Positions 1 to 64,000 of a DNA stretch of 64,000 bases are shown here, in pieces. The stretch's first letter is position 1. The number at the start of each line of letters is the position of its first letter. The translations under genes and the position numbers were made by a program. The DNA lies in contig NZ_QCYG01000004.1 of the NCBI RefSeq assembly GCF_003072065.1, positions 1 to 64,000 of the forward strand, written 5' to 3'. Below the pieces are notes generated by a model. That model did no database searches. It was not told where the DNA came from and saw nothing but the letters and a program-made list of their open reading frames with translations. Source of the stretch: Thalassorhabdomicrobium marinisediminis. Its GTDB lineage: Bacteria; Pseudomonadota; Alphaproteobacteria; Rhodobacterales; Rhodobacteraceae.

Positions 1-76
1 GGCGACAATCGCCGCCCTGTAACTGTGGCCAAGCCGAGGCCGAAGAACAAAGTTACACCATTCTCAGGGACACTAT

Positions 77-180
77 CGCTTTCAGTGAAACGACGACGCG
101 GTCGCAAGCGGGCCCAAGGCACGGCTACGCAGGCTACAATCGCCTGACGCGTGAAGAACGGGCTGGAGGCTCCTTGGCGC
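77..180 (+). mobile_element. IS3-family transposase (orfB) fragment
   Basis: On the plus strand, positions 78-125 encode the stretch LSVKRRRGRKRAQGT, which is identical to an internal orfB segment of the IS3-family element at 1043-2336 (there on the minus strand). After about 125 the similarity decays and the frame is lost. No terminal repeat is visible and the piece runs toward the window edge, so this is a scrap of a second copy in opposite orientation. Nothing else is recognisable in 1-76 or 181-263. Confidence 0.6.
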
Positions 181-263
181 TCGCCTACTGATGGGCGCAA
201 CGATATTTCCTAAGGCACATCTGCGATATCAAAGATCGGTCCAACACCTTTCAACCGCTTCGG

Positions 264-1023
264 AATTACAATGGCGCAAATCCAGCACCCCATTATTTAC
301 GACTTTCTGGTGACTACTTTCACTATCATCGTATCCATACTTCGCCGAAGCCATTGGTCATTTGCGAAGGGAAAACTGACTACACGTATCTAAAGGAGGC
401 TATACTCTGGCACAAAAGCAACGCACGGGTGGCCGCGAACCTTGTAGATATCTCAAGATCTCCAACAAAAGGGAAAAAGACAAAGAGAGATCACTGGGGC
501 GTTGATTTCGTAAAGCACACAAAATCTGCGGACCGCTTCCTTGACGTAAGCGGGGGGGAGGAAACCTGGTTAAGTTTTGCAAACTTCACATTGAGAGAAC
601 AAAAAAATTTCACGCCGTTGCGGGGCACCAGCCTGTGATTGTTATCGTTGACAATGACAAACAAAGCGAAGGAATGTGGACTTTTATAAAACGTGAGACC
701 AACTCTTCAGCCAAGATTGATGGCTCAAAGCCCTACTACAAAGTTTCAAGTAGTCTTTACGTTGTTCCTATCCCGAAGCCCACAGGTTCGGCGGGAGATG
801 TTTACATTGAGATGCTTTTTCCTGACGCATGGTTAAAGTATGAGCTTGATGGAAGGAAACCGAAGCTGAGACAAAAAAAGGCGAAAAGCTGCAGCCAGGT
901 GAGTATGGAAAAGGAGAATTTGTGAGCAAAGTAATCCGAGCCAACAGAGGTAGTGTTGATTGCAGTGCATTCGCTCCGCTGCTTCAGAGATTTTGTGATA
1001 TTGTCGAAGGCACTGCGACTTAG
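264..1023 (+). pseudogene. Retron Ec67-like reverse transcriptase, C-terminal TOPRIM remnant
   Basis: Three plus-strand frames add up to one protein tail. The first contains KPLVICEGKTD (TOPRIM-type glutamate), the second VIVIVDNDK (TOPRIM DxD), and the third EYGKGEFVSKVI through to a TAG at 1021-1023. From memory of the family, this order matches the TOPRIM-like C-terminus of retron Ec67-type RT/endonuclease proteins. The reverse-transcriptase half with its catalytic motif is absent: upstream there is only IS debris. The two frame changes (about 601-607 and 873-879) both lie at A7 runs and both are -1. Read in the shifted frame, the joints are smooth (REQKKFHAVAGHQPVIV and QKKGEKLQPGEYG). 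The gene is dead for reverse transcription. The family assignment is good and the exact retron type is uncertain. Confidence 0.6.
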
Positions 1024-1465
1024 TTTTATAGTATTACGTCCGTGACCTGCCCCCCCACTGGTCCCTCATTCATAACGAGAGTTTACAGGTTTGTTTTTGA
1101 TAGTTGGGGGTTCCGGATTGGGCAAGCGCGGTGGGCGCGGAGCCCTCAATTTGCTCAAGCGCCTGCCGCGCTTGCTTTGGCGTTTGGTTTCCGAGCGATG
1201 AGTGTGGCCTGATGGTGTTGTAGTCATAGCGCCAGAGGGCCAGCTTCCGTCGTGCATCGTCCAGAGTGTCGAAGATCTCCTCGTTCAGCAGCTCATCGCG
1301 CAGGCTGCTGTTGAACGTGAGGAGGGATCAGGAAAGGCCCCAGTGGGGCGTTTCCCCGACGTAAAATGAAGCGTTCTGCTGTGGCCTGCCGGGATCGATG
1401 TAATGCCATGGAACGGCGTTCTGGTCGGCCCATCGCAGTATGGCCCGACTGGTGAACTCCGTCCC

Positions 1466-1507
1466 CCTCTCGGCAGTTTTGCTCCGCAAATCGCCTGTCG
1501 GGCAAGG
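1466..1507 (-). repeat. Family A palindromic insertion, copy A1 (42 bp, in frame)
   Basis: An extra 42 bp sits between the codons for SDN and GTEF of the IS no. 1 transposase, adding 14 codons with no stop. On the plus strand it runs from CCTCTCGGCAG through a TTTTGC-tcc-GCAAA hairpin to CCTGTCGGGCAAGG. The flanking transposase codons join perfectly without it, which fixes the borders to within the GG ambiguity. Confidence 0.75.
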
Positions 1508-1810
1508 GTTGTCGCTGACAATACAAGCGGGCTTCCCGTAAATCCGCACCAGCGCGTCCAGTTCCCGAGCGACACGCGCGCCGGAGATGCTGGTGACTGC
1601 AATCAGGCCCAAGTTTTCGCGGCTGCAGTCGTCGATCACCGCCAGAATACGGAACTTCCGTGAAGCCCCGAAGCTGTCGGAGAGAAAGTCCAGCGACCAC
1701 CGTCCATTGGCGCGCACCGCCTGCGGCATAGGCGTGCGTGTGCCTTGGGCCCGCTTGCGACCGCGCCGTCGTTTCACTGAAAGCCCTTCCTCCCGGTAGA
1801 GCCGATACAG

Positions 1811-1860
1811 TGCTTCGTCAGGAAAACGATCCCCCAGATCATTTCCTACTCTGGCTTCGC
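1811..1860 (-). repeat. Family C palindromic insertion (about 45 bp, in frame)
   Basis: The transposase reads MIMTH, then an extra block, then LYRLYREEGL, where IS3 orfB proteins normally have only one or two residues. The block contains an imperfect palindrome with arms AGGAAAacGATC (1820-1831) and GATCatTTCCT (1837-1847). The reading frame stays open through it. Only one copy is seen in this window, so the borders are approximate. Confidence 0.45.
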
Positions 1861-1970
1861 TGTGGGTCATGATCATACCTTTGCGGTCGAGCAGAACGCC
1901 GATCCGGCGGTAGCCGAACCGACGCCGCTTGCCGGCATTTCCTTCATCTCCTTATGTATCTCTGCGCAGT

Positions 1971-2014
1971 CCCCCTCTCATCGAAACTGGGTTTCGACTG
2001 CCGTTGCAGGCGGG
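1971..2014 (-). repeat. Family A palindromic insertion, copy A2
   Basis: On the plus strand CCCCCTCTCA is followed by a perfect 7-bp hairpin TCGAAAC-tgg-GTTTCGA (1981-1997) and then CTGCCGTTGCAGG. It interrupts the orfB N-terminal region after RRERP. The layout (CCCCTCTC, hairpin, CTGCC half-palindrome) matches copies A1, A3, A4 and A5 although the hairpin arms differ in sequence. Confidence 0.65.
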
Positions 2015-2051
2015 ACGGGCGTTCGCGCCGGACTGTCTTTGGGTCGACACC

Positions 2052-2090
2052 CCCTCTCATGGTTTGCGGACAAACCACTGCCGGGCAGTG
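2052..2090 (-). repeat. Family A palindromic insertion, copy A3 (39 bp, in frame)
   Basis: Exactly 39 bp (13 codons) lie between CRLV and GVDPKTVRRERP of the IS no. 1 transposase. The plus-strand order is CCCTCTCA, the perfect hairpin TGGTTTG-cgga-CAAACCA, then ACTGCCGGGCAGT, itself a palindrome. Removing it restores a normal IS3 orfB sequence. Confidence 0.75.
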
Positions 2091-2178
2091 GACAAGCCGG
2101 CAGGCCCGACGCTGCGAGATTTCATAGTCCCGCATCGCCTTGAGCGCTGCCTCTCGCCGCTTTCTCAATGTCGTCAGG

Positions 2179-2213
2179 GTCGGCCTTGCCCTCGAACCGG
2201 TGGCGGGCTGACG
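2179..2213 (+). repeat. Family B palindromic insertion, copy B1
   Basis: The plus-strand core CCTCGAACCG-GTGGCGG lies within the orfA/orfB junction of IS no. 1, where it breaks the usual reading. The same core (CCTCGAACCG-ATGGCGG) occurs on the minus strand inside the transposase of IS no. 2 (copy B2), in a different position and gene orientation, so it is a mobile or repeated unit and not transposase sequence. Confidence 0.45.
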
Positions 2214-2333
2214 GCCTCCATTCCCAGAAGATCTTTCAGCACGACATTGTCGAGCATCGTATCGGCCAGCAGCCGCTTGAGCTTGGCGTTGAGCAAACTC
2301 TATATTAAAGTGAGGGATCTCGCGGGGGGCAGG

Positions 2334-3250
2334 TCATCCGCTTTTGGGAAGCTGCGTTGCGGCGATGCTGAACTTCATGGAGGTCAGCTCTGAGCCGGAA
2401 GCGGCAGGTTTCAGATGCCAATGAGAGGGATGCACAGGGCTAAATTGATTAAGTATCCATCGGCAGTGGTCCAGTTTGCTACCGTCACATTGGCTGCTCT
2501 CGGTCTTGGTTACTGAGGGAAATGTGTGCCTTGCGGATCCGTCAAGATCATGAGGAAATGTGAGCTCTTGTTTTAATCGGTCGAAAGCAATGCTTGCCTG
2601 CTCTTGAGCGGCACGGTTGATGTCCCCAGCGGGCAGTTGCGCGAGGAGGGCGAGCGAGCGCTGAAGCCAGATACCGACTTTAACTGACCCAACACCGTCC
2701 TTCCCGATCGCACCATAGGCATCTTCAAGGAGATTGCCGGGATCCAACGCTGGCACGAACACTCTCTCGAGCTCGAGCTCGAGCTGTGGTTTCTGAGCAT
2801 CGTCTGATTCCTGTTTCAGACTCCAATCCCGGATGATCCGAGATATCCGAACTATGATATCGATCGCCGTTCCTGGATCGTTGATGCCCGGCGAGAGGGC
2901 GCGCGAACCGATCTCGGACATGACAATCAATCCGAAGCGAGGGTCGCTTGATAAGTTCGGCGTTCAGCCAGCACAAAGGCGTTTAGAGGCTCGCTTAGGT
3001 CCAACACTTTTTTTCAGTTCTCGAAGCAATCGTTGCGAGCGAACGTTGTGGATGAATAAACGCTCCTGGCAGGCTTTTGACATAGACCACCACGTCATTT
3101 CCCTTTGCCCATTCTTCGAGCCGCCCCGTATCGATGTGCTGGATAAACCCCAGTTCATCTGAGTAAAGATCCACCCCATTCTCTGGGTAGTTGATGACCG
3201 GCCGGCCTCCGAGCGGGGCTGTGCGATGAAAATGACGAAAGGCTTCGCGG
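2334..3250 (-). pseudogene. DUF2254 membrane protein, C-terminal half, frameshifted
   Basis: The minus-strand frames contain GGRPVINYPENG, LGFIQHIDTGRLEEWA and SEIGSRALSPGINDP, characteristic of the soluble half of DUF2254 predicted membrane proteins. The first frame ends at a stop at 2995-2997 just after an A7 run. A -1 shift there reads KKVLDLSEPLNAFVLAERRTYQ, and one further missing base restores SDPRFGLIVMSE. The N-terminal transmembrane part is missing: the gene abuts a divergently oriented truncated AI-2E gene at about 3250. IS no. 1 inserted at the 3' end. No function is expected to remain. Confidence 0.65.
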
Positions 3251-3251
3251 G

Positions 3252-3953
3252 TTGCAAAGCGTTCTATCTCGATTGCTTACAACTGCACCGTCCGTCATGG
3301 GTCAGGTCATTTTCACCCTGGTTCTATTCTTTTTTCTGACCGCCTCAGGTGACATGTTTCATGAGATGCTGGTTCAGACAGCGTCAACATTCAAAGATAA
3401 GAAGCGAGCGATACAGATTTCCCACGATATTGAACGCAAGCTGTCCCGCTACTTCCTTACTATTACAGCGATCAATGCGGGGCTTGGCGTGGCTGTCGGT
3501 CTTGCGCGTTGGGGGCTGGGAATGCCGAGCCCTCTACTTTTCGGCGTCTTGGCATTTGCTTTTAACTACATCCCGTTCCTTGGAGCGATTGCAGGTGTCC
3601 TGCTCGCTTTCATTATAGCTGTCATCAGCTTCGACACCGTGTCATCAGCTTTGGTTGTGACAGGCGTTTATCTTGGGCTGACAACGATAGAAGGACAGCT
3701 CGTCACGCCATATGCCGTCGGGCGTAGTTTGAAGCTGAACCCGGTTCTGGTATTCTTTGCGGTGGCGTTCTGGGGCTGGGCTTGGTCTGTCATCGGCATG
3801 TTTATCGCCGTCCCGGCTTTGATTGTTCTGCGTGTCTTCTCTGAAAAGATACCTGCACTTGAAGGACTGGGAATCTTTCTATTTGGCAATGAAGCTGCGC
3901 CTGAACAGCGGGCGCCAAAGGAAGAGCGTGCCGCCGAACAAGCAGAAACATAG
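3252..3953 (+). CDS. AI-2E family permease, N-terminally truncated
   Basis: The 233-residue protein has the hydrophobic pattern and end motifs of the AI-2E/DUF20 transporter family: FAFNYIPFLGAIAG near residue 104 and a C-terminal transmembrane pair with WGWAWSVIGMFIAVPALI. Full-length members are about 340-360 residues, so roughly the first third is gone. The frame opens at a TTG (3252) exactly where sequence of the neighbouring divergent DUF2254 gene begins, so the break is a rearrangement and the start is not a natural one. An internal ATG (GQVIFTL region) could also be used. Whether a product is made is unknown. The family call is secure; function in this state is doubtful. Confidence 0.6.
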   Translation: MQSVLSRLLTTAPSVMGQVIFTLVLFFFLTASGDMFHEMLVQTASTFKDKKRAIQISHDIERKLSRYFLTITAINAGLGVAVGLARWGLGMPSPLLFGVLAFAFNYIPFLGAIAGVLLAFIIAVISFDTVSSALVVTGVYLGLTTIEGQLVTPYAVGRSLKLNPVLVFFAVAFWGWAWSVIGMFIAVPALIVLRVFSEKIPALEGLGIFLFGNEAAPEQRAPKEERAAEQAET

Positions 3954-4156
3954 GCGGGCTGGTCTTCCGTCACCACGCAGCTTCAGAAGGCCGTCATTGC
4001 TGCGAAGCCAACAAACGGACTATGTCCGATCTGCCGACCTTCATCCTCCGAAAATGCTGCGCTATGGACGAATGGCCGGTTCGGGGAAGCTGCGGCGCGG
4101 CATCAGCGTGCTAAATGGAAGACCGTTTTGGGCCGAGAGCTCCCACGCGCAACATC

Positions 4157-4181
4157 TATATTGGCGCTACGCGCCAATATA
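4157..4181. repeat. Perfect 11-bp inverted repeat
   Basis: TATATTGGCGC, a 3-base spacer TAC, then GCGCCAATATA. This would form a strong hairpin, or serve as a dimeric protein-binding site. No T-run follows, so it is not a classical intrinsic terminator. Confidence 0.7.
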
Positions 4182-4224
4182 CGGGTTAAGGTTTGCCTGA
4201 GATAGCTGTCATAGCCGGGGTCAG

Positions 4225-4356
4225 ATGCAACGCTTACAGAACCATAAGACTTTGGATGCTTTAAACAGAAACATCGCGATCGGTATTGGAATAGAAGCTG
4301 CCTCCGTGATCTGCTTTGCTTCTGGCGTCATCATGCTTTCTATATTAATGATATAG
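4225..4356 (+). CDS. Possible 43-residue single-span membrane peptide
   Basis: The open frame from ATG 4225 to TAG 4354-4356 encodes a polar N-terminus (MQRLQNHKTLDALNRN) followed by about 27 mostly hydrophobic residues, the pattern of a small one-helix membrane protein. The upstream GGGG is only a weak ribosome-binding site. It lies in rearranged DNA with no conserved neighbours and could be chance. Confidence 0.2.
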   Translation: MQRLQNHKTLDALNRNIAIGIGIEAASVICFASGVIMLSILMI

Positions 4357-4582
4357 CAGGCTCGTTGGGCTAGTAGCCGCACGAATCTCGGCCAGGCTCA
4401 GTTACACTTCTGATAGCCGGACTTAATGCAATGACGAGCATGACGCTGCGCTTCGGAAATGTCAGCAGCGGGCATCTTACCCTCGATCAAACGCAAGCGT
4501 TGCATCTGCCCCCCTGATTGCGCTCTAAGACTGACCGCTTCTCTTCGGTTAATCTGCATCCGCAAGATAATCGGAGGCGACT

Positions 4583-4844
4583 ATGGCAGAACGTGAAGTT
4601 TGGGGTTTCAAGATCGGAACATCCCCTTCCGGTAAAAGAATCTGGCAGAACGCACTCAAGCGAGAAGCAACGAGAAGGCTTCGAGAAAACGGCGTGTCGC
4701 CAGGGGAGGTGGCGGCCGAATTGGGAGCGCATGAATGCCTCGTGAGGAAATGGTGGGTTGGTGATCGGCGCGAACGCGGAGAGAAGATCTCTGTCGAGGG
4801 CTCAGCGTTCACGCAGGTATCAGTCGATCAGAGGGCCGTTCCGG
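4583..4844 (+). pseudogene. IS66-like transposase orfA (helix-turn-helix), cut by IS no. 2
   Basis: The start ATG at 4583 follows a GGAGG. The protein (EVWGFKIGTSPSGKRIW, then LKREATRRLRENGVSPGEVAAELGAHECLVRKWW) is the helix-turn-helix type of small protein encoded first in IS66-like elements. The frame runs to 4858, but from 4845 the sequence is the terminal repeat of IS no. 2, so the native C-terminus is lost. No orfB/orfC partners of an IS66 element are seen. Confidence 0.55.
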
Positions 4845-5323
4845 TGACCTGCCACTGAACTTTCATCCAGCCGCGACTAGAGCCCGGTTGGTGTTTACGC
4901 CGATCGGCGCGGTTAAGCAATCGCACGACGCGCGAAGCTTTCATCTGGCACAGCGGGGCGGGCGATTACGGCGGTCAGGGCCCGCGCGTAGTCAGCCGGG
5001 GTTTAGTATTCCAAAGCTGAATGTGGACGCCTGGTGTTGTAGTCGACTGCCCAAGCAGCGATCACAACGCGCGCATGAGCCAGGTTGCGGAACATGGTCT
5101 CGTTGAGCAGCTCATCGCGCATGCGGCCGTTGAAACTCTCCACGAAGCCATTCTGCATCGGCTTGCCCGGCGCGATGTAGTGCCATTCGATGCGGTGCTC
5201 GGAACACCACCGCAGGATAGCGTTAGAGGTTAGTTCCGTTCCATTGTCACTGACGATCATTCCGGGCTTCCCGCGGCGCTCGATCAGGGTCGTCAGTTCC
5301 CGCGCCACACGGCGCCCCGAGAT

Positions 5324-5371
5324 TTAGGGTGAGCCATTGAGCCGCCATCGGTTCGAGGCCAATGGCGAACG
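5324..5371 (-). repeat. Family B palindromic insertion, copy B2
   Basis: On the minus strand, TTCGCCATTGG-CCTCGA-ACCGATGGCGG is inserted between the codons for CLAAI and [10 protein letters not shown] of the IS no. 2 transposase. Arms GCCATTGG and CCGATGGC pair with one mismatch. It is related to copy B1 in IS no. 1 through the shared core CCTCGAACCG. Here it introduces a stop (TAA), so it is not translatable through. Confidence 0.5.
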
Positions 5372-5471
5372 GATCGCAGCGAGGCACTCTCGGATGACGT
5401 CGTCGACCACGTTGAGCACCCGGAAACGCAGTCCACTGGCGAACTGGGCGTGGACGAAATCCAGAGATCCC

Positions 5472-5511
5472 GTTGACCGGCAGTCGTTTGCACAGCAAAC
5501 GACGAGAGGGG
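5472..5511 (+). repeat. Family A palindromic insertion, copy A4 (reverse orientation)
   Basis: It lies inside the transposase after RPNAR, where IS3 proteins continue WSLDF. On the minus strand it reads CCCCTCTC, the perfect 9-bp hairpin GTCGTTTGC-tgt-GCAAACGAC, then TGCCGGTCAACG. Relative to the interrupted gene it is inverted compared with A1, A2, A3 and A5, yet it is still free of stop codons in the frame used. Confidence 0.7.
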
Positions 5512-6087
5512 GCGCGCATTGGGCCGGGCCTCGACCAGGATCGGGGCTCGCGTTCCGACAGTCTTACGCCGAGTCTTCCGCTTGCGCACCGTCAGGCCTT
5601 CCTCGCGGTAGAGCCTGTAGATCCGGTTGATGCCGGACGGCTCGCCCTCGCGGCGCAGCAACACGAACAGACGGCGGTATCCGAACCGCCGCCGCTCGTT
5701 GGCCAGTTCCCGCAACCGCTCCCGCAGTTCCGTATCCGGCGCGCGCTGCGCTTGGTAGCGGATCATCTTGCGATCCGCCCCGGTAACCCGGCACGCCCGC
5801 CGTTCCGAGAGCCCGAACCGGGCCTTCAGGTGCGCGACCGCCTCGCGCTTCACGGCAGGCTTCACCACTTTTTTGAAACCAGATCCTTCATCACGGCCAG
5901 GTCCAGCATCTGCTCGGTCAGAAGCTTCTTCAGCTTCGCATTCTCATCTTCCAGTGCCTTCAGCCGCTTCGCATCCGACACCGTCATGCCGCCGAATTTG
6001 GCCTTCCAGTTGTAGAAAGTGCCTTCCGACATGCCATGGGCACAGGTCCGCGCACTTCGCCCCGGCCTCGTGCTCGGTCAGGATGCC

Positions 6088-6128
6088 CCCTCTCGGCAGA
6101 TTGCTTCGCAATCGCCTGCCGGGCAGCG
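6088..6128 (-). repeat. Family A palindromic insertion, copy A5 (41 bp)
   Basis: It lies within orfA of IS no. 2 between DEQII and GILTEHEAGAK. The plus strand reads CCCTCTCGGCA, hairpin GATTGC-ttc-GCAATC, then CCTGCCGGGCAGCG. At 41 bp it shifts the frame and truncates OrfA. The flanking codons rejoin exactly when it is removed. Confidence 0.75.
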
Positions 6129-6228
6129 GATGATCTGTTCGTCTGTAAATCCCGTTCGCTTCATTGTCCGTCCTCAGATTGGGCCGGACTCTAATCAACA
6201 GTGGAGGAAAAATCCCGTGGCAGGTCAA

Positions 6229-6260
6229 TTGACAGCTGGATAAGGTATTCCCTGATACCT
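6229..6260 (+). promoter_or_regulatory. TRAP operon promoter region with GGTAT-N6-ATACC operator
   Basis: A perfect TTGACA hexamer (6229-6234) is followed after 17 bases by a poor -10 candidate (CTGATA). A dyad AGGTAT-TCCCTG-ATACCT (6243-6260) overlaps the spacer and the -10. The same GGTAT-N6-ATACC dyad stands in front of the hydrolase operon (11902-11921), next to the LysR gene. The dyad and hexamer are seen directly; their use as promoter and operator is inferred. Confidence 0.5.
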
Positions 6261-6332
6261 ATGACCGTTAAGCGTGGTGTGTATTGTCCCAAGAATGTTC
6301 TAATCGACTGTTGACCACCGGGAGGAAACCTC

Positions 6333-7358
6333 ATGAAACTTATTGCTACGTTCGCCACAACCACAGTATTGAGTATAGCGGCTATCGGATCTGTGCAGGC
6401 GGATCCGACCAGGTGCGATCCGGGCGAAGAAGTGATCAAATTTAGCCATATTGTGAATACGGACCGCCACCCGAAGGGCATTGCAGCCGAGTTATTGCGC
6501 GAGCGAGTCAACGCGGAGATGGATGGGATTGCCTGCATGGAAGTATACGGCAGCTCAACGCTCTACAACGATGATCAGGTTCTTGAGGCTATGCTACAAG
6601 GTGATGTCCAGCTAGCCGCGCCTAGCTTGTCTAAGTTTGAGGCTTTCACCAAGCAGTTCCGGATCTTCGATCTGCCGTTTCTATTCGCCAATATGGAGGC
6701 GGTTGACGAATTCCAAAGCAGCGACGTAGCTCAAGCTATGAAGAGCGGCATGGAGCATCGCGGCCTGGTTGGGCTTGAATTTTGGCACAACGGTATGAAG
6801 CAGATTACGGCAAACGCGCCTGTCCTGGTCCCTGAAGACATGGCGGGCTTGAAGATGCGGGTTCAATCGGCAGATGTTATCATCGCCCAGATGGATGCGC
6901 TTGGGGCCTCATCACAGCCAATGGCTTTTCCTGAGGTCTACGGCGCGCTGCAGACCGGCGTGGTTGACGGCCAGCAAAACACTTACTCGAATATCTACGG
7001 GCAAAAGTTCTTCGAAGTGCAAGACGGAGTGACTGAAACCAACCACCTTCTACTCGACTACATGGTTGTCACATCCGTGGATTGGTGGGACTCCATGACA
7101 CCGGAATTTCGCGAGCAGTTCTCGACCATATTGGCAGAGGTGACTGAGGCCCGGAACGGTGAAGCTGAACGGGTCAATCAGGAGGCCAAGCAGGCCATCC
7201 TCGATGCCGGCGGCATCGTCCGAGAACTGACCGCAGAGCAACGCCAGATGTGGGTCGACGCGATGCAGCCGGTCTGGAAACAGTTTGAAGCCGAGATTGG
7301 CGCCGAGAACATTCAGGCGGCGCAAGAAATCAATACCCGCGTCACATCCGGGAACTAA
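6333..7358 (+). CDS. dctP: TRAP transporter substrate-binding protein, DctP type
   Basis: A 341-residue periplasmic solute receptor that would deliver an organic acid to the TRAP membrane proteins encoded just downstream. There is a Sec signal peptide at residues 1-23 (cut near VQA-DP) and a DctP fold with the conserved GLKMRV around residue 173, whose arginine normally clamps a substrate carboxylate. A TGVVDGQQN motif follows near residue 207. A GGGAGGAAA ribosome-binding site precedes ATG 6333. It is the first gene of a dctP-dctQ-dctM operon. The downstream muconate-cycloisomerase-like and BKACE genes suggest an unsaturated dicarboxylate or lactone-type aromatic breakdown product as ligand; this is inference, as TRAP ligands cannot be read from sequence alone. 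Confidence 0.9.
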   Translation: MKLIATFATTTVLSIAAIGSVQADPTRCDPGEEVIKFSHIVNTDRHPKGIAAELLRERVNAEMDGIACMEVYGSSTLYNDDQVLEAMLQGDVQLAAPSLSKFEAFTKQFRIFDLPFLFANMEAVDEFQSSDVAQAMKSGMEHRGLVGLEFWHNGMKQITANAPVLVPEDMAGLKMRVQSADVIIAQMDALGASSQPMAFPEVYGALQTGVVDGQQNTYSNIYGQKFFEVQDGVTETNHLLLDYMVVTSVDWWDSMTPEFREQFSTILAEVTEARNGEAERVNQEAKQAILDAGGIVRELTAEQRQMWVDAMQPVWKQFEAEIGAENIQAAQEINTRVTSGN

Positions 7359-7417
7359 TGATCTGGCGGCCGGAGGCTTTCGCGTCCGGCCAACGCATCA
7401 AAAAAGGAGCGCCAATT

Positions 7418-8104
7418 GTGTCAATGAATTTGCCCGATAATCGAGGGCTGGTGCTTGGTGTCGACCAATTTGAGCGAATTGCGATTGCAGTTCTTCTCGG
7501 TCTGATGACGCTAACGACATTCGCGAATGTTGTGCTGCGGTATATCTTCAATTCAACCCTGATTTGGGGGCTCGAAGTCACTTTGATCCTGTTCGCGTGG
7601 CTGGTCTTGTTCGGCATGAGTTACTGCGTCAAGGTAACAGCTCATCTGGGGGTTGACGCATTGCTGAATGTCCTCCCAAGTCGCGCGAGATTTACTCTTA
7701 CTGCTATCGCGGGGTTGGCATGTCTAATTTATGCCGCGTTACTTTTAAAGGGTGCGTGGGATTACTGGGCCCCTTATGCTGCTCTCAACCGTACGAGCGG
7801 GCGTTGGCTCCCCACGGGTTTCGCCGAAACCAGAAGCCAAGCTTGGTACTTAACAGACCAAGTGCCAATGCCGGCTGTGCTTTCTTGGCTAGAGCCCCTA
7901 ATAAATATGGGCGAACGCTATGACCGACTGCCCCGAGTTGTTGGCTATACGATGTTGCCCGTTGGGGTCGCTCTGTTGCTGTTCCGGCTGCTGCAAGCCT
8001 TCTACGAGTTGCTGCAGGGCGTTCGCAGCAGCTTTATCGTCAGCCACGAAGTTGAGGCCGAAGTAGCGGAAGCTCAGGCCAGATTAAAGTCGCAGGAGAC
8101 GTAA
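7418..8104 (+). CDS. dctQ: TRAP transporter small membrane subunit, DctQ type
   Basis: A 228-residue inner-membrane protein with four hydrophobic segments, the small subunit that partners DctM. I place the start at GTG 7418 because AAGGAG lies eight bases upstream. The frame is also open from an ATG at 7358 overlapping the dctP stop, but that would add an unusual charged leader. Between the second and fourth helices it has an insertion of about 50 residues, longer than in minimal DctQ proteins. The C-terminal tail is charged and probably helical. It is followed after 3 bases by dctM. Confidence 0.85.
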   Translation: MSMNLPDNRGLVLGVDQFERIAIAVLLGLMTLTTFANVVLRYIFNSTLIWGLEVTLILFAWLVLFGMSYCVKVTAHLGVDALLNVLPSRARFTLTAIAGLACLIYAALLLKGAWDYWAPYAALNRTSGRWLPTGFAETRSQAWYLTDQVPMPAVLSWLEPLINMGERYDRLPRVVGYTMLPVGVALLLFRLLQAFYELLQGVRSSFIVSHEVEAEVAEAQARLKSQET

Positions 8105-8107
8105 AAC

Positions 8108-9550
8108 ATGGGTGTCGTGCTTCTCTTCTGCCTCGTGATCGGACTCTTGCTGATCGGCGTTCCCATCGCGATAAGCCTCGGACTATCGTCGATCATATTC
8201 CTTCTGGCTTTCTCTGACAGTTCGCTTGGATCGATTGCTCAGACGTTCTTTCAGGCTATGGCAGGCCATTATACGCTATTAGCCATCCCGTTCTTCATCC
8301 TTGCGTCCAGCTTTATGTCGACCGGCGGTGTAGCACAGCGCATCATACGCTTCTCGATTGCATTAGTGGGGCATCTTCCAGGGGGGCTTGCTATCGCTGG
8401 GGTCTTTTCCTGCATGATGTTTGCAGCCCTCTCGGGCTCTTCGCCGGCCACCGTCGTTGCCATCGGTACGATCGTGATCGCAGGTATGCGCCAAGTTGGA
8501 TATACCAAGGAGTTTGCCGCCGGCGTCATCTGCAACGCTGGCACACTTGGCATCTTGATCCCGCCCTCGATTGTCATGGTAGTTTACGCCTCGGCCACGG
8601 ATGTGTCGGTCGGTCGGATGTTCCTAGCTGGTGTCATTCCCGGATTGCTTGCAGGAACATTGTTGATGGTGACCATCTATTTCATTGCGCGCGTCCGCGA
8701 TATGCCCAAGGGCAGGTGGCAAGGTTGGGGAGAAATCTGGGCCTCGGGTCGTGACGCGGTCTGGGGGTTGTTTCTAATCGTCATCATCCTCGGCGGGATC
8801 TACGGCGGCATCTTCACGCCAACCGAGGCCGCAGCCGTTGCCGCAGTCTATGCATTCGTGATTGCCTGTTTTGTCTATCGCGATATGGGGCCTTTGGCTG
8901 CCCAGGCAGGAGACGGGCAGGATGCAATGTTGCGCATAGCCGGAGGCCGCTCACTGTCCGCTGCTGCCACCCCCCACGCCAACAAGTCAACGCTCCTTCA
9001 GAAGCCTTGGGCTTTGCTTACTGCTTTCGTGCATCGGGATACTGTCAACACCCTTTTCGAGGCCGGAAAGCTCACCGTGACGCTGATGTTCATCATCGCG
9101 AACGCGCTGATCCTCAAGCAGGTCTTGACTGACGAACAGGTGCCACAACAAATCGCCACCGCGATGCTGTCAGTCGGATTTGGCCCAATCATGTTCCTCG
9201 TGATCGTAAATGTAATGCTGCTGATTGGCGGTCAGTTCATGGAGCCGTCGGGGCTGATCGTCATAGTCGCACCGCTGGTCTTCCCGATTGCGATGGAATT
9301 GGGCATCGATCCGATCCATCTGGGCATCATCATGGTGGTCAATATGGAAATTGGGATGATCACACCGCCCGTGGGCCTCAATCTCTTCGTGACTTCGGGG
9401 GTGGCAAACATGTCGGTCATGGGGGTCGTGAAAGCCGCATTACCGTTTCTCATGGTGTTATTCTGCTTCCTTATACTAGTCACCTATGTCCCATGGATAT
9501 CGACGTTCTTGCCGACATATTTCATGGGTCCAGAAATTATTCCCCAATAA
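8108..9550 (+). CDS. dctM: TRAP transporter large membrane subunit, DctM type
   Basis: A 480-residue, very hydrophobic protein, the sodium-coupled channel subunit of the TRAP system. Typical DctM blocks are present, such as ATVVAIGTIVIAGMRQVGY, NAGTLGILIPPSIVMVVY and FTPTEAAAVAAVYAFV. A hydrophilic loop of about 50 residues (roughly 260-310, ending before VNTLFEAGKLT) is longer than in many DctM proteins but common in marine alphaproteobacterial members. A CAGGAG lies just inside the end of dctQ. The gene closes the TRAP operon; the next gene begins about 150 bases later with its own candidate operator. Confidence 0.9.
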   Translation: MGVVLLFCLVIGLLLIGVPIAISLGLSSIIFLLAFSDSSLGSIAQTFFQAMAGHYTLLAIPFFILASSFMSTGGVAQRIIRFSIALVGHLPGGLAIAGVFSCMMFAALSGSSPATVVAIGTIVIAGMRQVGYTKEFAAGVICNAGTLGILIPPSIVMVVYASATDVSVGRMFLAGVIPGLLAGTLLMVTIYFIARVRDMPKGRWQGWGEIWASGRDAVWGLFLIVIILGGIYGGIFTPTEAAAVAAVYAFVIACFVYRDMGPLAAQAGDGQDAMLRIAGGRSLSAAATPHANKSTLLQKPWALLTAFVHRDTVNTLFEAGKLTVTLMFIIANALILKQVLTDEQVPQQIATAMLSVGFGPIMFLVIVNVMLLIGGQFMEPSGLIVIVAPLVFPIAMELGIDPIHLGIIMVVNMEIGMITPPVGLNLFVTSGVANMSVMGVVKAALPFLMVLFCFLILVTYVPWISTFLPTYFMGPEIIPQ

Positions 9551-9604
9551 ATGGGCGGCAATGGCGTGTAGGCAGAGCGTGCACGTAACAGAACAGTCCT
9601 ATTT

Positions 9605-9620
9605 GGTATCGGGCGAAACC
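9605..9620 (+). promoter_or_regulatory. Candidate operator upstream of the cycloisomerase-like gene
   Basis: GGTAT-CGGGCG-AAACC has the half-sites and 6-base spacing of the dyads at 6243-6260 and 11902-11921, with one mismatch (A for T in the second half). It lies 76 bases before the preferred start at 9697. Because one half-site is imperfect, I treat it as a candidate only. Confidence 0.35.
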
Positions 9621-9696
9621 CTTGCACGCATCGACAGGGACTATGCCAATTTTGCAAACTTATGCCAACGTAGATCCGTATACGGGAGTATTAACC

Positions 9697-10836
9697 TTGA
9701 GCAAGATCGAACTTATCGAGACCATTATTCTCGATATTCCGACAATTCGCGGCCACGTCCTGTCGATGGCTACGATGCGGATACAGACAGCGGTGCTTGT
9801 CCAAATCAAGTTCTCTGACGGGTCTGTAGGGATCGGCGAAGGGACGACAATCGGGGGTCTAAGCTACGGACCGGAAAGCCCGGAAGGTATCCGATCCGCA
9901 ATAGATACCTACATCGCTCCGGTTCTCCACGGACGCTGCGGCAACGATGTGAATGGCGCAATCCAATGCATCGACAAATCCGTCAAGGGGAACCGGATCG
10001 CGAAATCCGCGGTAGAGTGTGCCCTGTGGGACGCGCTCGGGAAGCGATTGGCTGTGCCCGTGGCGCAGCTTTTCGGCGGATCGGTCACTAGCGAGATGCC
10101 GGTTGCCTGGACGCTTGCCTCCGGGAATTCAGACACCGACATTGCCGAAGCCCAAAAGATGATCGCGATGCGGCGCCATAACATCTTCAAGCTAAAGATC
10201 GGCAAGCGGTCTGTGCGCGAGGACGTGGCCCACGTCGGGCGAATTAAGAAAGCCATTGGGGACGAGGGAAGCATTCGGGTCGATATTAACCAAGCCTGGA
10301 GCCTCGCGGATGCGCGGTGGGGCTTGAAGGGGTTACAGGATGTCGGATGTGAACTGGTCGAACAACCGGTCCAAGCCCGTGACCGAATGGCGATGGCAGA
10401 GCTGACGAGTAGCTACGAAATCGCAGTAATGGCCGACGAGGCGCTTAACGGCCCGGAAGACGCTCTGGCCGTTGCAACTGATAAGGCTGCTGATGTGTTA
10501 GCGGTTAAGGTTGCACAATCCGGGGGACTGAAACGAGCGTCTGAGGTCCTTGCGATCGGGCAGGCAGCCGGATTTGGCCTCTACGGTGGCACCATGTTGG
10601 AGACAGGTTTGGGGACTGCCGCGGCATTGCAGCTTTTCTCGACCATCGAGACTTTTCGCTGGGGAACCGAGCTCTTTGGACCACTGCTACTGACGGCCGA
10701 CATCTTGGCCGAACCGATCGTCTATCAGGACTTTTGCGTTAAACTTCCAGTGGGCCCCGGCATCGCAGCAGGCCTAGACCCTGATAAGGTTGCGTTCTAC
10801 CGCCGCGACCGCGAGCGGACCTCTATCGTTATCTGA
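9697..10836 (+). CDS. catB: Muconate cycloisomerase-like enolase-superfamily enzyme
   Basis: A 379-residue protein closely resembling CatB muconate lactonising enzymes, which convert cis,cis-muconate to muconolactone. It has DIPTIRGHVLSMATM near the start (substrate loop), GEGTTIGGLSYGPESPEGI, the FKLKIG lysine pair near residue 168, metal ligands in RVDINQAW, VEQPV and MADEAL, the second catalytic lysine in AVKVAQSGG and GGTMLETGLG. I prefer TTG 9697, preceded by GGGAG eight bases upstream, because the protein then has normal CatB length. The frame is open from 9622, but that extension would overlap the candidate operator. It may act on a substituted muconate or another acid; the symbol marks family, not a tested substrate. 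Confidence 0.7.
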   Translation: MSKIELIETIILDIPTIRGHVLSMATMRIQTAVLVQIKFSDGSVGIGEGTTIGGLSYGPESPEGIRSAIDTYIAPVLHGRCGNDVNGAIQCIDKSVKGNRIAKSAVECALWDALGKRLAVPVAQLFGGSVTSEMPVAWTLASGNSDTDIAEAQKMIAMRRHNIFKLKIGKRSVREDVAHVGRIKKAIGDEGSIRVDINQAWSLADARWGLKGLQDVGCELVEQPVQARDRMAMAELTSSYEIAVMADEALNGPEDALAVATDKAADVLAVKVAQSGGLKRASEVLAIGQAAGFGLYGGTMLETGLGTAAALQLFSTIETFRWGTELFGPLLLTADILAEPIVYQDFCVKLPVGPGIAAGLDPDKVAFYRRDRERTSIVI

Positions 10837-10891
10837 AACCCGCGAGTGTTGCGGATAACCGCACGTAAGGACCTAGATGCCTAGATGCTAT

Positions 10892-11782
10892 CTAGCCGAC
10901 GTTGCGCGCCACTGATTGGGCTACGCGCACAAAGTTGTTGACGTGAACGCCTTGTTCATCAAGGCGATAGCTGATGGACAAGGCGGTTGCGCCGATTGCA
11001 GGGTGAATTGACATATAGCGTAGGCCGTTGCGCGTGGCCGATCCGACAGAACTCGGCACAACGCAGATGCCCTCGCCGATTGCGACAAGGCTCAAAGCCG
11101 TCTGCAGATCCATCGTCCAGATGCGATTGCCCGTATCAATGTTCAAGTTCTCGCACGACGACAGCACGACATCGGCAAAACTGGGCCGCGGGGTCTCCGG
11201 ATAGAGGACGAAGTTGGGGTCCTTGAGTGATCGAAGATCAATCAGGCCACCGGTCCCTTCATCGTATGCATCAGGAACCGCAACGATGAGGGGTTCGTCC
11301 AACAGGTGACGGGTGACGAACTCACTGTCTTTCAAAGCCGGACGCGCGAACGCGACATCAATCTCTCGAGAAATGAGGGATCGATGGAGCTGTGCATTGT
11401 TCATCGGAAAAAGGCTCAGATTGATATCGGCATAAGCTGTGCGAAAGGACTTGATGATGTTCGGAAGAATGCCAAAGGTGGCTGACCCGACGAAGCCGAT
11501 ACGCAAGCGCCCCTCCGCACCCTCTCCCAAGCGCTGCACTTCCAACTTGGTATCCTCCAGTTGCGCAACGATTGACTTGCCGCGTTCTAAGAGGCGTTCA
11601 CCTGCCTGGGTCAGACTGATCGCGCTCCGCCCCCGATTGAACAGCACGGCCCCCAGAGATTCCTCTAGGCTCCTGATCTGCCGACTCAGGGGAGGCTGGG
11701 CCATCTCAAGACGATCCGCCGCCCGCCCGAAATGCAACTCTTCGGCGACGGCGATGAAATAGGTCAACTGCTTAAAGTTCAT
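10892..11782 (-). CDS. LysR-family regulator, CatR/BenM-like
   Basis: A 296-residue LysR-type regulator. The N-terminal winged helix (MNFKQLTYFIAVAEELHFGRAADRLEMAQPPLS, residues 1-33, shortened in kind to CatR/BenM regulators) is followed by the effector-binding domain (GFVGSATFGILPNIIKSFR onward). The gene is convergent with the cycloisomerase-like gene and divergent from the small-protein/hydrolase/BKACE operon, the layout expected for a local activator. A 20-bp dyad at 11902-11921 lies in the divergent intergenic space and recurs before the TRAP operon, so this protein is the likely regulator of the whole island. A muconate-like inducer is plausible from the family but unproven. Confidence 0.8.
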   Translation of the reverse strand: MNFKQLTYFIAVAEELHFGRAADRLEMAQPPLSRQIRSLEESLGAVLFNRGRSAISLTQAGERLLERGKSIVAQLEDTKLEVQRLGEGAEGRLRIGFVGSATFGILPNIIKSFRTAYADINLSLFPMNNAQLHRSLISREIDVAFARPALKDSEFVTRHLLDEPLIVAVPDAYDEGTGGLIDLRSLKDPNFVLYPETPRPSFADVVLSSCENLNIDTGNRIWTMDLQTALSLVAIGEGICVVPSSVGSATRNGLRYMSIHPAIGATALSISYRLDEQGVHVNNFVRVAQSVARNVG

Positions 11783-11901
11783 TCGAGACCCTTCCGGTCG
11801 AAAGCATCGGCAGAGATGTCCTGCACAAAAAGGCGAGGCGCGGCAACCTTTCTAGCTGAACCCTGAAATCGCACCGTGGCGCGCGCCGAAGTGCTCGGGC
11901 C

Positions 11902-11921
11902 ACGGTATCACGTCATACCGT
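11902..11921. promoter_or_regulatory. LysR-type operator dyad between regulator and hydrolase operon
   Basis: ACGGTAT-CACGTC-ATACCGT, a perfect 7-bp inverted repeat with a 6-base spacer, lies 120 bases upstream of the LysR start and 66 upstream of the 11988 start. Its core GGTAT-N6-ATACC matches the dyad before the TRAP operon exactly. The spacing is T-N10-A, close to but not the canonical T-N11-A LysR box, so binding by the adjacent LysR protein is inferred. Confidence 0.55.
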
Positions 11922-11987
11922 AGGCAGCATAGCAAGTCAGGGTGCGACCGTGGCAGGAAGGCCCGGAAGCGACGGGGAGACCTCTGA

Positions 11988-12368
11988 ATGATTGAAAAGC
12001 TAAGAATTATGCAGGGGGGTCTCGCTGCCGCGCCTCACCTATTGCGCTTGGGGCGCCTGTTTTCCGAAACAGTGCTGCTCGAAGTCGATGGTGAAGAGTT
12101 CTATCTGACCTTCGAGAAGGGCCATCTGCGTCACGTAGTTCCCGGACCCAGCCGCAAAACGCCATATCGCTTCGCCTTTAGAACCGACGCAGAGGCCATG
12201 ATGAAATTCTGGAAACCCTGTCCGGAACCGGGCTTCCACGACATTTTCGGTCTGGTGAAGATCGGGCGTGGCCGGATCGACGGCGATATACTTAGCTTGG
12301 TCAAGAACCTTCGGTTCTTTAAGGAAGTTTTGTCGCTTCCGAGACATCAACCGGAGGACGCGGCATGA
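11988..12368 (+). CDS. Conserved small protein of unknown function in BKACE cluster
   Basis: A 126-residue soluble protein that I do not recognise with certainty. Its middle (FAFRTDAEAMMKFWKP, then HDIFGLVKIGRGRIDGDIL) has the alternating pattern of an SCP2-like lipid- or acyl-binding fold, but that is only a resemblance. It opens the operon divergent from the LysR gene and its stop overlaps the hydrolase start (ATGA), so the two are translationally coupled. Its position between a lactone-forming enzyme and a lactone hydrolase makes it a candidate for the otherwise missing isomerase step or for a substrate carrier; neither is shown by sequence. Confidence 0.7.
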   Translation: MIEKLRIMQGGLAAAPHLLRLGRLFSETVLLEVDGEEFYLTFEKGHLRHVVPGPSRKTPYRFAFRTDAEAMMKFWKPCPEPGFHDIFGLVKIGRGRIDGDILSLVKNLRFFKEVLSLPRHQPEDAA

Positions 12369-13216
12369 GCATCGAACAGATCATCGGGCGCTACGTTAGA
12401 GTTGAGATCGCCGGGGTGCCGCAGCGAATATATTATGAAGAGGCCGGCGAGGGGAGGCCGGTCCTCTGCCTTCACACTGCGGGAGCAGACAGCCGGCAAT
12501 GGCGTCATCTGATGAACGACAGCGACATCACTGCCGTCAACCGTATGATCGCTTTTGACATGCCTTGGCACGGCAAATCTCTGCCGCCTGAAGGCTTCGA
12601 GACGCAGGAATACCTGCTGACAACTGAAGCCTATATTGAGACAGTTCTTGCCGTAGTCCAAGCGCTGGATCTTGATCGCCCGGTGCTTGCCGGCTGCTCA
12701 ATGGGCGGTAGGATTGCCTTGCAACTAGCGGCGCTCCACCCAGAGCGATTTTCAGGGTTCATCGCAATCGAAGCCTCCGATTTCCAGCCAGCGTGGTATG
12801 ATATCGACTGGTTCCACCGCCCCGATGCCCATGGTGGCGAAATGGGGGCTGCCCTGGTATCAGCGAATATTTCACCTTTCGCACCCAATGCTGAACGCTG
12901 GAACACACTTTGGATGTTCATGCAGAGCGGCCCTGGCGTGTTTCGCGGAGATTTGAGCTTCTATACGCGCGATGAGAGCCTGATTCCTAGGATGTGTCAG
13001 ATCGATACCCAAGCGACGCCCGTTCATATTATCGTCGGCGCCTATGACCTGACCTGCACGCCTGAGGACGCTGCGCGCACCGCGGCGGCCATTCCGGGCG
13101 CGACGCTCTCGGTTATGGATGAGCTTGGGCATTTCCCAATGAGCGAGCACCCCGTGGGTTTTAGACCATTCTTCCTCGAGGGGCTGGCAAAAATGCCCGC
13201 TTGGACAGCGAATTAA
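12365..13216 (+). CDS. Alpha/beta hydrolase, 3-oxoadipate enol-lactonase-like
   Basis: A 283-residue alpha/beta-hydrolase. The oxyanion/HG-type segment LCLHTAGADSRQW is near residue 36, the nucleophile elbow GCSMGG near residue 109, the acid in VGAYDLTCTPED near residue 224 and the catalytic histidine in ELGHFPMSEHP near residue 260. The sequence style (PVLAGCSMGGRIALQLA) is that of PcaD/CatD enol-lactonases and related C-C hydrolases. It overlaps the preceding small gene by four bases and is followed by a BKACE gene after 22 bases. In this context it may open a lactone derived from the cycloisomerase product to a beta-keto acid, which BKACE would then cleave. The fold is certain, the substrate inferred. 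Confidence 0.8.
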   Translation: MSIEQIIGRYVRVEIAGVPQRIYYEEAGEGRPVLCLHTAGADSRQWRHLMNDSDITAVNRMIAFDMPWHGKSLPPEGFETQEYLLTTEAYIETVLAVVQALDLDRPVLAGCSMGGRIALQLAALHPERFSGFIAIEASDFQPAWYDIDWFHRPDAHGGEMGAALVSANISPFAPNAERWNTLWMFMQSGPGVFRGDLSFYTRDESLIPRMCQIDTQATPVHIIVGAYDLTCTPEDAARTAAAIPGATLSVMDELGHFPMSEHPVGFRPFFLEGLAKMPAWTAN

Positions 13217-13238
13217 TTGCTACGAAAGAGGGGACTTA

Positions 13239-14090
13239 ATGCCTGACACGCTACCCACGCCCTGCATGATTTGTGTTGCTATCACAGGTTCTCTGCCGAC
13301 AAAAGCGAACAACCCGGCGGTGCCGATCACTGTGACGGAACAAATCGAGAGTACGCAAGGGGCCTTTGAGGCTGGAGCCTCAATTGTGCACGCCCATGTG
13401 CGCAATGATGACGAAACACCTTCGTCGGATCCGGAGAGATTTGCTCGCCTCAAGGAGGGGTTGGAGAAGCATTGTCCCGGCATGATAATCCAGTTTTCAA
13501 CCGGAGGACGCTCAGGCGCGGGACGGATGAGGGGCGGAATGCTGCCTCTTGCCCCTGATATGGCATCTCTTTCAGTTGGTTCGAACAATTTTCCGACCCG
13601 GGTCTACGAGAACCCGCCCGATCTCGTGGATTGGCTCGCCTCGGAAATGAGATCTTACAACGTCAGGCCGGAAATCGAAGCTTTCGACTTGTCGCACATA
13701 CTGCAGGCCGCGAAAATGCATGCCGACGGCCGCCTTGCGACCACCCCCTATGTGCAATTTGTGATGGGGGTGAAGAATGCGATGCCCGCCGATCGCGACG
13801 TGTTCGACTTCTACATCAAAACGGTCAAACGTCTGTTTGGGGATGAGACCCCTTGGTGTGCGGCAGGCATCGGTGCGCACCAGTTGACGGTAAACGAATG
13901 GGCCGTTGCGGTGGGCGGCCACGCCCGCACGGGGCTGGAGGACAATGTTCGACTTGATCGAGATAACTTGGCCCCGTCAAATGCCGCGCTCGTTCGCCGT
14001 GTGACAGATTTATGCGACAAGTATGAACGACCTGTGGCGACTTGGAAGCAGGCGAGGCGTATTTTGGGTTTGCAGCACGTTGATCCCTAG
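13239..14090 (+). CDS. Beta-keto acid cleavage enzyme (BKACE, DUF849), first copy
   Basis: A 283-residue TIM-barrel protein of the DUF849/BKACE family, which uses zinc to condense a beta-keto acid with acetyl-CoA, giving acetoacetate and a new acyl-CoA. The metal-ligand motif HAHVR is near residue 50, followed by IQFSTGGRSGAGRMRG, PEIEAFDLSH, VQFVMGVKNAMPAD and the C-terminal GLEDNVRLDRDNLAPSNAALV that closes the active site. Last gene of the operon begun at 11988. Family members differ in substrate; with a CatB-like enzyme and an enol-lactonase-like hydrolase next door, beta-ketoadipate or an analogue is the natural guess. A second DUF849 gene in the window (46172-47083) has a carnitine context instead. 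Confidence 0.85.
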   Translation: MPDTLPTPCMICVAITGSLPTKANNPAVPITVTEQIESTQGAFEAGASIVHAHVRNDDETPSSDPERFARLKEGLEKHCPGMIIQFSTGGRSGAGRMRGGMLPLAPDMASLSVGSNNFPTRVYENPPDLVDWLASEMRSYNVRPEIEAFDLSHILQAAKMHADGRLATTPYVQFVMGVKNAMPADRDVFDFYIKTVKRLFGDETPWCAAGIGAHQLTVNEWAVAVGGHARTGLEDNVRLDRDNLAPSNAALVRRVTDLCDKYERPVATWKQARRILGLQHVDP

Positions 14091-14284
14091 GTGTTTGATC
14101 ACACGGCTTACGGTTTAATGGTGCAATCCTTTCTCAAAGTTGGAAGGAAGCATTTTGAGACAAGTTCGTCACGGGAGCGCCACGACCACGCACGCGGTCA
14201 GTGCGGCAATACACCGATCGCGGGCTTCGCTCGCGCAGTTGAGCAAAGAGTTGGGCATCAATCCCAAATAGACCGGCAGCAGCC

Positions 14285-14339
14285 CTGCCGCACATTCTCG
14301 CTTTGTTCTCGCTTTGTCTGCGGTATTCTTGTGCGGCAG
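14285..14339. repeat. 10-bp inverted repeat enclosing a tandem TTCTCGCTTTG
   Basis: CTGCCGCACA (14285-14294) and TGTGCGGCAG (14330-14339) are exact inverted repeats. The 35-base loop contains TTCTCGCTTTG twice in tandem. It has no T-run. It could be an IS or integron-like end, or a structured RNA; I cannot assign it. Confidence 0.55.
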
Positions 14340-14400
14340 AGGAACCTCCGATAGGGCTGATTTCCGCTGCGCGACAATGGTTTGATTGCTTTCTAGGCTT

Positions 14401-14441
14401 CGGATTTGCAATCCGCTGCGTCACCACTCCGCCAACTCGCG
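14401..14441 (-). pseudogene. tRNA-Cys(GCA) 5' half, relic
   Basis: On the minus strand, TGGCGGAGTGGTGACGCAG (D arm) is followed by CGGATTGCAAATCCG, a complete anticodon arm with anticodon GCA. Upstream CGCGAGT stands in the acceptor position. After the anticodon stem the sequence diverges and no T arm or CCA end follows toward lower coordinates. The core chromosome lies on the promoter side and the accessory DNA on the missing-3' side, so an insertion or deletion removed the 3' half. Confidence 0.6.
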
Positions 14442-14613
14442 TGCCGTGGTGATATGGGACCGTTTAGCGGCGTTGGCGCGCGGGTTCAATAGGGGTTTTG
14501 CTGCTGGGTCCGCGCGGGGCCACACACTGGGCGCGTGACCCGCAATCGACGTTGCTCAACCTTTTGGGCTGTGTCATGTAGAAGGACAAGCTTTTGAACG
14601 AGAGAGTTGAGCC

Positions 14614-15267
14614 TTGGCCGATTACCAAACCCGCAGAACGCTCATGGTCGACACGCAGGTGCGGCCCTCAGATGTGACGAAATTTCCGATCATCGACGCG
14701 CTGCTGACCGTCCCGCGTGAGGATTACGTCCCGACCGGTCTGCGCGATGCCGCCTATATCGGCGAAAACCTCGACATCGGCGGTGGACGGGTCCTGCTTG
14801 AGCCGCGCACGCTGGCGAAAATGCTGGATGCGGCAGATGTGGAACCGACGGACGTGGTGCTCGATCTGGGCTGCGGGCTGGGCTATTCCACCGCGGTTCT
14901 GGCGCATATGGCCGAGTTCGTGGTCGCCGTGGAAGAGGATGCGGAGCTGGCCGAAGAGGCGCAGCAGAACCTTTCCACAAGCGGGATCGACAATGCCGCC
15001 GTGTTCGCGGGGGAGCTGGCCGAAGGGGCTGCCAAGAACGGGCCTTATGATCTGATCATGCTGCAGGGCGCGGTCGAAGTCGTGCCCCAGACACTGGTTG
15101 ATCAGGTCAAAGACGGTGGCCGGATCGTGGCCATTTTCGCCGAAGGGGCGCTGGGCGTCGTGCGCGTCGGTCACAAGATCGACGGCGTGATGAACTGGCG
15201 CATGGTTTTCAACGCGGCCGCTCCGGTCCTGAACGGGTTCCGGAAAGAGGTCGCGTTCACATTTTAA
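14614..15267 (+). CDS. Protein-L-isoaspartate O-methyltransferase-like protein
   Basis: A 217-residue SAM-dependent methyltransferase of the PIMT family, which in typical members repairs isoaspartyl residues. It has TQVRPSDVTKFPIIDALL at the N-terminus, motif I VLDLGCGLGYSTAVLA near residue 84 and the acidic post-motif VAVEEDAEL. The PIMT hallmark region before motif I reads GGGRVLLEPRTLAKML, more divergent than canonical Pcm, a variant I associate with Rhodobacteraceae proteins encoded next to tolC. The start is taken as TTG 14614. It is the first gene right of the island boundary and may be co-transcribed with the TolC gene 69 bases downstream. Confidence 0.75.
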   Translation: MADYQTRRTLMVDTQVRPSDVTKFPIIDALLTVPREDYVPTGLRDAAYIGENLDIGGGRVLLEPRTLAKMLDAADVEPTDVVLDLGCGLGYSTAVLAHMAEFVVAVEEDAELAEEAQQNLSTSGIDNAAVFAGELAEGAAKNGPYDLIMLQGAVEVVPQTLVDQVKDGGRIVAIFAEGALGVVRVGHKIDGVMNWRMVFNAAAPVLNGFRKEVAFTF

Positions 15268-15336
15268 CAGTGCCTTGGGGCAGGTCGTTTTGGCGGGTTG
15301 CGTCAGGGAAGTAAGTCGAGGACGCAGGAACCGAGT

Positions 15337-16707
15337 ATGACATTTCTCCGCACGATCATGGCCGCCTGTTGCGTGGCCGCGCTGGCGGCGGCGACGCCGC
15401 TCCGGGCTGAAAACCTTGCCGATGCACTGCGCGATGCCTATCACAACTCCGGTCTTCTCGATCAGAACCGCGCGCTTTTGCGGGCCGCGGATGAGGATGT
15501 CGCCCAATCGCTGGCGGCCCTGCGCCCGATCATCTCATGGCAGGCGCAGGCGAGCTATGCCGCCACAAGCGCGCGCCCGGTGGAGAGCTTGACGGACAAT
15601 GTCAGCGGCACCATCAGCCTAAGCGCGAACCTTCTGCTGGCGGACGGCGGGGCCAGCGCGCTGGCGACCGAAGCGCAAAAGGAACTGGTGCTGCAAACCC
15701 GCGAGTCGCTGGTGCAGGTCGAGCAACAGGTGCTGTTCCGCGCGGTCGACGCCTATATGGCCGTGCGTCGGGCGTCGGAGTTTCTGGCGCTGCGGCAAAG
15801 CAACGTGCGGGTCATCACGCAAGAGCTGCGCGCCGCCGAGGATCGGTTCGAAGTGGGGGAGGTGACGCGCACCGACGTCTCGCTCGCGCAGGCCCGTCTT
15901 GCGGCCGCGCGCAGCCAGCTCGCCGCCGCGCAGGGCAATCTCGCGCAAGCGAATGAAGAATTTCGCGCGGCTGTCGGACGGGCCCCGGGCCAGTTGGCCG
16001 TGGTCAGCCCGGCCGAGGTACAACATGATGTCGCCGCCGCGCGCACCTTTGCCGTGCGCCGCAATCCGGAAGTCCTCGCCGCGCAACACGCCGTGGCCGC
16101 CGCCGAGTTGAACATCAAGCGGGCGGAAGCCGCGCTCAACCCCTCGCTGCGTCTGAACGGCTCTATCGGGATGAATGACGAAGGGGACACGACGCAGAAC
16201 TTTGGTATGACCTACGGCGGCACGATCTATCAGGGCGGACAGCTCGCCTCGGTCATCCGACAGGCGCAGGCTCGCCGAGACAGCGCCCGCGCGACCCTTC
16301 TGGTGACCTCGCAAGGGGTGAGCCAGAACGTGGGCAACGCCTATGCGATCCTTGCCGTGGCCCGCGCCGGACGTGAGGCCGCCGACCTGCAGATCCGCGC
16401 CGCCCGCACCGCGTTTCGCGGCGTCCGCGAAGAGGCGACCTTGGGCGCCCGCACGACGCTGGATGTGCTCAACGCCGAGCAGGAGCTGCTCGACGCGCAG
16501 GCCAACATGATCTCGGCTCAGGCGGACGAAGTCGTCGCGACCTACCGGGTTCTCGCCACGCTGGGGCTGTTGACCGCCCAGCACCTGCGTCTTGGCGTGC
16601 AAAGCTATGACCCTGCGGCCTACTATAGCTTGGTGAATGAGGCTCCGGCCTATTATTCCCAGCAGGGGCAGGCGCTGGACCGGGTTCTTGAGGCGATTGG
16701 CGACTGA
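15337..16707 (+). CDS. tolC: TolC-family outer membrane efflux channel
   Basis: A 456-residue outer membrane protein of the TolC family, the exit duct for type I secretion and RND efflux. The signal peptide spans residues 1-25 (cut after PLRA). Two repeated halves of long alpha-helical hairpins follow, with the family signature ERFEVGEVTRTDVSLAQARL in the first half and REEATLGARTTLDVLNAEQE in the second. I chose ATG 15337, which starts exactly at the signal peptide; the frame is open a little further upstream. The length is normal for alphaproteobacterial TolC. No inner-membrane partner is encoded alongside. Confidence 0.9.
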   Translation: MTFLRTIMAACCVAALAAATPLRAENLADALRDAYHNSGLLDQNRALLRAADEDVAQSLAALRPIISWQAQASYAATSARPVESLTDNVSGTISLSANLLLADGGASALATEAQKELVLQTRESLVQVEQQVLFRAVDAYMAVRRASEFLALRQSNVRVITQELRAAEDRFEVGEVTRTDVSLAQARLAAARSQLAAAQGNLAQANEEFRAAVGRAPGQLAVVSPAEVQHDVAAARTFAVRRNPEVLAAQHAVAAAELNIKRAEAALNPSLRLNGSIGMNDEGDTTQNFGMTYGGTIYQGGQLASVIRQAQARRDSARATLLVTSQGVSQNVGNAYAILAVARAGREAADLQIRAARTAFRGVREEATLGARTTLDVLNAEQELLDAQANMISAQADEVVATYRVLATLGLLTAQHLRLGVQSYDPAAYYSLVNEAPAYYSQQGQALDRVLEAIGD

Positions 16708-16798
16708 CCGAGCTTTAGTCCTTCAAATCCCGACTATCTGTTGTTTGGATGGCCGCGTCAGGTTAGACTAGGGGCCTGAGGCGAAAGCAGGATAAACA

Positions 16799-17950
16799 AT
16801 GTCCGATCCCGTGACGACCGTAGAAATTGAGGATGTGCTGTCCTCTATCCGCCGTCTTGTCAGCGATGGCGACAAGGCCCGCGTGCGCGACGGCGCCCCG
16901 CAAGAGGCTGCGCAGGCGACCCCGTCAGAGGCGGCGCATCCGGCCCGGACCCCGCGCCCCGAGGCGGCCCCATCCGCTGAGCAACCGTCCGAATCGCAGA
17001 CCCCGCCGCGCCGCGAAAAGCTGGTGTTGACGCCGGCCTATCTGGTCTCGGACAGCGCCGAGGCGACGGCTTCGCCGCTGGCCGAGGATAGGTCCCCTGT
17101 TGAAGACGCTGAGGCGACCGCGGCTCCCGCCGAGGAGCTGTCCAGCCCCGACGCGCAGGACGCTCGGGCAGAGGATAGCGCGACCGACGCGGACGACGGA
17201 GCGGATGAAGAATGGCAGGAAGAGCCTTGGCAGGAAGCTGCACCCGCGAGCGCGGATATCCCTGCCGACAGCACCGAAGCTCACGCCGCGCCGGACGACG
17301 CGCAGACCGACGCACAGACCGACGCGCCGTTGACGCTGACGGGCATGGTCTGGGGCGGTGACAATGAGCCGACGCCCGACCCCGCGCCGCAATCCAGCAG
17401 TTTCTCGCAGGACCGCGCCGAGCTCGTCGCCACCATCGCCGAGCTTGAGGCCGCGATCCGGCCGGACGTGAACGATTATGAGCCGGACGGCAATGAGCCC
17501 ATGTCGGACAGCGTGGCCTGGCCCGGCACATCGGCGCGCCGGTTCTCGCTGGACGCGGACGTCGAGGAGGCGCAACCAAGCGCGGGTGAGGAGCCCGCTG
17601 ACGCCGCAGATCCGGCCACGACACAGGCTGCCGCAACCGCCGACGCTGAAGCCCAGCCCCACCCAGGGGCGCATGCCGTGCCTGAGGACGACGACACAGC
17701 CTACGATGCCAAGCCCGCTGGTGTCGGGGACCATCCGACGAGCGATGCCGACGAATACGGGGATGAGGACCTTGACGGGTTGCTCGAAGCCGACGGTGCC
17801 CTGCTGGATGAGGAGACCTTGCGCGCTTTGGTCGCCGAAGTGGTGCGGGAAGAGCTGACCGGCCCATTGGGCGAGCGGATCACCCGCAACGTGCGCAAGC
17901 TCGTCCGCCGTGAAATTTATCGTGTGCTGTCCAGTCAGGACTTCGATTAG
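16799..17950 (+). CDS. DUF2497 / PopZ-like acidic protein
   Basis: A 383-residue protein with the PopZ plan: a short N-terminal helix (IEDVLSSIRRLVSD, residues 10-23), a very long acidic, proline/alanine-rich low-complexity middle (about residues 28-325), and a C-terminal helical block (LDEETLRALVAEVVREEL to REIYRVL, residues 338-378) that in PopZ drives oligomerisation. PopZ of Caulobacter organises the cell pole; the linker here is much longer. The linker's GC-rich codons leave long open frames on the other strand, which I regard as spurious. It is separated from tolC by about 90 bases and convergent with cobQ. Confidence 0.65.
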   Translation: MSDPVTTVEIEDVLSSIRRLVSDGDKARVRDGAPQEAAQATPSEAAHPARTPRPEAAPSAEQPSESQTPPRREKLVLTPAYLVSDSAEATASPLAEDRSPVEDAEATAAPAEELSSPDAQDARAEDSATDADDGADEEWQEEPWQEAAPASADIPADSTEAHAAPDDAQTDAQTDAPLTLTGMVWGGDNEPTPDPAPQSSSFSQDRAELVATIAELEAAIRPDVNDYEPDGNEPMSDSVAWPGTSARRFSLDADVEEAQPSAGEEPADAADPATTQAAATADAEAQPHPGAHAVPEDDDTAYDAKPAGVGDHPTSDADEYGDEDLDGLLEADGALLDEETLRALVAEVVREELTGPLGERITRNVRKLVRREIYRVLSSQDFD

Positions 17951-17959
17951 GGCGACCGC

Positions 17960-19423
17960 TCAGGCGCGGGCTGGCATCTCACGGGCGAGCGACAACAGCA
18001 AGTCCACGTCGAGATGCGCCTCGAGATGCGCCGCAAGCGCATCGAGCGTGGCTTCGACACCGGCGTCATAGGCCATTTCTTGCAGTGGCGCACCGATCGC
18101 AGCCATATAGGCCGCGCGGAACCGGTCCGCGGCGAACAGCCCGTGGATGTAGCAGCCCCGGACGCGCCCGTCCGCGCTGGCCGCGCCTTCCGCGCGCCCA
18201 TCCAGCGTCAACCAGCTGCGCGCGCAATCCGGCCCCGTCGTATCACCCAGATGGATCTCGTAGCCGCTCACCGGATCGCCGGTGCTGTCGAAGCGGGCAT
18301 TGCTCAGCGCCAGCCGCTTGCGCGGAGTCATCGTGGTGGTCACATCCAGAAGCCCCAACCCTTGTGCCCGCGTGACTGGCCCTTCGATCCCGTCAGGGTC
18401 GGCAATCTCGCGCCCCAGCATCTGGAACCCGCCGCAAATCCCCAGCACATGCCCGCCGCGGCGGACATGGGCCTGCAAATCAATGTCCCACCCTTGGGCG
18501 CGGAAGTGGGCCAGATCGGCAATCGTCGACTTTGAGCCCGGCAGGATGACCAGATCGGCATCGGCGGGCAGGGGGCGGCCGGCCTCGATGATCTCGACCG
18601 TGACGTCAGGCTGGGCGGCCAGCGGGTCAAGGTCGTCGAAATTGGCGATGCGGTTCAAACGGGGCACGACGACCTTGATGGCCCCGCCCTTGCGGGTCGC
18701 CACGTCCAGCACATCCTCGGCGGGCAGGCGCCAAGCCTCGTCAAACCACGGCAGAATGCCCAGCGGCGTCCAACCCGTGTGTGCGGCGATCGTGGCCATG
18801 CCCTCGGCGAACAGAGACGGATCGCCACGAAACTTGTTGATGGCAAAGCCGGTGATCCGCGCGCGATCCTCGGGCGGGAGGATCACGTCCGTCCCCACAA
18901 GCTGGGCAATGACGCCGCCGCGGTCGATGTCACCCAGTAGCACCACGGGACAGTCCGCGGCTTCGGCAAAGCCCATGTTGGCAATGTCCCCCGCGCGCAG
19001 GTTCACTTCCGCCGGAGAGCCTGCACCCTCGATCACGATCAGGTCATGCGCGGCGGCCAGCCGGTGGTAGCTGTCGAGCACGCAGGGCATCAGCTCGGTC
19101 TTGCGCGACCCGTATTCGCGGGCCTTCATGGTGGCGAACCGCTGGCCCTGCACGATCACCTGCGCGCCGACGTCGGTTTCGGGTTTGAGCAGGACGGGGT
19201 TCATGTCCGTATGGGGCGCGAGGTCTGCCGCGCGGGCTTGCAGCGCCTGCGCGCGGCCGATCTCGCCCCCGTCCGCGGTGACGGCTGCGTTGTTGGACAT
19301 GTTCTGCGGTTTGAACGGTGCCACCGATAGCCCGCGCCGCCGCGCGGCACGGCACAGACCGGCCACCACCATGGATTTGCCCACGTTGGACCCGGCGCCC
19401 TGGATCATGATTGCTCTTGTCAT
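17960..19423 (-). CDS. cobQ: Cobyric acid synthase
   Basis: A 487-residue CobQ/CbiP amidotransferase that amidates four carboxylates of adenosylcobyrinic a,c-diamide using glutamine. N-terminal P-loop-type ATPase domain ([22 protein letters not shown], residues 6-27 in part), [28 protein letters not shown], and a C-terminal class I glutaminase-like domain with nucleophile Cys in [11 protein letters not shown] near residue 333 and His in GYEIHLG and YIHGLF. Length is standard. Other cobalamin genes are not in the window. Only about 50 bases separate its start from the divergent 19476 gene, leaving no room for a B12 riboswitch. Confidence 0.95.
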
Positions 19424-19475
19424 CGCTCCCCCTCAGGGCGACTGTCTAACAGGCGCGAGCGGCAAGGGAAGAGCG

Positions 19476-20054
19476 ATGAACACACCGGCGCATCTGATCA
19501 TCGGGTTGGCGGCATTCGGCAAGCCCGAAGCGCGGGCGGTGACGGGGGCCGCGTTGATCGGCGCCTTGCTGCCGGATCTGTCGCTTTACCTTCTGGCCAG
19601 CTTTCATCTGGTGATCCTGCAGACCGATCCGCAGGTGGTTTTCGGAGAGCTCTATTTCTCCGACGCGTGGCAAAGCGTCTTTCGCGTCGACAATTCCCTG
19701 ATCCTTTGGGGGGTCGGGCTGGCGCTGGCTTTGGCGCTCCGCTCGCGCTGGGGCATTGCGCTGTGCGGGGCGGCGCTGCTGCATCTGGCGTTTGATCTGT
19801 TGCTGCATCACGACGACGGGCGCGCGCATTTCTGGCCGCTGACGAACTGGATCTTTCAAAGTCCGGTCAGCTATTGGGACAGCCGCCATTACGGCGATAT
19901 TTTCGGCCCGCTCGAGATTGGCCTGTCGCTGGCGCTTTGCGTCGTGCTCTGGCGGCGCTTCAGGGGCATGTGGATGCGGGGGCTGATCGTCGTGCTGGGG
20001 CTCGCCGAAGCCGCGCCTTCCCTGCTTTTCGCGGTGCTCTTCGCAGGCGGCTAG
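19476..20054 (+). CDS. Inner-membrane protein, YdjM-like (metal-dependent hydrolase family)
   Basis: A 192-residue polytopic membrane protein. ATG 19476 is preceded by AAGGGAAGAG. The N-terminal MNTPAHLIIGLA with a histidine, PDLSLYLLASFH, and later HLAFDLLLHHDD resemble the histidine/aspartate-bearing membrane 'metal-dependent hydrolase' family that includes YdjM. Roseobacter copies often sit beside cobQ, and automatic annotation sometimes calls them cobalamin proteins, but nothing in the sequence shows a role in cobalamin synthesis. A strong terminator follows at 20070. Confidence 0.6.
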   Translation: MNTPAHLIIGLAAFGKPEARAVTGAALIGALLPDLSLYLLASFHLVILQTDPQVVFGELYFSDAWQSVFRVDNSLILWGVGLALALALRSRWGIALCGAALLHLAFDLLLHHDDGRAHFWPLTNWIFQSPVSYWDSRHYGDIFGPLEIGLSLALCVVLWRRFRGMWMRGLIVVLGLAEAAPSLLFAVLFAGG

Positions 20055-20069
20055 GCGCACATCGCAAAG

Positions 20070-20103
20070 AAAAACGCGACCCCGAGCAGAGGGTCGCGTT
20101 TTT
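20070..20103. terminator. Bidirectional intrinsic terminator
   Basis: AAAAACGCGACCC, loop CGAGCAGA, GGGTCGCGTTTTT: a perfect 13-bp stem with T-runs on both strands, placed between the convergent genes ending at 20054 and 20144. Confidence 0.9.
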
Positions 20104-20143
20104 GCGGCAGACTGTTATGGAAGCGGAGCAAACCCGCCAGACA

Positions 20144-20476
20144 TCAGGCGGCGCGGGATTCCTGTTCGGCCGCTTCGGCAACCGCACGGCGTTCGCTTTC
20201 TTCGCGCGACAGGGCGACCGAGGTGCGCACACCCTTGCCGACGAAATCCATCAGACCTTCGACAACGCGTTCGTTGGGGTCGATGCCCGCGCAGGACAGC
20301 ACTTCACGCCCGTCGCGCGACCGTGCCCAGCGGGCGATTTGCTCAGGTCCGTTGCCATATTTCTTGTCGTCTGCGATGGCGTCATCCAGGGCTGCCAACA
20401 CCACCGCAGCAAAGAGCTTGCGGGCGCGGTTGCCCTGTTCATTATTAAACGCTGTGCCGTCGACGAAATCTCGCAT
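20144..20476 (-). CDS. Small conserved alphaproteobacterial protein (DUF6280-like)
   Basis: A 110-residue, charged, probably all-helical cytoplasmic protein (MRDFVDGTAFNNEQGNRARK at the N-terminus, then LFAAVVLAALDDAIADDKKYG). I recall this type as a short conserved family in Rhodobacterales, possibly DUF6280, of unknown role. It stands alone, sharing a bidirectional terminator with the upstream convergent gene, and is divergent from efp with a 250-base gap. No catalytic motif is visible. Confidence 0.6.
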   Translation of the reverse strand: MRDFVDGTAFNNEQGNRARKLFAAVVLAALDDAIADDKKYGNGPEQIARWARSRDGREVLSCAGIDPNERVVEGLMDFVGKGVRTSVALSREESERRAVAEAAEQESRAA

Positions 20477-20729
20477 GTTCGGTCCTATCTTGTTTTTGGT
20501 CGGGATCTTGTTTTTAGTCTTGTATCGAGCCTAGTGGGCAATATGCCCGCTTTGCCCCGATTCGGGGAGGTTTATTTGGCATGGCAGCCATGCGTCCGGC
20601 GCATGGCATGGGCCCTTGCAAACACGATCTGGTTGGCTTGCACGGTCCTGCATCCCCAGATATAGGGCTGCTTAATTATCCTTCAACCTTTTGACACCTT
20701 TTGAACACAATCGGCAGGGGCGCAGACGC

Positions 20730-21293
20730 ATGGCGAAAATCAACGGCAACGAAATCAAGATCGGCAACGTGCTTGAGCACAACGGCGGCTTGTGGGCGGC
20801 GGTGAAGGTCGATCATGTGAAACCCGGCAAGGGCGGCGCTTTTGCACAGGTGGAACTGCGCAACCTGCGCAACGGCTCGAAGTTGAATGAGCGGTTCCGG
20901 TCCGCCGACAAGGTCGAGAAGGTCCGGCTTGAGCAGAAAGACCAGCAGTTCCTTTATGAAAGCGACGGGATGCTGACCTTCATGGACACGGAAACCTATG
21001 AGCAGATCGAGCTGCCCGCCGAGCTTCTGGGCGAGCGTCGCCCGTTCCTGCAGGATGGTATGATCGCGGTGATCGAATATCACGAGGATGAGGCGCTGAA
21101 CGCGACCCTGCCGCAGAAGGTCACCTGCAAGATTGTCGAGACCGAGCCGGTGGTGAAGGGGCAGACGGCGGCGAATTCGTTCAAGCCGGCGATCCTCGAC
21201 AACGGCGTGCGGGTGATGGTGCCGCCTTTCGTGGGTCAGGATGAAGAGATCATCGTCAGCACCGAAACCATGGAATACGTCGAACGGGCCTGA
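20730..21293 (+). CDS. efp: Translation elongation factor P
   Basis: A 187-residue EF-P that relieves ribosome stalling at polyproline stretches. The three beta-barrel domains are in order, with the tRNA-mimicking loop KPGKGGAF (residues 31-38) whose lysine is the modification site in many bacteria, and the C-terminal signature region [18 protein letters not shown]. The frame is open 39 bases further upstream, but ATG 20730 gives the canonical [20 protein letters not shown] start. No EF-P-modifying enzyme is encoded nearby. A terminator follows at 21317. Confidence 0.95.
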
Positions 21294-21316
21294 CCTTAAG
21301 GTCTGTGACCGTGAAG

Positions 21317-21343
21317 AAAGGCCGCCGCGATGGGGCGGCCTTT
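21317..21343 (+). terminator. Intrinsic terminator after efp
   Basis: AAAGGCCGCC, a short loop, GGCGGCCTTT followed by T-rich sequence, 24 bases after the efp stop codon. Confidence 0.85.
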
Positions 21344-21402
21344 GTCGTTGTGGCGCGCGGTCTGGGGTTAAGAGCCGCAGGCGGGATCGCGAGTGGCAGA
21401 GG

Positions 21403-21440
21403 TGCGCCTCCGGCGGGGATATTTGCAAAGCAAAGATGAA
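21403..21440 (+). repeat. Intergenic repeat R1 (CCTCCGGCGGGGATATTT type)
   Basis: TGCGCCTCCGGCGGGGATAT followed by TTGCAAAGCAAAGATGAA abuts the 3' end of ygfZ. Near-identical copies lie at 41897-41930 and 46039-46075, and a diverged one at 54760-54822, always just beyond a gene's stop codon. The stem CCTCCGGCGGGG is weakly self-complementary. Confidence 0.75.
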
Positions 21441-22181
21441 TTAGGGGCGGCGCAGGGTGGCGCTGTCGGCCTGCATTTCGCCCTCGGCCCGGTTGAACCG
21501 CAAATGGGCGAGGGCGCGGTTGCCGTTTTGGGTGTAGAGCGTGCCGGCGGGCTTGCCGTTCGCCGTGATCTCGGTGCCCACGGGGGCCGCGCCGTCGATC
21601 TCGACCTGCACGAGGCCTTTCTTTAACTCGGTCTTGTGCTTCATCCGCGCGGCGATTTCCTGACCCACGTAGCAGCCCTTGCGGAAATCGATGCCGTTGA
21701 GCCGTTCGAACCCGGCTTCGAGGATGTAGGTTTCGGGCGTCAATTCAATGCCGGTTTCCGGGATGACATGTTCCACGCGCAGGGCGTCCCAGTCGGTCCC
21801 ATCCGCCGGGGCGTCACCGCCGTAAAGCCGCCAGCCCAAGGCCGGGTGGCGCGGATCGGGCAAGGCGCCCTCGGGCGCGGGGCCGGTGCCGCGCGACACG
21901 GTCTGGGCGCGTTCGCTGATTTCAAGATCGGCGCGCAACTTATACATGGACAGCCGTTGTGCCAGTGTCGGCGCATGGGACGCGGCCACATCGAGCACGA
22001 GCGCATCGCCATCGGCCAGCACGAAGAAATCGGCGATGAACTTGCCCTGCGGCGTCAGCAGGGCGGAATAGACAAGGCCGCCCGCGGTGCGGTCCACGTC
22101 GTTGGTGATCAGGTTCTGCAGGAAACTGCGGGCATCGGGGCCGGTGAGCTGGATCAGGGTGCGTTGGGTCATGCCCTTCAT
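21441..22181 (-). CDS. ygfZ: Folate-binding iron-sulfur repair protein YgfZ
   Basis: A 246-residue GcvT-like protein of the YgfZ/IBA57 group, which helps maintain [4Fe-4S] proteins using folate. The signature KGCYVGQE is present near residue 165, followed by IAARMKHKTELKKGL. Its ATG (22181) directly follows the stop codon of the upstream ABC exporter gene on the same strand, so the two genes are probably co-transcribed. The product is slightly shorter than the E. coli protein, as usual in alphaproteobacteria. Confidence 0.85.
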   Translation of the reverse strand: MKGMTQRTLIQLTGPDARSFLQNLITNDVDRTAGGLVYSALLTPQGKFIADFFVLADGDALVLDVAASHAPTLAQRLSMYKLRADLEISERAQTVSRGTGPAPEGALPDPRHPALGWRLYGGDAPADGTDWDALRVEHVIPETGIELTPETYILEAGFERLNGIDFRKGCYVGQEIAARMKHKTELKKGLVQVEIDGAAPVGTEITANGKPAGTLYTQNGNRALAHLRFNRAEGEMQADSATLRRP

Positions 22182-24053
22182 CTAGTCCTGCGGGCCGCGA
22201 TTGAAAAGCCGTGCCAGCCAGCCCAGCGGTTGTGGTGGTTTGCTGCGTATCTTGGCCTTCTTGCGGGGCCGGTTGGAGCCGTCGACGACCTGCATGCCAT
22301 CGCGGAACTGCAGCCGGTAGAGGTCGGCGTATAGTCCGCCACGGGCGAGCAGCTCGGCATGGGTGCCCTGATCCACCACGCGGCCCTTGTCCATCACCAC
22401 GATCTTGTGCGCGGTCTGGATCGTTGACAGGCGGTGGGCGATCACAAGGGTCGTGCGCCCCTTGGCCAACCGGTCCAGCGCGCCCTGCACGATGGATTCC
22501 GACTTGGTGTCCAAGGCGCTGGTCGCCTCGTCCAGCAGCAGGATCGGCGTGTCGCGCAGCAGCGCGCGGGCGATGGCGACGCGTTGGCGCTGCCCGCCCG
22601 AGAGGTTCGATCCGCGCGGCCCTGCGGGGCTGTCGAGCCCGTCGGACAGCTTGTCGAGAAAATCGGTGACATGGGCGTCCGCAAGGGTCGCGTTAAGCAC
22701 ATCGTCGGAGATGTCCGTGCGGCCCAGCAGGATGTTGTCGCGCAGGGTTTCATCGAACAGTGCGGCATCCTGCGACACGGTCGAGACCAGCGCCCGCAGA
22801 TCGGTGAGCGACAGCGCATTGATCGGCGTGCCGTCCAGTGTGACCGCGCCGCCCTGCGGCTCTACCAGCCGGGTGAGCACGTTGAACAGGGTGCTTTTTC
22901 CCGCGCCCGACGCGCCGACGAGTGCGGTGGTCTTCCCAGCCTCGGCCACGAAACTCGCGCCATGCAGGACGGGCAGGTCACCATAGCTGAGCGACACATC
23001 GTCGAAGGTGATGCGCGGGGCGGCGGTGGGGGGCGCACTGGGAGAGGCGGGGGATAGCAGCGAGGGTTTCGCCTCGAACAGGTCAAGCAGCCGGTCGATC
23101 GAGGCCGCCGCCGCCTGCCACAGGCCCGAGAGGTTGCCCAGTCGTCGCAGCGGATCGAAGGCGATGGCCATGGCGGTGAAGAAGGCCATGAACTCCCCCA
23201 CTGTTTTCTGGCCGTCGATGATCTGGCCACCGCCATAGATCAACACCGCGAAAAAGCCCAAGCCCGCCATGATATCGACAAGGCCGGGGATCAGTGCCTG
23301 CCCGAAGGCGGCCTGGGTCTCCGTCCGGACCCGCTTACCGGTGAGCCGTTCGTAGCGCCGCGCCTGATAGTCTTCGAGGCTGTTGAGCTTGATCGGGTTG
23401 ATGCCGTGAAACACCTCGTCAAGGCGGGTCGACATGTCGGCCGCGACAATCCGCGCCGCGCGGGCCTTGCGCCGCACATAGCCTTGGATCGCATAGGACG
23501 GCAGCACCAGGATCGGGATGCCCACAAGGGCGATGAGGGTCCAGCTCCAGTCGATCCAGAGCGCCACCGAGAACAGCGAGATCACCGCCACCACGTCGCG
23601 CCCCAGCCCGGTGATCAACCCGGCCCAGACGCGGTTCAACGCCTGCACATCGCCCTGCACCCGCTCAATCAGTGTGCCAGGCGGGTGGATCTGGTGGAAG
23701 GCGGTGTCGAGCTGCATCAGATGGCGCAGCAGGTCGGTGCGCATGTGCGCCGCGCTCTTCTCGGACACACGTTTGAGGATCACCCGTTGCAGAAGGGCGC
23801 TGACCGCGCGGGTGAAGAACAGGGCCAGAATGCCAATCCCCACGATCCAGATCATGCTTTCGCGCCCGCCGATGAAAATCGCATCGAACATCGGCTTCAT
23901 CATGTAACTGAGCACGCCGAAGGTGGAGCCTTCGATAACCATGAGCACGACGGCCACGGACAACAGGCCCATGTGCCGACGCAGGTAATTGCGCCAGAGC
24001 CATTGGAACATGGCTTTGCTGCTGCGGTTGGGGGCGGGCTTTGTCTTGCTCAT
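22182..24053 (-). CDS. MsbA-like ABC exporter (fused membrane and ATPase domains)
   Basis: A 623-residue half-transporter: six transmembrane helices (about 35-325) followed by an ATPase domain with Walker A GASGAGKST (near 405), Q-loop STVSQD, signature LSGGQRQRVAIARALL, Walker B ILLLDEATSALD and switch histidine IAHRLST. This architecture matches MsbA-type lipid or drug flippases acting as homodimers in the inner membrane. I chose ATG 24053 (MSKTKPAPNRSSKAMFQW); a frame extension to 24092 looks artificial. The C-terminus has a basic proline-rich tail (RPRKKAKIRSKPPQP). The substrate is not deducible. Confidence 0.85.
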   Translation of the reverse strand: MSKTKPAPNRSSKAMFQWLWRNYLRRHMGLLSVAVVLMVIEGSTFGVLSYMMKPMFDAIFIGGRESMIWIVGIGILALFFTRAVSALLQRVILKRVSEKSAAHMRTDLLRHLMQLDTAFHQIHPPGTLIERVQGDVQALNRVWAGLITGLGRDVVAVISLFSVALWIDWSWTLIALVGIPILVLPSYAIQGYVRRKARAARIVAADMSTRLDEVFHGINPIKLNSLEDYQARRYERLTGKRVRTETQAAFGQALIPGLVDIMAGLGFFAVLIYGGGQIIDGQKTVGEFMAFFTAMAIAFDPLRRLGNLSGLWQAAAASIDRLLDLFEAKPSLLSPASPSAPPTAAPRITFDDVSLSYGDLPVLHGASFVAEAGKTTALVGASGAGKSTLFNVLTRLVEPQGGAVTLDGTPINALSLTDLRALVSTVSQDAALFDETLRDNILLGRTDISDDVLNATLADAHVTDFLDKLSDGLDSPAGPRGSNLSGGQRQRVAIARALLRDTPILLLDEATSALDTKSESIVQGALDRLAKGRTTLVIAHRLSTIQTAHKIVVMDKGRVVDQGTHAELLARGGLYADLYRLQFRDGMQVVDGSNRPRKKAKIRSKPPQPLGWLARLFNRGPQD

Positions 24054-24223
24054 GGGGCATCCGTGCGGTTTGTCCGTCCGGTTTACGCGCAAACGGGCAG
24101 GGGGGAAAGCGCAGTCCGGCCCGGCCGGCGTTCGGCGGGCATTGACGGGCAGGTGACGCGCGCTAGGGTGCGCGGACGCGCCGATGCGCGCCCATCAGAT
24201 GCGCCCCCTGAAAGGACCCGCCC

Positions 24224-25426
24224 ATGTTTGCCAACGGTTTGTCATACCTTGCTATTCCCGGCCCGTCGGTGATGCCGGATCGGGTGTTGCGGGCGATGCA
24301 CCGTCCTGCGCCCAACATCTACACCGGCACGTTGCACGACGTGACCCGCAGCCTGATCCCCGACCTCAAGGCGCTGGTGCGAACCCGCCACGATGTCGCG
24401 ATCTACATCGCCAACGGCCACGGCGTCTGGGAAGCCGCGCTCTCCAACGTGCTGAACGACGGCGACACGGTGCTGGTGCTGGCCACGGGGCGGTTCTGCG
24501 TCGGCTGGGGCGAAATGGCCGAAGCCCTGGGCGCGCAGGTCGAAACGCTGGACTTCGGCGACACGGAAGCGGTCGATCCGGACCGGGTCGAGGCGGCCTT
24601 GCGGGCGGACACGGGCGGACGGATCAAGGCGGTCCTGACCGTGCTGGTCGATACCTCGACCGGGGTGCGCAATGACATCAAGGCGATCCGCGCCGCGATG
24701 GATGCGGCGGGGCATGAGGCGCTGTTGATGTGCGACGGGATCGCCTCGATCGGCTGCGATGCCTATGACATGGACGATTGCGGCGCCGATGTCACGGTTT
24801 GCGCCAGCCAGAAGGGGCTGATGACGCCTCCGGGGATCGGTTTCGTCTGGATGAACGACAAGGCCGATGCGGTGCGGGGGCGCAAGGCGCGCGTGTCGCG
24901 CTATTGGGACTGGCGGCCACGGGTGGCCGGCGACGAGTTCTGGAAGCTATTCGGGGGCACCGCGCCAACGCATCATATCTACGGCCTGCGTGAGGCGCTG
25001 GACATGATTTTCGAAGAAGGACTCGAGGCGGTCTGGGCCCGGCACGAGGGGCTGGCGCGGGCGATCTGGGCTGCGGTGGACGTTTGGGCGGACGGCGGCC
25101 CGCTGCGGGTCAATGTGAAGGATGAGGATGCGCGGTCGCGGGCGATCACGTCTTTGCAACTGGGCGAGGGGCAGGGCGATGCCCTGCGCAACTGGTGCGA
25201 GGAGACGATGGGCCTCACCCTTGGTATCGGTCTCGGGCGCACCCCGGCGAGCGCCTATTTTCGTCTGGGCCACATGGGGCATGTGAACGGCCATATGGTG
25301 CTGGGCCTGTTGGGCACGCTCGACGCCGGGCTGAAAGCGCTGGAGATCCCCCACGGACATGGCGCGGTCGAGGCGGCGAGCGCGGTGCTGGCCGATCTGT
25401 CGCACGCGCCCGGCGCCGCAGGCTGA
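24224..25426 (+). CDS. Class V aminotransferase, serine/alanine-glyoxylate type
   Basis: A 400-residue PLP enzyme of the serine-glyoxylate/alanine-glyoxylate aminotransferase family, converting glyoxylate to glycine with an amino donor. The N-terminal IPGPSVMPDRVLRAM pattern, the PLP aspartate region LLMCDGIASIG and the PLP lysine in CASQKGLMTPPG (about residue 198) are present, with the C-terminal YFRLGHMGHVNGHMVLG typical of this family. ATG 24224 lies close after a GAAAGGA. It is divergent from the MsbA-like gene and convergent with the HisC-like gene. In roseobacters it could serve glyoxylate or serine metabolism; substrate choice is inferred from family only. Confidence 0.85.
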   Translation: MFANGLSYLAIPGPSVMPDRVLRAMHRPAPNIYTGTLHDVTRSLIPDLKALVRTRHDVAIYIANGHGVWEAALSNVLNDGDTVLVLATGRFCVGWGEMAEALGAQVETLDFGDTEAVDPDRVEAALRADTGGRIKAVLTVLVDTSTGVRNDIKAIRAAMDAAGHEALLMCDGIASIGCDAYDMDDCGADVTVCASQKGLMTPPGIGFVWMNDKADAVRGRKARVSRYWDWRPRVAGDEFWKLFGGTAPTHHIYGLREALDMIFEEGLEAVWARHEGLARAIWAAVDVWADGGPLRVNVKDEDARSRAITSLQLGEGQGDALRNWCEETMGLTLGIGLGRTPASAYFRLGHMGHVNGHMVLGLLGTLDAGLKALEIPHGHGAVEAASAVLADLSHAPGAAG

Positions 25427-25435
25427 TACGACGGG

Positions 25436-26584
25436 TCAAGAGGGTGTTTCGCCCACCTGTTCCCGCGCGGCGGCGAGGGCTTTGGGCAGGGCGCGGGCGA
25501 GCAGCTTCATCTCACGCGGCGGGGCGCAGGTGACGCGGATGCAGCGGTCGAGCGGTGCGACCATGGGCATCCGCACAAACACCCCCTCGTCCCGCAGCGC
25601 GTCCAGCACCGCTTTGGCAAAGACCCCGTCCGCGCCGCAATCGATGGTGACGAAATTGGTGGCCGAGGGGATCGCCAGCAGCCCGTTGTCCTCGGCGATT
25701 TCGTAAAGATCCTCGCGCGCCTGTTCGACCTGCGCACGCACTTTGGCCAGCCAGTCGGTGTCCTCCAGCGCCGCCAAAGCGCCGATCTGGGCGATGCGGC
25801 TCATCCCGAAGTGGTTGCGCACGCGGTCAAAGGCCGAGATCAGCGCGGCGTGGCCGATGGCATAGCCAACCCGCGCCCCGGCCATGCCATAGGCCTTGGA
25901 AAAGGTCCGCAGGCGGATCACCCGCTTGTCATGGGTGTTGATCGGTGGAGCGAACCCGTCCCCGGCAAGGTCGATATAGGCCTCATCCAGCACCAGAAGG
26001 CAGCCCTCGGGCACGGTCTGGATCATGTGCTGGATCGTCGCTGCCGTGTGGCAGGTGCCCATGGGGTTGTCGGGGTTGGCGATGAAGATCAAACGCGCGC
26101 CGACCTCACGTGCCTTGGCGATCAGGTGGTCGGGGTCCTCATGATCGGCGGTGTAGTTCACCGTGTGCAGCGTGCCGCCGTAGCCGGTGACGTGATAATT
26201 GAACGTCGGATAGGCCCCGGCGCTGGTGACGACCGGCGTGCCTTCGGTGACGGTAAGCCGCACAAGGGTTTCAAGCAGCCCGTCGATGCCCGGACCGACC
26301 ACGATCTCCTCCATTCCGATGTCGAATTTCGCGGCGAGGGCAGCGCGCAGGTCGTGGCTTTCCGGATCGCCATACATCCAGCAGTCTTTGGCCGCGTTGC
26401 GCATGGCCCGGATCGCATCCGGTGAAGGGCCGAAGCCGCTTTCGTTGGCCCCCAGCCGCGCTTTGAACGGCGTGCCGGTTTGTCGTTCCTGTGTCTCGGG
26501 TCCGACGAAGGGCACCGTGGCGGGCAAACGGGCGGCAAGGGGGGTCAGGCGGGTGTCGGGGGCGGGCGCGTGGTCTTTGGACAT
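25436..26584 (-). CDS. Class I/II aminotransferase, histidinol-phosphate aminotransferase-like
   Basis: A 382-residue fold-type I PLP enzyme with HisC-like features: RLGANESGFGPSP near the N-terminus, ANPDNPMGT near residue 177, LVLDEAYIDLAGDG and the PLP lysine in RLRTFSKAYGMAGARVGY near residue 238. I prefer ATG 26584; the frame extends to 26623 but that would start inside a large hairpin. No other histidine genes are nearby, so it may be a paralogue with another amino acid or amino-alcohol-phosphate substrate. It is the gene downstream of valS on the same strand. Confidence 0.75.
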   Translation of the reverse strand: MSKDHAPAPDTRLTPLAARLPATVPFVGPETQERQTGTPFKARLGANESGFGPSPDAIRAMRNAAKDCWMYGDPESHDLRAALAAKFDIGMEEIVVGPGIDGLLETLVRLTVTEGTPVVTSAGAYPTFNYHVTGYGGTLHTVNYTADHEDPDHLIAKAREVGARLIFIANPDNPMGTCHTAATIQHMIQTVPEGCLLVLDEAYIDLAGDGFAPPINTHDKRVIRLRTFSKAYGMAGARVGYAIGHAALISAFDRVRNHFGMSRIAQIGALAALEDTDWLAKVRAQVEQAREDLYEIAEDNGLLAIPSATNFVTIDCGADGVFAKAVLDALRDEGVFVRMPMVAPLDRCIRVTCAPPREMKLLARALPKALAAAREQVGETPS

Positions 26585-26586
26585 AA

Positions 26587-26646
26587 GCAGACTGTGCGGG
26601 CAACTTCGCGTTTTGCAAAGCAAAAACCCGCGCGACGGCAGTCTGC
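26587..26646. repeat. Long hairpin between valS and the HisC-like gene
   Basis: Nested palindrome: outer arms GCAGACTG (26587-26594) and CAGTCTGC (26639-26646), middle arms GCGGG and CCCGC, inner arms GTTTTGC and GCAAAAAC around an AAA loop. It ends three bases before the HisC-like start codon. It could end the valS transcript or mask translation of the downstream gene. Confidence 0.6.
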
Positions 26647-26740
26647 GGAGCGGTTTTTTCGCAAGATCAGGGTATCAAAGGGGCGTGCTGCACCCGCAAA
26701 GGGTGAAAGCGGCGCGGCCCCGCAGGGCCGCGCCACCGCG

Positions 26741-29700
26741 TCAGATTTCGTTGAGTTGGGCGAGGGCCGCGTTGAGCTGGGCGATTTCCTCTTCCCGCAG
26801 GGCGAGATTGGCGCGGGCTTCTTCCACCACCTCGCGGCTCGCATTCTCGGCGAACTTGGGGTTGTTCAGCCGCCCGCGCAGGCCGCCCGCCTCTTTCTCG
26901 ACCTTGCCCAGCGACTTGGCGATCCGCGCCTTCTCGGCCTCGACGTCGATGATATCCGCCAGCGGCAGCGCAAAGGTCGCGCCCTTGGTGCCGACCATCA
27001 TCGACCCTTTCGGCGCGGCCCCCTCGGTGAGCGTATCGACACGGGCAAGGCGTTTGATCAGCGCTTCGTTGTTGGCCCAAGCGGTCTTGGCGGCTGCATC
27101 GGCCTCGGTCTGGATCAGCGGCACATAGAGCCCCGCCGGCACGTTCATCTGCGCGCGGGTCGAGCGGATGTTCTCGATGATCTGGATCACCCACGACATT
27201 TCAGCCGCAGCGGTGGCATCGACAAGGTCACTGCCATACTCGGGCCAGTCCTGATGGGCCAGAAGCGTGGCATGGCCGTCAATCTCCCACAGCTCTTCGG
27301 TGATGAAGGGCATGATCGGGTGCAGCAGGATCAGACATTGCGACAGAACCCAGTTCATCACCTGCTGGGTCTCGCGTTTTTCGGCGTCCGAGCCGTCCAT
27401 CAGCAGGGGTTTGGAGAACTCGACATACCAGTCGCAGACCTTGCCCCAGACGAACTTGTAGAGCGCGTCGGCTGCGTCGTTGAACCGGTAGGTCTCAAGC
27501 GCGGCGTTCACCTCGGCCAGCGTCTGCGCCGTCTCGCCGATGATCCAGCGGTTGACGGTCTGCACGGGCTTGAGCGCCGCCGGATCGGTCACGGCCTCGA
27601 CCGCACGCGCCTGACCGAAGGCGCCGTTCATCTCGGCAAAGCGGCAGGCGTTCCAGATCTTCGTGCCGAAGTTGCGGTAGCCCGCGATGCGGCTGGTGTC
27701 GAGCTTCAGCGCCCCGCCAAGGGACGCCATCGCCGCATTGGTGAACCGCAAGGCATCGGCGCCGTATTCCTCGATAATGTCGAGCGGGTCGATCACGTTG
27801 CCCGTGGACTTCGACATCTTCTTGCCCTTGGCGTCGCGCACCAGCCCGTGGAGATAGACGGTCTTGAACGGCACCTCATCGACGACGGCCAGTTGCATCA
27901 TCATCATGCGGGCGACCCAGAAAAACAGGATGTCCTGCCCGGTCACAAGGTCCGAGGTCGGGAAGTATTTCGCAAGCTCGGGCGTTTCTTCGGGCCAGCC
28001 GAGTGTGCCGATGGGCCAGAGGCCGGAGGAGAACCACGTGTCCAGCACATCGGGATCGCGGAACATGGGCAGTTGCATCGGGCCGTCGAAGCTGCGGATC
28101 GTGCCTTCGTCGCGCACGTCGAGCAGGCCTAGCTGTTCCTGTAGGACTGCGACGGCTTCCTGTTCGTCGGCGACGATGCGGAACTCGGTTCCGTCCACGT
28201 TCTGCGCGGTGGCCTTGGCGATGGCCTCTTCCTCGGTCGCGGCGCAAACGGCGAACCAGTCGTTCTGGCCGGGATAATACCAGACGGGGATCTGGTGGCC
28301 CCACCAAAGCTGGCGCGAGATGCACCAGGGTTCGATGTTCTCGAGCCAGTGGTAATAGGTCTTCTCACCGCTTTCGGGGAGGATTTTGACATCCCCGTTG
28401 CGCACGGCGTCCAGCGCGGGGCCGACGATCTTGTCGGTGTCCACGAACCATTGGTCCGTGAGCATCGGTTCGATCACCACCTTGGAGCGGTCGCCGAAGG
28501 GCTGCATGATCTTCTTGGGCTCGACGAAGGGCACCTCCTGCTCTTCGCGGGCCTCGCCGCCCTCTTCCGGTGCCACGGGCTTGGTCGCGGCCTTGCCAAG
28601 GCGCGGGTCGTGGCTGGGCACCATCACGGCGAGGCCTTCGGCGGTGATGTCGGCCACCACGGCCTTGCGGGCCTCGAACCGGTCCATGCCGCGATAGGCC
28701 TCGGGGACGAGGTTCATGGCCGCGATCATCGTCTCGTCGAAGTCCTGCTCACCGGCGGCGATCTTCTGGGCGGTGGCGGCCTCCTCGGCGTAGGGTTTGC
28801 CATCGGCCCGCATGGCCCCGCGGGTGTCCATCAGGTTATACATCGGGATGCCCGCGCGCTTGGCCACCTGATAGTCATTGAAGTCGTGCGCGCCGGTGAT
28901 CTTCACCGCGCCCGATCCGAAGTCCTTGTCCGGGTACTCATCGGTGATGATCGGGATCAGGCGGCGCTGCTCTTTCGGCCCCACGGGGATTTCGCAAAGT
29001 TTTCCAACGATTGAGGCGTAGCGTTCATCCGAGGGATGCACCGCGACCGCGCCGTCGCCCAGCATGGTTTCGGGCCGTGTGGTGGCAATCGAGATATAGT
29101 TGCGCGTTTCGCTAAGTGTTACATTGCCGTCTTCATCGCGCTCCACATACTCATAGGTCTCCCCCCCGGCGAGCGGGTATTTGAAGTGCCACATGTGGCC
29201 GTCGACTTCGATGTTCTCGACCTCAAGGTCCGAGATCGCGGTCTCGAAATGCGGGTCCCAATTGACCAGCCGCTTGCCGCGGTAGATCAGGCCCTTGTCA
29301 TACATCTCGACGAAGACCTTGATGACGGCGTCGTGGAAATTGCCATCGCTGCCCGCAGGGGCACCGGGGGCGCCGGACATGGTGAACGCCTCACGCGACC
29401 AGTCACAAGACGCGCCGAGACGTTTGAGCTGGTTGATGATCTGCCCGCCGGATTCACCTTTCCATTCCCAGACCTTTTCCAGAAACTTCTCGCGTCCCAG
29501 TTCGGCGCGGCCCGGTTGCTGCTCTTCGGCCAGCTTGCGCTCAACCACCATCTGCGTGGCGATGCCCGCGTGGTCCGTGCCCGGCTGCCACAGCGTGTCG
29601 AACCCGCGCATGCGGTGCCAGCGCACCAGAATGTCCTGCAGCGTGTTGTTGAAGGCATGGCCCATGTGCAGCACGCCGGTGACGTTGGGGGGCGGGATCA

Positions 29701-29833
29701 TCACCGAATAGGTCTCGGACCGCGTGGCGTTGGCCCCGGCCTTGAAGGCCTCGGCGGAAAGCCAGCGGTCGGTGATGCGGGCCTCGGCCTCGCGCGCGTT
29801 GAATGTCTTGTCCATCGGTGTGTTCGGGGCCAT
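26741..29833 (-). CDS. valS: Valyl-tRNA synthetase
   Basis: A class I aminoacyl-tRNA synthetase of 1030 residues. The HIGH-type motif reads [14 protein letters not shown] (about residue 50), the KMSKS motif is [13 protein letters not shown] (about residue 690), the editing domain lies between, then the anticodon-binding domain and a C-terminal coiled coil ([19 protein letters not shown] to the end). I chose ATG 29833 because AAGGA lies upstream; the frame also opens at 29872, and MDKTF at 29815 is a possible shorter start. A long open frame on the plus strand opposite the 3' part is a GC-driven shadow. Confidence 0.95.
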
Positions 29834-30049
29834 GGGTCTCGCGTCCTTATGCTTCGGATCGGGTTTATCCAATCGCGCCCCGCGCCGAAAGGGGCGATTG
29901 CGCAGCAGGCGGGGCGATCACTGGCCCGTCAACGGACGATTGCAGCCCTTGTGCCGCGCGGGCGGGCGATTAAGCTGGCACCATGGTGCGGGCTTACGAG
30001 ATCGAAACAATTTTAAGGGATACTTCAGCCCGGATCATGGGGAAAGGGG

Positions 30050-31123
30050 ATGCCGATGTCGCTGCGTAGCTGGCTGAGCAGGCTGTTCGGGCGCCCCCCG
30101 TACGGCACCCACGACCGCGGGCGCAGGCGCGGCCCTGCGATGCATGTGGTGGTGCTTGATGGCACCATGTCCTCGCTCGAGCCGGGGTATGAAACGAACG
30201 CCGGTCTGCTTTACAAGTTGCTGCGTGAGGCCGGGCACAGCGCGAACCTGACCCTCTATTACGAACCGGGCATCCAGTGGGCGGAATGGCGCACCACGCT
30301 GGACGTGTTGCAGGGGCGCGGCATCACCAAACAGATCCAGCGGGCCTACGGTGTGCTGGCGTCGCGCTACCGGCCCGGGGACAGCATCGTGCTCGCGGGG
30401 TATTCGCGCGGGGCCTATGCAGTGCGGTCGCTGGCGGGGGTGATCGACCTTGTTGGATTGCTGCGCCCCGAGCATGCGACCGAACGGATGGTAAAACAGG
30501 CGTTCCGGCATTACCGCCTTGGCGGGCGCGGTCCGGCGGCCGAAGCGTTTCGCGGCTATTGCCATGACGAAGTGCGGATCGAGGCTGTGGCCGCTTGGGA
30601 CACGGTAAAGGCGCTGGGCCTGCGCTGGCCGATCCTGTGGCGTTGGTCGGACGAGGAGTACGAGTTCCACAACCACGCGCTGGGTGCGTCCATCCGCAAC
30701 GGCTTCCATGCCTTGGCCCTTGACGAAACGCGCGAGGCTTATGCCCCCGTCCTGTGGTCCAGCCCGCCCGGTTGGTCCGGCCACGTGGAACAGGTCTGGT
30801 TTCCCGGTAATCACGCCGACGTGGGCGGCCAGATCGACGGGCTTGAGGCCGTGCGCCCGCTGTCGAACCTGTCGCTGGTCTGGATGCTCGGCCGGCTGGA
30901 AAGCTGCGGCGTGCCCTTGCCCGAGGACTGGCGCAGACGGTTCCCGACAGACCCCGAGGCCCCGTCGGTGGGGCCGTGGCGCAAATGGTCGAAGCTGTTT
31001 CTGGGCCGCAAGCGCCGGGCCGTCGGGCTGAACGACACCGAGCGGTTGCATCCGTCGGTGGCGGATCGCGGGCTCAATGTGCCGCCGCTGGCGCTGGAGG
31101 AGCCTTCGGCCCCGACGGGCTAG
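30050..31123 (+). CDS. DUF2235 alpha/beta-hydrolase (Tle1-like phospholipase fold)
   Basis: A 357-residue protein with the DUF2235 hydrolase domain: VVLDGTMSSLEPGYETNAG near residue 35, nucleophile elbow LAGYSRGAYAVRSLAG near residue 116, FPGNHADVGGQ (acid/His region) near residue 250. DUF2235 includes type VI secretion lipase effectors of the Tle1 class, but also many housekeeping-context proteins. Here it stands alone between valS and metF with no immunity, VgrG or PAAR gene and no signal peptide, so an effector role is not supported. A basic N-terminus precedes the domain. The start is at ATG 30050, with an alternative at 30056. Confidence 0.75.
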   Translation: MPMSLRSWLSRLFGRPPYGTHDRGRRRGPAMHVVVLDGTMSSLEPGYETNAGLLYKLLREAGHSANLTLYYEPGIQWAEWRTTLDVLQGRGITKQIQRAYGVLASRYRPGDSIVLAGYSRGAYAVRSLAGVIDLVGLLRPEHATERMVKQAFRHYRLGGRGPAAEAFRGYCHDEVRIEAVAAWDTVKALGLRWPILWRWSDEEYEFHNHALGASIRNGFHALALDETREAYAPVLWSSPPGWSGHVEQVWFPGNHADVGGQIDGLEAVRPLSNLSLVWMLGRLESCGVPLPEDWRRRFPTDPEAPSVGPWRKWSKLFLGRKRRAVGLNDTERLHPSVADRGLNVPPLALEEPSAPTG

Positions 31124-31983
31124 GCCACGTTCTCCAGCTTGCTGCGGGGGGCGAGGCCCACAGCGCGGCAGATGTCGTAGGTCAGCTCTGGCTTGTTGAG
31201 CGTGTAGAAATGCAGATGCTCAACCCCTTCGCACAACAGCTCGTCGCACAGCTCGGTGGCCAGCGCCGTGGCAAACAGATCGCTGGTGCCGTCCTTTTCC
31301 GAATGGGCAAAGCCGTTCGCCACCAGCGCCGGAATCTGCGTCCCGCAGGAGGCCGCAAATTTCTGCACGCCCTTCCAGTTCTCGACCGGCAGGACCCCGG
31401 GCAGGATCGGCGCGGTGATCCCCGCATCGGCGCAGGCATCGCGGAACCGCAGGAAGGTCTCGCCCTCGAAGAAGAATTGCGTGATCGCCCGGGTGGCTCC
31501 GGCGTCGATCTTGGCTTTCAGATGGTCGATGCAGGCGCGCGGATCGGTCGCGTCGGGGTGGGTTTCCGGATAGGCGCCCACGGTCACCTCGAACCCGCGA
31601 TCGGCCAGCGCGCGGGTCAACTCGATCGACCCTGCAAAGCCGTTGGGGTCGGGCTGGAACGCATCGGTGCCCTTTGGCGGATCGCCCCGCAGCGCGACGA
31701 TGTGCGACACGCCGGCCTTCTTGTAGCTGTCGGCAATGGCGAGCGTTTCTTCGCGCGAGGCATCGACACAGGTCAGGTGCGCCGCAACCGCGAGGTCGGT
31801 CTCATTGGTCAGCGCGTCGACCGCCTCATGGGTAAGCTTGCGCGTCGTGCCCCCGGCGCCATAGGTGACCGAGACGAACTCAGGCCCCAGCGGGGCCAGC
31901 GTCTGCACGCAGTCCCACAGCCGAAACGAGGCCTGAAGCGATTTTGGCGGGAAGAATTCGAATGAAACGGTCGGGGTCGGCAT
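31120..31983 (-). CDS. metF: Methylenetetrahydrofolate reductase
   Basis: A 287-residue flavoprotein reducing 5,10-methylene-THF to 5-methyl-THF for methionine synthesis. It begins TVSFEFFPPKS (catalytic Glu region), then FVSVTYGAGGTTR, VAHLTCVDASREE in variant form, ALRGDPPKG and ITQFFFEGETFLRFRD. An open frame continues upstream to 32964, but that part is antisense to metR; ATG 31983 gives the family's normal start. The gene is divergent from a MetR-type LysR regulator, the classical arrangement. The stop codon overlaps the end of the DUF2235 gene by four bases on the opposite strand. Confidence 0.95.
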   Translation of the reverse strand: MPTPTVSFEFFPPKSLQASFRLWDCVQTLAPLGPEFVSVTYGAGGTTRKLTHEAVDALTNETDLAVAAHLTCVDASREETLAIADSYKKAGVSHIVALRGDPPKGTDAFQPDPNGFAGSIELTRALADRGFEVTVGAYPETHPDATDPRACIDHLKAKIDAGATRAITQFFFEGETFLRFRDACADAGITAPILPGVLPVENWKGVQKFAASCGTQIPALVANGFAHSEKDGTSDLFATALATELCDELLCEGVEHLHFYTLNKPELTYDICRAVGLAPRSKLENVA

Positions 31984-32026
31984 TGGGGTCTCCTGCGGTT
32001 GCCCTCTTATCGCCCGGTGGTGTATG

Positions 32027-32039
32027 TGAGGCAAATTCA
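32027..32039. promoter_or_regulatory. Candidate MetR box between metF and metR
   Basis: TGAG-GCAAA-TTCA fits the known MetR consensus TGAA-N5-TTCA with one mismatch and lies in the 84-base divergent spacer. A second dyad, CTCA-N9-TGAG, overlaps 32046-32062. Confidence 0.4.
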
Positions 32040-32067
32040 TAACGCTCACTAAGATCATGAGTTCCGC

Positions 32068-32985
32068 ATGCATATCGAGTTCCGCCACCTTCGCACGATC
32101 AAGGCCATCCACGAAACCGGGGGGCTGGCACGGGCTGCCGATACGCTGGGGATCACCCAGTCGGCGCTGAGCCACCAGATCAAGGGGATCGAGGATCAGG
32201 CCGGGGTGGAGCTTTTCGTGCGCCGTTCCAAGCCCTTGAAACTCTCGGCGGCGGGCCAGCGGATGCTGGCGGCGGCTGAGCGGATCCTGCCCGAGGTGGC
32301 CGCGCTCGAGGCCGAGTTCACCGGATTGGTGCGCGGCAGCGCCGGACGGATGCATCTGGCAATCGAGTGTCACGCCTGTTTTGAATGGCTGTTTCCGGTG
32401 TTGGAGGGGTTCCGCAAGGCCTGGCCGGATGTAGATGTGGACATCCGCCCCGGTCTCGCCTTCGACGCGTTGCCCGCCCTGCGCAAGGAAGAGGTGGATC
32501 TCGTGGTCTCGTCCGACCCCGAAGATCTGCCGGGGATCACCTTCCTGCCGCTTTTCGATTACGAGCCGGTGTTTGTCGCGGCGACAAAGCACCCTTTGGC
32601 TCAGAAACCCTTCGTCGAGGCTGAGGATTTCCGCAACGAGACCCTGATCACCTACCCGGTAGAGCGGTCGCGACTCGATGTCTTTTCGCAACTTCTCACC
32701 CCTGCGAAGGTCACCCCGAAGGAGGTGCGGCAGGTGGAATTGACGGCGGTGATCCTGCTGCTTGTGGCGTCCAACCGCGGCGTGGCAGTGCTGCCCGACT
32801 GGGTGGTGCGCCAGACGGCCTATGGGTCGGACTATGTGACACGGCCCCTGACGGAGAGCGGTTTGACCCGCCGGCTTTACGCCGCCGTGCGCGAAGAAGA
32901 CGCGGACCTGCCCTACGTCGCCCATCTGGTGCGCTCCGCACGGCAACAGGCCGTGCGCCTGCAACGGGCGGTGCCCGCCGCCTAG
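32068..32985 (+). CDS. metR: LysR-family regulator, MetR type
   Basis: A 305-residue LysR regulator. The winged helix is at residues 1-60 (FRHLRTIKAIHETGGLARAA and SQLSHQI-like SALSHQIKGIEDQ), followed by an effector domain. IECHACFEWLFPVLEGFRK near residue 94 is the MetR hallmark: in MetR this region binds homocysteine, which modulates activation of met genes. Divergent from metF across 84 bases that hold a MetR-like box, so it probably controls metF. The length is normal. Confidence 0.85.
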   Translation: MHIEFRHLRTIKAIHETGGLARAADTLGITQSALSHQIKGIEDQAGVELFVRRSKPLKLSAAGQRMLAAAERILPEVAALEAEFTGLVRGSAGRMHLAIECHACFEWLFPVLEGFRKAWPDVDVDIRPGLAFDALPALRKEEVDLVVSSDPEDLPGITFLPLFDYEPVFVAATKHPLAQKPFVEAEDFRNETLITYPVERSRLDVFSQLLTPAKVTPKEVRQVELTAVILLLVASNRGVAVLPDWVVRQTAYGSDYVTRPLTESGLTRRLYAAVREEDADLPYVAHLVRSARQQAVRLQRAVPAA

Positions 32986-34937
32986 CCGTGGGTCGTGCGC
33001 GGCTGGGGCTGTTGGTCGGCGCCGAGCAGGTCCGCCGCGGTGGCCAGCGGCACCGCTTCGCTGAACAGATAGCCCTGCGCCGTCAGGCAGCCCATGTTGA
33101 TCAGGTCCCGCCGCTGCGCTTCGGTCTCGACCCCTTCGGCCACAACGCTGACCCCAAGGCCCGAAGCGATGTCGAGGAATCCCTGCACCAGAACCTCGGA
33201 CGTGGGGTCGCGCCCCAGACCATCGACAAAGCTGGTGTCGATCTTCAGCTCATCAAAATCCAGTTGCCGCAGGTGGTGGAACGAGGCGAATCCGGTCCCG
33301 AAATCATCCAGCGAAATGCGCACGCCCAAAGCGCGAAATGCTTTGATGGAGGTCTGGATCGCCTCGGCTGCGCGGGCAATGAAGACGTCTTCGGTGATCT
33401 CGAAGGTCAGATGCGGCGCAACCTGCGGATGGGTCTGCACCAGCTGTTGCAGGTCGCCGCGGCCCGAATGGGTCGCCAGCGTCACCTCGGTGATGTTGAG
33501 AGAGACCTGTCCGGGGTCGTGGCCCTCGTCCAGCAAGGTGGCGATATCCTCAATCACCTGCGTCGCCATCGAGGTCATGAAGTCCCCCTGTAGGCCCAGC
33601 TCCTCGATCTGTTCGATGAAATTCGATGGAATGCAGGTTTTGCCGTCGGGATGTTCCCAGCGGGCCAAAGCCTCAAACCCGACGATCCGGCCGGTGCCCA
33701 GATGCACCTTCGGCTGGTAATAGGGTTTCACCCGCCGGTTCGAGATCGCCTCAACCAGAAAACGCTTGTCCTCAGCGGTCATGCGCGCGGCGAACAGGTG
33801 GGCGCGGTAAAGGCAGGGGCCGCCCTGTGGGGCGTTCTTGGCGGCGAACATGGCGCGGTCGGCGGCGGTGCACAGGGCGGTCACCGTGGCGGCGGGGTGA
33901 TCGGCGCCCGGGCCAGTCATGGCCACGCCGATGCTGGCCCCGACCTTGAGCCTGCGCGCGTTCCAGACCACCGCGCCCGACAGCTCCGCCTCAAGCGCGG
34001 TGGCGTAGTCGATGACATCGCTGTCCCCGTCAAGGCCGGTGACCGCGCAGACGAATTCGTCCCCGCCCAGACGGCCCACGATCCCGTCGTCCCGCACGTG
34101 CCGCCGCAGGCGCTGGGCGGTTTGCAGCAAAACCTCATCCCCCGCCGCGTGGCTGTAGGTGTCGTTGATCGGTTTGAAACTGTTGAGATCGACAAGAAAC
34201 ACCGCGACGTCCCCGCCCACGTCCGCGCGGTCGTCCAGCATGACCTGCAACGCCAGATCGAAGGCATTGCGGTTGAGCAATCCGGTGAGCGGGTCAAGGC
34301 GCTGCGCTTCCTCCAGACAGGCAAGACGAGCCGCGGCATCCCCCTGCGCGGCGGCGATCTGCGCATCCGCCGCCCCCTGCAGGCGCAAAAGGTCGAGCGC
34401 GGTGACCAGAAACAAAAGCAAAAAGACAGCGGCGACCGCCCATTCATCCCCCCCCGAGGGGGCCGGATCCGATTGCGCCAGAAACACGAAGGCAAGGACG
34501 GTCGTCCCCATGGCCGGCAGCATCTTTGCCGCCAGAAAGGCCGGAACCTTGTTCAAGGTGCTGACCAGATAGACCTGCGTGCCCATGACCCACGTCATCC
34601 CGGTCATCTTGATTGCAAGCGACGGGTCCGAAGTGAAGGTCAGCGCGGGCAGCAGGTACAGCACCGTGGTCACCGCACAGAGCGCCAGCACGGCGCAAGT
34701 GCGCCCTGTGCCGGCCTCGCCGTCTGTCCGGGGCAGGGCGCTGGTACTGCGGCTCAGCAGGTATTCCATGCCAGTCACAGAAACGGCGACGAACAGCGCC
34801 AGATAGGGATGCCCGATATAGCCGCAAAACAGACAGATGAGGTAGGCAGACCCCAGTTGCAAAGGAATATCCCGCCCGGGATGCTGCGCAAATGTCCCGA
34901 GTTGTCGGCGCGCCTGCGCGATGAAACGGTCAATCAC
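32982..34937 (-). CDS. Membrane GGDEF-EAL protein (c-di-GMP turnover)
   Basis: A 651-residue protein starting at GTG 34937. Five or six N-terminal transmembrane helices (about 25-190) form an unclassified sensor, followed by a GGDEF domain with intact RLGGDEFV (about 298) and an EAL domain with FEALARWEHPDG (about 420), LNITEVTL, FEITEDVF, DDFGTGFAS and QGYLF. Both active-site sets look complete, so the protein could make or degrade c-di-GMP. The RxxD inhibitory site is absent before GGDEF (RDDG there), so no product inhibition of the cyclase is expected. The 3' end overlaps metR's end by 4 bases. Confidence 0.85.
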   Translation of the reverse strand: MIDRFIAQARRQLGTFAQHPGRDIPLQLGSAYLICLFCGYIGHPYLALFVAVSVTGMEYLLSRSTSALPRTDGEAGTGRTCAVLALCAVTTVLYLLPALTFTSDPSLAIKMTGMTWVMGTQVYLVSTLNKVPAFLAAKMLPAMGTTVLAFVFLAQSDPAPSGGDEWAVAAVFLLLFLVTALDLLRLQGAADAQIAAAQGDAAARLACLEEAQRLDPLTGLLNRNAFDLALQVMLDDRADVGGDVAVFLVDLNSFKPINDTYSHAAGDEVLLQTAQRLRRHVRDDGIVGRLGGDEFVCAVTGLDGDSDVIDYATALEAELSGAVVWNARRLKVGASIGVAMTGPGADHPAATVTALCTAADRAMFAAKNAPQGGPCLYRAHLFAARMTAEDKRFLVEAISNRRVKPYYQPKVHLGTGRIVGFEALARWEHPDGKTCIPSNFIEQIEELGLQGDFMTSMATQVIEDIATLLDEGHDPGQVSLNITEVTLATHSGRGDLQQLVQTHPQVAPHLTFEITEDVFIARAAEAIQTSIKAFRALGVRISLDDFGTGFASFHHLRQLDFDELKIDTSFVDGLGRDPTSEVLVQGFLDIASGLGVSVVAEGVETEAQRRDLINMGCLTAQGYLFSEAVPLATAADLLGADQQPQPRTTHG

Positions 34938-35124
34938 CGATGAAGTCGCCTTCCGTTGAGCCCTCGTCAGCTTCGTTCTAACAGGTTTCCCTGAGCAAAA
35001 GGTTAACGGCCCTCTTCCCCTCCGACCAAGTGCGCCCTTGTTCGCAATTCCCGTGTCGCCTATACGCCGCGTTTAACGCATGGGGCGCGACCGCAGGGGT
35101 GGCGCGCCGATCTAGGAGACGGAC

Positions 35125-35910
35125 ATGGTTCACAGCGCAAACCTCAATGTGATGATGAAGACCGCCCGCCGCGCCGGGCGCGCGCTGCTCAAGGACTTCG
35201 GAGAGGTCGAGAATCTGCAGGTGTCCACCAAGGGGCCCGGCGATTTCGTCAGCCGCGCGGACCGCAACGCCGAAACCCTGATCCGCGAGGCGCTGATGGA
35301 AGCCCGCCCGACCTATGGGTTTCTGGGTGAGGAAGGCAGCGAGATCGAGGGGCAGGACCCCACCCGCCGCTGGATCGTCGACCCGCTGGACGGCACCACG
35401 AACTACCTGCACGGCATGCCGCACTGGGCGATCTCCATCGCGCTTGAGCACAAGGGGGACGTCACCATCGGCGTGATCTACGACCCGGTGAAGGACGAGA
35501 TGTTCTTCGCCGAGAAGGGCAGCGGCGCCTGGATGAACGAGAAGCGTCTGCGCGTGTCCGGCCGGATTCGCATGATCGAGAGTGTTTTTGCCACCGGTCT
35601 GCCCTTTGCCGGTCGCGCCGATCTGCCGGAGTCGTTGCAGGATCTTGCGCGCATCCTGCCCACCTGCGCCGGTGTGCGCCGCTGGGGGGCCGCCGCGCTG
35701 GATCTGGCTTACGTGGCCGCGGGCCGGTTCGACGGCTTCTGGGAACGTCGCCTGCACCCGTGGGACATGGCCGCCGGGCTGGTGATCGTGCGCGAAGCGG
35801 GCGGCATCGTGGAACCGCTCGACCCGAACGGCGACATCATGGCCGACGGCGCGGTGATCTGCGCGGCCGAGCCGATCTTCGAGAAATTCGCCAAAACCAT
35901 CCGCAAGTAA
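35125..35910 (+). CDS. suhB: Inositol monophosphatase family protein (SuhB)
   Basis: A 261-residue Mg2+-dependent phosphatase. Metal ligands appear in FLGEEGSE (residue 71 region), DPLDGTTNYLHG (residues 91-102) and HPWDMAAGLVIVREAGG (near 212). It hydrolyses inositol-1-phosphate and related sugar phosphates; SuhB-type members also act in rRNA transcription. AGGAGACGGAC precedes ATG 35125. It stands alone, divergent from the GGDEF-EAL gene and convergent with the VOC gene. Confidence 0.9.
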   Translation: MVHSANLNVMMKTARRAGRALLKDFGEVENLQVSTKGPGDFVSRADRNAETLIREALMEARPTYGFLGEEGSEIEGQDPTRRWIVDPLDGTTNYLHGMPHWAISIALEHKGDVTIGVIYDPVKDEMFFAEKGSGAWMNEKRLRVSGRIRMIESVFATGLPFAGRADLPESLQDLARILPTCAGVRRWGAAALDLAYVAAGRFDGFWERRLHPWDMAAGLVIVREAGGIVEPLDPNGDIMADGAVICAAEPIFEKFAKTIRK

Positions 35911-35934
35911 ACCTACGCGCCGCCGGCCCGAGGG

Positions 35935-36318
35935 CTAGAGCGGCGCAAACAGGTCGATCTGGTAGCCGTCAGGGTCCACGACGGTGGCATAGCGCTGCCC
36001 CCAGAAGGCATCCCACGGCGCCACGGTCAGCGCATAACCCGCCTGCGACATGCGCGCGGCGATGGCATCGACCTCGGCCGGGTCGTCGCAGCGCATGGCA
36101 AAGCTGGAATGGTTGGGCGGTGTGGGCCGTGCGCCGGTGAACTTCTCCAGCAGCTCGGCGGTGTCGATCATCAGGCGCACCTCGCCATCTTCCACCACCG
36201 GTTCGACGTGCTGATCCTCGGCCCCCCAATCGCCGAACGTGAAGCCCAGCATTTCATAAAAGGCGACCGATTTGGCCATGTTGGTGGTGGTCACGGCCAC
36301 TGCGTCAAGACGGGGCAT
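35935..36318 (-). CDS. Glyoxalase/VOC-superfamily protein
   Basis: A 127-residue single VOC domain with two beta-alpha-beta-beta-beta halves: AVAVTTTNMAKSVAFYEMLG at the start and GQRYATVVDPDGYQIDLF at the end, the latter with the glutamine and aspartate positions typical of the family. No metal set or substrate can be assigned. It lies two bases downstream of the GFA gene's stop codon, in a small minus-strand group with GFA and rhomboid genes. Confidence 0.8.
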   Translation of the reverse strand: MPRLDAVAVTTTNMAKSVAFYEMLGFTFGDWGAEDQHVEPVVEDGEVRLMIDTAELLEKFTGARPTPPNHSSFAMRCDDPAEVDAIAARMSQAGYALTVAPWDAFWGQRYATVVDPDGYQIDLFAPL

Positions 36319-36321
36319 GGG

Positions 36322-36687
36322 TTACTCCTTTCGATCGGACGGATGATTGACGCCGTCGCTCCACGGGATCGGGTCGTGATCGCGGGGGTTGAGACCTTCG
36401 ATCCCGGCCATGTTGACCCCGTATTCATTCGGGTTCGAGCGGCGACGGTGATGGGTGTAAATGCCGCAGGTTTTGCAAAAATGATGCTGCGCGGTATGGG
36501 TGTTAAAGGTGTAGAGCGCAAGGTTGTCTGCGCCTTTCACGATCTCCAGATCACCCACATTGACGGTAACCACAGGCGCGCCGCGTTTGCGGCAGAACGA
36601 ACAGTCGCAGCGCCGGGCGGTGTTCAGCCCGTCCGCAAGGGTGACGCGCAGCTCGACCGCGCCGCAGTGGCAGGTCACGCGGGTCAT
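36322..36687 (-). CDS. GFA / CENP-V family zinc protein
   Basis: A 121-residue protein of the GFA fold, whose best-known members were described as glutathione-dependent formaldehyde-activating enzymes. Zinc ligands are visible as TCHCGAVEL near residue 5, RCDCSFCRKRG near 27 and HFCKTCGIY near 90. Its start ATG (36687) overlaps the rhomboid stop (ATGA), so the two genes are translationally coupled. The catalytic role of this subgroup is uncertain. Confidence 0.85.
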   Translation of the reverse strand: MTRVTCHCGAVELRVTLADGLNTARRCDCSFCRKRGAPVVTVNVGDLEIVKGADNLALYTFNTHTAQHHFCKTCGIYTHHRRRSNPNEYGVNMAGIEGLNPRDHDPIPWSDGVNHPSDRKE

Positions 36688-37424
36688 CGGCGCCTCCGCA
36701 CCACGGGGACATTCGAGCGCGGGTAATGGGTTTCGGGATGCGGCGGGCGGCCGTCCGTTTGTGCCCAGAAGCGTTGCCCGCCGCGTTTGATCCAGAGCGG
36801 CACCGTCAGCACAAAGCCCGCAACAAAGCCGCCCACGTGCGCCCAATAGGCCGTGCCGCCGCCGCTGGGATCGCTGCCCAGCCCGTTGAAGACCTGCAGC
36901 GCCATCCACAGCCCGAGCACGACGTAGGAGGGGATCGGCAGGATGCGGAAGAACACGATGAAGAAGATAAACACATCGACCCGCGCGCGCGGGAACAGCA
37001 GAAGATAGCCCCCCATGACCCCGGCAATGGCGCCCGAGGCTCCGACCATGGGCACCACGCTTTCGGGGGCGGGCAGGTACTGCAGATAGGCCGCGGCCAG
37101 CCCGCTTGCGATGTAGAAGGCCAAAAACGGAAGATGGCCCAGCTCATCCTCCATATTGTCGCCAAAAACCCACAAAAACAGCATGTTACCGGCCAGATGC
37201 AGAAAGCCTGCGTGCAGGAACATATGGGTGAACAGGCCGGTGAAGCCCTCACCGTTGTCCAGCAGGATCGGCCAGAAGGCGTAGTCGATCATGAACTGGT
37301 TGCTGGACGGAATGTCGAGCAGCATGCCGTATTGATAGCCGAAGACCACGATGTTGAGCGCGATCAGCAGATAGGTCACGTAGGGCGTGCGCTCGGACGG
37401 ATTGTGATCTCGGATGGGAAACAT
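36684..37424 (-). CDS. Rhomboid family intramembrane serine protease
   Basis: A 246-residue polytopic membrane protein with six or seven helices. The catalytic serine is in MVGASGAIAGVMGGYLL (about residue 130) and the catalytic histidine in YWAHVGGFVAGFVL (about residue 204). The N-terminal MFPIRDHNPSERTPYVTYLL is the usual start of bacterial rhomboids of this class, with the loop-1 region downstream. It is coupled to the GFA gene. Substrates are unknown. Confidence 0.9.
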   Translation of the reverse strand: MFPIRDHNPSERTPYVTYLLIALNIVVFGYQYGMLLDIPSSNQFMIDYAFWPILLDNGEGFTGLFTHMFLHAGFLHLAGNMLFLWVFGDNMEDELGHLPFLAFYIASGLAAAYLQYLPAPESVVPMVGASGAIAGVMGGYLLLFPRARVDVFIFFIVFFRILPIPSYVVLGLWMALQVFNGLGSDPSGGGTAYWAHVGGFVAGFVLTVPLWIKRGGQRFWAQTDGRPPHPETHYPRSNVPVVRRRR

Positions 37425-37477
37425 GGATCAAACCGTCCGCCATGCGCGGCGGACGGTCAAGGGCGAAACGTGCGGTC

Positions 37478-40400
37478 TCAGGTGCCGCTGACTTCGGCCA
37501 GCAGCGCCGCGTTGCCACCGGCAGCGGTGGTGTCGATGCAGACGTGGTGTTCGTGCAGCACGTGGGCCGCATCAATGGGGCCGGTGATCAGGGGCACGAT
37601 TGCACCGGTGCGTTTTGCCAAGGCCTGCTCATAGGCGCGCGCCGTGTCTTCGTCGCCGCCCCAGATGACTGCCGCACAGTCCAGCGTTTCCAGCGCTTCC
37701 GGCGCCAAACGGCCATCGGGCGCGAGCGGCACGCCGCCCTTCACCGTCGCTGCGTCCTCGTTCGCGGCGTGGTGCGGGATGATCGGCAAGCCGCCGAACG
37801 ACGCCACCACATCCGCCTGCGTGCGCGCATCGGGACCAAGACAGGCGATCAACCCGCGCGGATAGGTGGACAGGCGATTGGATTCGCCGGTCGGCCCGGG
37901 CAGGTCGATGGGCAGGGGTGCGGGCACTGGCTGCACCACCATGTCGGCAAAGCGCGGCATATACATCGGCCCGCCTGCCTTGGGACCGGTCCCCGACAGA
38001 CCCTCGCCGCCGAAGGGCTGGCTGCCCACGACCGCGCCAATCTGGTTGCGGTTGACGTAGATGTTGCCCGCGTGGACCTGTTCCAGAACCTGTTCGACCC
38101 GGTCGTCGATCCGCGTGTGCAATCCGAAGGTCAGGCCGTAGCCCGTGGCGTTGATGGCCTCGATCACGCGGTCAAGGTCGCGCGCTTTGTAGGTCGCCAC
38201 GTGCAGCACCGGCCCGAAAATCTCGCGTTCGAGGTCTTCGATCCCGTTGACGCGGATCACCGTCGGTGCGGCGTAGGTGCCGGTTGCGGGGGTTGCGCGT
38301 TCGTGCAGCACGCGGCCTTCGTCACGGGCCGTGGCGATGTGGTCCTGAATGGTTTTCAGCGCTGCAGCGTCGATCACCGGGCCCACATCCGTGGTCAGAT
38401 CCCAGGGATCGCCCAGCCGCAGCTCATCCATGCCGCCCTTGAGCATGTGGATCACCTTTTCGGCCACGTCCTCTTGCACATATAGACAGCGCAGGGCGGA
38501 ACACCGCTGGCCGGCCGATTGGAAGGCCGATTGCAAGATGTCGCGCACGGCGTGCTCGGGCAGGGCGGTCGAATCGACGATCATCGCGTTGAGCCCGCCG
38601 GTCTCTGCGATCAGAGGCGTGCCCGGGGCGCAAGTCTCGGCCATGGACTGGCGGATCTTCAGGGCGGTGGCGGTGGAGCCGGTGAATGCCACGCCGCCAA
38701 GCCGCGCGTCCGAGGTCAGCGCCGCACCGATGTCGCCGCTGCCGGGCAGCAGGTGCAACACATCTTCCGGCACGCCGGCCTCATGCATCAGTTGTGCGGC
38801 GCGATGGGCGATCAGTCCGGTCTGTTCAGCCGGTTTCGCCAGCACGCCGTTGCCCGCCGCAAGGGCTGCGGCAATCTGGCCGGTGAAGATCGCCAGCGGG
38901 AAGTTCCACGGGCTGATGCAGGTCCAAAGCCCACGCGGGGTCGGATTGCGGATTTCAGCTTCGGCGGCGTAGAAATACAGGAAATCAACGGCTTCGCGCA
39001 CTTCGCCCACGCAGTCGAGCATGGTCTTGCCAGCCTCGCGGTTGAGCAGTGCGAAGAATTCTTCGGCGTTGTCCTCATAGGCCTTGGCGATCTTGCGCAG
39101 CACCGCTGCACGGTCTGCCACTGACGCATCCCACGGCTTGGCTGCATCCAGCGCGGCCTTGGCGTCTTCGGGCGTGGCCCAAGTGATCTGGCCTACGATA
39201 TCGTCATGATTTGCAGGGTTAAGCACGGGACGGGCGGTTTTCGTGTCGTCGGTCTGCCACGCGGACGACAGGGGCGTGCCGGTCCATTCATGGGTCTTGA
39301 ACGGCTCGCGGCCGGCGTCGATCTCGGCCAGTGTCGCGCGGTGGGTGATGTCCCACCCCTTGGAGTTCGGACGGTGCGGCAGGAACAGCTCCGGCCCCGT
39401 GGGCAGGTTCGGCGTGATGCCGATCTGCTCGAACGGATCAGCGGCGACAACCTCTGGAGGCACGTCCTCATCCACGATCTGGTTCACGAAGGACGAGTTG
39501 GCCCCGTTCTCAAGCAAGCGACGCACCAGATAGGCCAGCAGGTCTTCGTGGGCGCCGACGGGGGCGTAGATCCGGCAGCGCGTTCCGTTGTCGTTCAGCA
39601 CGATCTTGTGCAGGGTCTCGCCCATGCCGTGCAGGCGCTGGAATTCATAAGAATCCTTGGGGGTGTCCTGCGCCATATGCAGAATGGCCGCGACGGTATG
39701 GGCGTTGTGGGTGGCGAACTGCGGATAAATGCGGTCGGTCATGCCCAGCAGCTTGCGGGCGTTGGCGATGTAGCTCACATCGGTGTGCGGCTTGCCGGTG
39801 AAGACGGGGAACCCCTCAAGCCCCATCACCTGCGCGCGCTTGATCTCGGCATCCCAATAGGCCCCCTTGACGAGGCGGACCATCAGCTTGCGGTCGGTGC
39901 GCTCGGCCAGATCGTAAAGATAGTCAAGAACGTAGGGCGCGCGCTGGCCGAAGGCCTGCACCACGATGCCGAACCCGTCCCAGCCCGCCAGCGCCGGATC
40001 GCTGACCACGGCTTCGATCACGTCCAGCGACAGGGTCAGGCGGTCGGCCTCTTCCGCGTCGATGTTGAAGCCCTGACCCGCGGACTTGGCGAGAATCGCA
40101 AGGCTGCGCAGGCGCGGCACGAGTTCCGCCATCACCCGGTCGCGCTGGGCCTCTTCGTAGCGCGGGTGGAGCGCGCTGAGCTTGACCGAGATGCCGGGGT
40201 TTTCCGCGACCGAGGCATGGGTGCAGGACTTGGCAATGGCGGAGATCGCGCGGGAATAGGCGAGGTGGTATTGCCGCGCATCCTCATCCGTGCGGGCCGC
40301 TTCCCCGAGCATGTCATAGGAATAGGTGAAGCCCTGCTTCTCCATGGTCTGGGCGCGCTTCATGGCCGACTGGATGTCGGTGCCAAGGACGAATTGCTGG

Positions 40401-40903
40401 CCCATGATCCGCATGGCGCGGCCCACGGCAGAGCGGATCACCGGTTCGCCCAGACGCTTGATCGCACGGCGCAGCGGCTGCGCCATCCCCCGGTCGTCGT
40501 CCAGCACGCGCCCGGTGAGCATCAAGGCCCAGGTCGAGGCGTTGACCAGCGAGGAGGCCGAGTGCCCCAAGTGCTTGCCCCAATCCGACGGCGCGATCTT
40601 GTCGTCGATCAGCGCGTCGATGGTGTCCGCATCGGGGACGCGCAACAGCGCCTCGGCCAGACACATAAGCGCGATGCCTTCATCGGTCGACAGGCCGTAT
40701 TCGGCCAGAAATACTTCCATCAGGCCGGGATTGGACGAGGCGCGGATGCGCCGCACCAGCTCGGCCCCGTCCGAGGCGATTTCGGCGCGCGCGGTGGCGT
40801 CCAGATCGGCGGTTTCGACCAGATCGGCCACCGCGGCCTCTTCATTCTTGAGGTAGGCGGCGTCGATCTTTGCAAGTTGGGTCTGGGCAGGTTTTATGTG
40901 CAT
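37478..40903 (-). CDS. putA: Bifunctional proline dehydrogenase / glutamate-semialdehyde dehydrogenase
   Basis: A 1141-residue PutA that oxidises proline to glutamate in two coupled steps. Order: N-terminal arm, FAD-type proline dehydrogenase barrel (about 130-440, with DLAERTDRKLMVRLVKGAYWD), aldehyde dehydrogenase domain (about 520-980, with ETGGLNAMIVD and catalytic cysteine in QSAGQRCSALR) and a C-terminal domain. It lacks the ribbon-helix-helix DNA-binding head of enteric PutA, so regulation must be external, and a divergent Lrp-type gene supplies it. I start at ATG 40903 (MHIKPAQTQL); the frame extends 57 bases upstream without support. Confidence 0.95.
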   Translation of the reverse strand: MHIKPAQTQLAKIDAAYLKNEEAAVADLVETADLDATARAEIASDGAELVRRIRASSNPGLMEVFLAEYGLSTDEGIALMCLAEALLRVPDADTIDALIDDKIAPSDWGKHLGHSASSLVNASTWALMLTGRVLDDDRGMAQPLRRAIKRLGEPVIRSAVGRAMRIMGQQFVLGTDIQSAMKRAQTMEKQGFTYSYDMLGEAARTDEDARQYHLAYSRAISAIAKSCTHASVAENPGISVKLSALHPRYEEAQRDRVMAELVPRLRSLAILAKSAGQGFNIDAEEADRLTLSLDVIEAVVSDPALAGWDGFGIVVQAFGQRAPYVLDYLYDLAERTDRKLMVRLVKGAYWDAEIKRAQVMGLEGFPVFTGKPHTDVSYIANARKLLGMTDRIYPQFATHNAHTVAAILHMAQDTPKDSYEFQRLHGMGETLHKIVLNDNGTRCRIYAPVGAHEDLLAYLVRRLLENGANSSFVNQIVDEDVPPEVVAADPFEQIGITPNLPTGPELFLPHRPNSKGWDITHRATLAEIDAGREPFKTHEWTGTPLSSAWQTDDTKTARPVLNPANHDDIVGQITWATPEDAKAALDAAKPWDASVADRAAVLRKIAKAYEDNAEEFFALLNREAGKTMLDCVGEVREAVDFLYFYAAEAEIRNPTPRGLWTCISPWNFPLAIFTGQIAAALAAGNGVLAKPAEQTGLIAHRAAQLMHEAGVPEDVLHLLPGSGDIGAALTSDARLGGVAFTGSTATALKIRQSMAETCAPGTPLIAETGGLNAMIVDSTALPEHAVRDILQSAFQSAGQRCSALRCLYVQEDVAEKVIHMLKGGMDELRLGDPWDLTTDVGPVIDAAALKTIQDHIATARDEGRVLHERATPATGTYAAPTVIRVNGIEDLEREIFGPVLHVATYKARDLDRVIEAINATGYGLTFGLHTRIDDRVEQVLEQVHAGNIYVNRNQIGAVVGSQPFGGEGLSGTGPKAGGPMYMPRFADMVVQPVPAPLPIDLPGPTGESNRLSTYPRGLIACLGPDARTQADVVASFGGLPIIPHHAANEDAATVKGGVPLAPDGRLAPEALETLDCAAVIWGGDEDTARAYEQALAKRTGAIVPLITGPIDAAHVLHEHHVCIDTTAAGGNAALLAEVSGT

Positions 40904-41027
40904 GGCACGCTCCGAGAATACGGTGGAATACCGATGTTGTTTTGCCCTATATATCCCCAAACTGCGCGTCGGTCCGACTGTGATTGCACGAACGACGATC
41001 CGTTTTCACCGAAAATTGAGGGGTCTT

Positions 41028-41507
41028 ATGGCCGAACACACTTTTGACCTTGATCGCTATGACCGCAAGATTCTCGACGTGATCGCCGTTGAGGGGCGAA
41101 TCAGCGTCACCGAATTGTCCAAACGGATCGGCCTGTCGAAGTCGCCCACGCAGGCGCGACTGCGGCGTTTGGAGGTGAGCGGCGTCATCCGGGGCTACCG
41201 GGCGCTGTTCGATCCGATCCAGCTTGGATTGGATCACGTGGCCTTTGTCGAGGTCAAGCTGAGCGACACCCGCGAATCGGCCCTTGCCGAGTTCAACCGC
41301 GCGGTGTTGCAGGTGCCGGAGATCGAGCAATGCCATCTGATCGCCGGCGCCTTCGATTACCTTCTCAAAGTGCGGACCAGTGGCATGTCCCGGTATCGCA
41401 CCGTGCTGGCCGAACGGCTGTCGACGCTGCCCTTCGTGGCCAGCACATCGACCTACGTCGCCATGCAGGCGGTCAAGGAAGAGGCGGTGGCCCCGGACGG
41501 GGTCTAG
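41028..41507 (+). CDS. putR: Lrp/AsnC regulator, PutR-like
   Basis: A 159-residue Lrp/AsnC protein: helix-turn-helix (residues 8-60, [20 protein letters not shown] and [14 protein letters not shown]) followed by the RAM ligand-binding domain with [17 protein letters not shown]. Its divergent position next to putA is the classical putR arrangement of alphaproteobacteria, where the regulator activates putA in response to proline. The 124-base intergenic space should hold its sites, although I see no clean dyad. ATG 41028 follows GAGGGG. Confidence 0.85.
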
Positions 41508-41613
41508 CGCCGCTGGTCGGGTGTCAGAGTGAGCGCGGCCCGATGAAAAGCCGGTCAAAACGACTGGACGCGCCGCCGCTTTCGCCTATGGTCGCACCCG
41601 TCGCCCGACCCGT

Positions 41614-41699
41614 GCCCGCGTGGTGGAATGGTAGACACTGGAGACTTAAAATCTCTTGGCCGTATGGCCGTGCCGGTTCGAGTCCGGCCGCGGGCACCA
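41614..41699 (+). tRNA. tRNA-Leu (anticodon UAA)
   Basis: 86-base class II tRNA. Acceptor GCCCGCG pairs with CGCGGGC, the anticodon stem is GGAGA/TCTCT around CTTAAAA (anticodon TAA), and a long variable arm (TGGCCGTATGGCCG region), T arm GCCGGTTCGAGTCCGGC and an encoded CCA follow. A 10-bp hairpin with GAA loop follows at once. Confidence 0.95.
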
Positions 41700-41701
41700 C
41701 A

Positions 41702-41782
41702 GCGTTTTCGCGAAGCGAGAACGCCATAAGGCAGGGCGACCGCATCCGGCAGTCGTCTCGCAAAAGCGACGAGAAGATGCGG
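41702..41782 (+). repeat. Two hairpins downstream of tRNA-Leu
   Basis: The first is GCGTTTTCGC-GAA-GCGAGAACGC (41702-41724), a 10-bp stem with one wobble. The second is bounded by CGCATC (41741-41746) and GATGCG (41776-41781) and contains CGGCAGTCGTCTCGC, a loop, and GCGACGAGAA. The second resembles the reverse strand of family A element A4 (CGGCAGTCGT...ACGAGAGGGG). The rest of 41783-41896 shows no feature. Confidence 0.5.
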
Positions 41783-41896
41783 GGCCTAGCGGAGCCATAC
41801 TAGAAACCGTTTCAGATTTGGATAATGGGCTGATCGGGTGCGCGTGGTAACGTCGCCATGCCCCAAGAGCCTCCCCGCCGGGCGGCCGCTGTCAGA

Positions 41897-41930
41897 GCCT
41901 CCGGCGGGGATATTTTTGAAGCAAAGATGA
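41897..41930 (+). repeat. Intergenic repeat R2 (CCTCCGGCGGGGATATTT type)
   Basis: GCCTCCGGCGGGGATATTTT followed by TGAAGCAAAGATGA, immediately beyond the stop codon of the lytic transglycosylase gene; it matches R1 and R3. Confidence 0.75.
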
Positions 41931-41932
41931 GG

Positions 41933-42724
41933 TTACTGGAGTTTTGCAGCGCTCAGGGCGATGGCCTGTTGATAGACCGTCGCGGCGTTCCATTCGTTCA
42001 GCACGCGGAAGTTGGCGCTGCCCTCCTGAAAGCCCTGACCGGGCTGCCAGCCTTTCTGGCGCAGGAAGTTAGCCGTCGAGGCCAGACTGTCGGCCACGGT
42101 GTAGAGATCGACGCGGCCGTTGCCGTCAGCATCGACCCCGTAGCGCAGGGCATTGCCGGGGAGGAATTGGGTGTGACCCATCTCACCATGGGCCGCGCCG
42201 CGCTGGCCCGGGGCCAGGCCGCCGCGATCCACAAGTTTCAGCGCCGCGATGGCGTGGGGTGTGAAGAAGGCCGAACGGCGGCAATCATAGGCGACCGTGG
42301 TGATGCTGTCGACGACCGGCGTGTTGCCCATGGTCCGGCCGAACCCCGTCTCCATGCCGTGAATCGCCAGAAGGATGCCCGCCGGCACGCCGTAGTTGCG
42401 TTCAAGCGAGGCGTAGAAATTCGGGTTGCGGTTCAACTCACGGCGCATCTGGCTGGCGAAGCTGTCAAGGCTGCCCAAACGGATGCGAATGAACTCATCC
42501 AGCGCATAACGCACGCCGGTCTGGTTGCGGTCGGCGCGGATGGTCGAGGTGGAATATTGCGCGTTTGCGAGCGCATTAAGCCCGGCCTGTCCGACCCCGG
42601 CGGCGGCGGCCTCTTGCGCGAAGGCCTGTTTCCAGGCGGCGAAACCGCTGCTGTCGTTGCCGCATTGTGCAGCGAGGCCGGGCGAGGCGAGGGCGGTGAG
42701 GGCGAAGGCGACTGCGAGGCGCAT
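41933..42724 (-). CDS. Lytic murein transglycosylase (MltB-like)
   Basis: A 263-residue exported enzyme that cleaves peptidoglycan glycan strands to anhydromuropeptides. The signal peptide spans residues 1-19 (cut at GLAA). The catalytic glutamate is in IHGMETGFGRTMGNTPV near residue 120. Further hallmarks are RAALKLV-like AIAALKLVDRG, GEMGHTQFLPGNALRYGVD and NGRVDLYTVADSLASTANFL. No lipobox is present, so it is periplasmic and not lipid-anchored like E. coli MltB, and there is no C-terminal peptidoglycan-binding domain. Confidence 0.9.
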   Translation of the reverse strand: MRLAVAFALTALASPGLAAQCGNDSSGFAAWKQAFAQEAAAAGVGQAGLNALANAQYSTSTIRADRNQTGVRYALDEFIRIRLGSLDSFASQMRRELNRNPNFYASLERNYGVPAGILLAIHGMETGFGRTMGNTPVVDSITTVAYDCRRSAFFTPHAIAALKLVDRGGLAPGQRGAAHGEMGHTQFLPGNALRYGVDADGNGRVDLYTVADSLASTANFLRQKGWQPGQGFQEGSANFRVLNEWNAATVYQQAIALSAAKLQ

Positions 42725-42891
42725 GGGGATGAACTCCTACAATTGAACGTTATCGGGAAGTTAGCACGAATGCCCGCAACGTGAAGGCCGTCGCCCTGTG
42801 CGGGGTGTTCCGGCCGATCACGCAGGCGTGCGGCGCGGAACTTCCCGGCCGGATCGGGGGTTAGTCCAGCAAACGCGGAAAGGAGCCTGTC

Positions 42892-43095
42892 ATGACTGCA
42901 CCGAAGACAAACGTCGAGAAACAGAAGAGAAATCACTGGGGTCCGCTGATCGGGATCGCCGTGGTGATCGTTTTTGCCAGCATCATGGCGCTGATCTGGG
43001 CCGGTGGTGATCCGATCACGGAAGAAGACGCGCAAGACGGCGCGGGCCAGATTCAGGAGTCCACGGATGTGAACTCCGACCCGGAGAACGACTGA
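42892..43095 (+). CDS. Small single-span membrane protein, unknown
   Basis: A 67-residue protein: basic cytoplasmic N-terminus (MTAPKTNVEKQKRNHWG), one hydrophobic helix (PLIGIAVVIVFASIMALIWA, residues 18-37), then an acidic tail (ITEEDAQDGAGQIQ...). AAGGAG precedes the ATG. Such small membrane proteins recur in Rhodobacteraceae without a known role. It lies between the lytic transglycosylase (divergent) and metG (convergent). Confidence 0.6.
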   Translation: MTAPKTNVEKQKRNHWGPLIGIAVVIVFASIMALIWAGGDPITEEDAQDGAGQIQESTDVNSDPEND

Positions 43096-43120
43096 TCATA
43101 TTGGGCCTTGACGGCGCCGG

Positions 43121-44833
43121 TCAGTCCCGTGTGCCGGCGAACCTCTCGGCCCATGTGTCGCGCTGCTCGTCCGTGATCTTGTCGAAAAGGTTGTCCGGCA
43201 CCGTGAAGACATGGCCTTCGGGCAGGGCGGTGACAGCGTCGCGAATGTCCGACGGCCAGCCGGTGTCCAACGTGTTCATTGCGGACAGCAACTTTGCCGA
43301 CGCGTTGGGAATGAAGGGCGCTGACAGCACGGCATAGATGCGGATGAGGTTCAGGGCGAGGCGGATCTGCGCGGCCGCCTGCTCGGGGTCTTCCTTGAAG
43401 ACCTTCCACGGCGCGGCCGCCTGCAGATATTCGTTGCCCGCCGCCCACATGGCGCGCAACTCGGTGGCCGATTTGCGCACCTCGATGGCGTCCATGGCTT
43501 TCTCGTAGGCGGCAAGACGGGTCTGAAGCTCTTCGATCAGCGCCTCTTCCGCGGGGCCAAAGGTCCCGCCCGCAGGCACCGCTTCGGAGAATTTCGAGCG
43601 ACAGAACTTGGTCACGCGGCTGACGAAGTTGCCCAGAACATCGGCGAGGTCCTTGTTCACGTCCGTCTGGAACTGCTGCCACGTGAATTCGGAATCCGAC
43701 GTCTCGGGCGCGCGGCTGAGCAGCCACCAGCGCCAGTAATCGGCGGGCAGGATTTCGAGCGCCTGATCCATGAAGACGCCGCGCCCGCGTGAGGTGCTGA
43801 ACTGGCCGCCGTCGTAGTTTAGATAATTGAAAGATTTGAGGTAATCGACCCGTTTCCAAGGCTCGCCCGAACCGATCAGCGTGGCCGGGAAACTGAGCGT
43901 GTGGAACGGCACGTTGTCCTTGCCCATGAACTGGGTGTAGCGCACATCGTCCGCCCCTTCGTCCGTGCGCCACCAGCGGGCCCAATCGTCGCCCTTGCCC
44001 GCATCGACCCATTCCTGCGCGCAGGCGATGTATTCGATGGGCGCGTCGAACCAGACGTAGAAGACCTTGCTTTCCATGCCGGGCCAATCCTCGTCCCCGC
44101 GTTTGACGGGCACCCCCCAGGACAGATCACGCGTGATGCCGCGATCCTGCAGACCGTCGCCGTCGTGCAGCCACTTCTTGGCGATCGAGGTCGTCAGCAC
44201 GGGCCACCCCTCTTGCTGGTCGATCCAGGCTTCAATCTCATCCTTCAGCTTCGACTGCAGCAGGTAGAGGTGTTTCGTCTCGCGCATTTCCAGATCGGTC
44301 GAGCCGGAGATCGTCGAGTGGGGGTTGATCAGGTCCACCGGGTCAAGCTGCTTGGTGCAATTGTCGCACTGGTCGCCGCGGGCGGACTCGAACCCGCAGT
44401 TCGGGCAGGTGCCTTCAATATAGCGGTCGGGCAGGAAGCGGCCATCCTCATGGGAATACATCTGCGTCTCGGCACGTTCCTCGATCAACCCGTTGTCCGC
44501 CAGCACGCCCGCGAAATGCTGGGTGAGCTTGTGGTTCTGGGGCGAGCTCGAGCGGCCGTAGTGATCGAAGGACAGCCCGAAGCCGTGTGCCAGATCAGCC
44601 TGCACCTGCCACATCTCGGCGCAATATTCGTCCACCGGCTTGCCGGCTTTGGCCGCTGCGAGTTCGGCCGGGGTGCCGTGTTCGTCGGTGGCGCAAAGGA
44701 ACAGCACCTCATGCCCGCGGCCGCGCAGGTAGCGGGCATAAAGGTCGGCGGGCAACTGGCTGCCGACCAGGTTTCCAAGGTGTTTGATCCCGTTGATGTA
44801 GGGGATGGCGGAGGTGATGAGGTGGCGTGCCAT
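43121..44833 (-). CDS. metG: Methionyl-tRNA synthetase
   Basis: A 570-residue class I synthetase. The HIGH motif is present as [10 protein letters not shown], the zinc knuckle as [17 protein letters not shown] (about residue 143), and the KMSKS equivalent as [10 protein letters not shown] (about residue 347), as in other alphaproteobacterial MetG1 enzymes with one zinc knuckle pair. The anticodon domain fills the C-terminus and no C-terminal tRNA-binding EMAP domain is fused. The start ATG 44833 lies in a GC-rich leader. Confidence 0.95.
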
Positions 44834-44976
44834 GATCGTCCTGCTTTGCGTGGGTCAGGGGCGGTCTAGCGCAAGGGCGCGGTGGATGCCAGCGTGCGCG
44901 TTGGGCCACCCGGGTATTGCGGGTTGTCGGGGGCGCGCTGCGGGCTATGGTCCGCACAAATCAAGAAAGGCAGCAG

Positions 44977-46017
44977 ATGAAACAGATTGAATTGGGGCGC
45001 ACTGGGATCAGGGTTAGTGACTGGTGTCTGGGCACGATGACATTCACCACGCAGACGCCGGAAGCGGATGCGCACCGGCAAATCGACATGGCGTTGGAAG
45101 CAGGGATCAACTTTCTCGATACCGCCGAGATGTATCCGGTCAACCCCCTGCGCAAGGCGACCGTGGGCGATTGCGAAAAATGTATCGGCAACTGGCTTGC
45201 CGCGTCCGGACGGCGCGCCGAGGTGGTGATCGCCACCAAGGCGGGGGCCGATACGCCGATGATCCGCGGTGGCGAAGGCTTCGGGCCGGACAATATCCTT
45301 GATCTGCTGGACGACAACCTGCGGCGGCTGGGCACGGATTATGTCGATCTTTATCAACTGCACTGGCCGATGCGCGGGTCTTATGCGTTCCGCCAGAACT
45401 GGACCTTCGATCCCTCGGGGCAGGACCGCGAGCGCACGATGGATCACATGCGCGGGATGCTCGAGAAGCTGGAACAGGCGCAACAGGCGGGAAAGATCCG
45501 GGCCTTCGGCCTGTCGAACGAAAGCGCCTGGGGGACGACGAAATGGATCGACGTGGCCGAGGAGATCGGCGCGCCGCGGGTGGCTTCGGTGCAGAACGAA
45601 TATTCTCTGCTGCACCGGCTCTATGACACCGACATGGCCGAGGTGTCGGTGAACGAGGATGTCTTGTGTTTTTCGTTCTCGCCGCTGGCGGCGGGGTTGC
45701 TCACGGGGAAATATCAAGGCGGGGCGATCCCCGAAGGGTCGCGGCGGACCTTTGTGAACAACCTTGGCGGCCGCGTGACCGAGCGGGTGTTTCCAGCGAT
45801 CGACGCCTATCAGGCGGTGGCCGAGAAACACGGCTTGACGTTGCCGCATATGGCGCTGGCGTGGCAACGGTCGCGCCCGTTTCCGGTGTGCGCCATCATC
45901 GGGGCGAGCACGTCGGCACAATTGGCCGACCTGCTCGAGGCGCGGGATCTGACCCTCTCGTTCGAGGTGCTGGAGGATATCGACCGCGTTCACCGCGCCC
46001 ATCCGATGCCCTATTGA
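44977..46017 (+). CDS. Aldo/keto reductase (Tas-like)
   Basis: A 346-residue TIM-barrel NADPH-dependent oxidoreductase. The catalytic set is visible as NFLDTAEMYPV (Asp, Tyr), VIATKAGAD (Lys) and LYQLHWPMRG (His), and the cofactor region ends with CAIIGASTSAQLADLLEA. ATG 44977 follows AAGAAAGGCAGCAG. Sequence style and length match the Tas subgroup; physiological substrates are unknown. Divergent from metG. Confidence 0.85.
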   Translation: MKQIELGRTGIRVSDWCLGTMTFTTQTPEADAHRQIDMALEAGINFLDTAEMYPVNPLRKATVGDCEKCIGNWLAASGRRAEVVIATKAGADTPMIRGGEGFGPDNILDLLDDNLRRLGTDYVDLYQLHWPMRGSYAFRQNWTFDPSGQDRERTMDHMRGMLEKLEQAQQAGKIRAFGLSNESAWGTTKWIDVAEEIGAPRVASVQNEYSLLHRLYDTDMAEVSVNEDVLCFSFSPLAAGLLTGKYQGGAIPEGSRRTFVNNLGGRVTERVFPAIDAYQAVAEKHGLTLPHMALAWQRSRPFPVCAIIGASTSAQLADLLEARDLTLSFEVLEDIDRVHRAHPMPY

Positions 46018-46038
46018 GCGGGATTGCGGGGGGCGATG

Positions 46039-46075
46039 TGCGCCTCCGGCGGGGATATTTCATAAAGCAAAGATG
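46039..46075 (+). repeat. Intergenic repeat R3 (CCTCCGGCGGGGATATTT type)
   Basis: TGCGCCTCCGGCGGGGATAT followed by TTCATAAAGCAAAGATG, 21 bases after the aldo/keto reductase stop, in the direction of transcription; a near copy of R1. Confidence 0.75.
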
Positions 46076-46171
46076 CACGGGGCCGGTTGGTGAGGTGCGG
46101 GCGGATGGTGAACGGGGCTTGCCAGTGTGAGTGGCGCAGATAAGGTCGCCGCAAATGAAGGAGGACAAGCC

Positions 46172-47083
46172 ATGCCATTGGAGATGAACCGCGAGGTTTT
46201 TATCACCTGCGCCGTGACCGGATCGGGCAGCACACAGGACCGCAGCCCCCATGTGCCGCGCTCGCCGCAGCAGATCGCCGACAGCGCCATCGAGGCTGCG
46301 AAAGCGGGCGCGGCAGTGGTGCATTGCCACGTGCGCGACCCAGAGACCGGGGTGCCGAGCCGGGACCTTGCGCTCTACCGCGAGGTGACGGACCGAATCC
46401 GCGCGTCGGACACGGATGTGGTGTTGAACCTGACCGCCGGCATGGGGGGCGATATGACCTTCGGCGGCGTCGAGCAGCCATTGCCGGTGGTCGAGGGCAC
46501 GGACATGGTGGGCGCGAGCGAACGGGTGGCCCATGTGGCCGAGTGCCTGCCGGAGATTTGCACGCTTGATTGCGGCACGATGAATTTCGCCGAAGCGGAT
46601 TACGTGATGACCAACACGCCGGGCATGTTGCGGGCCATGGGACAGATGATGACCGATCTGGGGGTGAAGCCCGAGATCGAGGCCTTTGACACCGGCCATC
46701 TGTGGTTTGCCAAACAACTCGTCGCCGAAGGGATATTGAAGCCCGACGCGTTGGTGCAGCTGTGCATGGGCGTGCCTTGGGGGGCGCCGGACGACCTCAA
46801 CACCTTTCTGGCGATGGTCAACAACGTCCCCTCGGACTGGACCTTTTCCGCCTTCGGGCTGGGTCGCAGCCAGATGCCTTACGTCGCGGCCTCGGTCCTT
46901 GCTGGCGGCAACGTGCGGGTGGGGTTGGAAGACAACCTGATGCTCGACAAGGGCGTGCTGGCGACCAATGCGCAGCTTGTGGAGCGCGCCCACGGGATCA
47001 TCGAGAACCTGGGCGCCCGCGTCATCGGCCCCGATGAGGTGCGCCAGAAGCTCGGGCTGGTGAAACAGGCGCCGAAAGGGTGA
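46172..47083 (+). CDS. cdhC: BKACE/DUF849 enzyme, probable 3-dehydrocarnitine cleavage enzyme
   Basis: A 303-residue DUF849 protein. The N-terminal [20 protein letters not shown], the zinc motif [12 protein letters not shown] near residue 50, [15 protein letters not shown] and [18 protein letters not shown] are all in place. GGAGG lies before ATG 46172 (the frame extends to 46127 without need). In carnitine breakdown this family converts 3-dehydrocarnitine plus acetyl-CoA to betainyl-CoA and acetoacetate. That role fits because a carnitine dehydrogenase-thioesterase fusion is encoded 0.7 kb downstream in the same operon. The symbol follows the characterised pseudomonad pathway; the assignment rests on context. 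Confidence 0.8.
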
Positions 47084-47235
47084 AGGCGCTGGCCCTGCCG
47101 ATCTTGCTGATGGGCTGCGCGGCGGGGCCGCCGCCGGTGGGGATGACTATGGTCGAGGAGACCACCTGCATCGGCGCGGGCGGGCAGGTGGTGATCGATG
47201 CCGGGCGCGCCCGGTGTCGGTCCGGACGGGTATGA
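47080..47235 (+). CDS. 51-residue lipoprotein, translationally coupled
   Basis: A short gene that is easy to overlook: GTG 47080 overlaps the cdhC stop (GTGA) and its own TGA (47233-47235) overlaps the next gene's ATG. The product begins [19 protein letters not shown], a lipoprotein signal with lipobox LLMG-C, followed by a short cysteine-containing tail with [19 protein letters not shown]. The two four-base overlaps argue that it is translated. The function is unknown; the tail resembles small I78-type inhibitor fragments only loosely. Confidence 0.6.
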
Positions 47236-47744
47236 AGTTGCGGTTGATCTTATTGGCGCCATTGATGGTGCTGAATTGCACGGCCACGCCTCCGTCCGCG
47301 CCCATCAGCTATCGGGATCCGGCCGCGCAGATCGCCTCGCAAACCGATGTCACAACCGAGCGGCTGGCGGGGAATTGGGTGGTCCGGCAGGGCTATTCGC
47401 AAGGTGGGCCGGTCGATTCGCTTTCGTTCGAGGCGGGACCGGACGGGGCTCTGCGGATGCGGTCCTGCGCTGGTGACACGTGCTCCGGTCCAGCTGCAAG
47501 GCTTGCAATGACCGGCCCCGGACGGTGGAGCCCGCAAGCGGGGCAGGCGGCGCCGGTTCCCGCTCCGCTTTGGGTTCTTTGGATGGATTTCGACAGTCGC
47601 ACGGCGGCCATCGGCACGCCGGACGGGCAGTTCGGTTGGATCATGGACCGTGCCCCCACGGGGGGTGCGGACCGGATCGCGGCCGCGCGCGAGATCATGG
47701 ACTGGTTCGGCTACGACATGGCCCGGCTGGCGGATCTGCCCTAG
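47232..47744 (+). CDS. Lipocalin-like lipoprotein in the carnitine operon
   Basis: A 170-residue exported protein. A hydrophobic leader ends in LMVLNC, an acceptable lipobox, so it is probably lipid-anchored. The mature part starts a beta-rich domain with RLAGNWVVRQGYSQGG, the G-x-W turn of lipocalins, and WMDFDSRTAAIGTPDGQFGWIMDR near the end. It overlaps the preceding small lipoprotein gene by four bases. Lipocalins bind small hydrophobic ligands; no ligand can be named. Its insertion between two carnitine enzymes is unexpected. Confidence 0.65.
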   Translation: MKLRLILLAPLMVLNCTATPPSAPISYRDPAAQIASQTDVTTERLAGNWVVRQGYSQGGPVDSLSFEAGPDGALRMRSCAGDTCSGPAARLAMTGPGRWSPQAGQAAPVPAPLWVLWMDFDSRTAAIGTPDGQFGWIMDRAPTGGADRIAAAREIMDWFGYDMARLADLP

Positions 47745-47827
47745 CGACATCGCAGGTCGCAAACGGTGCTTGACGCCGCCGGCGATTCCCCATGGCATGG
47801 CGGCAAATTTCAAGGAGCGGGGACCAC

Positions 47828-49297
47828 ATGACACAGATTGCAACGATCATCGGCGGGGGTGTGATCGGCGGCGGTTGGGCTGCGCGTTTCCTGCTGGCAG
47901 GATGGGACGTGCGGGTGTTCGACCCCGACCCAGAGGCGCAGCGCAAGATCGGCGAAGTGCTCGACAATGCGCGCGCGGCGCTGCCGGGGCTTTATGACAT
48001 GCCGATGCCTGCGGAAGGGGCGCTTAGCTTTCACGACAGGCTGGAAGACGCGGTGCAGGGCGCGTCGTGGATTCAGGAAAGCGTGCCGGAGCGGCTGGAC
48101 CTGAAGCACCGCGTCTATCGCGACATTCAGGCGGTCTGTGACCCGGCGGCGGTGATCGGCTCGTCCACCTCGGGGTTCAAGCCCTCGCAACTGCAAGAGG
48201 GCGCGACCCGGGCCGAACAGATCGTTGTCTGCCATCCGTTCAATCCGGTCTACCTCTTGCCGCTGATCGAGGTCGTGGGCACCCCGGCGAACGCGCAGAT
48301 GGTCGACGGCGTCGCCGACACCCTGCGCGGAATCGGCATGTTTCCCCTGCTGGTGCGGAAAGAAATCGACGCGCATATCGCGGATCGGTTCCTTGAAGCG
48401 GTCTGGCGTGAGGCTTTGTGGCTGGTCAAGGACGACATCGCCACGACGGAAGAGATCGACGAAGCGATCCGCATGGGCTTCGGATTGCGCTGGGCGCAGA
48501 TGGGCCTGTTCGAGACCTTCCGCATCGCCGGGGGAGAGGCCGGCATGCGGCATTTCATCGACCAGTTCGGCCCCTGCCTGAGTTGGCCGTGGACGCGACT
48601 GATGGATGTGCCCGAGATGACCGACGCGCTGGCCCAGAAGATCGCCGACCAGTCCGACGCGCAATCGGGACAGCATTCCATCCGCGAGCTGGAACGCCAC
48701 CGGGATGCCAATCTGGTCGGGATGTTACGCACGCTCAAGGCGCGGGACTGGGGCGCGGGCGCGGTGCTTAAGGGCCATGACAAGACGCTGCAAGCGGCGG
48801 GGCGCATCGCCGACACCCTGTCCGACATCGCCGATCCCGCGCGGCCGGTTTTGACCGTGGACCGCGCCGTGCCGCTGGACTGGACCGACTACAACGGCCA
48901 CATGAACGAGGCGCGGTATTTGCAGGCCTTTGGCGATGCGACGGACCGTCTGATGCAGATCGTCGGGTGCACGCCCGAATATATCGCAAACGGCGGCAGC
49001 TATTTCACCGCCGAGACGCATATCCGCCATCTGGATGAGGTGCGGGCCGGCGCGCGGATCCGGATCGAGACGCAGGTACTGTCCGGTGCGGGCAAGACGA
49101 TGCATCTGTTCCACACCATGTATGAGGGCGACCGTGCGCTGGCCACGGGCGAGCATATGTTGATCCACGTGAGCCTTGAGACCCGCCGCGCGAGTGTGCC
49201 CGCGCCGCAGGTCGCCGAACCCTTGGCGCGCTTGGCCAAGGCCCACGACAGCCTGCCCCGCCCCGAAGGGGCTGGCGCGGCCATCGGCAAGCGGTAG
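47828..49297 (+). CDS. L-carnitine dehydrogenase fused to betainyl-CoA thioesterase
   Basis: A 489-residue two-domain enzyme. Residues 1-320 form a 3-hydroxyacyl-CoA dehydrogenase-type fold with dinucleotide motif IIGGGVIGGGWAARF, WIQESVPERLDLK, SSTSGFKPSQL and CHPFNPVYLLPLIEVV, as in L-carnitine 3-dehydrogenases. Residues from about 335 form a hot-dog thioesterase domain with PLDWTDYNGHMNEARYLQAF. Known fusions of this layout oxidise L-carnitine to 3-dehydrocarnitine and hydrolyse betainyl-CoA to glycine betaine. With the upstream BKACE the operon thus covers carnitine to glycine betaine plus acetoacetate. No carnitine transporter is seen in the window. Confidence 0.85.
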   Translation: MTQIATIIGGGVIGGGWAARFLLAGWDVRVFDPDPEAQRKIGEVLDNARAALPGLYDMPMPAEGALSFHDRLEDAVQGASWIQESVPERLDLKHRVYRDIQAVCDPAAVIGSSTSGFKPSQLQEGATRAEQIVVCHPFNPVYLLPLIEVVGTPANAQMVDGVADTLRGIGMFPLLVRKEIDAHIADRFLEAVWREALWLVKDDIATTEEIDEAIRMGFGLRWAQMGLFETFRIAGGEAGMRHFIDQFGPCLSWPWTRLMDVPEMTDALAQKIADQSDAQSGQHSIRELERHRDANLVGMLRTLKARDWGAGAVLKGHDKTLQAAGRIADTLSDIADPARPVLTVDRAVPLDWTDYNGHMNEARYLQAFGDATDRLMQIVGCTPEYIANGGSYFTAETHIRHLDEVRAGARIRIETQVLSGAGKTMHLFHTMYEGDRALATGEHMLIHVSLETRRASVPAPQVAEPLARLAKAHDSLPRPEGAGAAIGKR

Positions 49298-49302
49298 GCC
49301 GG

Positions 49303-49989
49303 TCAGTCCAGCGGGCTGCGCCCGGCAAGGCGCGAGACCAGATGCGCCTCGTCATCGTTGCGAAAGAAGGGCACCGTGGCCGCAGGGCCCCGGGTGAGAT
49401 AGGCCTCGACCTCGGCCAGCACCACCTTGGTGATGAAGGGCAGGTCGAGTGCCCGAACCCGCGACAGGCTGACCCAGTGCAGGTGCTTCAATTCGTCCTC
49501 TGCATGAGTGAAGTTATCGGGGTCGCTGGCCAGCCGATCGGCCTCGGCCAGAAAGAACCGCGCATCGAAACGGCGACTGTGGCCGCGCGGGGTGATCGCG
49601 CGGAAGATGAACTCAAGCGCCGTGCCGTCGGGGCGGTGGCCGGTGGCTGCGAAGCCGCGCCAGCCACGGGGCGCGTCGGGCCAGGGGGCAGGGCGGCCAA
49701 GGATTTGCCCGGTTTCTTCCCATAGTTCGCGTATCGCGGCGGCGGCCAGCGCATGGGGCGGCTCGGCGCTGGCGTCTGCAAGCTGGGTCAGCGTTGGGTC
49801 TGCCAGTGACAGATCAATCGCAGCGTCGCCGGGGTCCACCGCGCCGCCGGGAAAGACGTATTTGTTGGGCATGAAGGAAGCGCGCGCGCCGCGCTGGCCC
49901 ATCAGGACAGCGGGATCGGTCGCGCGATTGCGCAGCAGGATGACCGTCGCGGCGGGGCGCACCGCTGTTTTGTCCGGTGCCTGTTCCAT
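49303..49989 (-). CDS. Nudix hydrolase
   Basis: A 228-residue Nudix protein. The box is split in the way of the NUDT7/NUDT19-like group: GGAVDPGD (about residue 48) is followed after a long insertion by AAIRELWEETGQILG (about 86-100). YVFPGGAVD and FIFRAITP support the group. I start at ATG 49989; a 21-codon upstream extension would run into the DUF983 gene. The preferred start lies 24 bases after the DUF983 stop codon. CoA- or nucleotide-diphosphate substrates are usual for the group. Convergent with the carnitine operon. Confidence 0.8.
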   Translation of the reverse strand: MEQAPDKTAVRPAATVILLRNRATDPAVLMGQRGARASFMPNKYVFPGGAVDPGDAAIDLSLADPTLTQLADASAEPPHALAAAAIRELWEETGQILGRPAPWPDAPRGWRGFAATGHRPDGTALEFIFRAITPRGHSRRFDARFFLAEADRLASDPDNFTHAEDELKHLHWVSLSRVRALDLPFITKVVLAEVEAYLTRGPAATVPFFRNDDEAHLVSRLAGRSPLD

Positions 49990-50012
49990 CGCGTTGCCGA
50001 CCTCCGTTGCGG

Positions 50013-50423
50013 TCAGGCCTTGTGCCCGAACCCGTGCATGCGTCGGGCCCACTGGATGCCGACGATCACCCCTTTCAATCGCGGCAGAAGGTAGAGGGAA
50101 AGCGCCACGCAGACAATCGTCAAGACCGTGGCAAAGACCATCGGGTTGGGGCGGAACTGGGTGAAGCCCACGTGCATGAGAATCGCCAGCACATGGCCGA
50201 CCACCAGAATCGTCAGATAGGCCGGTCCGTCGTCCGCACGGTGGTGGTGCAGATCCTGATCACAGACCGCGCAGGTGTCGACAACTTTCAGGTAGCCGGT
50301 GAAAAGCTGACCCTCACCACAGTTGGGGCATTTTTGCCGATAACCGTTGAGCATCGCGGGCTTGGTCGGGCGGTCAACGGCGGGGACGGTTGCCTTTGGC
50401 AATTGCGTGTCAGGCTGGGTCAT
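50013..50423 (-). CDS. DUF983 family membrane protein with zinc ribbon
   Basis: A 136-residue protein. The cytoplasmic N-terminus has a CPNCGEGQLF...CAVCDQD zinc ribbon, followed by two transmembrane helices (about 70-120), exactly the DUF983 plan. ATG 50423 is preceded by GAGAGGA. In several alphaproteobacteria DUF983 genes lie near cytochrome oxidase assembly genes, but none is present here. Transcribed ahead of the Nudix gene. Confidence 0.85.
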   Translation of the reverse strand: MTQPDTQLPKATVPAVDRPTKPAMLNGYRQKCPNCGEGQLFTGYLKVVDTCAVCDQDLHHHRADDGPAYLTILVVGHVLAILMHVGFTQFRPNPMVFATVLTIVCVALSLYLLPRLKGVIVGIQWARRMHGFGHKA

Positions 50424-50575
50424 CGGATCCTCTCTCGGTCGGTCCGATCCTTTTGCCGTGACCGATGGGCGATGCAAAGGGGTGAAAGTGTCGCGGCGGC
50501 GCAGGATCCGGCCTTGGTGCGTCGGTGTGCATGGGGCGGATCGGCACCGCGTCGGGGATCGGTGGCGCGTCGGGG

Positions 50576-51967
50576 TCAAGCGGCGCCGAGGCTGACCATG
50601 TTGCGGCCGCCGGATTTCGCAGCGTAGAGCGCGCCGTCGGCAGCGCTCATCACCTCATCGACCGAGCCGAAAACCTGCGACGCATCGTCAACGCTGTTCA
50701 GGCTGACGCCGACCGACATGGTAATGCGCAACTCTTGCCGGTCGGGGCCGACGAAGAACGGAGCCTCTCCGATCAGGGCGCACAGGCGTTCCGCGGTGCG
50801 GCGGGCATGGGCGGCGTCGCTGTGGGGAATCGCGACGAGAAACTCTTCCCCCCCGATGCGGGCCAGCAGGTCGACCGCGCGCAGATTGTCCTTCAGGCGG
50901 CCCGCCACCTGCTGCAGAACCTCATCCCCCGCCGCGTGGCCATATTGGTCGTTCACCGCTTTGAAGTGGTCGAGGTCCAGAACCATGACCGCGAATTGCC
51001 GGCCCGATGCCTCACTTTCTTGCGACAGGCGCGAGAGATGGGGCAGGGCGTAGCGGCGGTTGTAGACGCCGGTCAGCGGGTCGATGATTGCAGCCTCAAG
51101 CCCGGTTTTGACCGTTCGGCGCAGGGCGTCAGCCTCACGCTTCGATTTTAGCAGAACGGCGCAGCGGTGGGCAATCTCGTCCCGGTGGACCTGTGCTGTG
51201 ACGACGTTGTTCGCCCCCAGATCAAGCGCCATCGCTGCAGCCTGCTGCGCATCCGGCGGCAACAGCGCGAGGATGGCGGCGTGGCGGGTGCCGGACTGGC
51301 TGCGCAGATCGGACAGCAAGCGGTAGAACGCCGTGTCGTCGAATGGGCCTTGCCGCAGATCCAGCACGACGACATCGGCCTGCGCCGCTGCTCGCAGGTC
51401 CGATGCGAGTTGGTCGCAAGACAGATGCGTCACGCGGGTATTCGCCAGCCTGGGGCGCAGCGCTTCGGTGCCGTCCGCGACGCTCGCGTGGGTACTTGCC
51501 ACCACCAGCCTCGCCGGAGCCACGTAGGAGCCTGCAGCCTCGGCAAAGCCAAGGGCGCTGCGGGTGCCGTCGCGCAACTGCAGCTCAAGCCGGGCGTCGC
51601 GGGCGCGCAGCAGGCTGCGCAAGCGAGCCTGCAAAATATGATCGTCGAAGGGGCGTGTCAGAACGTCGTCGGCACCCGCCTCAAGCGCGAGGACGCGGTC
51701 GCGCGGGGTGGTGAAGCCGCCGGTGGCGATCACCGGGATGAGCGCGGTTTCTGGTGTGGCCTTGAGGGTGCGAAACGCGTCAAGCACCGCCTCGGTCTCG
51801 GAGCAGGTGTCCAGAATCACAAGGTCGGGCTTCGACACCTCAATCTCCTCCAGCGCCTCACCCAAGGTGGCGCAGGGACGCACGCGGTATTGCGCGGCCA
51901 AGAGCTTGACCTTGAGCACGATCCGGTTGGTGGCGACGCAATCCATGATAAGGATGTCACTGGCCAT
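50576..51967 (-). CDS. PleD-like diguanylate cyclase response regulator
   Basis: A 463-residue protein with the PleD plan: receiver 1 (residues 1-125, phosphoacceptor in LVILDTCSE), degenerate receiver 2 (about 155-290, VVVLDLRQG) and a GGDEF domain with GGEEF active site near residue 370. The inhibitory site RAVD stands exactly five residues before GGEEF, so product inhibition by c-di-GMP is expected. In the first receiver the usual acidic pair reads MDC, so one acidic residue is replaced. The start ATG 51967 gives MASDILIMDCVATNR; the frame opens 30 bases earlier. Divergent from the DUF3572-HAD pair. Confidence 0.85.
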   Translation of the reverse strand: MASDILIMDCVATNRIVLKVKLLAAQYRVRPCATLGEALEEIEVSKPDLVILDTCSETEAVLDAFRTLKATPETALIPVIATGGFTTPRDRVLALEAGADDVLTRPFDDHILQARLRSLLRARDARLELQLRDGTRSALGFAEAAGSYVAPARLVVASTHASVADGTEALRPRLANTRVTHLSCDQLASDLRAAAQADVVVLDLRQGPFDDTAFYRLLSDLRSQSGTRHAAILALLPPDAQQAAAMALDLGANNVVTAQVHRDEIAHRCAVLLKSKREADALRRTVKTGLEAAIIDPLTGVYNRRYALPHLSRLSQESEASGRQFAVMVLDLDHFKAVNDQYGHAAGDEVLQQVAGRLKDNLRAVDLLARIGGEEFLVAIPHSDAAHARRTAERLCALIGEAPFFVGPDRQELRITMSVGVSLNSVDDASQVFGSVDEVMSAADGALYAAKSGGRNMVSLGAA

Positions 51968-52064
51968 TCTTGCAATCCTCTGATTTGAACGGGTCACGCG
52001 GTGGACGCGTCAAGTCTGTCAACGAATGGTTAAGAAACCCTTTCCGATTTGGTAATGATCCTGA

Positions 52065-52343
52065 ATGAGCCCTGAACACGCCGAACATATCGCCATCCTT
52101 GCGCTGGGGTGGTTGGCCGAAGACGATGATCTGCTGTCGGTCTTCCTTGGAGCCTCGGGGGCGCAGGCCGATGGACTGCGCGCGCAGGCTAAAGATCCTG
52201 CGTTCCTCGCCTCGGTTCTGGAGTTCCTGACGATGGACGATGCCTGGGTGATCGCGTTCTGCGATGCGAACCAGTTGAAATATGAGGATCCCTTGGCCGC
52301 ACGCTATGCGCTGCCGGGGGCGGAGGCAGTGCATTGGACATAG
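52065..52343 (+). CDS. DUF3572 family protein
   Basis: A 92-residue helical protein (HAEHIAILALGWLAEDDDLLSVFLGASG; VLEFLTMDDAWVIAFCDA) matching the short alphaproteobacterial DUF3572 family of unknown function. In many relatives it lies near a PleD-type gene, as here. Its last codons overlap the TTG start of the HAD gene, suggesting coupled translation. Confidence 0.8.
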   Translation: MSPEHAEHIAILALGWLAEDDDLLSVFLGASGAQADGLRAQAKDPAFLASVLEFLTMDDAWVIAFCDANQLKYEDPLAARYALPGAEAVHWT

Positions 52344-53038
52344 ACAGCTCGGCGATCCGGGGGATCGTCTTCGACAAGGACGGCACGCTGTTCGATTTCA
52401 ACGCCACCTGGCGGGCCTGGGCACGGGATCTGCTGCATGCGGAGACCGAAGGCGCGCCAGAGCGTCTGCAACCGCTGGCCGATGCGCTGGGCTATGATCT
52501 GGCGCAGGACCGGTTCCGCAAGGACAGTCTGGTGATCGCGGCGACGGTGTCCGAGGTCGTCGATGCGGCCTTGCCCCATCTGGCCGACACCGACCCGGCC
52601 CCCGCGATCGCGCGGTTCAACGCCGCCGCCGCCCGCGCGCCGCAGGTCGAGGCCACGCCGCTTATCGCTTTCCTGACCCGGCTGCGCCAGGCGGGGCTGA
52701 AGCTGGGGGTCGCCACCAACGACGCGGAAACGCCTGCCCGCGCCCATCTGGACGCGGCACGGGTCAGCGCCTTGTTCGATTTCATCGCAGGGTCTGACAG
52801 CGGCTTCGGCGGTAAGCCCGAGGTGGGCCAGCTGCGTGAGTTCTGCCGCGTGACCGGATTGCGCCCCGAGCACTGCGCCATGGTGGGCGACAGCACCCAC
52901 GATCTGCACGCCGGACGCGCGGCGGGGATGGTCACGGTGGCGGTTCTGACCGGCGTGGCAGAGCGGGCCGATCTGGCCCCCCATGCGGATGTTGTGCTGG
53001 ACAGCATCGCCGATTTGCCGGGCTGGCTGGGCCTCTAG
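52334..53038 (+). CDS. HAD-superfamily phosphatase (phosphoglycolate phosphatase-like)
   Basis: A 234-residue HAD hydrolase: motif I VFDKDGTLFDF (residues 12-22), motif II LGVATNDAETPAR, motif III lysine in GGKPEVGQLREF and motif IV MVGDSTHDLHAGRAAGM. The cap between motifs I and II is a helical C1 cap as in phosphoglycolate phosphatases. DKDGT in place of the more common DLDGT marks a subgroup in which substrate is less certain. The start is TTG 52334, overlapping the DUF3572 stop. Confidence 0.85.
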   Translation: MDIDSSAIRGIVFDKDGTLFDFNATWRAWARDLLHAETEGAPERLQPLADALGYDLAQDRFRKDSLVIAATVSEVVDAALPHLADTDPAPAIARFNAAAARAPQVEATPLIAFLTRLRQAGLKLGVATNDAETPARAHLDAARVSALFDFIAGSDSGFGGKPEVGQLREFCRVTGLRPEHCAMVGDSTHDLHAGRAAGMVTVAVLTGVAERADLAPHADVVLDSIADLPGWLGL

Positions 53039-53141
53039 CCGCCCCCGCGCGCAGGATGCGACACGCAATGTCGCAAATCGCGCCGCATCTGCCGCCGCTG
53101 CGCTGTCAGTCTCAAGGTATCCCGCACAGGAGCCTGCAGCC

Positions 53142-54713
53142 ATGACTGACGCACCCCGCGAACCTGCCCCGAAACGCCGCCGCGCCGGAGGCCGCGCCGC
53201 CACTGCCGCCAAACGCCGGACCGGCGGTCTGAACCAGATACCGTGGCGGGTGCCGCGCAATCTGGACCGGCCGATTGAACCTCTGGATGCAGAGGGCGTG
53301 CAGGCGATCCATGACGGGGCCATGCGGATCCTTGAGGACATCGGCATCGAATTCCTCAACCCCGAAGCGCTGGCGCTGTTCAAAGAGGCAGGCTGCACCG
53401 TAGCGGGCACCAACGTCCGGATGGGGCGGGATTGGGTGCAGGAGATGGTCGCCCGCGCGCCGGCGCAGTTCGACATCACGCCGCGCAATCCGGAGCGCAG
53501 GATCACGCTGGGCGGCGGGCATATGGTCTTTGGCAACGTGTCCTCACCGCCCAATTACTTCGACCTCGAGATTGGCAAGAAGGTCAGCGGCAGCCGCGCG
53601 CAATGCGCCAATTTCTACCGGCTGACCCAGTATTTCAACTGCATCCATTTCTCGGGCGGCTATCCGGTAGAGCCGGTGGACGTGCACCCCAGTGTGCGGC
53701 ATCTGGACGTGATCTTCGACAAGTTGACCCTGACGGACAAGGTCGCCCACGCCTATTCGCTTGGGCCGGAACGGATCGAGGACGTGATGGAGATGGTGCG
53801 CATTTCCGGAGGCTGGACCGAAGAGGAGTTCGCAGCCAGCCCGAAGATGTTCACCAATATCAACTCGACCTCACCGCTCAAGCACGACATTCCCATGATC
53901 GACGGCTGCTTGCGCAGCATCCGGCGGGGGCAGGCGGTGGTGGTGACCCCGTTTACACTGGCGGGCGCCATGGCGCCGGTGACCCTGTCCGGCGCGGTGT
54001 CTCTGTCAATCGCCGAGGCTCTGTCGGCGATTGCGCTGTTCCAGCATGTCCGGCCCGGCGCGGCCTGCGTCCTTGGCACCTTCACCAGCAATGTCGACAT
54101 GAAATCCGGCGCGCCCGCCTTCGGGACACCGGAATACATGCGCGCGACGCAGATGACGGGCCAGATGGCGCGGTTCTACGGCCTGCCGATGCGGGCTTCA
54201 GGCGTCTGTGCGGCCAATGTCCCGGACGGGCAGGCCATGTGGGAGACGTCCAATTCCCTGTGGTCCGCCGTCCAGTCGGGCACGAACATGGTCTATCACG
54301 CGGCAGGCTGGCTTGAGGGCGGGCTCATCGCCTCGCCCGAGAAGTTCGTCATGGATTGCGAGGTGGTGCAGATGATCCAGCGCTACATGGAGCCCGCCGT
54401 GGTGGCGACCGGGCCAGGGGAGATCGCCTTCGACGCGGTCCGCGAAGTGGGGTCGAGCGGGCATTACTTCGGCATTCAGCACACGCAGGACCGGTATGAA
54501 GACGCGTTCTATGAGCCCTTCCTTTCGGACTGGCGCAATTTCGAGGCTTGGGAGGAGGCGGGCGCGATCTGGACCGCGGAACGGGCGCACCGGATCTTCA
54601 AAGAGGTTCTGGCCGACTACGAAGCGCCGCCGATGGAGGCCGCGATCCGGTCCGAGCTGGAGGATTTCGTGGCACGCCGAAAAGCCGAAGGCGGCGCGCC
54701 GACGGATTTCTGA
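53142..54713 (+). CDS. MttB-superfamily methyltransferase, non-pyrrolysine
   Basis: A 523-residue trimethylamine methyltransferase-family (MttB/MtgB) protein. There is a basic N-terminal extension (KRRRAGGRAATAAKRR), then IHDGAMRILEDIGIEFLNPEA and a barrel with VFGNVSSPPNYFDLEIGKK, GGYPVEP, TSPLKHDI and GTFTSNVDMKSGAPAFGTPE. No amber codon interrupts the frame, so it lacks pyrrolysine and should not use trimethylamine itself. Characterised non-Pyl members demethylate glycine betaine or other quaternary amines onto a corrinoid protein. The nearby operon makes glycine betaine from carnitine, so that substrate is plausible. No corrinoid-binding partner is in the window. ATG 53142 follows AGGAG. 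Confidence 0.8.
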   Translation: MTDAPREPAPKRRRAGGRAATAAKRRTGGLNQIPWRVPRNLDRPIEPLDAEGVQAIHDGAMRILEDIGIEFLNPEALALFKEAGCTVAGTNVRMGRDWVQEMVARAPAQFDITPRNPERRITLGGGHMVFGNVSSPPNYFDLEIGKKVSGSRAQCANFYRLTQYFNCIHFSGGYPVEPVDVHPSVRHLDVIFDKLTLTDKVAHAYSLGPERIEDVMEMVRISGGWTEEEFAASPKMFTNINSTSPLKHDIPMIDGCLRSIRRGQAVVVTPFTLAGAMAPVTLSGAVSLSIAEALSAIALFQHVRPGAACVLGTFTSNVDMKSGAPAFGTPEYMRATQMTGQMARFYGLPMRASGVCAANVPDGQAMWETSNSLWSAVQSGTNMVYHAAGWLEGGLIASPEKFVMDCEVVQMIQRYMEPAVVATGPGEIAFDAVREVGSSGHYFGIQHTQDRYEDAFYEPFLSDWRNFEAWEEAGAIWTAERAHRIFKEVLADYEAPPMEAAIRSELEDFVARRKAEGGAPTDF

Positions 54714-54759
54714 CGGGGCGGAAGGTTTGTCCGTTGGGGGAAACCCGCAGCGGGGCGAT

Positions 54760-54822
54760 GGGGGGATCCTCCCCCCGGGCGCGGGGCGCCCGCCCCCCTG
54801 AGGTATTTGCGAACCAGAGAAG
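54760..54822 (+). repeat. Diverged intergenic repeat R4 with GC-rich hairpins
   Basis: GGGGGGATCCTCCCCCC and GGGCGCGGGGCGCCC precede CCCCCCTGAGGTATTTGCGA and ACCAGAGAAGG. The tail (GGTATTTGC..CAGAGAAG) is a variant of the GGATATTT...AAGCAAAGATG repeats R1-R3, and again it abuts a gene end (znuA). Confidence 0.55.
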
Positions 54823-54825
54823 GGC

Positions 54826-55752
54826 TTAGTCGCCGATGCAGCTTGAATAGGCGTCGGCCAGCGCGGTGAGCGTGTTTTCATAGTGGTCCGGTCCGGGGTC
54901 GAGCGTGCGGCCGAGGGGATCGACGGTCGCCGTGCGCACATCCGTGCCTTCGGTGAGCAGCGCGGTCCAGCGGTCGGAGGCGGCGATGTCGGTGAGCACG
55001 CAGGCGATGGAGCCGGAGCGGACGCGATTCTGCAGTGCTGCTAGGCGGTCGGGCGTCGGCGGCTGGTCATCTACGAGCGTGACAACTCCTGCAGCAGGCC
55101 GGTCATAGCGGGCGCCGAAATACTGGAAGGCGTCGTGGGGCACGACGAAGGCCCGGTCGGGGAGGACTGCGAGTTGCGCGGCGATGCGGGTGTCCAGCGC
55201 CTCGAGCTTGGCGCGGGTCGTCTCGGCGTTCTGGGCGTAGCGTTCCGCGTTGTCCGGGTCGGCTGTGACCAATGCGTCCTGCACATGCTGCACCCAGTGG
55301 GCGGCAATCTGCGGATCGAGCCAAGCATGGGGGTCGATCTGACCCGCTTCATGGTTGTGCGCGTGGTCGTGCGAATGGTCGTGGTCGTCCGCATGGTCCG
55401 CCTCTGCTGTGCGGTCCTGCACTGTAAGCGGCGTCCAGCCGGGCGCTTCCAACAGGGTGAGCTGCGCAGCCTCAGGCGCCAGCGAGGTCAGCGCATCGTC
55501 CAGCCAAGGTGTCAGGGCAGGGCCCATCCAGATGATAAGGTCCGCCGTCTGCAAAGCCTCGGCCTGACGGAAGGTGAACTGGAAATGATGGGCCGAGCTC
55601 GCGCCGTCCACCAACAGTTCGACCTCGGCGGCGTCCCCCGCGATCTGGCTGATAAGGGAGTGCACCGGGGCGATGTCGGTGACGATCCGCAGGGGCTCGG
55701 CCCGGGTGAGTGAGGGGAGAACGGCGAGAAGTAGGGGAAGCAGGGGGCGCAT
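54826..55752 (-). CDS. znuA: Zinc ABC transporter substrate-binding protein
   Basis: A 308-residue periplasmic zinc receptor. The signal peptide spans residues 1-18 (cut at TRA-EP). Zinc-binding histidines lie in GASSAHHFQFT and IDPHAWLDPQ, and between them is a His/Asp-rich loop (DHADDHDHSHDHAHNHEAG, residues 118-136), the hallmark of ZnuA. Divergent from zur-znuC-znuB over a 68-base spacer with a Zur box, so zinc excess should silence both directions. Confidence 0.95.
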   Translation of the reverse strand: MRPLLPLLLAVLPSLTRAEPLRIVTDIAPVHSLISQIAGDAAEVELLVDGASSAHHFQFTFRQAEALQTADLIIWMGPALTPWLDDALTSLAPEAAQLTLLEAPGWTPLTVQDRTAEADHADDHDHSHDHAHNHEAGQIDPHAWLDPQIAAHWVQHVQDALVTADPDNAERYAQNAETTRAKLEALDTRIAAQLAVLPDRAFVVPHDAFQYFGARYDRPAAGVVTLVDDQPPTPDRLAALQNRVRSGSIACVLTDIAASDRWTALLTEGTDVRTATVDPLGRTLDPGPDHYENTLTALADAYSSCIGD

Positions 55753-55790
55753 GGAAACCTCTTGTCATGGATCGGTGGGGCGGCTATAAA

Positions 55791-55808
55791 TGATACGTTA
55801 TAACATCA
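55791..55808. promoter_or_regulatory. Zur box in the znuA/zur divergent promoter
   Basis: TGATACGTTATAACATCA has a palindromic core GTTATAAC with TGAT/ATCA ends, a good match to alphaproteobacterial Zur operators. It lies 39 bases before znuA and 12 before zur. Confidence 0.8.
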
Positions 55809-55820
55809 CAAGAGGCGACG

Positions 55821-56294
55821 GTGACAAAAGCACACGGAACCGAATTTCGAGATCATGACCACAGAGCCTGCGTGCGTGACGCTCTGACTGAAGCCGTGGC
55901 CACCTGTGCCGCGGACGGTTTGCGTCTGACGCCGGTGCGGCGTCGCACGTTGGAGATCCTGCTCGAGGCGCACGAAGCGATGGGCGCTTATGAGGTGCTG
56001 GCGCGACTGGATGCCGAGGGCTTCGGCTCGAAGCCGCCCGTCGCCTATCGCGCTTTGGGGTTTCTGGTCGATGCGGGGTTGGCGCACCGGGTCGAGCGGT
56101 TGAACGCCTTCGTCGCCTGTTCCCGCCCCGGCGCGGCCCATGATCCGGCCTTCATGATCTGCAACGGCTGCGGCACGGTGGCCGAGGGTGAGGCCGATGC
56201 GGCGCTGCACCGCTCGGCTGCGGCGGCAGGCTTTCGCATCGAGCGCACGGTGCTCGAGGTCGAGGGCCTGTGCCCCGCCTGTCAGGCGGTCTGA
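55821..56294 (+). CDS. zur: Zinc uptake regulator Zur (Fur family)
   Basis: A 157-residue Fur-family repressor. The winged-helix N-terminus has RLTPVRRRTLEILLEAHEAMGAYEVL and KPPVAYRALGFLVDAGLAHRVE, then ICNGCGTV and GLCPACQ, the structural zinc cysteine pairs. GTG 55821 follows AGAGGCG. It is the first gene of zur-znuC-znuB and its stop overlaps the znuC start (TGATG). It probably represses its own operon and znuA through the adjacent box. Confidence 0.9.
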   Translation: MTKAHGTEFRDHDHRACVRDALTEAVATCAADGLRLTPVRRRTLEILLEAHEAMGAYEVLARLDAEGFGSKPPVAYRALGFLVDAGLAHRVERLNAFVACSRPGAAHDPAFMICNGCGTVAEGEADAALHRSAAAAGFRIERTVLEVEGLCPACQAV

Positions 56295-57058
56295 TGTCCT
56301 TGATCACGGCCGAGAATATCGAGGTGCGCAACGGCGGCACACGCGCCCTGTTCGGGGTGTCACTGGCGCTGGAAGCGCGTGAGATCGTCACCGTCGTCGG
56401 GCCGAACGGATCGGGCAAATCCACGCTGATGCGGGCGCTGATCGGGGCGGTGCCTTTGCAAGCGGGGCGGATCACCCGCAGGCCGGGGCTTCGGATCGGC
56501 TATGTGCCGCAGACGTTGCATATCGACCGTGCGTTGCCGATGACCGTGCGGCGGTTCCTCAACCTGCCCAATCGGGTCGGGCGGGCGGCGGCGCGGGCCG
56601 CTTTGGCGCGCACCGGGGTCGAAGCTCTGGAGCAGCGCCAGCTTGCGGGCCTCTCGGGGGGGCAGTTGCAACGGGTGCTGCTGGCGCGGGCCATCCTGAA
56701 CGCGCCGCACCTGCTGGTGCTGGATGAGCCGACGCAGGGGTTGGATCAACCGGCGTCTGCGTCCTTTTACCGGCTGATCGAAGCGCTGCGCGATGAGATG
56801 GGCTGCGCAGTGCTGATGGTCAGTCACGAATTGCACGTTGTGATGTCGGCCACGGACCGGGTGATCTGTCTCAACGGGCACATCTGCTGCGAAGGCACGC
56901 CCGATGTGGTCACCGCTGCGCCCGCCTACCGCGAGCTGTTCGGCACGGGGACAGGCGGGGCGCTGGCGCTGTATCGGCACGAGCATGACCACGCGCACGA
57001 TCATCCCCATGGGCACGCGGACGCCCCCTGCCACGATCACGGAGACCACGGCGCATGA
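56294..57058 (+). CDS. znuC: Zinc ABC transporter ATPase with His-rich tail
   Basis: A 254-residue ATPase: Walker A GPNGSGKST (about residue 37), Q-loop YVPQTL, signature LSGGQLQRVLLARAIL, Walker B LLVLDEPTQGLD and switch histidine MVSHELHVV. The last 26 residues are mostly His and Asp (HEHDHAHDHPHGHADAP and HDHGDHGA), a possible zinc buffer or sensor on the cytoplasmic side. The start ATG overlaps the zur stop; the end overlaps znuB by four bases. Confidence 0.95.
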   Translation: MSLITAENIEVRNGGTRALFGVSLALEAREIVTVVGPNGSGKSTLMRALIGAVPLQAGRITRRPGLRIGYVPQTLHIDRALPMTVRRFLNLPNRVGRAAARAALARTGVEALEQRQLAGLSGGQLQRVLLARAILNAPHLLVLDEPTQGLDQPASASFYRLIEALRDEMGCAVLMVSHELHVVMSATDRVICLNGHICCEGTPDVVTAAPAYRELFGTGTGGALALYRHEHDHAHDHPHGHADAPCHDHGDHGA

Positions 57059-57849
57059 GCTTGCTGGACGATTTCATGGTGCGCGCGGTGCTGGCTGCCG
57101 TGGGCACGGCGCTGGCCTGCGGCGCGCTGGGCTGTTTCGTGGTCTGGCGGCGCATGGCCTATTTCGGCGATGCGACGGCTCATGCCGCCATTCTGGGCGT
57201 AGCACTGGCGCTTGCGTTCTCGGTCTGGGTGCCGCTGGGCGTTCTGATCGTGGCGCTGGCGATGGGGGTGCTGGTGGGCACCTATGCCAGTGACACGATC
57301 ACGCCGGACAGTCTTTTGGGGGTCCTGTCGCACAGTGCGTTGGCGCTGGGGCTGGTGACGGTCTCTCTCTTGCCGCAGGCGCGGGTGAACCTTGACGCCT
57401 ATCTGTTCGGGGACATTCTGGTGGTCCGGCCGCTGGACCTTGCGGTGATCTGGATCGGGGCGGCGGTGGTTCTGGGCCTGCTGGCGTGGCGCTGGCAGGC
57501 GCTGCTGGCGGAGGTGCTGTCAGGCGATCTTGCCTATGCCTCGGGGTTGAACCCGAAGCGCGACCGGTTGATGCTCACGCTGTTGATCGCCGCCGTGGTG
57601 GCCGTGTCGATCAAGGTCGTCGGGGCCTTGCTGATCACGGCGATGCTGGTGATCCCGGCTGCCGCCGCGCGGCTCATCGCCCGGGGGCCCGAAGCGATGG
57701 CGGCTTTGGCCACCCTGATCGGCATCGCGGCCGCTATCGGCGGGTTGTTCGCGGCGCGGACGCTGGGCACCCCGGCAGGGCCGTCGATTATTTGCGGTGC
57801 AGCTGCGTTGTTTCTGGTGATGTCGATGGTCGCGCGGCTGCGCGGTTAG
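57055..57849 (+). CDS. znuB: Zinc ABC transporter permease
   Basis: A 264-residue membrane permease of the ABC-3 family with eight or nine helices. Family blocks include [26 protein letters not shown] (the DATAHA-type motif near residue 40), FGDILVV and [20 protein letters not shown]. It ends the zur operon; its TAG overlaps the convergent dtd stop codon by two bases. Confidence 0.95.
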
Positions 57850-58286
57850 GTATCGGTGTCCAGCCAGATCGTGACGGGGCCGTCGTTCACAAGGCTCACC
57901 GCCATGTCGGCGCCGAACCGACCGGTCTGGGTCGGGACATGCTTGCCAAGTTCGGCGGCGAAGGCTTCATAAAGACGTTCGCCCTCGGCCGGGGCGGCGG
58001 CCGCAGAAAAGCCGGGGCGGTTGCCGCGTGACGTGTCGGCGGCCAGCGTGAACTGGCTGATGACCAGAGCTTCGCCGCCTATGTCCACAAGCGAGCGGTT
58101 CATGCGGCCTTCATCGTCCTTGAAGATGCGCAGTTTGGAGATTTTCGCGGCGAGTTTGGCGGGCAGCGCGTCCCCGTCGCCCTGCATTGCGCAGACCAGA
58201 ACCAGAACGCCCGGGCCGCATTGCCCGACCAGCGCGCCATCCACATGCACCTGCGCCTGCGTGACCCGTTGGATCAGCGCCCTCAT
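57846..58286 (-). CDS. dtd: D-aminoacyl-tRNA deacylase
   Basis: A 146-residue Dtd that hydrolyses D-amino acids from mischarged tRNAs. The active-site motifs [18 protein letters not shown] (SQFTL) and [11 protein letters not shown] (the GP dipeptide motif) are both present. The frame is open to 58376, but ATG 58286 gives the canonical [11 protein letters not shown] start. Convergent with znuB, stops overlapping. Confidence 0.95.
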
Positions 58287-58341
58287 GCCCGGACCCCTGT
58301 CGCACCGCGCTGCAAGACGCGGGCTTTGTCGACGGTTCGGG

Positions 58342-59463
58342 TCATTGGCTGTTCGCCATGACGAACCCGACCGCACCGGCGACGATCAGCCCGAGGATCA
58401 CGGCAAAAGCGATCTTGACCGCCGAGTAGGGGCGTTCGCCCTGCACCAGTCCCGTGCGCCCGTTGACGACGAAGCGGTAGGTCTTGCCCTGATATTTGTA
58501 AGCCGCCATCCAGACCGGCAGGAGCACGTGCTTGAAGGTGAGCGTGCCGATCCGCGTGTCGACCGAGGCCACGCGCTGGGTGTCGCCGCCGATGTCGAAC
58601 TTCACGTCACGATGAATGATCTGGTCCATCTTCACGCGGGCCTCCTTGAAGGCCTCTTCCAGCTCGACCTGATAGCCTTCGGCGCGGAAGCCGGCGAGAA
58701 ATTCCGGCTGATAGGGCTCCATCGCCGAGAGGTCCCAAGGCTCGAGCGCGTCGGTGTATTGTTTGGGCAGGCTGTGTGAGCCGAGGACAAGCACATCGTC
58801 AAAGAACCGCGCCACGCGTCCGGTCACGCTGCGCCAGCGGGTCTTGCGCACGCGGACCTGCTGGCGTTTGCCGTCGCGCATGACCGTGCGCGTCTGGTAG
58901 TAGTAGGTGCCGCGCTGGCCGCTGTATTGGCTTTGGGTGTCGGCATCGAAGGTCCAGTAGGGGACATAGATGCCGTTCATCCGCCGCCCCTTGCGCGCGT
59001 ATTGCTGCACGCCATTCGGCGCAAACCACAGCCCACCAAGCCAGTCGGTCAGATGTTTGCGTGCTTGCGCTTCGTCAAAGGCAAAGGGCAGCAGGCCCTT
59101 GGGCTTAATGTGTCGGTGAATGCCCGTGTCGGCCACCAGCGGGGTCGCACAGAAGGGGCATTCGGTGCTGTGGACATCGGCCTCGAACTCGATCTGGGCG
59201 CCGCAGTTGGGGCATTGGGTGACGCGGGTTTCCTCGATCTCGGCTTCGGGGACGTTGCCGTCGATGGCGCTGCGAAAGTCCAGCTCGACAAGGCTGCCGC
59301 CGCGCCAGGGCCCTTCGGTGATTTCATGTGTGTTGCCGCAGTGGTCGCAGATCAAGCGGTCCTGACCGGGATCAAAGCGCATGTCCGCGCCACAATTGTC
59401 GCAGGGAAACCGGTATTCCTTGGTCGGGGCGGGGGGCGCATCGGGCGTGTCGAACGTTTCCAT
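58342..59463 (-). CDS. Double zinc-ribbon membrane protein (YdjG-like)
   Basis: A 373-residue protein. Two zinc ribbons lie at the N-terminus (CDNCGADM...CDHCGNTHE and [11 protein letters not shown]...CPFCATPLV). A large soluble domain follows with [22 protein letters not shown] and [17 protein letters not shown], and one C-terminal transmembrane helix ([17 protein letters not shown]). Automatic pipelines sometimes call such proteins primosomal helicase-like because of the ribbons, but no helicase motif exists. B. subtilis YdjG, encoded with an SPFH protein YdjI and a PspA-type protein, has a comparable build. It is the last gene of the minus-strand envelope operon. ATG 59463 is chosen. Confidence 0.7.
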
Positions 59464-59594
59464 GGGCAGACGATAGCGGTGAATGGGCGGCGGGGCCACT
59501 GGTTGGAGCGCACGGGCGGGGTGATTTTAGCGGCGCGCCGGTTCAGGACGGGCAACGCCACCCCCGGCGGGGCGGCGTTGCCTTAGCAGACTCT

Positions 59595-60698
59595 TCAAGC
59601 GCCCGGGGGCGGCGGTGGCATCACGGTGAACAGTTGCGCCAGTTCCGGCACCTCGTTGGCGGTCTTCCAGCCGTCCTGCCCGGCGGTCCAGACGTGGGTG
59701 CCGCGGGTCAGCGTGCCTTCGGCGGCCATCCGGCCCATATCCGCTTTCGAGAATGGCCCCTTGGTCTTGCCACCCTCGGCGGTGTGCCAGACGTGTTCGA
59801 CCGGCGGCGGCGGCGGGGCCGCAGCGGCGGGGGCGCCGCCGGCTGCACGGGCCCAAGGGTTCGCCATCTGCCCGGCCATCGCCATGCCCATCCCCGCGCC
59901 CAGTCCCGCGCCCATCGCGCCCGATGCCTCGCCCCCTTTGCGCAGGGCCTCGGCGGCTGCGTATTGCATATGCGCGTCCAGATCGCCCGTCAGCCCGCGC
60001 GAAGTGCGCGTGTCCAGCGCCGCTTCGACTGCCGGCGGGAGACTGATGTTCTCGATATAGAGCTCGGGGATCGTGATGCCGTATTGCGCGACCGTATCGG
60101 CGATGGCCCCGGCCACGAGCTTGCCCAGATCGCGGGTGTTCGCAGCCATGTCCAGCACCGGAATACCGCTTGCGGCGATCACGCGACTGAACTCCTGCAC
60201 GATGATATTGCGCACCTGAAAGCTGATCTCGTCCATGGTGAATTCGCCATCGGTGCCAACGATTTCCGTCAGGAAGCGGGCGGGATCGCTGACCTTGACC
60301 GAATAGGTGCCGAAGGCGCGAATGCGCGTGGGGCCGAATTCGGGATCGCGCAGCATGATCGGGTTCTTGGTGCCCCATTTGAGGTCATTGAACCGCGTGG
60401 TGTTGACGAAATAGATCTCGGACTTGAAGGGGCTCTGGAACCCGTGGTCCCAGTGCTGCAAGGTGGTCATGATCGGCATGTTGTTGGTCTCGAGCATATA
60501 AAGCCCGGGCGTGAACACATCCGCCAACTGCCCCTCATGCACGAAAACCGCCGCCTGACCTTCGCGCACGGTAAGCTTCGCGCCATACTTGATCTCGTGG
60601 CCGTGCCGCTCAAACCGCCAGACCATCGTGTCGCGGGTGTCGTCCGTCCAGTGAATGACATCGATGAATTGGCCTGAAAGAAAATCGAGAATGCCCAT
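59595..60698 (-). CDS. SPFH-domain protein with C-terminal GYF_2 domain
   Basis: A 367-residue cytoplasmic protein. Residues 1-230 form an SPFH/virion-core-type domain (MGILDFLSGQFIDVIHWTDD, TREGQ-like TVREGQAAVFVHEGQLAD, RDPEFGPTRIRAFGTYSVKV). There is a Gly/Ala/Met-rich linker (about 255-300), and residues 305-360 form a GYF_2/DUF4339 domain (VWHTAEGGKTKGPFSKADMG, TRGTHVWTAGQDGWKTA). B. subtilis YdjI has the same SPFH type. SPFH proteins scaffold membrane domains, and GYF_2 domains bind proline-rich partners. Same strand as its neighbours; 46 bases separate it from the DUF2927 gene. Confidence 0.75.
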   Translation of the reverse strand: MGILDFLSGQFIDVIHWTDDTRDTMVWRFERHGHEIKYGAKLTVREGQAAVFVHEGQLADVFTPGLYMLETNNMPIMTTLQHWDHGFQSPFKSEIYFVNTTRFNDLKWGTKNPIMLRDPEFGPTRIRAFGTYSVKVSDPARFLTEIVGTDGEFTMDEISFQVRNIIVQEFSRVIAASGIPVLDMAANTRDLGKLVAGAIADTVAQYGITIPELYIENISLPPAVEAALDTRTSRGLTGDLDAHMQYAAAEALRKGGEASGAMGAGLGAGMGMAMAGQMANPWARAAGGAPAAAAPPPPPVEHVWHTAEGGKTKGPFSKADMGRMAAEGTLTRGTHVWTAGQDGWKTANEVPELAQLFTVMPPPPPGA

Positions 60699-60743
60699 CT
60701 TTGGCGTCCCTCCTTGGTTGAAATATCACGCGGGTCCCGGGGG

Positions 60744-61721
60744 TCAGGACGGCCCGCTGTCCATCAGTTCCGCCGCGATCCTCCGGGCGATGGGGGCGGC
60801 TTCGGCCTCGGCCATGCCGGTCTTCAGGCGGTCATCGTAAAGCATCCGCAGCAGCAATTCATCGTGCGTCGTCAGCAGGCCGAATTCCTCATCATCGTTG
60901 AAGATGCTGGGGCGGGCGTGGGGGCTGTCGTTGGCCAGCCCGAGACCCTGTGCGAGTTCTTCGTGCACGCAGGCCAACCGCATCAGATCCGGATGCTCCC
61001 CCCGGATCAGCGCCACCGCGCGGGAATATTCGGGGCTGTTGTTCTGGCTGAAGGCCAGCACGAGGCACATGGTGTCGCGGGGCACGTCCATGAAGGCGCG
61101 CACGCTGGCCTCGTTGATGCCGGGGATCAGGGTGCGCAGACGTGCGTCGTAGTTCAGCCGGTCATCCTCATTGAGGATCAGCACGTGGAAGTTCGGATCG
61201 CTTTGGGTCACGCGCATGGGGTGCCCCGTGACCCGCGCCAGCCGCGATACGTAGCTGCCGATGGTGTTGCGGTCCTGTATGCGCTGGTCTTCGGGCACCG
61301 TGGCGCCGAACTCGACCGCGAATCGCACGGGCTGTTCCCAGCGCCGCAGCCGGCTCACGGTGGCCTCGGCCCGCAGACCCTGATCGGTCATGACGAATTC
61401 ATCAAACAGCGCGATCTGCACGAAGTTGCGTGCGAGCGTGGTATCGGTAAAGGCCGTGTCCGGCCCGCCGCCATCCGTGCGCAACAGGCCCCGCGCCAAG
61501 AGGTCGTCCTGCACCCGTTGGAAATACGCCGAAAGGGCGCGGCTGTCCTCGGACCGGGTCGCGGGGCGGGCGGGGGGCTGGGGAGGTGTCACCGCAACCG
61601 GCGGGCGAGACGGTGGCACCGGTGATGAGACCTCGGGCGGGGTCGTGTCACAGCCGACCAGCGCCAGAAGGGCCGCGAAGGCCCAACCGTTCGTTGCTCT
61701 GCTGCGCCCCGCCGTGGTCAC
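60744..61721 (-). CDS. DUF2927 lipoprotein with HExxx-type motif
   Basis: A 325-residue exported protein. A signal peptide with lipobox LLALVGC (Cys 24) is followed by a proline-rich spacer (about 27-58) and a DUF2927 domain. That domain contains NFVQIALFDEF, the conserved CVHEELAQGLGLANDSP (about residue 252), whose HEE-x6-G-L-x-ND pattern looks like a metalloprotease-type or degenerate zinc site, and FNDDEEFGLLTTHDELLLRMLYD. Probably anchored in the periplasm. It follows telA by 3 bases, so it is almost certainly co-transcribed. Confidence 0.75.
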   Translation of the reverse strand: MTTAGRSRATNGWAFAALLALVGCDTTPPEVSSPVPPSRPPVAVTPPQPPARPATRSEDSRALSAYFQRVQDDLLARGLLRTDGGGPDTAFTDTTLARNFVQIALFDEFVMTDQGLRAEATVSRLRRWEQPVRFAVEFGATVPEDQRIQDRNTIGSYVSRLARVTGHPMRVTQSDPNFHVLILNEDDRLNYDARLRTLIPGINEASVRAFMDVPRDTMCLVLAFSQNNSPEYSRAVALIRGEHPDLMRLACVHEELAQGLGLANDSPHARPSIFNDDEEFGLLTTHDELLLRMLYDDRLKTGMAEAEAAPIARRIAAELMDSGPS

Positions 61722-61724
61722 GCC

Positions 61725-62924
61725 TTAAGCCTCGCCCGCTGACGCCGCGATCGAATGGCCCGACGCGGTGCCGCTGGCCTTGGCCGAGGACAACGTCTTC
61801 TTCAATTCGGCTTCCATCGTCTCAAGCTCTTTCTCCGCCTCGGCCCGCTTGCGCTTGCCCTCGTCGGCGATCTGCAGGCTTTCCTCGATGGTGCCGATCA
61901 GGTCCGCGTTGGCCTGTTTGATCGCTTCGATGTCGAAGACGCCGCGCTCCATCTCGGTGCGGATCGTCTTGTTCGCCTGCCGCAGGTTCTCGGCATTGGC
62001 GGTCAACAGTTCATTGGTCAGATCGTTCGCCTCACGCACGGCGACGGCCGCCTCGGAGGAGCGCTGGATCGTGACCGCCTGCGCCAGCTGCGTCTCCCAC
62101 AGGGGGACGGTGTTGAGCAGGGTCGAGTTGATCTTGGTCACCAGCGATTTGTCGTTCTCCTGCACCAGCCGGATGCTGGGCAGCGACTGCATGGTCACCT
62201 GACGGGTCAGTTTGAGGTCGTGGACGCGCCGCTCAAGGTCATCGCGGGCCGCGCGCAGATCGCGCAATTCCTGCGCCTTCATCACCCCTTCATCGGGGGC
62301 GGCTTCGACCTCGGCTTCCTTCGCAGGGATGGTCGTGGCGTCAAGCTCTTTGAGTTTTTCTTCACCGGCGGCGATGTAGAGCCCCAACTCATCATAGAAG
62401 CGCAGCGTCTTGTCGTAGAGCACATCAAGGCTTTCGATGTCTTTCAGCAACACGTGCTCATGCCGCAAAAGATCATCCGTTACCTTGTCGATCTGGCCCT
62501 GCACATCCTCGAACCGGGCGGCGAACTTGGCGGCCGGTGATACCCGCCCCAAAAGCTTTTCCCACCACGACAGCTTGCGCCGCACATCAAGCTCGTTGAC
62601 GTTGAAGCCGCGGATCGTGGTCACAATCTCGCGCAGGCTGTCGCCCGCGGGGCCCACGTCCTTGTTGCGCACGCCTTGCAGCATCGATTGGCTGATTTCC
62701 TGCAATTCGGCCTGTGCGGCGGATCCGAACGAAATGATCGACGCGGTGTCGGTCATGTCGAGTTCGTTCATCCGCCGGGTGATCTCGGCGCTGGTCGGCG
62801 CGTCGGCCTCGTCCAGCGTGACAAGTTCGTTCTTCGGCTCGGCAAGCACCACGGCAGTCACCTTTTCCACTTCATTCATTTGCGCCTGCGCGGCTTCCAT
62901 ATTCTTTGCAACAGTCTCAGACAT
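61725..62924 (-). CDS. telA: TelA-family protein (toxic anion resistance)
   Basis: A 399-residue, strongly helical, cytoplasmic protein of the TelA/KlaA family (PF05816 type): VRNKDVGPAGDSLREIV, KLSWWEKLLGRVSPAAKFAARFEDVQ, LPSIRLVQENDKSLVTKINSTLLNTVPLWETQ and the ANAENLRQANKTIRTEMERGVFDI block. Linked to tellurite and bacteriocin tolerance in other hosts, but the molecular role is unknown. It lies 21 bases after xpaC, the usual partner. Confidence 0.85.
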   Translation of the reverse strand: MSETVAKNMEAAQAQMNEVEKVTAVVLAEPKNELVTLDEADAPTSAEITRRMNELDMTDTASIISFGSAAQAELQEISQSMLQGVRNKDVGPAGDSLREIVTTIRGFNVNELDVRRKLSWWEKLLGRVSPAAKFAARFEDVQGQIDKVTDDLLRHEHVLLKDIESLDVLYDKTLRFYDELGLYIAAGEEKLKELDATTIPAKEAEVEAAPDEGVMKAQELRDLRAARDDLERRVHDLKLTRQVTMQSLPSIRLVQENDKSLVTKINSTLLNTVPLWETQLAQAVTIQRSSEAAVAVREANDLTNELLTANAENLRQANKTIRTEMERGVFDIEAIKQANADLIGTIEESLQIADEGKRKRAEAEKELETMEAELKKTLSSAKASGTASGHSIAASAGEA

Positions 62925-62945
62925 GATGTCCCCCTTGTTTGGCCG

Positions 62946-63827
62946 CTAAAGACCTTCACGCTGCAATCTGTCCCGCAGCACCTTGATTTCAATATCCATG
63001 TCGCTACGATCGTCCAGCAGCAGCTTGTCGGTCCGCGCGGCGAAATTTTCTTCCAGATCGGTGAGGAGCGCTTCGAACTCCGCGCGCGCGTCCGGGTCAC
63101 GCTGACGTTTGTAGAGATCGGCGAATTTGGCCGCCGCATCCCGCGCGCCCATCAGATAGACGCCGAGAAACTTGCGTGCGCCGGTCAGGTCGCGGGGGTC
63201 TTCCTCGACGGTTCGGATCATCTTGCGGGCCGCGGCTTGAAACTGCGCCGTGCGTACAATGAGCGCTCGGTCGCCGATGCTGGCGATATGGTCACGCATG
63301 GCAGCCAAATGCGCTTCGGCCTGATCGACGACGCGGGCCACGCGATCCTGCTGGAAAGTGTCCACGCCCTCCATCCGCTTGTCGCGCATGGGATCGATGC
63401 CGAAGGCCAGCATGTGCAAGCCCCCCGCCGCCACGCCATAAAGCACGGCCGCGAGCACGGCTGGATCGTTCGACAAAGACGCAGCCGCGATGCCCGCCCC
63501 GGTCAAGACAGAGCCGAAGAGCTTGCGCGGAATGCTCGGCTTGCGGGCCACCTTGCGCTGGTCATAGGCCGCCGCCGCGCGCAACCCGTCCCGGGTGAGC
63601 CAGGCCGCGAGGGTCAAAACAGCCGCGCCGCCCAAGCCCAGCATCAAGCCCAATGCGCCTTCGTTCAACGACAGAAAGGCCAGCAGGATGCCGGGGGTGA
63701 ACAGGATATTGGCCTTGGCCCCGGCGGCATCCACCTGCCGCGCCTCGGCCACAGCCTGCCGCGCGGTGCTGGTCCGCGCGTTGGTGTCAGGGCTGTATTT
63801 TCCGCCGAATTTCTGCGCCACGCTCAA
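62946..63827 (-). CDS. xpaC: XpaC-family membrane-associated protein
   Basis: A 293-residue protein. Two hydrophobic stretches lie in the N-terminal part (ILFTPGILLAFLSLNEGALG; LMLGLGGAAVLTLAAWL), a third near 105-140, then a helical cytoplasmic domain (RVVDQAEAHLAAMRDHIASIG to the end). It matches the XpaC (5-bromo-4-chloroindolyl phosphate hydrolysis) family, whose name reflects an indirect phenotype. The TTG start overlaps the stop of the upstream membrane protein gene (TTGA). Confidence 0.75.
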   Translation of the reverse strand: MSVAQKFGGKYSPDTNARTSTARQAVAEARQVDAAGAKANILFTPGILLAFLSLNEGALGLMLGLGGAAVLTLAAWLTRDGLRAAAAYDQRKVARKPSIPRKLFGSVLTGAGIAAASLSNDPAVLAAVLYGVAAGGLHMLAFGIDPMRDKRMEGVDTFQQDRVARVVDQAEAHLAAMRDHIASIGDRALIVRTAQFQAAARKMIRTVEEDPRDLTGARKFLGVYLMGARDAAAKFADLYKRQRDPDARAEFEALLTDLEENFAARTDKLLLDDRSDMDIEIKVLRDRLQREGL

Positions 63828-64000
63828 AGCCCCCCAAGCCAGCCGGACACGACGCCAAGCATCAGGATGATCAACAGGACATAGGATATGGTCTTTGCGG
63901 TCGCGGGCACGTCAGCCTCCCGTGTGGATTGCAGGAACCGACCGGCGGCCACCGCCAGTCCGACGATGACCAGAACGAACAACAGTCCGATTACTACTCT
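63824..64000 (-). CDS. Small membrane protein, 5' end outside window
   Basis: The minus-strand frame open from the window edge to a TGA at 63824-63826 encodes two hydrophobic helices (IGLLFVLVIVGLAVAAGRF and ISYVLLIILMLGVVSGWLG) separated by a short polar loop (LQSTREADVPATAKT). Its stop overlaps the xpaC start, so it is the next upstream member of the operon. The N-terminus is not visible and I cannot assign a family. Confidence 0.6.
   Translation of the reverse strand, partial: RVVIGLLFVLVIVGLAVAAGRFLQSTREADVPATAKTISYVLLIILMLGVVSGWLGGL

What the first reader, a model, noticed from the sequence alone, without database searches (positions are those of the whole stretch)
1466..6128. Family of 39-42 bp two-hairpin elements inserted inside transposase genes, often in frame
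Five copies (1466-1507, 1971-2014, 2052-2090, 5472-5511, 6088-6128) share one plan: CCCCTCTC, a hairpin with copy-specific arms, then a CTGCCGGGCAG-like half palindrome. At least three can be cut out exactly so that the transposase codons rejoin. Two are multiples of three (42 and 39 bp) and stop-free, adding 13-14 codons. A4 is inverted relative to its gene and still stop-free. All five lie in IS3-type transposase genes. This resembles Rickettsia palindromic elements that insert into reading frames, but I know of no description in Rhodobacteraceae. They may be non-autonomous elements riding on or neutralising IS elements.
Basis: partly seen in the sequence, partly recalled or inferred. Interest (0 to 1): 0.8.

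Follow-up and report, generated by a model that had tools for sequence, protein, structure and literature searches.

The report
Tiny hairpin elements invading transposase genes
Stretches of about 40 bases, each with two fixed ends and a hairpin whose arms differ from copy to copy, have inserted themselves cleanly and repeatedly into the transposase genes of several unrelated kinds of jumping element in one family of bacteria; the enzyme that moves them is unknown and I found no description of them in the papers I could search.

Summary
The window's copies are insertions: orthologous IS3 copies that cover the sites lack them. They belong to a family of elements, nearly all 37-44 bp, common in the window's family and rare elsewhere in the class: CCCTCTC, a hairpin with covarying arms, then TGCCGGGCARYG. 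They insert without target-site duplication at about C^RAYG, in either orientation. They are not IS3-specific: Pfam, tblastn and annotation place them in IS3, IS5, IS110, IS66, IS256, IS30 and other transposase genes; some are intergenic. "Often in frame" fails: 22 of 136 copies have a length divisible by three. In one genome identical copies sit at the same nucleotide of three diverged IS paralogues (dS 0.5-1.0), which points to recurrent site-specific insertion. IS copies also multiply while carrying them: in G013 all six full-length copies of one IS carry the same four elements. No mobilising enzyme was found. Best reading: a new family of non-autonomous, folded-DNA-dependent micro-elements that collect in, usually disable, and hitch-hike on insertion sequences. 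Whether loaded insertion sequences stay active is open.

The parts
1465..1507 (+). A1: element (core GGCAGTTTTGCTCCGCAAATCGCC, tail TGTCGGGCAAGG) in the IS3 transposase gene between SDN and GTEF codons (SDN holds the second D of the DDE motif; motif naming recalled)
   Evidence: absent from the 20 orthologous loci that cover the site; one C of the C-run is ambiguous
1972..2020 (+). A2: element with normal head and hairpin (1972-2003) and a degenerate right end (TGCCGTTGCAGG...); right border uncertain
2052..2090 (+). A3: 39-bp element, core ATGGTTTGCGGACAAACCAC; target TCGACACC|GACAAGCC; near-identical element at the same site in G000 contig C34 (L341)
   Evidence: other variants at this site in L048 and L138 and, inverted, in L254
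5471..5510 (-). A4: element in opposite orientation to A1-A3 and A5, core GTCGTTTGCTGTGCAAACGAC, tail TGCCGGTCAACG, next to the WSLDF codons (first D of DDE, recalled)
   Evidence: absent from the 11 orthologous loci that cover the site; junction off by one base
6088..6128 (+). A5: 41-bp element, core GGCAGATTGCTTCGCAATCGCC; target CAGGATGCC|GATGATCTG, in orfA of the second IS3 copy
   Evidence: absent from the 12 orthologous loci that cover the site; second copy at G000:C29:360199-360236
1130..2330 (-). host: degraded IS3-type element carrying A1-A3
4980..6200 (-). host: degraded IS3-type element carrying A4 and A5

Best explanation
A family of non-autonomous mobile DNA micro-elements, nearly all 37-44 bp, with a fixed 5' end (CCCTCTC), a hairpin (usually with a bulged A in the 22-nt class) and a 12-nt 3' end (TGCCGGGCARYG). 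SHOWN: they are clean insertions, without visible duplication or loss of target bases, at about C^RAYG, in either orientation; the same nucleotide is occupied again and again in related transposase genes; most lengths break the frame; copies of an IS carrying them have multiplied. INFERRED: an enzyme acting in trans recognises the folded single strand and joins its 3' end to the RAYG side of the target. This would explain why pairing is kept while arm sequence drifts, the lack of a target-site duplication and the hairpin set 12 nt from the 3' end. INFERRED: they pile up in transposase genes because these offer preferred, tolerated sites, and because a loaded IS can still be moved by a related transposase in trans.
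For: Empty sites for the window's copies. Clean empty sites in annotated IS30, IS3 and IS256 transposase genes of other plasmids; for IS30 the 30 bases on either side are identical. Covariation in 33 sequences that had been picked by a hairpin-scoring scan: 95.3% of cells paired, 59 two-sided changes against 19.2 in shuffles, score 0.564 against 0.140 in shuffles and at most 0.161 when slid (the two coarser measures are weaker, 3/500 and 17/500). Without any hairpin filter: 45 distinct 22-nt cores, 83.2% paired against 59.7% (at most 65.7%) after dealing out the arms anew; 36 of 45 have at least 7 of 9 pairs. Target in 126 non-redundant sites: C 108 at -1; G 100 at +1; A 67 or G 31 at +2; C or T 103 at +3; G 73 at +4. 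Recurrence: in G134 the same 41-nt element lies at the same codon of three IS5 copies with dS 0.81-0.93 in orfA and 0.48-0.99 in orfB, interleaved on the tree with copies lacking it. Enrichment: 61 of 126 sites lie at one of five reference transposase groups, against 2 of 114 control positions in the same loci. Amplification with the IS: G013, six copies, four elements each.
Against: No enzyme found: Y1_Tnp in 2 of 10 element-rich genomes and 0 of 10 with no match; Y2_Tnp in 5 of 10 and 1 of 10; the ends of the IS91-like elements that I read do not resemble the element. No longer element with the same 3' end: of 23 tail matches inspected, 11 have no full element, and by eye these are native gene sequence or broken elements. 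Same hairpin at the same site could also be descent under strong constraint. Quasipalindrome correction could keep arms paired without an enzyme. Loci were fetched through elements, so IS enrichment is measured within that sample. Left border and target are uncertain by one C in some copies.
Confidence: 0.7

Rival explanations
1. The elements are removed in the cell (precise DNA excision, RNA removal or ribosome bypass), so a loaded IS still makes transposase, much like an intron or a mitochondrial byp element.
For: G013: all six full-length copies carry four frame-breaking elements, no full-length element-free copy was found, and removing them in a script gives one 308-aa OrfB in all six. Several multi-element IS have no other stop once elements are removed (L213, L228, L302-L307, L325, L330, L333, L350). 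L332/L333 share two elements with dS 0.25-0.29 and dN/dS 0.14-0.26.
Against: Elements occur in both orientations in the same gene (two each way in G013), which a sequence-specific RNA process would hardly tolerate. Near-identical copies show no constraint: 3 synonymous to 12 non-synonymous codons in G013, one of them changing the orfA start, dN/dS 1.06 in G067. Other multi-element IS do have stops (L025, L136, L143, L150, L232, L316, L332, both window copies). Trans-mobilisation explains the copies too.
Confidence: 0.1
2. Vertical inheritance only: the elements entered IS lineages long ago and same-site sharing is descent; there is no continuing mobility.
For: Many same-site pairs share orientation and hairpin, with flanks 74-91% identical; copies within G013 are plainly inherited.
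Against: In G134 the 41 nt are identical while synonymous divergence of the gene is 0.5-1.0, and element-bearing copies are interleaved with copies lacking that element. The same site also carries unrelated hairpins or an inverted element.
Confidence: 0.12
3. No IS preference: random insertion, with survivors visible mainly in tolerant DNA (IS, intergenic).
For: Three of the four G108 loci read lie between ordinary open frames; 58 of the 60 plasmid hits listed have no annotated gene under them, although that gene table leaves out pseudogenes.
Against: Up to five elements in one IS of about 1.5 kb, and re-use of the same nucleotides, are not expected from tolerance alone.
Confidence: 0.3
4. REP elements moved by a RAYT (Y1) transposase.
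For: Size, imperfect hairpin with a bulge, some closely spaced head-to-head pairs.
Against: No GTAG or CGTC tag in the consensus; Y1 transposase not found in 8 of 10 element-rich genomes.
Confidence: 0.04

Closest known systems
Rickettsia palindromic elements (RPE)
   Same: small palindromic repeats inserted inside genes
   Different: RPEs are about 150 bp and often in frame in functional genes (passages of PMC10969869); these are about 40 bp, mostly frame-breaking, and found mostly in transposase genes in the sample read
REP elements / RAYT systems
   Same: short imperfect hairpins of 20-40 bp, sometimes in pairs
   Different: the main REP superfamilies carry a GTAG or CGTC tag (start of abstract and passages of PMC3733652); no such tag here and no general Y1 transposase
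MITEs
   Same: non-autonomous, repeated, insert cleanly
   Different: no terminal inverted repeats, no target-site duplication, far shorter, no parent IS found
IS91 / Helitron-type rolling-circle ends
   Same: no target duplication, hairpin about 12 nt from the 3' end, preferred target bases at that end (features recalled)
   Different: ends differ from the IS91-like elements read here; Y2 transposase not general
Mitochondrial GC clusters, double-hairpin elements and byp elements (recalled, not looked up)
   Same: roughly 40-nt hairpin inserts inside genes, varying in sequence but not in plan
   Different: different organisms; both orientations occur here; removal not shown

Membership tests
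Rickettsia palindromic elements | in-frame insertion in functional protein genes | tested here: not met
   22 of 136 copies divisible by three, 19 of 126 non-redundant; at least 19 of 28 loci in the contig-order sample lie at transposase genes
Rickettsia palindromic elements | length of about 100-150 bp | tested here: not met
   125 of 126 non-redundant copies are 37-44 bp
REP / RAYT | GTAG or CGTC tag at the hairpin foot | tested here: not met
   33-sequence alignment
REP / RAYT | Y1 (RAYT) transposase in the genome | tested here: not met
   PF01797 in 2 of 10 element-rich genomes
MITE | target-site duplication | tested here: not met
   clean empty sites
MITE | terminal inverted repeats shared with a parent IS | tested here: not met
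   ends CCCTCTC and TGCCGGGCARYG are not inverted repeats; no longer element with the same tail among 23 matches inspected
IS91 / Helitron-type | no target duplication and preferred bases at the 3' end of the insertion | tested here: met
IS91 / Helitron-type | Y2 transposase element with matching ends | tested here: not met
Bypassed or spliced insert (byp, intron) | removal from RNA or protein | not testable with these tools
   needs RNA-seq or proteomics; ORF restoration in G013 is only indirect

The most novel reading that the evidence does not exclude
The elements are neutral to their hosts because they are taken out before protein is made, so an insertion sequence can carry up to five of them, some at its most conserved codons, and still transpose: a bacterial counterpart of mitochondrial byp or double-hairpin elements.
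Probability: 0.1. Interest if true: 0.95.

Novelty: new variant of a known kind. Interest (0 to 1): 0.7.

Why it matters
How the smallest palindromic repeats of bacteria move is an old open question. Here there are clean empty sites in nearly identical DNA, a target rule, a covarying hairpin and genomes with tens of copies, so mobility, target choice and enzyme can be tested directly. The elements also look like parasites of parasites: by sitting at conserved transposase codons they would silence insertion sequences, which may shape how mobile DNA is controlled in this family. In annotation they can make a transposase gene look like an ordinary pseudogene.

Tried and rejected
Hairpin as guide to the target: longest shared words between hairpin and flanks do not exceed permuted pairs (z 1.43, 0.41, -0.11, 0.30; an earlier redundant set gave z 2.08, 0.92, 1.53, -0.82). 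Larger element with the same tail: none seen among 23 tail matches inspected in 20 fetched stretches. Y1 and Y2 transposases as general mobilisers. Rfam: only a tRNA in the window at gathering thresholds. Gene conversion in G134: flanks differ within about ten bases of the junction, so no co-converted tract is visible. Phages: one partial match in 50,697 records. IMG/VR: 55 stretches match the pattern, not followed beyond the listings. My scanner makes errors: at score 16 it gave 97 real and 8 shuffled hits, at 18 107 and 4, at 20.5 71 and 0, and one hit in L397 at 18.1 is native sequence. One search's 136 copies were picked with a looser filter and hold some chance matches.

Papers. Searches. 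Seen as passages found by term: PMC3646047, PMC3733652, PMC12306157, PMC10969869, plus starts of abstracts in the listings; all others as listings only. Nothing seen describes this family. Most subscription journals are not in the library, so the absence is weak evidence.
Full report
WHAT IS THERE. The window starts in a stretch with two degraded IS3-type elements (about 1130-2330 and 4980-6200, both on the minus strand). They carry five short inserts. Compared with orthologous IS3 DNA from family genomes, the inserts are absent from the copies that cover the sites: 12 loci for A5, 11 for A4, 20 for A1, 16 for A2 and 14 for A3. The exception is L254, which carries an element at the A3 site in the opposite orientation and other sequence at A2; L247 covers A3 only in part. 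The joints are blunt: CAGGATGCC|GATGATCTG for A5 and TCGACACC|GACAAGCC for A3. A1 and A4 fit within one base; A2 has a damaged right end.

THE FAMILY. A loose pattern (CCCCTCTCN{14,30}CTGCCG) matches in 162 of 295 genomes of the family, chance matches included. In eight rich genomes a stricter pattern gives 138 matches against 2 for the reversed control. In a sample of 385 genomes of the class 14 match: 4 of the 5 same-family genomes, the window's own included, and 10 others. By eye only two of those ten (G487, three copies; G409, two copies) have a real hairpin; the rest match native-looking sequence. In the window's genome I saw seven copies: five in the window, one in a second truncated IS copy (C29:360199) and one on contig C34 at the A3 site.

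ANATOMY. The 5' border is sharp (CCCTCTC) and the element ends TGCCGGGCARYG. Of 136 unique copies the commonest lengths are 41 (53), 37 (20), 39 (16), 43 (12), 38 (11) and 40 (9) bp; 22 are multiples of three. In the 22-nt hairpin class, 33 distinct sequences chosen by a hairpin-scoring scan keep 95.3% of pair cells; 8 of 9 pairs have two-sided changes; the covariation score is 0.564 against 0.140 in shuffles and at most 0.161 when slid. Since the scan favours pairing, I repeated the count on every 22-nt core between a fixed head and tail with no pairing filter: 36 of 45 cores have at least 7 of 9 pairs, and overall pairing is 83.2% against 59.7% (at most 65.7%) after dealing the arms out anew. 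A bulged A is kept in 30 of 33. Hairpin sequence does not match the target flank beyond chance.

TARGET. In 126 non-redundant sites the base before the element is C in 108 and the base after it G in 100; then A in 67 or G in 31, C or T in 103, and G in 73. No target duplication is seen. The cleanest proof lies in plasmids: Sulfitobacter sp. SK025 has an annotated IS30 transposase gene, while two Sulfitobacter pontiacus plasmids have the same DNA with two elements inserted (one of them has a third nearby); the 30 bases on either side of both joints are identical. One of those insertions differs by a single C between the two plasmids (41 or 42 bp), which explains the one-base ambiguity seen elsewhere. 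Three empty sites in an annotated IS3 gene (94.5% identical DNA) and one in an annotated IS256 gene (88%) agree.

WHERE THEY SIT. Ten segments that looked like transposases were scanned with Pfam: nine have a transposase or integrase-core domain (IS110, DDE_Tnp_1_6, IS66, DDE_3, Mutator twice, rve or rve_3 three times) and L225 only helix-turn-helix domains. In a sample of 28 distinct loci taken in contig order from eight rich genomes, 15 lie at one of five reference IS groups and four more (L209, L216, L226, L233) have transposase domains: at least 19 of 28. Three of the other nine, all from G108, lie between ordinary open frames. Over 126 site representatives, 61 lie at a reference IS group, against 2 of 114 control positions more than 1.2 kb away in the same loci. 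The listing shows elements beside conserved codons such as VMI|DATYLKAH, LI|DSTGIKAEG and SDN|G (catalytic naming recalled).

RECURRENT INSERTION. In G134 three IS5 copies carry the same 41-nt element at the same codon, while synonymous divergence between the copies is 0.81-0.93 in orfA and 0.48-0.99 in orfB. On a tree of 11 distinct IS5 sequences they fall on separate branches, two of them paired with copies from G035 and G250 that lack that element (support 0.986 and 0.915; some deeper nodes weak; the copies were mostly fetched because they hold elements). G250 shows a similar pattern at two sites. In the IS3 groups one site is occupied by different hairpins in different genomes. Repeated, site-exact insertion explains this better than descent, but descent under strong constraint is not excluded.

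HITCH-HIKING, AND THE OPEN PUZZLE. In G013 (main contig 4.33 Mb) a search with one loaded IS finds six full-length copies (1385 bp, 99-100%), all with the same four elements, and otherwise only fragments or lone elements. Differences among the six are as dense inside elements (3 of 154 positions) as outside (22 of 1231), so the elements were probably there before the IS multiplied. Cutting out the four elements in a script leaves one open 308-codon OrfB in all six. Either a related transposase moved them in trans, or the element does not stop expression. Against the second: two elements lie in each orientation, and codon changes among the copies are 3 synonymous to 12 non-synonymous; a G067 pair gives dN/dS 1.06. 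For it: several multi-element IS show no other stop, though others show one or more, the window's copies included; and the G250 pair L332/L333 shares two elements with dN/dS 0.14-0.26, though these may be separate insertions and L332 has a stop.

ENZYME. Not found. Y1_Tnp is in 2 of 10 element-rich genomes and 0 of 10 without a match; Y2_Tnp in 5 of 10 and 1 of 10. The ends of the IS91-like elements read here are different, and one such gene itself holds an element (L410). Of 23 tail matches inspected, 12 are full elements and 11 are not; by eye the 11 are native gene sequence or broken elements, so no larger element with the same 3' end was seen.

VERDICT. A real and widespread family of mobile micro-elements that I could not find described. 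They work like small palindromic parasites but fail tested defining features of RPEs, REP/RAYT systems and MITEs. That folded DNA is the substrate and that an enzyme acts in trans are inferences; the rest is shown by the calls cited.

Noticed in passing
window 78-122 and 1740-1784: A 45-bp inverted repeat, 98% complementary: a second fragment of the first IS3 transposase lies inverted at the start of the window.
   Followed up: no
window 354-925: Two adjoining open frames look to me like a broken gene for a TOPRIM-type or retron-associated protein (recalled resemblance, no search made).
   Followed up: no
L351, reverse strand near 3494: A copy with head, 5' arm and tail but no loop and 3' arm, i.e. 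a half-deleted hairpin.
   Followed up: no
L310 near 2206-2337, against L314: Loaded IS3 copies in G075 differ by loss of about 131 bp between short GTCACC repeats, which removed one of five elements.
   Followed up: partly
L399 (903-943) against L402 (889-929): The same insertion in two Sulfitobacter pontiacus plasmids differs by one C in the C-run at the element's 5' end.
   Followed up: yes
L070 25-120 (= end of L327): Two elements head to head with 16 bases between them; similar close pairs in G064:C364 and G067:C45.
   Followed up: no
L045 2079-2117: A 39-bp element lies inside a 417-aa open frame that matches Transposase_mut over residues 18-390: an in-frame case outside the Rhodobacteraceae.
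   Followed up: no
window 41614-41696: tRNA gene, the only Rfam match in the window at gathering thresholds.
   Followed up: no
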